DNA from: Bacteroidota bacterium
GTDB taxonomy: Bacteria; Bacteroidota; Bacteroidia; Bacteroidales; B18-G4
Length of the DNA stretch: 8,184 bases
Reading direction: 5' to 3'
Assembly: GCA_003648575.1 (NCBI GenBank)
Contig: QMPN01000131.1
Location: 1 to 8,184 of the forward strand
Shown here: positions 1 through 8,184 of the stretch, piece after piece
Layout of the letters: every line of letters begins with the position of its first letter
Position numbering within the stretch: position 1 is the first letter of the stretch
Program-made: the position numbers and the translations under genes
Notes under the pieces: generated by a model
Told to the model about the DNA's origin: nothing
What the model saw: only the letters and a program-made list of their open reading frames with translations
Databases searched by the model: none

Positions 1-119
1 AGTAACCAGTAACCAGTAACCAGTAACCAGTAACCAGTAACCAGTAACCAGTAACCAGTAACCAGTAACCAGTAACCAGTAACCAGTAACCAGTAACCAG
101 TAACCAGTAACCAGTATTC
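1..119. repeat. Heptanucleotide tandem array, unit AGTAACC (CCAGTAA)
   Basis: Sixteen perfect head-to-tail copies of AGTAACC plus four more bases fill positions 1-116 without a mismatch. Positions 117-119 (TTC) break the pattern. The array continues off the left edge, so its true length is unknown. It ends three bases before the stop codon of the minus-strand propeller gene, on the 3' side of that gene. No hairpin with a T-run is visible between gene and array. The perfection of the copies, against the degenerate heptad blocks elsewhere in the window, suggests recent expansion or homogenisation. Being at the window edge it could also mark an assembly edge, but related degenerate copies at 3536-3570 argue that the unit is genuine. 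Confidence 0.97.
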
Positions 120-2177
120 CTAATTCTTAATAATCTTCGTTGTATAAGAGCTGTTTTCGGAAATGACCTTCAGGAGATAAATCCCATTTGTAAGCTTGGA
201 AATATCCAACTGCATTGCTCCAGGAGTATCTGATATAATAAGTGGCTGGACTTCTTTCCCGGAAATATCATATAACAAGCTCGAATATCGAATTTCGGAT
301 AGCGGATATCGAATATTAACAACCTCCATTGTCGGGTTAGGATACACAATAACTTCAATATCTCTTTCAGGCTCTGAAAGCCCGGTAATCTGATCCAGCG
401 GCCGCTTCCAAACTCCACCGGCATTTATGCCGGCATACAGGTATCCATCATATACATGGAGTGAAAGTACCGGCGATCCAACAAGTCCCGTACTAACGAT
501 CTCCCAGCTGTTGCCCTGGTCATTGCTGCGATAAATTTCGCCTTCATCGGTACCGGCAAATATGATGTTCTCATGTGCATGAATACAGCGGATATAGCTT
601 TGTGGAGGAATTCCAATTCCGGCGGATGTCCAGGAAGTCCCCTGATTATTGCTTACGAAGATCCCTTCATACCTGCTGCCGGCAAATAATAAATCGCCTG
701 AAAATTCAAGGGCTGTAATATTCAGATCGGGCAATCCTGTATTGACAGATGTCCAGCTTTCCCCCAGGTTGAAAGAAAGGAAAACACCATTGTCGGAAGT
801 TCCTGCAAATATGAAGATTCCATCGGAAGCCAGAGCTCGGATATCGCCTGAGGTAATTCCTGTGTTTGCCCATGACCAGTCGGATCCATAGTTGTTACTT
901 TTAAAAATACCTTCATCCCTGCTCCCTGCAAAAACTGTTTCTCCACACAGGCAGAATGATTGTATCCATGCACTGCTAAGTCCGTTGTTGACTTTGGAGT
1001 ATGTAAATCCGTGGTCGGTGGAACGATAAATGCCCAGCATATCTGTGCCAGCAAAAACCAGGTTCTCCAAAGCAAAAACACTCCGAATCTCAACAGTCCC
1101 TATCGAGGTAGCACGGGCCCATGATGCTCCTTCATTAATGCTTGTGTAAAGTCCGGAGCCGTGGGTGCCGGTGATCAGTGCATTTGAGTTACTTGTCAGG
1201 GAACCGGCTCCTGCGTTGAAGCTGATGCTTCCGGTACACAGCGACCATGTGTTGCCATTGTCGATACTTTTATACATGTTCCCACTGGTAACCCCAACAA
1301 ACAGGGCATTGTCACTTGTTCCTATCGACCAGATTGTAGTTTCGGCCAGTCCTGAACTAACATTAATCCAGTTTTGGCCGGAATCATCTGATCGGTATAC
1401 ACCACTTCCGAATGATGCAGCATAAAGATATCCGTTCTGACTCGTAAACCCCTTTATTGAAGGGAGATTAGGGGAAGTGATCTTTGACCAGCTATTCCCG
1501 TTGTCATTGCTGACAAAAGCACCTGAAGAAAGCGTGCTTGTGAATACTTTTCCCTCAAAACAATAGATGGCCATGATATTGGGTTCCGTCAATCCATTAT
1601 TGATGGCTAACCATGTATCTCCGAAATCTGTAGACCTGAACATCCCTTCCTGATAGGTGCCTGCAAAAATGCTGATGTTATCTGAGGCCAGATAATAGAT
1701 GTATTTGACAGAGAGATTGCTGCTAAGCGATTCCCAGCTGGCTCCTGTATCTGCAGAGCGGTATAAGCCTCCCAAATATGTGCCTGCAAAAATATGATCG
1801 TGACAAACTGTTAATGTCTTCGTATAGGTTCCTTCCAGTTCATTTCCGGAAGGTTCCCAGCTGAGTCCATTATCATTTGTTCTGAAAACATTTTCATCTG
1901 TAGAAACAAATAGATAGTCTCCAAGACTCGTTAAGCATTTAGTATCGCAGCTTTTCAGCCCTTCATTACGAAAGTCCCAGCTGATACCTTCGTCCTCGCT
2001 GGCAAGAACACCACCACCGGTGGCTGCATAAAGCGTAGTATTGTCAGAGTGAATGCTTCTGACATATTTGCCGCCAGGGCCATTGGTTGGTTGCCATTGG
2101 GCAAATAGGCTTGTCGTGAACGACAGTGCGGTGATCCATAACGCAATCCGAAGGATGGGAATACGGATTTTAATCAT
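120..2177 (-). CDS. Secreted Asp-box (BNR-like) beta-propeller protein with type IX secretion tail
   Basis: Encodes a 685-residue protein of unknown specific function, probably exported and surface-attached or released. Residues 1-26 form a signal peptide: basic start MIKIR, a hydrophobic core, and likely cleavage after the Ala of SLFA. The body carries 13 Asp-boxes (S-x-D/N-x-G-x-x-W type) beginning near residues 60, 100, 141, 182, 223, 263, 304, 346, 386, 427, 468, 509 and 551. Their period is 40-42 residues, each with an upstream strand such as LFAGT and a YRS lead-in. A degenerate fourteenth blade ends at VWKRPL (about 589-594). Residues 611-685 match a Por secretion tail: VYPNPT, LYDISGK, then LTNGIYLLKV and a Lys-rich end. 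Such tails direct passage through the type IX system in Bacteroidota. I chose the ATG at 2177, since the signal peptide starts there. An in-frame TTG at 2219 would add 14 residues ahead of it. Asp-box folds occur in sialidases, sortilin and Ycf48-like proteins, but I see no sialidase active-site set. Confidence 0.93.
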   Translation of the reverse strand: MIKIRIPILRIALWITALSFTTSLFAQWQPTNGPGGKYVRSIHSDNTTLYAATGGGVLASEDEGISWDFRNEGLKSCDTKCLTSLGDYLFVSTDENVFRTNDNGLSWEPSGNELEGTYTKTLTVCHDHIFAGTYLGGLYRSADTGASWESLSSNLSVKYIYYLASDNISIFAGTYQEGMFRSTDFGDTWLAINNGLTEPNIMAIYCFEGKVFTSTLSSGAFVSNDNGNSWSKITSPNLPSIKGFTSQNGYLYAASFGSGVYRSDDSGQNWINVSSGLAETTIWSIGTSDNALFVGVTSGNMYKSIDNGNTWSLCTGSISFNAGAGSLTSNSNALITGTHGSGLYTSINEGASWARATSIGTVEIRSVFALENLVFAGTDMLGIYRSTDHGFTYSKVNNGLSSAWIQSFCLCGETVFAGSRDEGIFKSNNYGSDWSWANTGITSGDIRALASDGIFIFAGTSDNGVFLSFNLGESWTSVNTGLPDLNITALEFSGDLLFAGSRYEGIFVSNNQGTSWTSAGIGIPPQSYIRCIHAHENIIFAGTDEGEIYRSNDQGNSWEIVSTGLVGSPVLSLHVYDGYLYAGINAGGVWKRPLDQITGLSEPERDIEVIVYPNPTMEVVNIRYPLSEIRYSSLLYDISGKEVQPLIISDTPGAMQLDISKLTNGIYLLKVISENSSYTTKIIKN
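282..316. repeat. Five-unit heptad block inside the secretion-tail coding sequence
   Basis: Five consecutive seven-base units, consensus CGRATAT on the plus strand, lie wholly within the propeller gene. The first and last units are identical (CGAATAT); the three middle units differ from them at one or two positions. On the coding strand the block gives NIRYPLSEIRYS, where IRY recurs after seven residues (622-624 and 629-631), as expected because three heptads equal 21 bases. It falls in the variable stretch between the YPNP and LYDISGK motifs of the C-terminal domain, and the reading frame is intact on both sides. Confidence 0.85.
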
Positions 2178-2221
2178 TTGTCTGGCTTTTGTACAACTAA
2201 GATAAAAGAAAAATGGCAAAT

Positions 2222-2249
2222 GATACTAGATACTGTATATTTGATACAG
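2222..2249. repeat. Degenerate four-unit heptad block upstream of the propeller gene
   Basis: Four seven-base units. The first two are GATACTA and GATACTG, the third is strongly diverged, and the fourth is GATACAG. Read on the minus strand, two are TAGTATC and CAGTATC, the same unit as the CCAGTAT part of the 6571-6661 array but in the opposite orientation. The block lies 45 bases upstream of the ATG of the minus-strand propeller gene and eight bases beyond the stop codon of the broken gene at 2257-2473. It therefore occupies the space where a promoter or terminator would be expected. Confidence 0.7.
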
Positions 2250-2256
2250 CCAACTG

Positions 2257-2473
2257 CTAACCGCCTACTTCTACCAGATTAAAAAGCTGCTCAATCCTCT
2301 TGCCATCCAGTATCCATACCTGCTGTGTGTATATGCCCAACTGAGGTTTCCCTTTCATGCCGGAACGAAACCAGGGTCGAGATCGTTGATGCCAATGATA
2401 ATCACGGAATCAAGCTTAAATGCATCCCTGGCGAGATTTTTAATGCTTCTACTGTCGAATTGTGATCACGCAT
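2257..2473 (-). pseudogene. Frameshifted remnant of a small gene, family not recognised
   Basis: An ATG at 2473 follows an AAAGGA Shine-Dalgarno-like sequence (2478-2483, four-base spacer), 19 bases after the desaturase stop. Its frame gives only 23 codons (MRDHNSTVEALK..., stop at 2402-2404). A second frame, open from 2465 to a stop at 2355-2357, reads as ordinary protein: SIKNLARDAFKLDS then VIIIGINDLDPG. A third frame, ending at the TAG of 2257-2259, continues with FRSGMKGKPQLGIYTQQ and VWILDGKRIEQLFNLVEVGG. Two single-base losses relative to an ancestor would join the three frames into a product of about 72 residues. The hydrophobic/charged pattern and aromatic-DGK-(R/I) ending vaguely recall the last strands of SnoaL/NTF2-like proteins, but that is a guess. 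Alternatives are sequencing errors in a live gene or decayed sequence of another origin. Confidence 0.5.
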
Positions 2474-2492
2474 AGGTTCCTTTCTTAGTTTC

Positions 2493-3491
2493 TCAGATAG
2501 CTTCTTTGAAACTCACCAGTTTGTGTTTTGTTTCATCCCACAGGCGGTAGCGTACCGAACTAAACGACTTCCAGAAGGTAAGAGGCTCCTTTTGAAAGAT
2601 GGGATTTTCTTTATGGCACTTTTCAAGATAGTAATTGGGAATCTTCGGACCAAGGTGATGAATGTGGTGAAAACCAATATTACCTGTGAAAAATTGCAAT
2701 ATCCTGGGGAGCTTATAGTAGGATGAACCTTCCATGGCCATGGTCTTATAATCCCAGTTTTCGCTGCGTTCCCATATCACATCTTCAAACTGATGCTGTA
2801 CATAAAACATCCACACCCCGGCAATGGAAGCGATCAGCAGAATCGGCACCTGTATGAGCACGAAAGTCCAGAAACCGATAAAATATGAGATGAGAACGAT
2901 CAGAAGGATAAGTGTGAGTGTGGTCAGATGCGTTTGCAAGTGCATCTTGTTGGTTTGATTGGTGCCATGCAAACGGAACAAAAATGTAAAAAGAAAAAAG
3001 GGTACGATCAACAGCAGCATCACTGGATTGCGGTACCAGCGGTAATAGGATTGTTGCTTTGGAGTACTGTCCTTATATTCTTCAACCGTCATAGTCATTA
3101 CATCACCCACCCCGCGTTTGTCGAGGTTTCCCACAGTTTTATGATGTACCTGGTGTTCGTAATGCCAGCGGTGATAAGGAGTAAATACCATCATCCCGGT
3201 AATGATGCCGGTGATCCTGTTTGCCATTTCCGTCTTGAAAAACGATCCATGCCCGCAATCATGGAAGATGATAAATATTCTCACCAGAAAACCGGCAGCA
3301 GGAATAGATAAGGCCAGTGTTAGCCAGTATGATACTTCCATGCTGTAATACATGGCCACCAGCAGGCCAAAGTAAGGGACAAAGGAATTGATCAACTGCC
3401 ACCAGCTTCTCAGCGGACTGGGCTTTAGGTATTGACTGATTATCGTTGTCCAATTCGCCCAATCAGCTGTGTTTGTTTGTTCTTTGTTCAT
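2493..3491 (-). CDS. Membrane fatty acid desaturase (DesA-like, three-histidine-box)
   Basis: A 332-residue integral membrane di-iron desaturase that would insert a cis double bond into membrane-lipid acyl chains, tuning fluidity. All three histidine boxes are present: HDCGH at 77-81, HEHQVHH-type box with H113, H116 and H117 (preceded by H107 and H110), and FHHIHH with H275, H276, H278 and H279. H233 in VQHQFED is a further conserved histidine. Hydrophobic segments at about 36-76 and 155-224 form two hairpin-like pairs, with the boxes on the cytoplasmic side as in the family. The conserved GNIGFHHIHHLGPKIPNYYL run fits the delta-12/omega-6 (DesA) branch better than acyl-ACP or CoA front-end types, but regiospecificity cannot be read from sequence. 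The ATG at 3491 follows an A-rich leader (GAAAAGAACAAC) without a clear Shine-Dalgarno. It is divergent from gcvP across a 211-base gap. The broken gene follows 19 bases after its stop. Confidence 0.93.
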   Translation of the reverse strand: MNKEQTNTADWANWTTIISQYLKPSPLRSWWQLINSFVPYFGLLVAMYYSMEVSYWLTLALSIPAAGFLVRIFIIFHDCGHGSFFKTEMANRITGIITGMMVFTPYHRWHYEHQVHHKTVGNLDKRGVGDVMTMTVEEYKDSTPKQQSYYRWYRNPVMLLLIVPFFLFTFLFRLHGTNQTNKMHLQTHLTTLTLILLIVLISYFIGFWTFVLIQVPILLIASIAGVWMFYVQHQFEDVIWERSENWDYKTMAMEGSSYYKLPRILQFFTGNIGFHHIHHLGPKIPNYYLEKCHKENPIFQKEPLTFWKSFSSVRYRLWDETKHKLVSFKEAI

Positions 3492-3535
3492 GTTGTTCTT
3501 TTCAGACTATAAAGATAAGTTATTTTGGACGATAC

Positions 3536-3570
3536 CCAGTTACCAGTAACTAGTGACCAGCAACCAGTAA
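3536..3570. repeat. Five-unit degenerate CCAGTAA heptad block
   Basis: Five consecutive seven-base units with consensus CYAGYAA. Units starting at 3543 and 3564 are exactly CCAGTAA. Those at 3536 and 3557 differ at one base and that at 3550 at two. This is the unit and the orientation of the perfect array at 1-116, about 3.4 kb away. It sits in the divergent gap between the desaturase and gcvP, 45 bases upstream of the desaturase ATG and about 60 bases before the gcvP promoter box. Confidence 0.88.
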
Positions 3571-3630
3571 TGGCCTGTTAACTTTTTCACAATTAACTAA
3601 CACCTATAATTATTATTACAAGAAGATTAT

Positions 3631-3638
3631 TACTTTTG
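3631..3638 (+). promoter_or_regulatory. Bacteroidota-type -7 promoter box for gcvP
   Basis: TACTTTTG matches the Bacteroidota -7 consensus TAnnTTTG exactly and is followed by C, as is common. It lies in an AT-rich stretch (about 3582-3650), 64 bases before the gcvP ATG. A start of transcription about five to seven bases downstream would give a leader of roughly 58 bases. I see no good -33 TTTG at the expected distance upstream, which lowers confidence. Confidence 0.55.
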
Positions 3639-3650
3639 CGCTTTAATTCA

Positions 3651-3680
3651 GGTGCCGGGTACCGGATGCCGGATCCCGGG
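3651..3680 (+). repeat. GC-rich heptad block with hairpin potential in the gcvP leader
   Basis: Four consecutive seven-base units, consensus GRTNCCG (3651-3678), form a GC-rich island in AT-rich surroundings just after the predicted transcription start. The repeat also has dyad symmetry. CCGGG (3655-3659) can pair with CCCGG (3675-3679), and CCGG (3662-3665) with CCGG (3669-3672). A two-by-two internal mismatch separates the stems and an AUG loop (3666-3668) closes the hairpin. The leader RNA of gcvP could therefore carry a nine-pair hairpin about 23 bases before the start codon. Whether this regulates gcvP or is a by-product of the repeat is unknown. There is no T-run after it, so it is not an ordinary intrinsic terminator. 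Confidence 0.72.
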
Positions 3681-3702
3681 AAATTTAGATATTTGAGATA
3701 AG

Positions 3703-6570
3703 ATGCTAAGTAATAATTTTATTGACAGGCATAACGGCCCCAGGGAAAATGAAATTCCCGGAATGTTGGATACCATCGGTGTAAAAACCCTTGAAGAACT
3801 TATTGCACAAACTGTTCCTGCTTCTATCAGGATGAAGAATGAATTGGATCTTCCTGACGGGATGAATGAGCATGAATATATCAATCACCTGAGGGAGATC
3901 GGTGCTAAGAATAAGCTTTTCAAATCATATATCGGTATGGGTTATTATAACACCATCCTGCCGGGTGTGATCCAGCGGAATATCCTGGAAAATCCGGGCT
4001 GGTATACCTCATACACCCCTTACCAGGCTGAGATATCACAGGGCAGGCTGGAAGCACTGCTGAATTTTCAGACCATGGTGTCTGACCTCACAGCCATGCC
4101 GCTTGCCAATGCATCATTACTTGATGAAGGTACTGCTGCTGCAGAGGCCATGATCATGCTATACAATGCTCGGAGCAGAGCAGCTGCTAAAGCCGGTCTA
4201 AACAAGTTCTTTATTTCCGAAGGCTTGTTTCCCCAGACTAAAGAAGTGGTAAAGGCAAGGGCGCTTCCGCTTGGCATCGAGATCATCACAGGGAATGAAG
4301 ATGGGATTGAATTTGTTGAAGGACTTTTTGGCGCACTGATACAGTATCCTGACCAATTTGGTGAGGTAAAGGATTACCGCTCATTTGTGGAGCAGGCACA
4401 TGAAAAGGAGGTTGCAGTAGCCGTTGCCGCCGACCTACTCAGCCTGGCATTGCTAAGCCCTCCGGGCGAATGGGGTGCTGATGTGGTTGTTGGAACTACA
4501 CAACGCTTTGGGGTTCCCATGGGATATGGTGGACCGCATGCAGCTTACTTCGCTACCCACGAAAAATATAAACGAAATATACCCGGAAGGATCATCGGAC
4601 AATCGGTCGATGCTGAAGGAAACCCGGCCTTGCGTATGGCTCTCCAGACACGTGAACAGCATATTAAACGTGAAAGGGCTACCTCGAATATCTGTACTGC
4701 ACAGGCCCTGCTGGCCATTATGGCAGGAATGTATGGCGCCTACCACGGGCCTGAAGGTTTAAAGGCGATTGCCCGCGACATCAATGATTATACTTGTATC
4801 CTGGGCGGAGTGCTGCAGGAACTTGGTATGGAACTGCATACAAAACAATTCTTCGATACGTTGGTGATCAGCCTGCCGGATGATCTCGACCAGAATGCTG
4901 TGATGGAAGTTGCCGTGCAAAAAGAGATCAACTTCCGCTATTTCGAAGATGGCCGCATCGGCATCAGCCTGGATGAGACCACCTCTGCACAGGATGCACG
5001 AGATATCATTTCAGTGTTTGTTAATCTGCGTGGCTTCGAACCTACCCAAGAGCATGAAGTTGAAGTTTGTGTGCCTCAGTCATTGTGCAGGACCAGCGAG
5101 TTCATGATACATGAGATATTTAATAGCATGCATTCCGAAACGGAGATGATGCGCTATATGAAAAAGCTGGAGAACCGCGACCTGGCCCTCAACAGGACTA
5201 TGATCCCATTGGGCTCTTGCACCATGAAACTCAATGCCGCTGCTGAACTGTTTCCATTGAGCTGGCCGGAATTCGGTGCTTTGCATCCCTTCGTACCCGA
5301 AGATCAGGCAGAAGGATATACTGAACTTATAGAAAACCTGGGAAGTGACCTTTGTGAGATCACCGGGTTTTCTGCCATGTCGTTCCAGCCCAACTCCGGT
5401 GCATCGGGAGAGTATACAGGTTTGCTGGTGATAAAAGCATATCATGAAAGCAGGGGAGAAGGGTATCGGAACATTTGTCTCATCCCTTCATCGGCACATG
5501 GTACCAACCCTGCCAGCTCTGTTATGGCGGGCATGAAGGTTGTGATCGTAAAATGCGATGAGCAGGGAAATATCGATATCGACGACCTAAAAGCCAGGAC
5601 CAAAGAGCATCATGAAAACCTGGCAGCCATCATGATCACCTATCCTTCCACTCATGGCGTGTTTGAAGAATCAGTTCTGGATATCATGGATATCATCCAT
5701 GAACATGGCGGACAGGTATACATGGACGGCGCCAATATGAATGCACAGGTTGGCCTGACAAGTCCCGGATTGATCGGGGCGGATGTCTGCCACTTAAATC
5801 TTCACAAGACTTTTGCCATCCCACATGGCGGTGGTGGCCCCGGCGTTGGACCGATAGGCGTAGCAGAACACCTGGCAGAATTCCTTCCGGGAAGCCCGGT
5901 AGTTGAAACAGGTGGTCAGAATGCCATCGGGGCTGTTGCTGCAGCACCCTTCGGCAGTGCCATGATACTTCCGATCTCATACGGCTACATCAAGTTGCTT
6001 GGCCGTGACGGCCTCAGGATAGCCACCGAAATGGCCATTCTTAATGCCAACTACCTCAAGACCAAGCTGGAGAAGCATTATAAGATCCTGTATACAGGGA
6101 AAAATGGTCGCGTGGCCCATGAGATGATTCTGGATTGCAATCAGTTTCTGAAAACTGCTGATGTGATGGTGGTAGATATCGCCAAGCGTCTGATGGATTT
6201 TGGTTTCCATGCCCCTACAGTAGCATTCCCGGTTATTGGAACATTGATGGTGGAGCCAACGGAAAGCGAACCTCTCTCAGAACTCGACCGTTTCGTCGAA
6301 GCCATGATGGTTATACGTGAAGAGATCCGTCAGGTAGAAGAAGGGAATTGCTCGAAGGAGGACAACATGATCAAACATGCCCCACACACCCTGGCCATGG
6401 TCATGGATGAAGACTGGAAGTTTCCTTATAGCAAAAAAGATGCTGCATTCCCCAACGGAGTACCTGAACGCGATAAGTACTGGCCTGATGTCACACGCAT
6501 CGATGATGCCCAGGGCGACAGAAACCTTATCTGCACCTGCGGAACCCCTGAAGATTACGTTGAGAAATAG
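3703..6570 (+). CDS. gcvP: Glycine dehydrogenase (decarboxylating), glycine cleavage system P-protein
   Basis: A 955-residue PLP enzyme that decarboxylates glycine and passes the remaining aminomethyl group to the lipoyl arm of the H-protein, the first step of the glycine cleavage system feeding one-carbon folate metabolism. It acts in the cytoplasm. The length is that of the single-chain (homodimer) form, with N- and C-terminal aminotransferase-like halves rather than separate GcvPA/GcvPB. Conserved stretches include YTSYTPYQAEISQGR (101-115), LLDEGTAAAEAM (139-150), QRFGVPMGYGGPH, PLGSCTMKLNA, SAHGTNPAS (597-605) and the PLP-lysine site HLNLHKTFAIPHGGGGPG with Lys702. The N-terminus RHNGPRENE aligns with the usual start, supporting the ATG at 3703. 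The Shine-Dalgarno is weak (GAGATAAG region). No gcvT, gcvH or lpd lies next to it. The leader is too short for a glycine riboswitch. Its TAG is followed directly by the heptad array, and it converges on nnr. Confidence 0.98.
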   Translation: MLSNNFIDRHNGPRENEIPGMLDTIGVKTLEELIAQTVPASIRMKNELDLPDGMNEHEYINHLREIGAKNKLFKSYIGMGYYNTILPGVIQRNILENPGWYTSYTPYQAEISQGRLEALLNFQTMVSDLTAMPLANASLLDEGTAAAEAMIMLYNARSRAAAKAGLNKFFISEGLFPQTKEVVKARALPLGIEIITGNEDGIEFVEGLFGALIQYPDQFGEVKDYRSFVEQAHEKEVAVAVAADLLSLALLSPPGEWGADVVVGTTQRFGVPMGYGGPHAAYFATHEKYKRNIPGRIIGQSVDAEGNPALRMALQTREQHIKRERATSNICTAQALLAIMAGMYGAYHGPEGLKAIARDINDYTCILGGVLQELGMELHTKQFFDTLVISLPDDLDQNAVMEVAVQKEINFRYFEDGRIGISLDETTSAQDARDIISVFVNLRGFEPTQEHEVEVCVPQSLCRTSEFMIHEIFNSMHSETEMMRYMKKLENRDLALNRTMIPLGSCTMKLNAAAELFPLSWPEFGALHPFVPEDQAEGYTELIENLGSDLCEITGFSAMSFQPNSGASGEYTGLLVIKAYHESRGEGYRNICLIPSSAHGTNPASSVMAGMKVVIVKCDEQGNIDIDDLKARTKEHHENLAAIMITYPSTHGVFEESVLDIMDIIHEHGGQVYMDGANMNAQVGLTSPGLIGADVCHLNLHKTFAIPHGGGGPGVGPIGVAEHLAEFLPGSPVVETGGQNAIGAVAAAPFGSAMILPISYGYIKLLGRDGLRIATEMAILNANYLKTKLEKHYKILYTGKNGRVAHEMILDCNQFLKTADVMVVDIAKRLMDFGFHAPTVAFPVIGTLMVEPTESEPLSELDRFVEAMMVIREEIRQVEEGNCSKEDNMIKHAPHTLAMVMDEDWKFPYSKKDAAFPNGVPERDKYWPDVTRIDDAQGDRNLICTCGTPEDYVEK

Positions 6571-6661
6571 TGTTGAGTGTTGAGGGTTGGGTGTTGAGTT
6601 AGTATCCAGTATCCCGTATCCAATATCCAGTATCTAGTATCCAGTATCCAGCACCTAGTGT
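6571..6661. repeat. Compound heptad array filling the gcvP-nnr convergent gap
   Basis: Thirteen uninterrupted seven-base units begin at the base after the gcvP stop codon. Units 1-4 (6571-6598) are TGTTGAG, three of them exact. Units 5-13 (6599-6661) are CCAGTAT variants, three exact and the rest with one or two changes. The unit sequence changes while the seven-base register is kept. The last unit, CTAGTGT, contains the stop codon of nnr (CTA at 6655-6657 on the plus strand). The 84 bases between the two stop codons hold nothing else, with no inverted repeat plus T-run that would serve as a bidirectional terminator. Confidence 0.93.
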
Positions 6662-8169
6662 CCCTGCAACGCCCGATATGCATACCCGATCTGCCCCGTG
6701 ATATCGCTGGCCAGCGAGGCTTCATATCCAAGATCCTCTGATGCCAGGTCGCCGGCAAGGCCATGGAGATAGGTTCCAACAAGACATGCTTCCAAGGATG
6801 TATATCCCTGGGCCAGCAGACCGAGAATAATTCCGGTGAGTACATCGCCGCTTCCTCCGGTTGCCATACCCGGGTTTCCGGTTGAATTGTAAAAGCATCG
6901 TCCGTCAGGGCAGCTGATGGCTGTCGCATATCCCTTCAAGACCACATAAGCATTATGCTTCATAGAGAATTCGCGTTGCTGCTTATCCCTTTCAAAGGCG
7001 TTGCCGCTTTTTCCAACGAGCCGCTCAAACTCTCCGGGATGGGGGGTGAAGATGCTGCCTGCCGGGATAAATCCCAGCCATGTTTTGTTCTCGCCCAGGA
7101 TGTTGATCGCATCTGCATCGAACAATATGGGTAAGCCTGTATTCTGGATGAGCACCTTCAAGGCAGTTTGTGTGTCTTTTTCCTGTCCGATTCCGGGTCC
7201 TATGCCGATGGCATTGTAGGGGTCGAGTACGGGCATTTCCGAGTAAGTAGTTTCCGAGGGGTCGATGCTGCACATGGCTTCCGGAACGGCAGTTTGTATG
7301 ATGTCATACCCCTTTTGTGGGACATGCGTTGTGAGCAGGCCCGATCCTGTGCGCATGCAAGCCTTCGATGCCAGGACGGCGGCACCCATCTTGCCATAGC
7401 ATCCGGCGATGAGCAAAGCATGTCCGAATTTGCCTTTATGATCAAATTTGTTCCTTCTCTTGATCATCGAGGAAATATCTTTTTTCATGACAAAATAATC
7501 GGCCTTTTCGATGCCGTTCACGAAGTCAGGATGAAGCTTGATGTTCATGATCTCCCATTCTTTCACATAGGGGAGGTTTTCAGCATACATGAAGGCCTTC
7601 TTTGCAAATTCGAAGGTGAGGGTGATATCAGCAAGGATGATGGCCCCGCCACTGTCAATACTGGGTTTATCAGCAAATAATCCTGACGGGATGTCGATGG
7701 CAGCAACTTTTGCGTTTTGATGATTAAGGTATTCGATCACCTCTGCAATAAAGCCCGTAACCGGTTTCGACAGTCCTGATCCGAAAACGGCATCTACGAT
7801 CCAATCACAGTCGAGCTTTTCAGGTAATTCGTCAGCTTTGCTGATCTCGCTGATCTTTACCTTTTTCTGGTATTTCAGGTTATCAAGGTTGATGTCGAAG
7901 TCTTCTGATGACTTATCAGAGTACCTCAGCACAAAAACCTCAACCCGGTAATCTTTTTTAACCAGCAGTCGCGCAATGGCCAATCCATCACCTCCATTGT
8001 TCCCGAGCCCGCAGAATATCTTGATCCTGTCGGTACTTGCGAAATTCTTTGTCATCCATTTATAGCAGACCTTGGCGGCCCGTTCCATCAGATCGATGGA
8101 GTCGACGGGTTCATTCTTAATGGTATAGGCGTCTGCTTCCCTGACTTGTTCTATTGAGAGGATCTTCAT
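6655..8169 (-). CDS. nnr: Bifunctional NAD(P)HX epimerase / ADP-dependent NAD(P)HX dehydratase
   Basis: A 504-residue metabolite-repair enzyme that restores hydrated, damaged NADH and NADPH. The N-terminal YjeF_N half (about 1-215) epimerises R- and S-NAD(P)HX; it shows GLGNNGGDG (54-62), VDAVFGSG with Asp126, and AAIDIPSG (156-163). The C-terminal ribokinase-like half (about 230-500) dehydrates S-NAD(P)HX using ADP (or ATP in some organisms). It shows KGKFGHALLIAG, IGIGPGIG (321-328), FDADAIN, FTPHPGEF (374-381), VVLKG and MATGGSGDVLTG (435-446), with Asp442 as the likely catalytic residue. Length and domain order are those of the usual bacterial fusion. The ATG at 8169 gives the standard N-terminus (MKILSIEQVREAD). 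Only 15 bases upstream are visible, so promoter and operon partners are outside the window. The TAG stop lies inside the last heptad of the neighbouring array. Confidence 0.97.
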   Translation of the reverse strand: MKILSIEQVREADAYTIKNEPVDSIDLMERAAKVCYKWMTKNFASTDRIKIFCGLGNNGGDGLAIARLLVKKDYRVEVFVLRYSDKSSEDFDINLDNLKYQKKVKISEISKADELPEKLDCDWIVDAVFGSGLSKPVTGFIAEVIEYLNHQNAKVAAIDIPSGLFADKPSIDSGGAIILADITLTFEFAKKAFMYAENLPYVKEWEIMNIKLHPDFVNGIEKADYFVMKKDISSMIKRRNKFDHKGKFGHALLIAGCYGKMGAAVLASKACMRTGSGLLTTHVPQKGYDIIQTAVPEAMCSIDPSETTYSEMPVLDPYNAIGIGPGIGQEKDTQTALKVLIQNTGLPILFDADAINILGENKTWLGFIPAGSIFTPHPGEFERLVGKSGNAFERDKQQREFSMKHNAYVVLKGYATAISCPDGRCFYNSTGNPGMATGGSGDVLTGIILGLLAQGYTSLEACLVGTYLHGLAGDLASEDLGYEASLASDITGQIGYAYRALQGH

Positions 8170-8184
8170 TAGCTTGGTTCTAAA

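Follow-up and report, generated by a model that had tools for sequence, protein, structure and literature searches.

Short tandem arrays of seven bases in a Bacteroidota contig and in stretches of its relatives, with words shared within genomes

Introduction

Why should one short stretch of bacterial DNA hold several separate tandem arrays that agree in a period of seven bases and vary in the word repeated? The question was raised by an 8,184-nucleotide Bacteroidota contig (the window, meaning that whole stretch), for which an earlier note had offered two accounts: a mechanism that measures or copies seven bases, or a common ancestral repeat that drifts in sequence as it expands by slippage. 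Bacteria were reported in 2007 to carry an excess of seven-base repeats (heptanucleotide long simple sequence repeats; Mrazek 2007, as told in PMC4679880), and the explanation given in those parts of the cited papers drawn on here is a proposal only, namely that seven is the number of bases in contact with the polymerase (passed on in PMC4679880 and repeated in PMC4692102).

Here we describe the arrays of the window and of stretches of its relatives. The reading that we favour, at a probability of about 0.6, is a genome-specific family of short tandem arrays, shaped by slippage of whole units, drift of the repeated word and copying from array to array.

Results

Tandem Repeats Finder (TRF) and our own scan of periods 4 to 14 were run over the window. 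Its four main ORFs and its period-7 arrays are laid out as follows.

1–116: perfect CCAGTAA array, 16.6 copies (TRF), cut by the window edge
120–2219, minus strand: ORF of 699 amino acids with Sortilin/BNR-type repeats and a C-terminal Por_Secre_tail
281–316: degenerate array TCGAATA/GGATAGC/GGATATC, 5 units (TRF)
2222–2249: roughly four degenerate CCAGTAT-family units, on the minus strand
2493–3491, minus strand: fatty acid desaturase ORF
3536–3570: degenerate CCAGTAA/CCAGTTA array (own scan), where the desaturase ORF and gcvP diverge
3651–3680 (3653–3679 in TRF): degenerate GGTACCG/GGATGCC array, just upstream of gcvP
3703–6570, plus strand: gcvP, glycine cleavage system P protein
6569–6599: TGTTGAG array, 4.4 units (TRF), beginning in the gcvP stop codon
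6601–6663 (6601–6651 in TRF): CCAGTAT array of 9 units, reaching 9 bases into the 3′ end of the converging ORF below
6655–8169, minus strand: YjeF_N/Carb_kinase ORF of the NAD(P)HX epimerase-dehydratase type

TRF gave period-7 rows at 1–116, 281–316, 3653–3679, 6569–6599 and 6601–6651, and its remaining rows were multiples of seven (14 and 21) and two-copy runs at 3977–3995 (period 10) and 5678–5696 (period 9). Multiples of seven apart, the run at 5678–5696 was also the sole array of another period in our own scan. A further TRF period-7 row at 3476–3501, weak and indel-rich, was absent from the earlier note.

The null was a set of 200 Markov-2 resamples of the window with its first 116 bases omitted, in which the top period-7 score was 10.5. 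Six of the seven blocks reached or exceeded that best resample: 1–116 scored 109, 281–316 scored 14, 3651–3680 scored 12, 6569–6599 scored 14, 6601–6663 scored 29 and 3536–3570 tied with it at 10.5 (1/200). Block 2222–2249 was not significant alone (score 6; 13 of 21 matches at lag 7; resample fraction 0.155, a lower bound with runs under 8 unscored), and owes its place among the arrays to units that fit the CCAGTAT family when read on the opposite strand (distance 0 to 6601–6663). The period-7 arrays first reported are real; they number seven instead of six, as the block given as 6571–6661 splits into 6569–6599 and 6601–6663. They had been placed in both intergenic and coding DNA, which holds for coding DNA in the case of 281–316, inside ORF 120–2219 at about residues 635–647 (the Por_Secre_tail match covers residues 625–697); the others lie mostly between genes. 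Block 1–116 stops 3 bases short of the stop end of that ORF, and 6569–6663 extends from the gcvP stop codon into the end of the converging ORF.

A perfect repeat at the window edge, such as 1–116, is what a short-read contig ending in a repeat would look like, and the arrays could in that case be an artefact of assembly or contamination. We consider this extremely improbable: the other blocks are interior to the window, between and within genes, and similar arrays occur within contigs of 2.6 and 4.1 Mb (G121:C1 and G194:C1).

Repetition is perfect in 1–116 only, the other blocks matching at lag 7 in 62–83%. Their words had been described as different, which is true of the TGTTGAG block 6569–6599, at least two mismatches from every other block; four blocks (1–116, 2222–2249 on the other strand, 3536–3570 and 6601–6663) belong to one CCAGTAN family, and 281–316 and 3651–3680 are each within one mismatch of a unit in 6601–6663. 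Units within one mismatch link eight of the 21 block pairs, compared with 2.9 ± 1.4 under the null, a count reached in 0.3% of 300 column permutations of the window blocks. From their words, the window arrays look like one local repeat family. An Rfam search of the window gave no match.

Loci from relatives were taken from a GcvP scan (the best 80 of 590 matches, the nearest 70% identical to the window GcvP). By title, these 80 loci are mostly from Bacteroidota, about nine being from elsewhere (for example L031, Sideroxydans, and L063, Balneola). Added stretches came from contigs of G001–G008, from six genomes with pattern matches and one single-contig genome, and from contigs, named in earlier match lists, of G001's relatives and of further genomes; the six genomes and the single-contig one were mostly picked for pattern matches, the stretches themselves not being placed at arrays. 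The period count excludes loci picked for arrays and pattern-match loci. The genomes are mostly drafts, and ORFs came from a simple caller at 90 codons or more.

Outside ORFs (180 loci, 3,232,206 bases) there were 61 arrays of period 7, 23 of period 8, 12 of period 9 and two of period 6, with none at 4, 5, 10 or 12; longer periods were sparse (11:2, 13:1, 14:4, 15:3, 16:5, 18:3, 19:1 and 20:3, as period and count). Inside ORFs of the same 180 loci the counts were 6:5, 7:5, 9:2, 10:1, 12:4, 14:1, 15:2 and 18:4, and one Markov-2 resample of the 180 loci held no arrays. The excess of period 7 over 5, 6, 8 and 9 that the earlier note predicted is therefore found in stretches of relatives. It is an uneven trait: a period-7 array is present in 35 of the 180 loci, and the richest genome, G005, with 54 arrays of 7–9 bases in 0.26 Mb, contributes 28 of 66 arrays at period 7, 15 of 23 at period 8 and 11 of 14 at period 9. 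Period 7 still leads after G005 is dropped (coding DNA kept; 6:5, 7:38, 8:8, 9:3, 10:1 and 12:4, with none at 4 or 5). A few GcvP loci with titles from outside Bacteroidota also carry arrays (L019 and L031).

Seven is preferred, and it is not strict. A mechanism measuring exactly seven is unsupported, as arrays of 8 and 9 bases adjoin those of 7 in the same genomes; in L231 a single word stands in adjacent 7- and 8-base units (CTCGAAT/CTCGAATC). The same is seen in L149 (GTTATTG/GGTTATTA). Neighbours of mixed period numbered 12 pairs versus 4.2 expected under random placement, and in six of the 12 a deletion, with at most one mismatch, relates the two words (null 25%), a suggestive result only.

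Identity between units was 0.793 for neighbours (lag 1) and fell with distance to 0.529 (lag 15; 91 arrays, the picked G001 loci included). In 17 arrays outside G005 and G001, identity dropped by 0.09 from lag 1 to lag 4, compared with −0.001 ± 0.017 when the order of units was shuffled. Such a decay of likeness with distance is the signature of duplication in place and later mutation. Single arrays in G001 reach 0.7 kb, with blocks of units repeated by eye (L179 and L189), and variation was uneven between positions within arrays in 18 of 64 (p<0.01).

Matching gaps were compared for 15 period-7 arrays in close locus pairs of relatives. For eight of them the partner's flanks were colinear (72–83% identity) and held no period-7 array at that place; L075 accounts for four of these (two form the arms of a single hairpin), L037 for two, and L043 and L047 for one apiece. 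Two of the 15 rows are a single array common to L074 and L077 (left flank 95%), and five arrays were set aside for want of colinear flanks in the partner. L077 has 2.4 kb more between gene and array than L074. The decay between units and the absence from sister-species gaps together point to slippage with drift, and the drifting-ancestor option of the earlier note fits both this decay and the word family in the window.

We compared the sharing of exact words between arrays more than 2 kb apart with a null made by permuting columns within each array, which keeps base composition and not longer k-mer habits. In G005, 81 of 357 pairs shared a word at period 7 (null 13.4 ± 3.3), 50 of 99 at period 8 (2.9 ± 1.6) and 21 of 49 at period 9 (0.2 ± 0.5). 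Sharing was seen in G014 (4 of 10 pairs versus 0.4 ± 0.6), and G036 was not telling (1 of 3 versus 0.1). In G001 the figures were 504/1341 versus 69.6, 148/174 versus 14.3 and 1/3 versus 0, the first of these, for period 7, being inflated by the picking of G001 loci for RGTT arrays. Between genomes, sharing at period 7 equalled the null (34 genome pairs versus 35.1 ± 5.2; 72 arrays from 22 genomes, counting the window and both members of the close pair L074/L077), and it was 0 versus 0.6 at period 8 and 0 versus 0 at period 9. A universal vocabulary of whole words is ruled out by the period-7 figure. Genomes have word dialects that seem to be copied between arrays, and array-to-array copying is, on the words compared, the simplest account of a dialect.

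Each array might instead have slipped independently from local random sequence, the shared words reflecting no more than the oligonucleotide habits of the genome. Local decay of unit identity and absence from sister gaps are as expected of such independent origins, and so is the lack, among the flank matches listed for G001 and G005, of a single element bordering every array. Pieces are shared between the flanks of array clusters (83 matches in G001 and 72 in G005, 40 of each listed). The listed G005 matches include 30–80-base pieces at 85–91% that are other degenerate repeats, and arrays may travel with other repeats. Independent slippage leaves the G005 sharing, which exceeds the permutation null 6-fold to about 100-fold, to be explained by word habits, and in G005, the genome covered by this check, the 60 commonest array 7-mers were not enriched outside arrays (4063 versus 3951 ± 288 for permuted words) and the array 8-mers were rarer there than permuted words (719 versus 1141 ± 83). 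As the common array words are not enriched outside arrays, genome-wide word frequency fails to explain the G005 dialect, and we regard wholly independent slippage as unlikely.

Whole words differ between genomes, and some words are nevertheless used more than others across the phylum. Of 395 genomes in the phylum to which G001 belongs (Bacteroidetes), 30 hold four copies of CCAGTAN (up to one mismatch) and 8 hold the reversed pattern; four copies of ACTGSCN occur in 9 of 59 relatives, G001 included, versus 2 for the reverse. Among 158 genomes of the same phylum, tetramers spaced by seven were found for ACTG in 59, CTGA in 58, GTCA in 37, AGTC in 32, GCTA in 26, CGTA in 21, ATCG in 18 and ATGC in 9, where GTCA, CTGA, GCTA and CGTA are reversed controls counted by hand. 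ACTG spaced by seven was found in 10 of 160 genomes of G051's phylum, presumably Pseudomonadota (locus L031 is titled Sideroxydans), and its reverse in 9 (counted by hand). Among the matches listed, Bacteroidota often change the triplet from unit to unit, and others mostly repeat one unit. For RGTT (53 genomes), period 7 was found in 35, period 8 in 19 and period 6 in 27 with few matches each; the reversed pattern at period 7 was also found in 35 (counted by hand), so that here it is the period, not the word, that is common. Trinucleotide enrichment over 71 units (ACT 30 versus 20, z 2.8) was unconvincing for 32 classes. In tetramer-pattern arrays, tetramer letters agree at 0.515 in the first unit outside the core and 0.345 at the fourth, and triplet letters of neighbouring units inside the core agree at 0.359; the look of a fixed tetramer with a free triplet, as if by a writing rule, is probably for the most part an effect of searching by tetramer pattern.

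This word bias in the phylum, together with the position of the arrays, might suggest functional binding sites for a translational or transcriptional regulator or a nucleoid protein, as proposed for TAACTGA in Beggiatoaceae. In an earlier set of 100 arrays of 7–9 bases, 86 were intergenic, 8 lay in ORFs and 6 at locus edges (hence 86 of 94 placed arrays intergenic), where ORFs of 90 codons or more cover 90% of bases. Relative to expectation by gap length, divergent gaps were somewhat under-used (14 versus about 23), tandem gaps held 62 versus 51 and convergent gaps 10 versus 12. Binding sites would sit less easily with gene direction, the ACT-bearing strand running with the genes in 24 clusters and against them in 20 (co-directed gaps of G001 and G005), with whole words that differ between genomes, or with sister species that lack the arrays, and we hold them to be distinctly unlikely as the reason for the arrays.

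Hairpins, as transcription terminators or otherwise, could give repeats their place as arms, and a few arrays do pair: the folds of paired inverted arrays are much more stable than those of shuffled sequences in L282 (z −7.75), L284 (−5.64) and L075 (−8.10), and less so in L285 (−3.06). An inverted copy within 150 bases accompanies 5 of 116 arrays, too few for hairpin arms to be the reason for the repeats. Inverted matches of at least 18 were found at 4 of 254 flanks (controls 0 and 0) and of at least 13 at 8 (controls 5 and 3), and three stretches of the window folded no better than shuffles (270–325, z −0.86; 3641–3690, −1.23; 6560–6665, −0.07). As a general explanation hairpins are very improbable.

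Discussion

In the account that we favour, arrays of 7, less often 8 or 9, bases would persist mostly between genes, with slippage, we infer, as the motor and array-to-array copying as the spreader. Slipped-strand replication would add or remove whole units, keeping the period as point mutations alter the word; a single-base indel followed by re-expansion could turn a 7-base array into an 8-base one, and back. As words are re-used at distant places in one genome, arrays must presumably also be copied onto distant arrays, by ectopic recombination, gene conversion or some other means of copy-and-paste, before the word is lost to drift. The locus comparisons were between close pairs, and the case for copying comes from word sharing, not from copying events.

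Some results sit awkwardly with slippage, drift and copying as described. The uneven use of words (CCAGTAN and the tetramers) is unpredicted by free drift alone, the control CTGA stands level with ACTG, variation is uneven between positions within arrays, and the flank pieces shared in G001 and G005 may indicate a composite mobile element. A bolder reading is that in many Bacteroidota an enzyme as yet undescribed actively copies in steps of 7 to 9 bases, rewriting the genome's words into intergenic DNA; we offer this as a speculation, with rather low odds. Equally speculative is its corollary, a fast-changing dialect in each lineage over a lasting lean towards ACTG/CTGA words.

A genome such as G005, with its drifting words and, in places, adjoining 7- and 8-base forms of one word, is a natural record from which step size and copying rule might be read. 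If arrays do copy each other, they would be a case of concerted evolution in bacterial intergenic DNA, like that of eukaryotic satellites.

Filamentous cyanobacteria carry STRR heptanucleotides, with several heptanucleotide words in one genome, and the arrays here are like them in that respect, a likeness by description alone. PMC4692102 mentions three heptanucleotides in Calothrix. The earlier note was right to draw a parallel with heptanucleotide repeats, and an excess of period 7 in Bacteroidetes has been published: the part of Mrazek and Huang 2014 (PMC4060949) used here gives a Bacteroidetes median of +0.75 for 7n3, and of 0 for other unit lengths from 4 to 11. As in heptanucleotide long simple sequence repeats, 7-base units occur beyond chance, in six of the seven window blocks, and seven is favoured, here in stretches of relatives. 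Unlike the repeats counted in that part of PMC4060949, which are exact as we understand its pattern codes, the arrays here are mostly degenerate, with units that drift from one end to the other, and in some genomes they are accompanied by 8- and 9-base arrays with genome-specific words. The excess is thus known; less expected is that words are shared within genomes and not above the null between them. Degenerate, genome-specific dialects of 7–9 bases in Bacteroidota were the subject of no paper among the literature matches listed (titles and abstract starts, with few subscription journals). Among surveys, PMC12699852 reports a subset of repeats with 6–9-base units highly enriched in prokaryotic phyla, the passages at hand containing neither heptamers nor genome-specific words in Bacteroidota, and a prokaryote satellite survey (PMC6749651, in the passage used) notes families derived from heptamers.

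One of the closest described systems may be compared through the passages used of MacGregor 2015 (PMC4679880), on TAACTGA arrays in marine Beggiatoaceae, cyanobacteria and five Bacteroidetes. There, relatives of Aequorivita and Gramella have no TAACTGA arrays in the matching gaps compared, other heptamer repeats stand beside TAACTGA in these two genera and also in Elizabethkingia, and contigs end in arrays. Our arrays are alike in being dispersed, intergenic and missing from relatives' matching gaps. The Beggiatoaceae arrays use one word, with near variants rare, and lie mostly just upstream of start codons, whereas the words here are several and related, and array strand was unlinked to gene direction in the relatives G001 and G005; the unit TAACTGA is in none of the window blocks.

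PMC4692102, in the passages used, describes GGGAATC/(GGGANTN)n of Xanthomonas and GGGGA(C/T)T of Nostoc, which are G-rich and were studied as quadruplex formers. Runs of at least three G per unit, of the quadruplex type, are absent from the window blocks. The likeness to our arrays lies in mixed heptamer units, some of whose positions are fixed and others free, in their large number per genome, and likewise in a length and sequence that vary between close species.

Organization of arrays in related genomes

In G001, an array-bearing genome, 8-base arrays (AATTCGAC, AATGGAAG) precede 7-base ACTGSCA-type arrays in constant order at loci L173, L176, L179, L180 and L189, as judged by eye among loci picked for their arrays; the succession looks as if it were one composite element. 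The same genome carries, in several places, a 9-base mixture of two words, ACTCTAAGT and ACTTTAGGC (or the other strand), that alternate irregularly and differ by three transitions, all at once. Resembling them are the AGTACTTRR words of G005, the genome richest in 7–9-base arrays, where further dispersed degenerate words of ~7 to 10 bases, around ACTAAGGC and ACGCAGATGACACTGATT, were seen by eye close to arrays. Inverted pairs of arrays form predicted long hairpins, and that in L075 lies shortly after gcvP.

Array pairs and dispersed words by locus (z, folding of the array stretch versus shuffles)
L282 440–560, inverted pair, long hairpin, z −7.75
L284 410–520, inverted pair, long hairpin, z −5.64
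L075 12890–12990, inverted pair, long hairpin, z −8.10
L176 5986–6025; L187 4517–4555; L191 1019–1105; L192 5221–5367, 9-base mixture, G001
L006 6780–6930; L151 10360–10400, 10740–10830, 11150–11270, degenerate words, G005, by eye

Arrays at sequence ends and in coding regions

Arrays occupy contig or window ends (L237 1–282; window 1–116), which suggests that assemblies break within arrays and that draft genomes undercount them.

Three 7-base units equal seven codons, and a stop-free period-7 array yields one cyclic peptide whichever frame is read. The array at 281–316 of the window, within an open reading frame, encodes NIRYPLSEIRYS in the secretion-tail region. A weak, indel-rich period-7 TTTGTTC row (3476–3501, score 34), absent from the blocks named in the earlier note, sits at the start of the desaturase frame.
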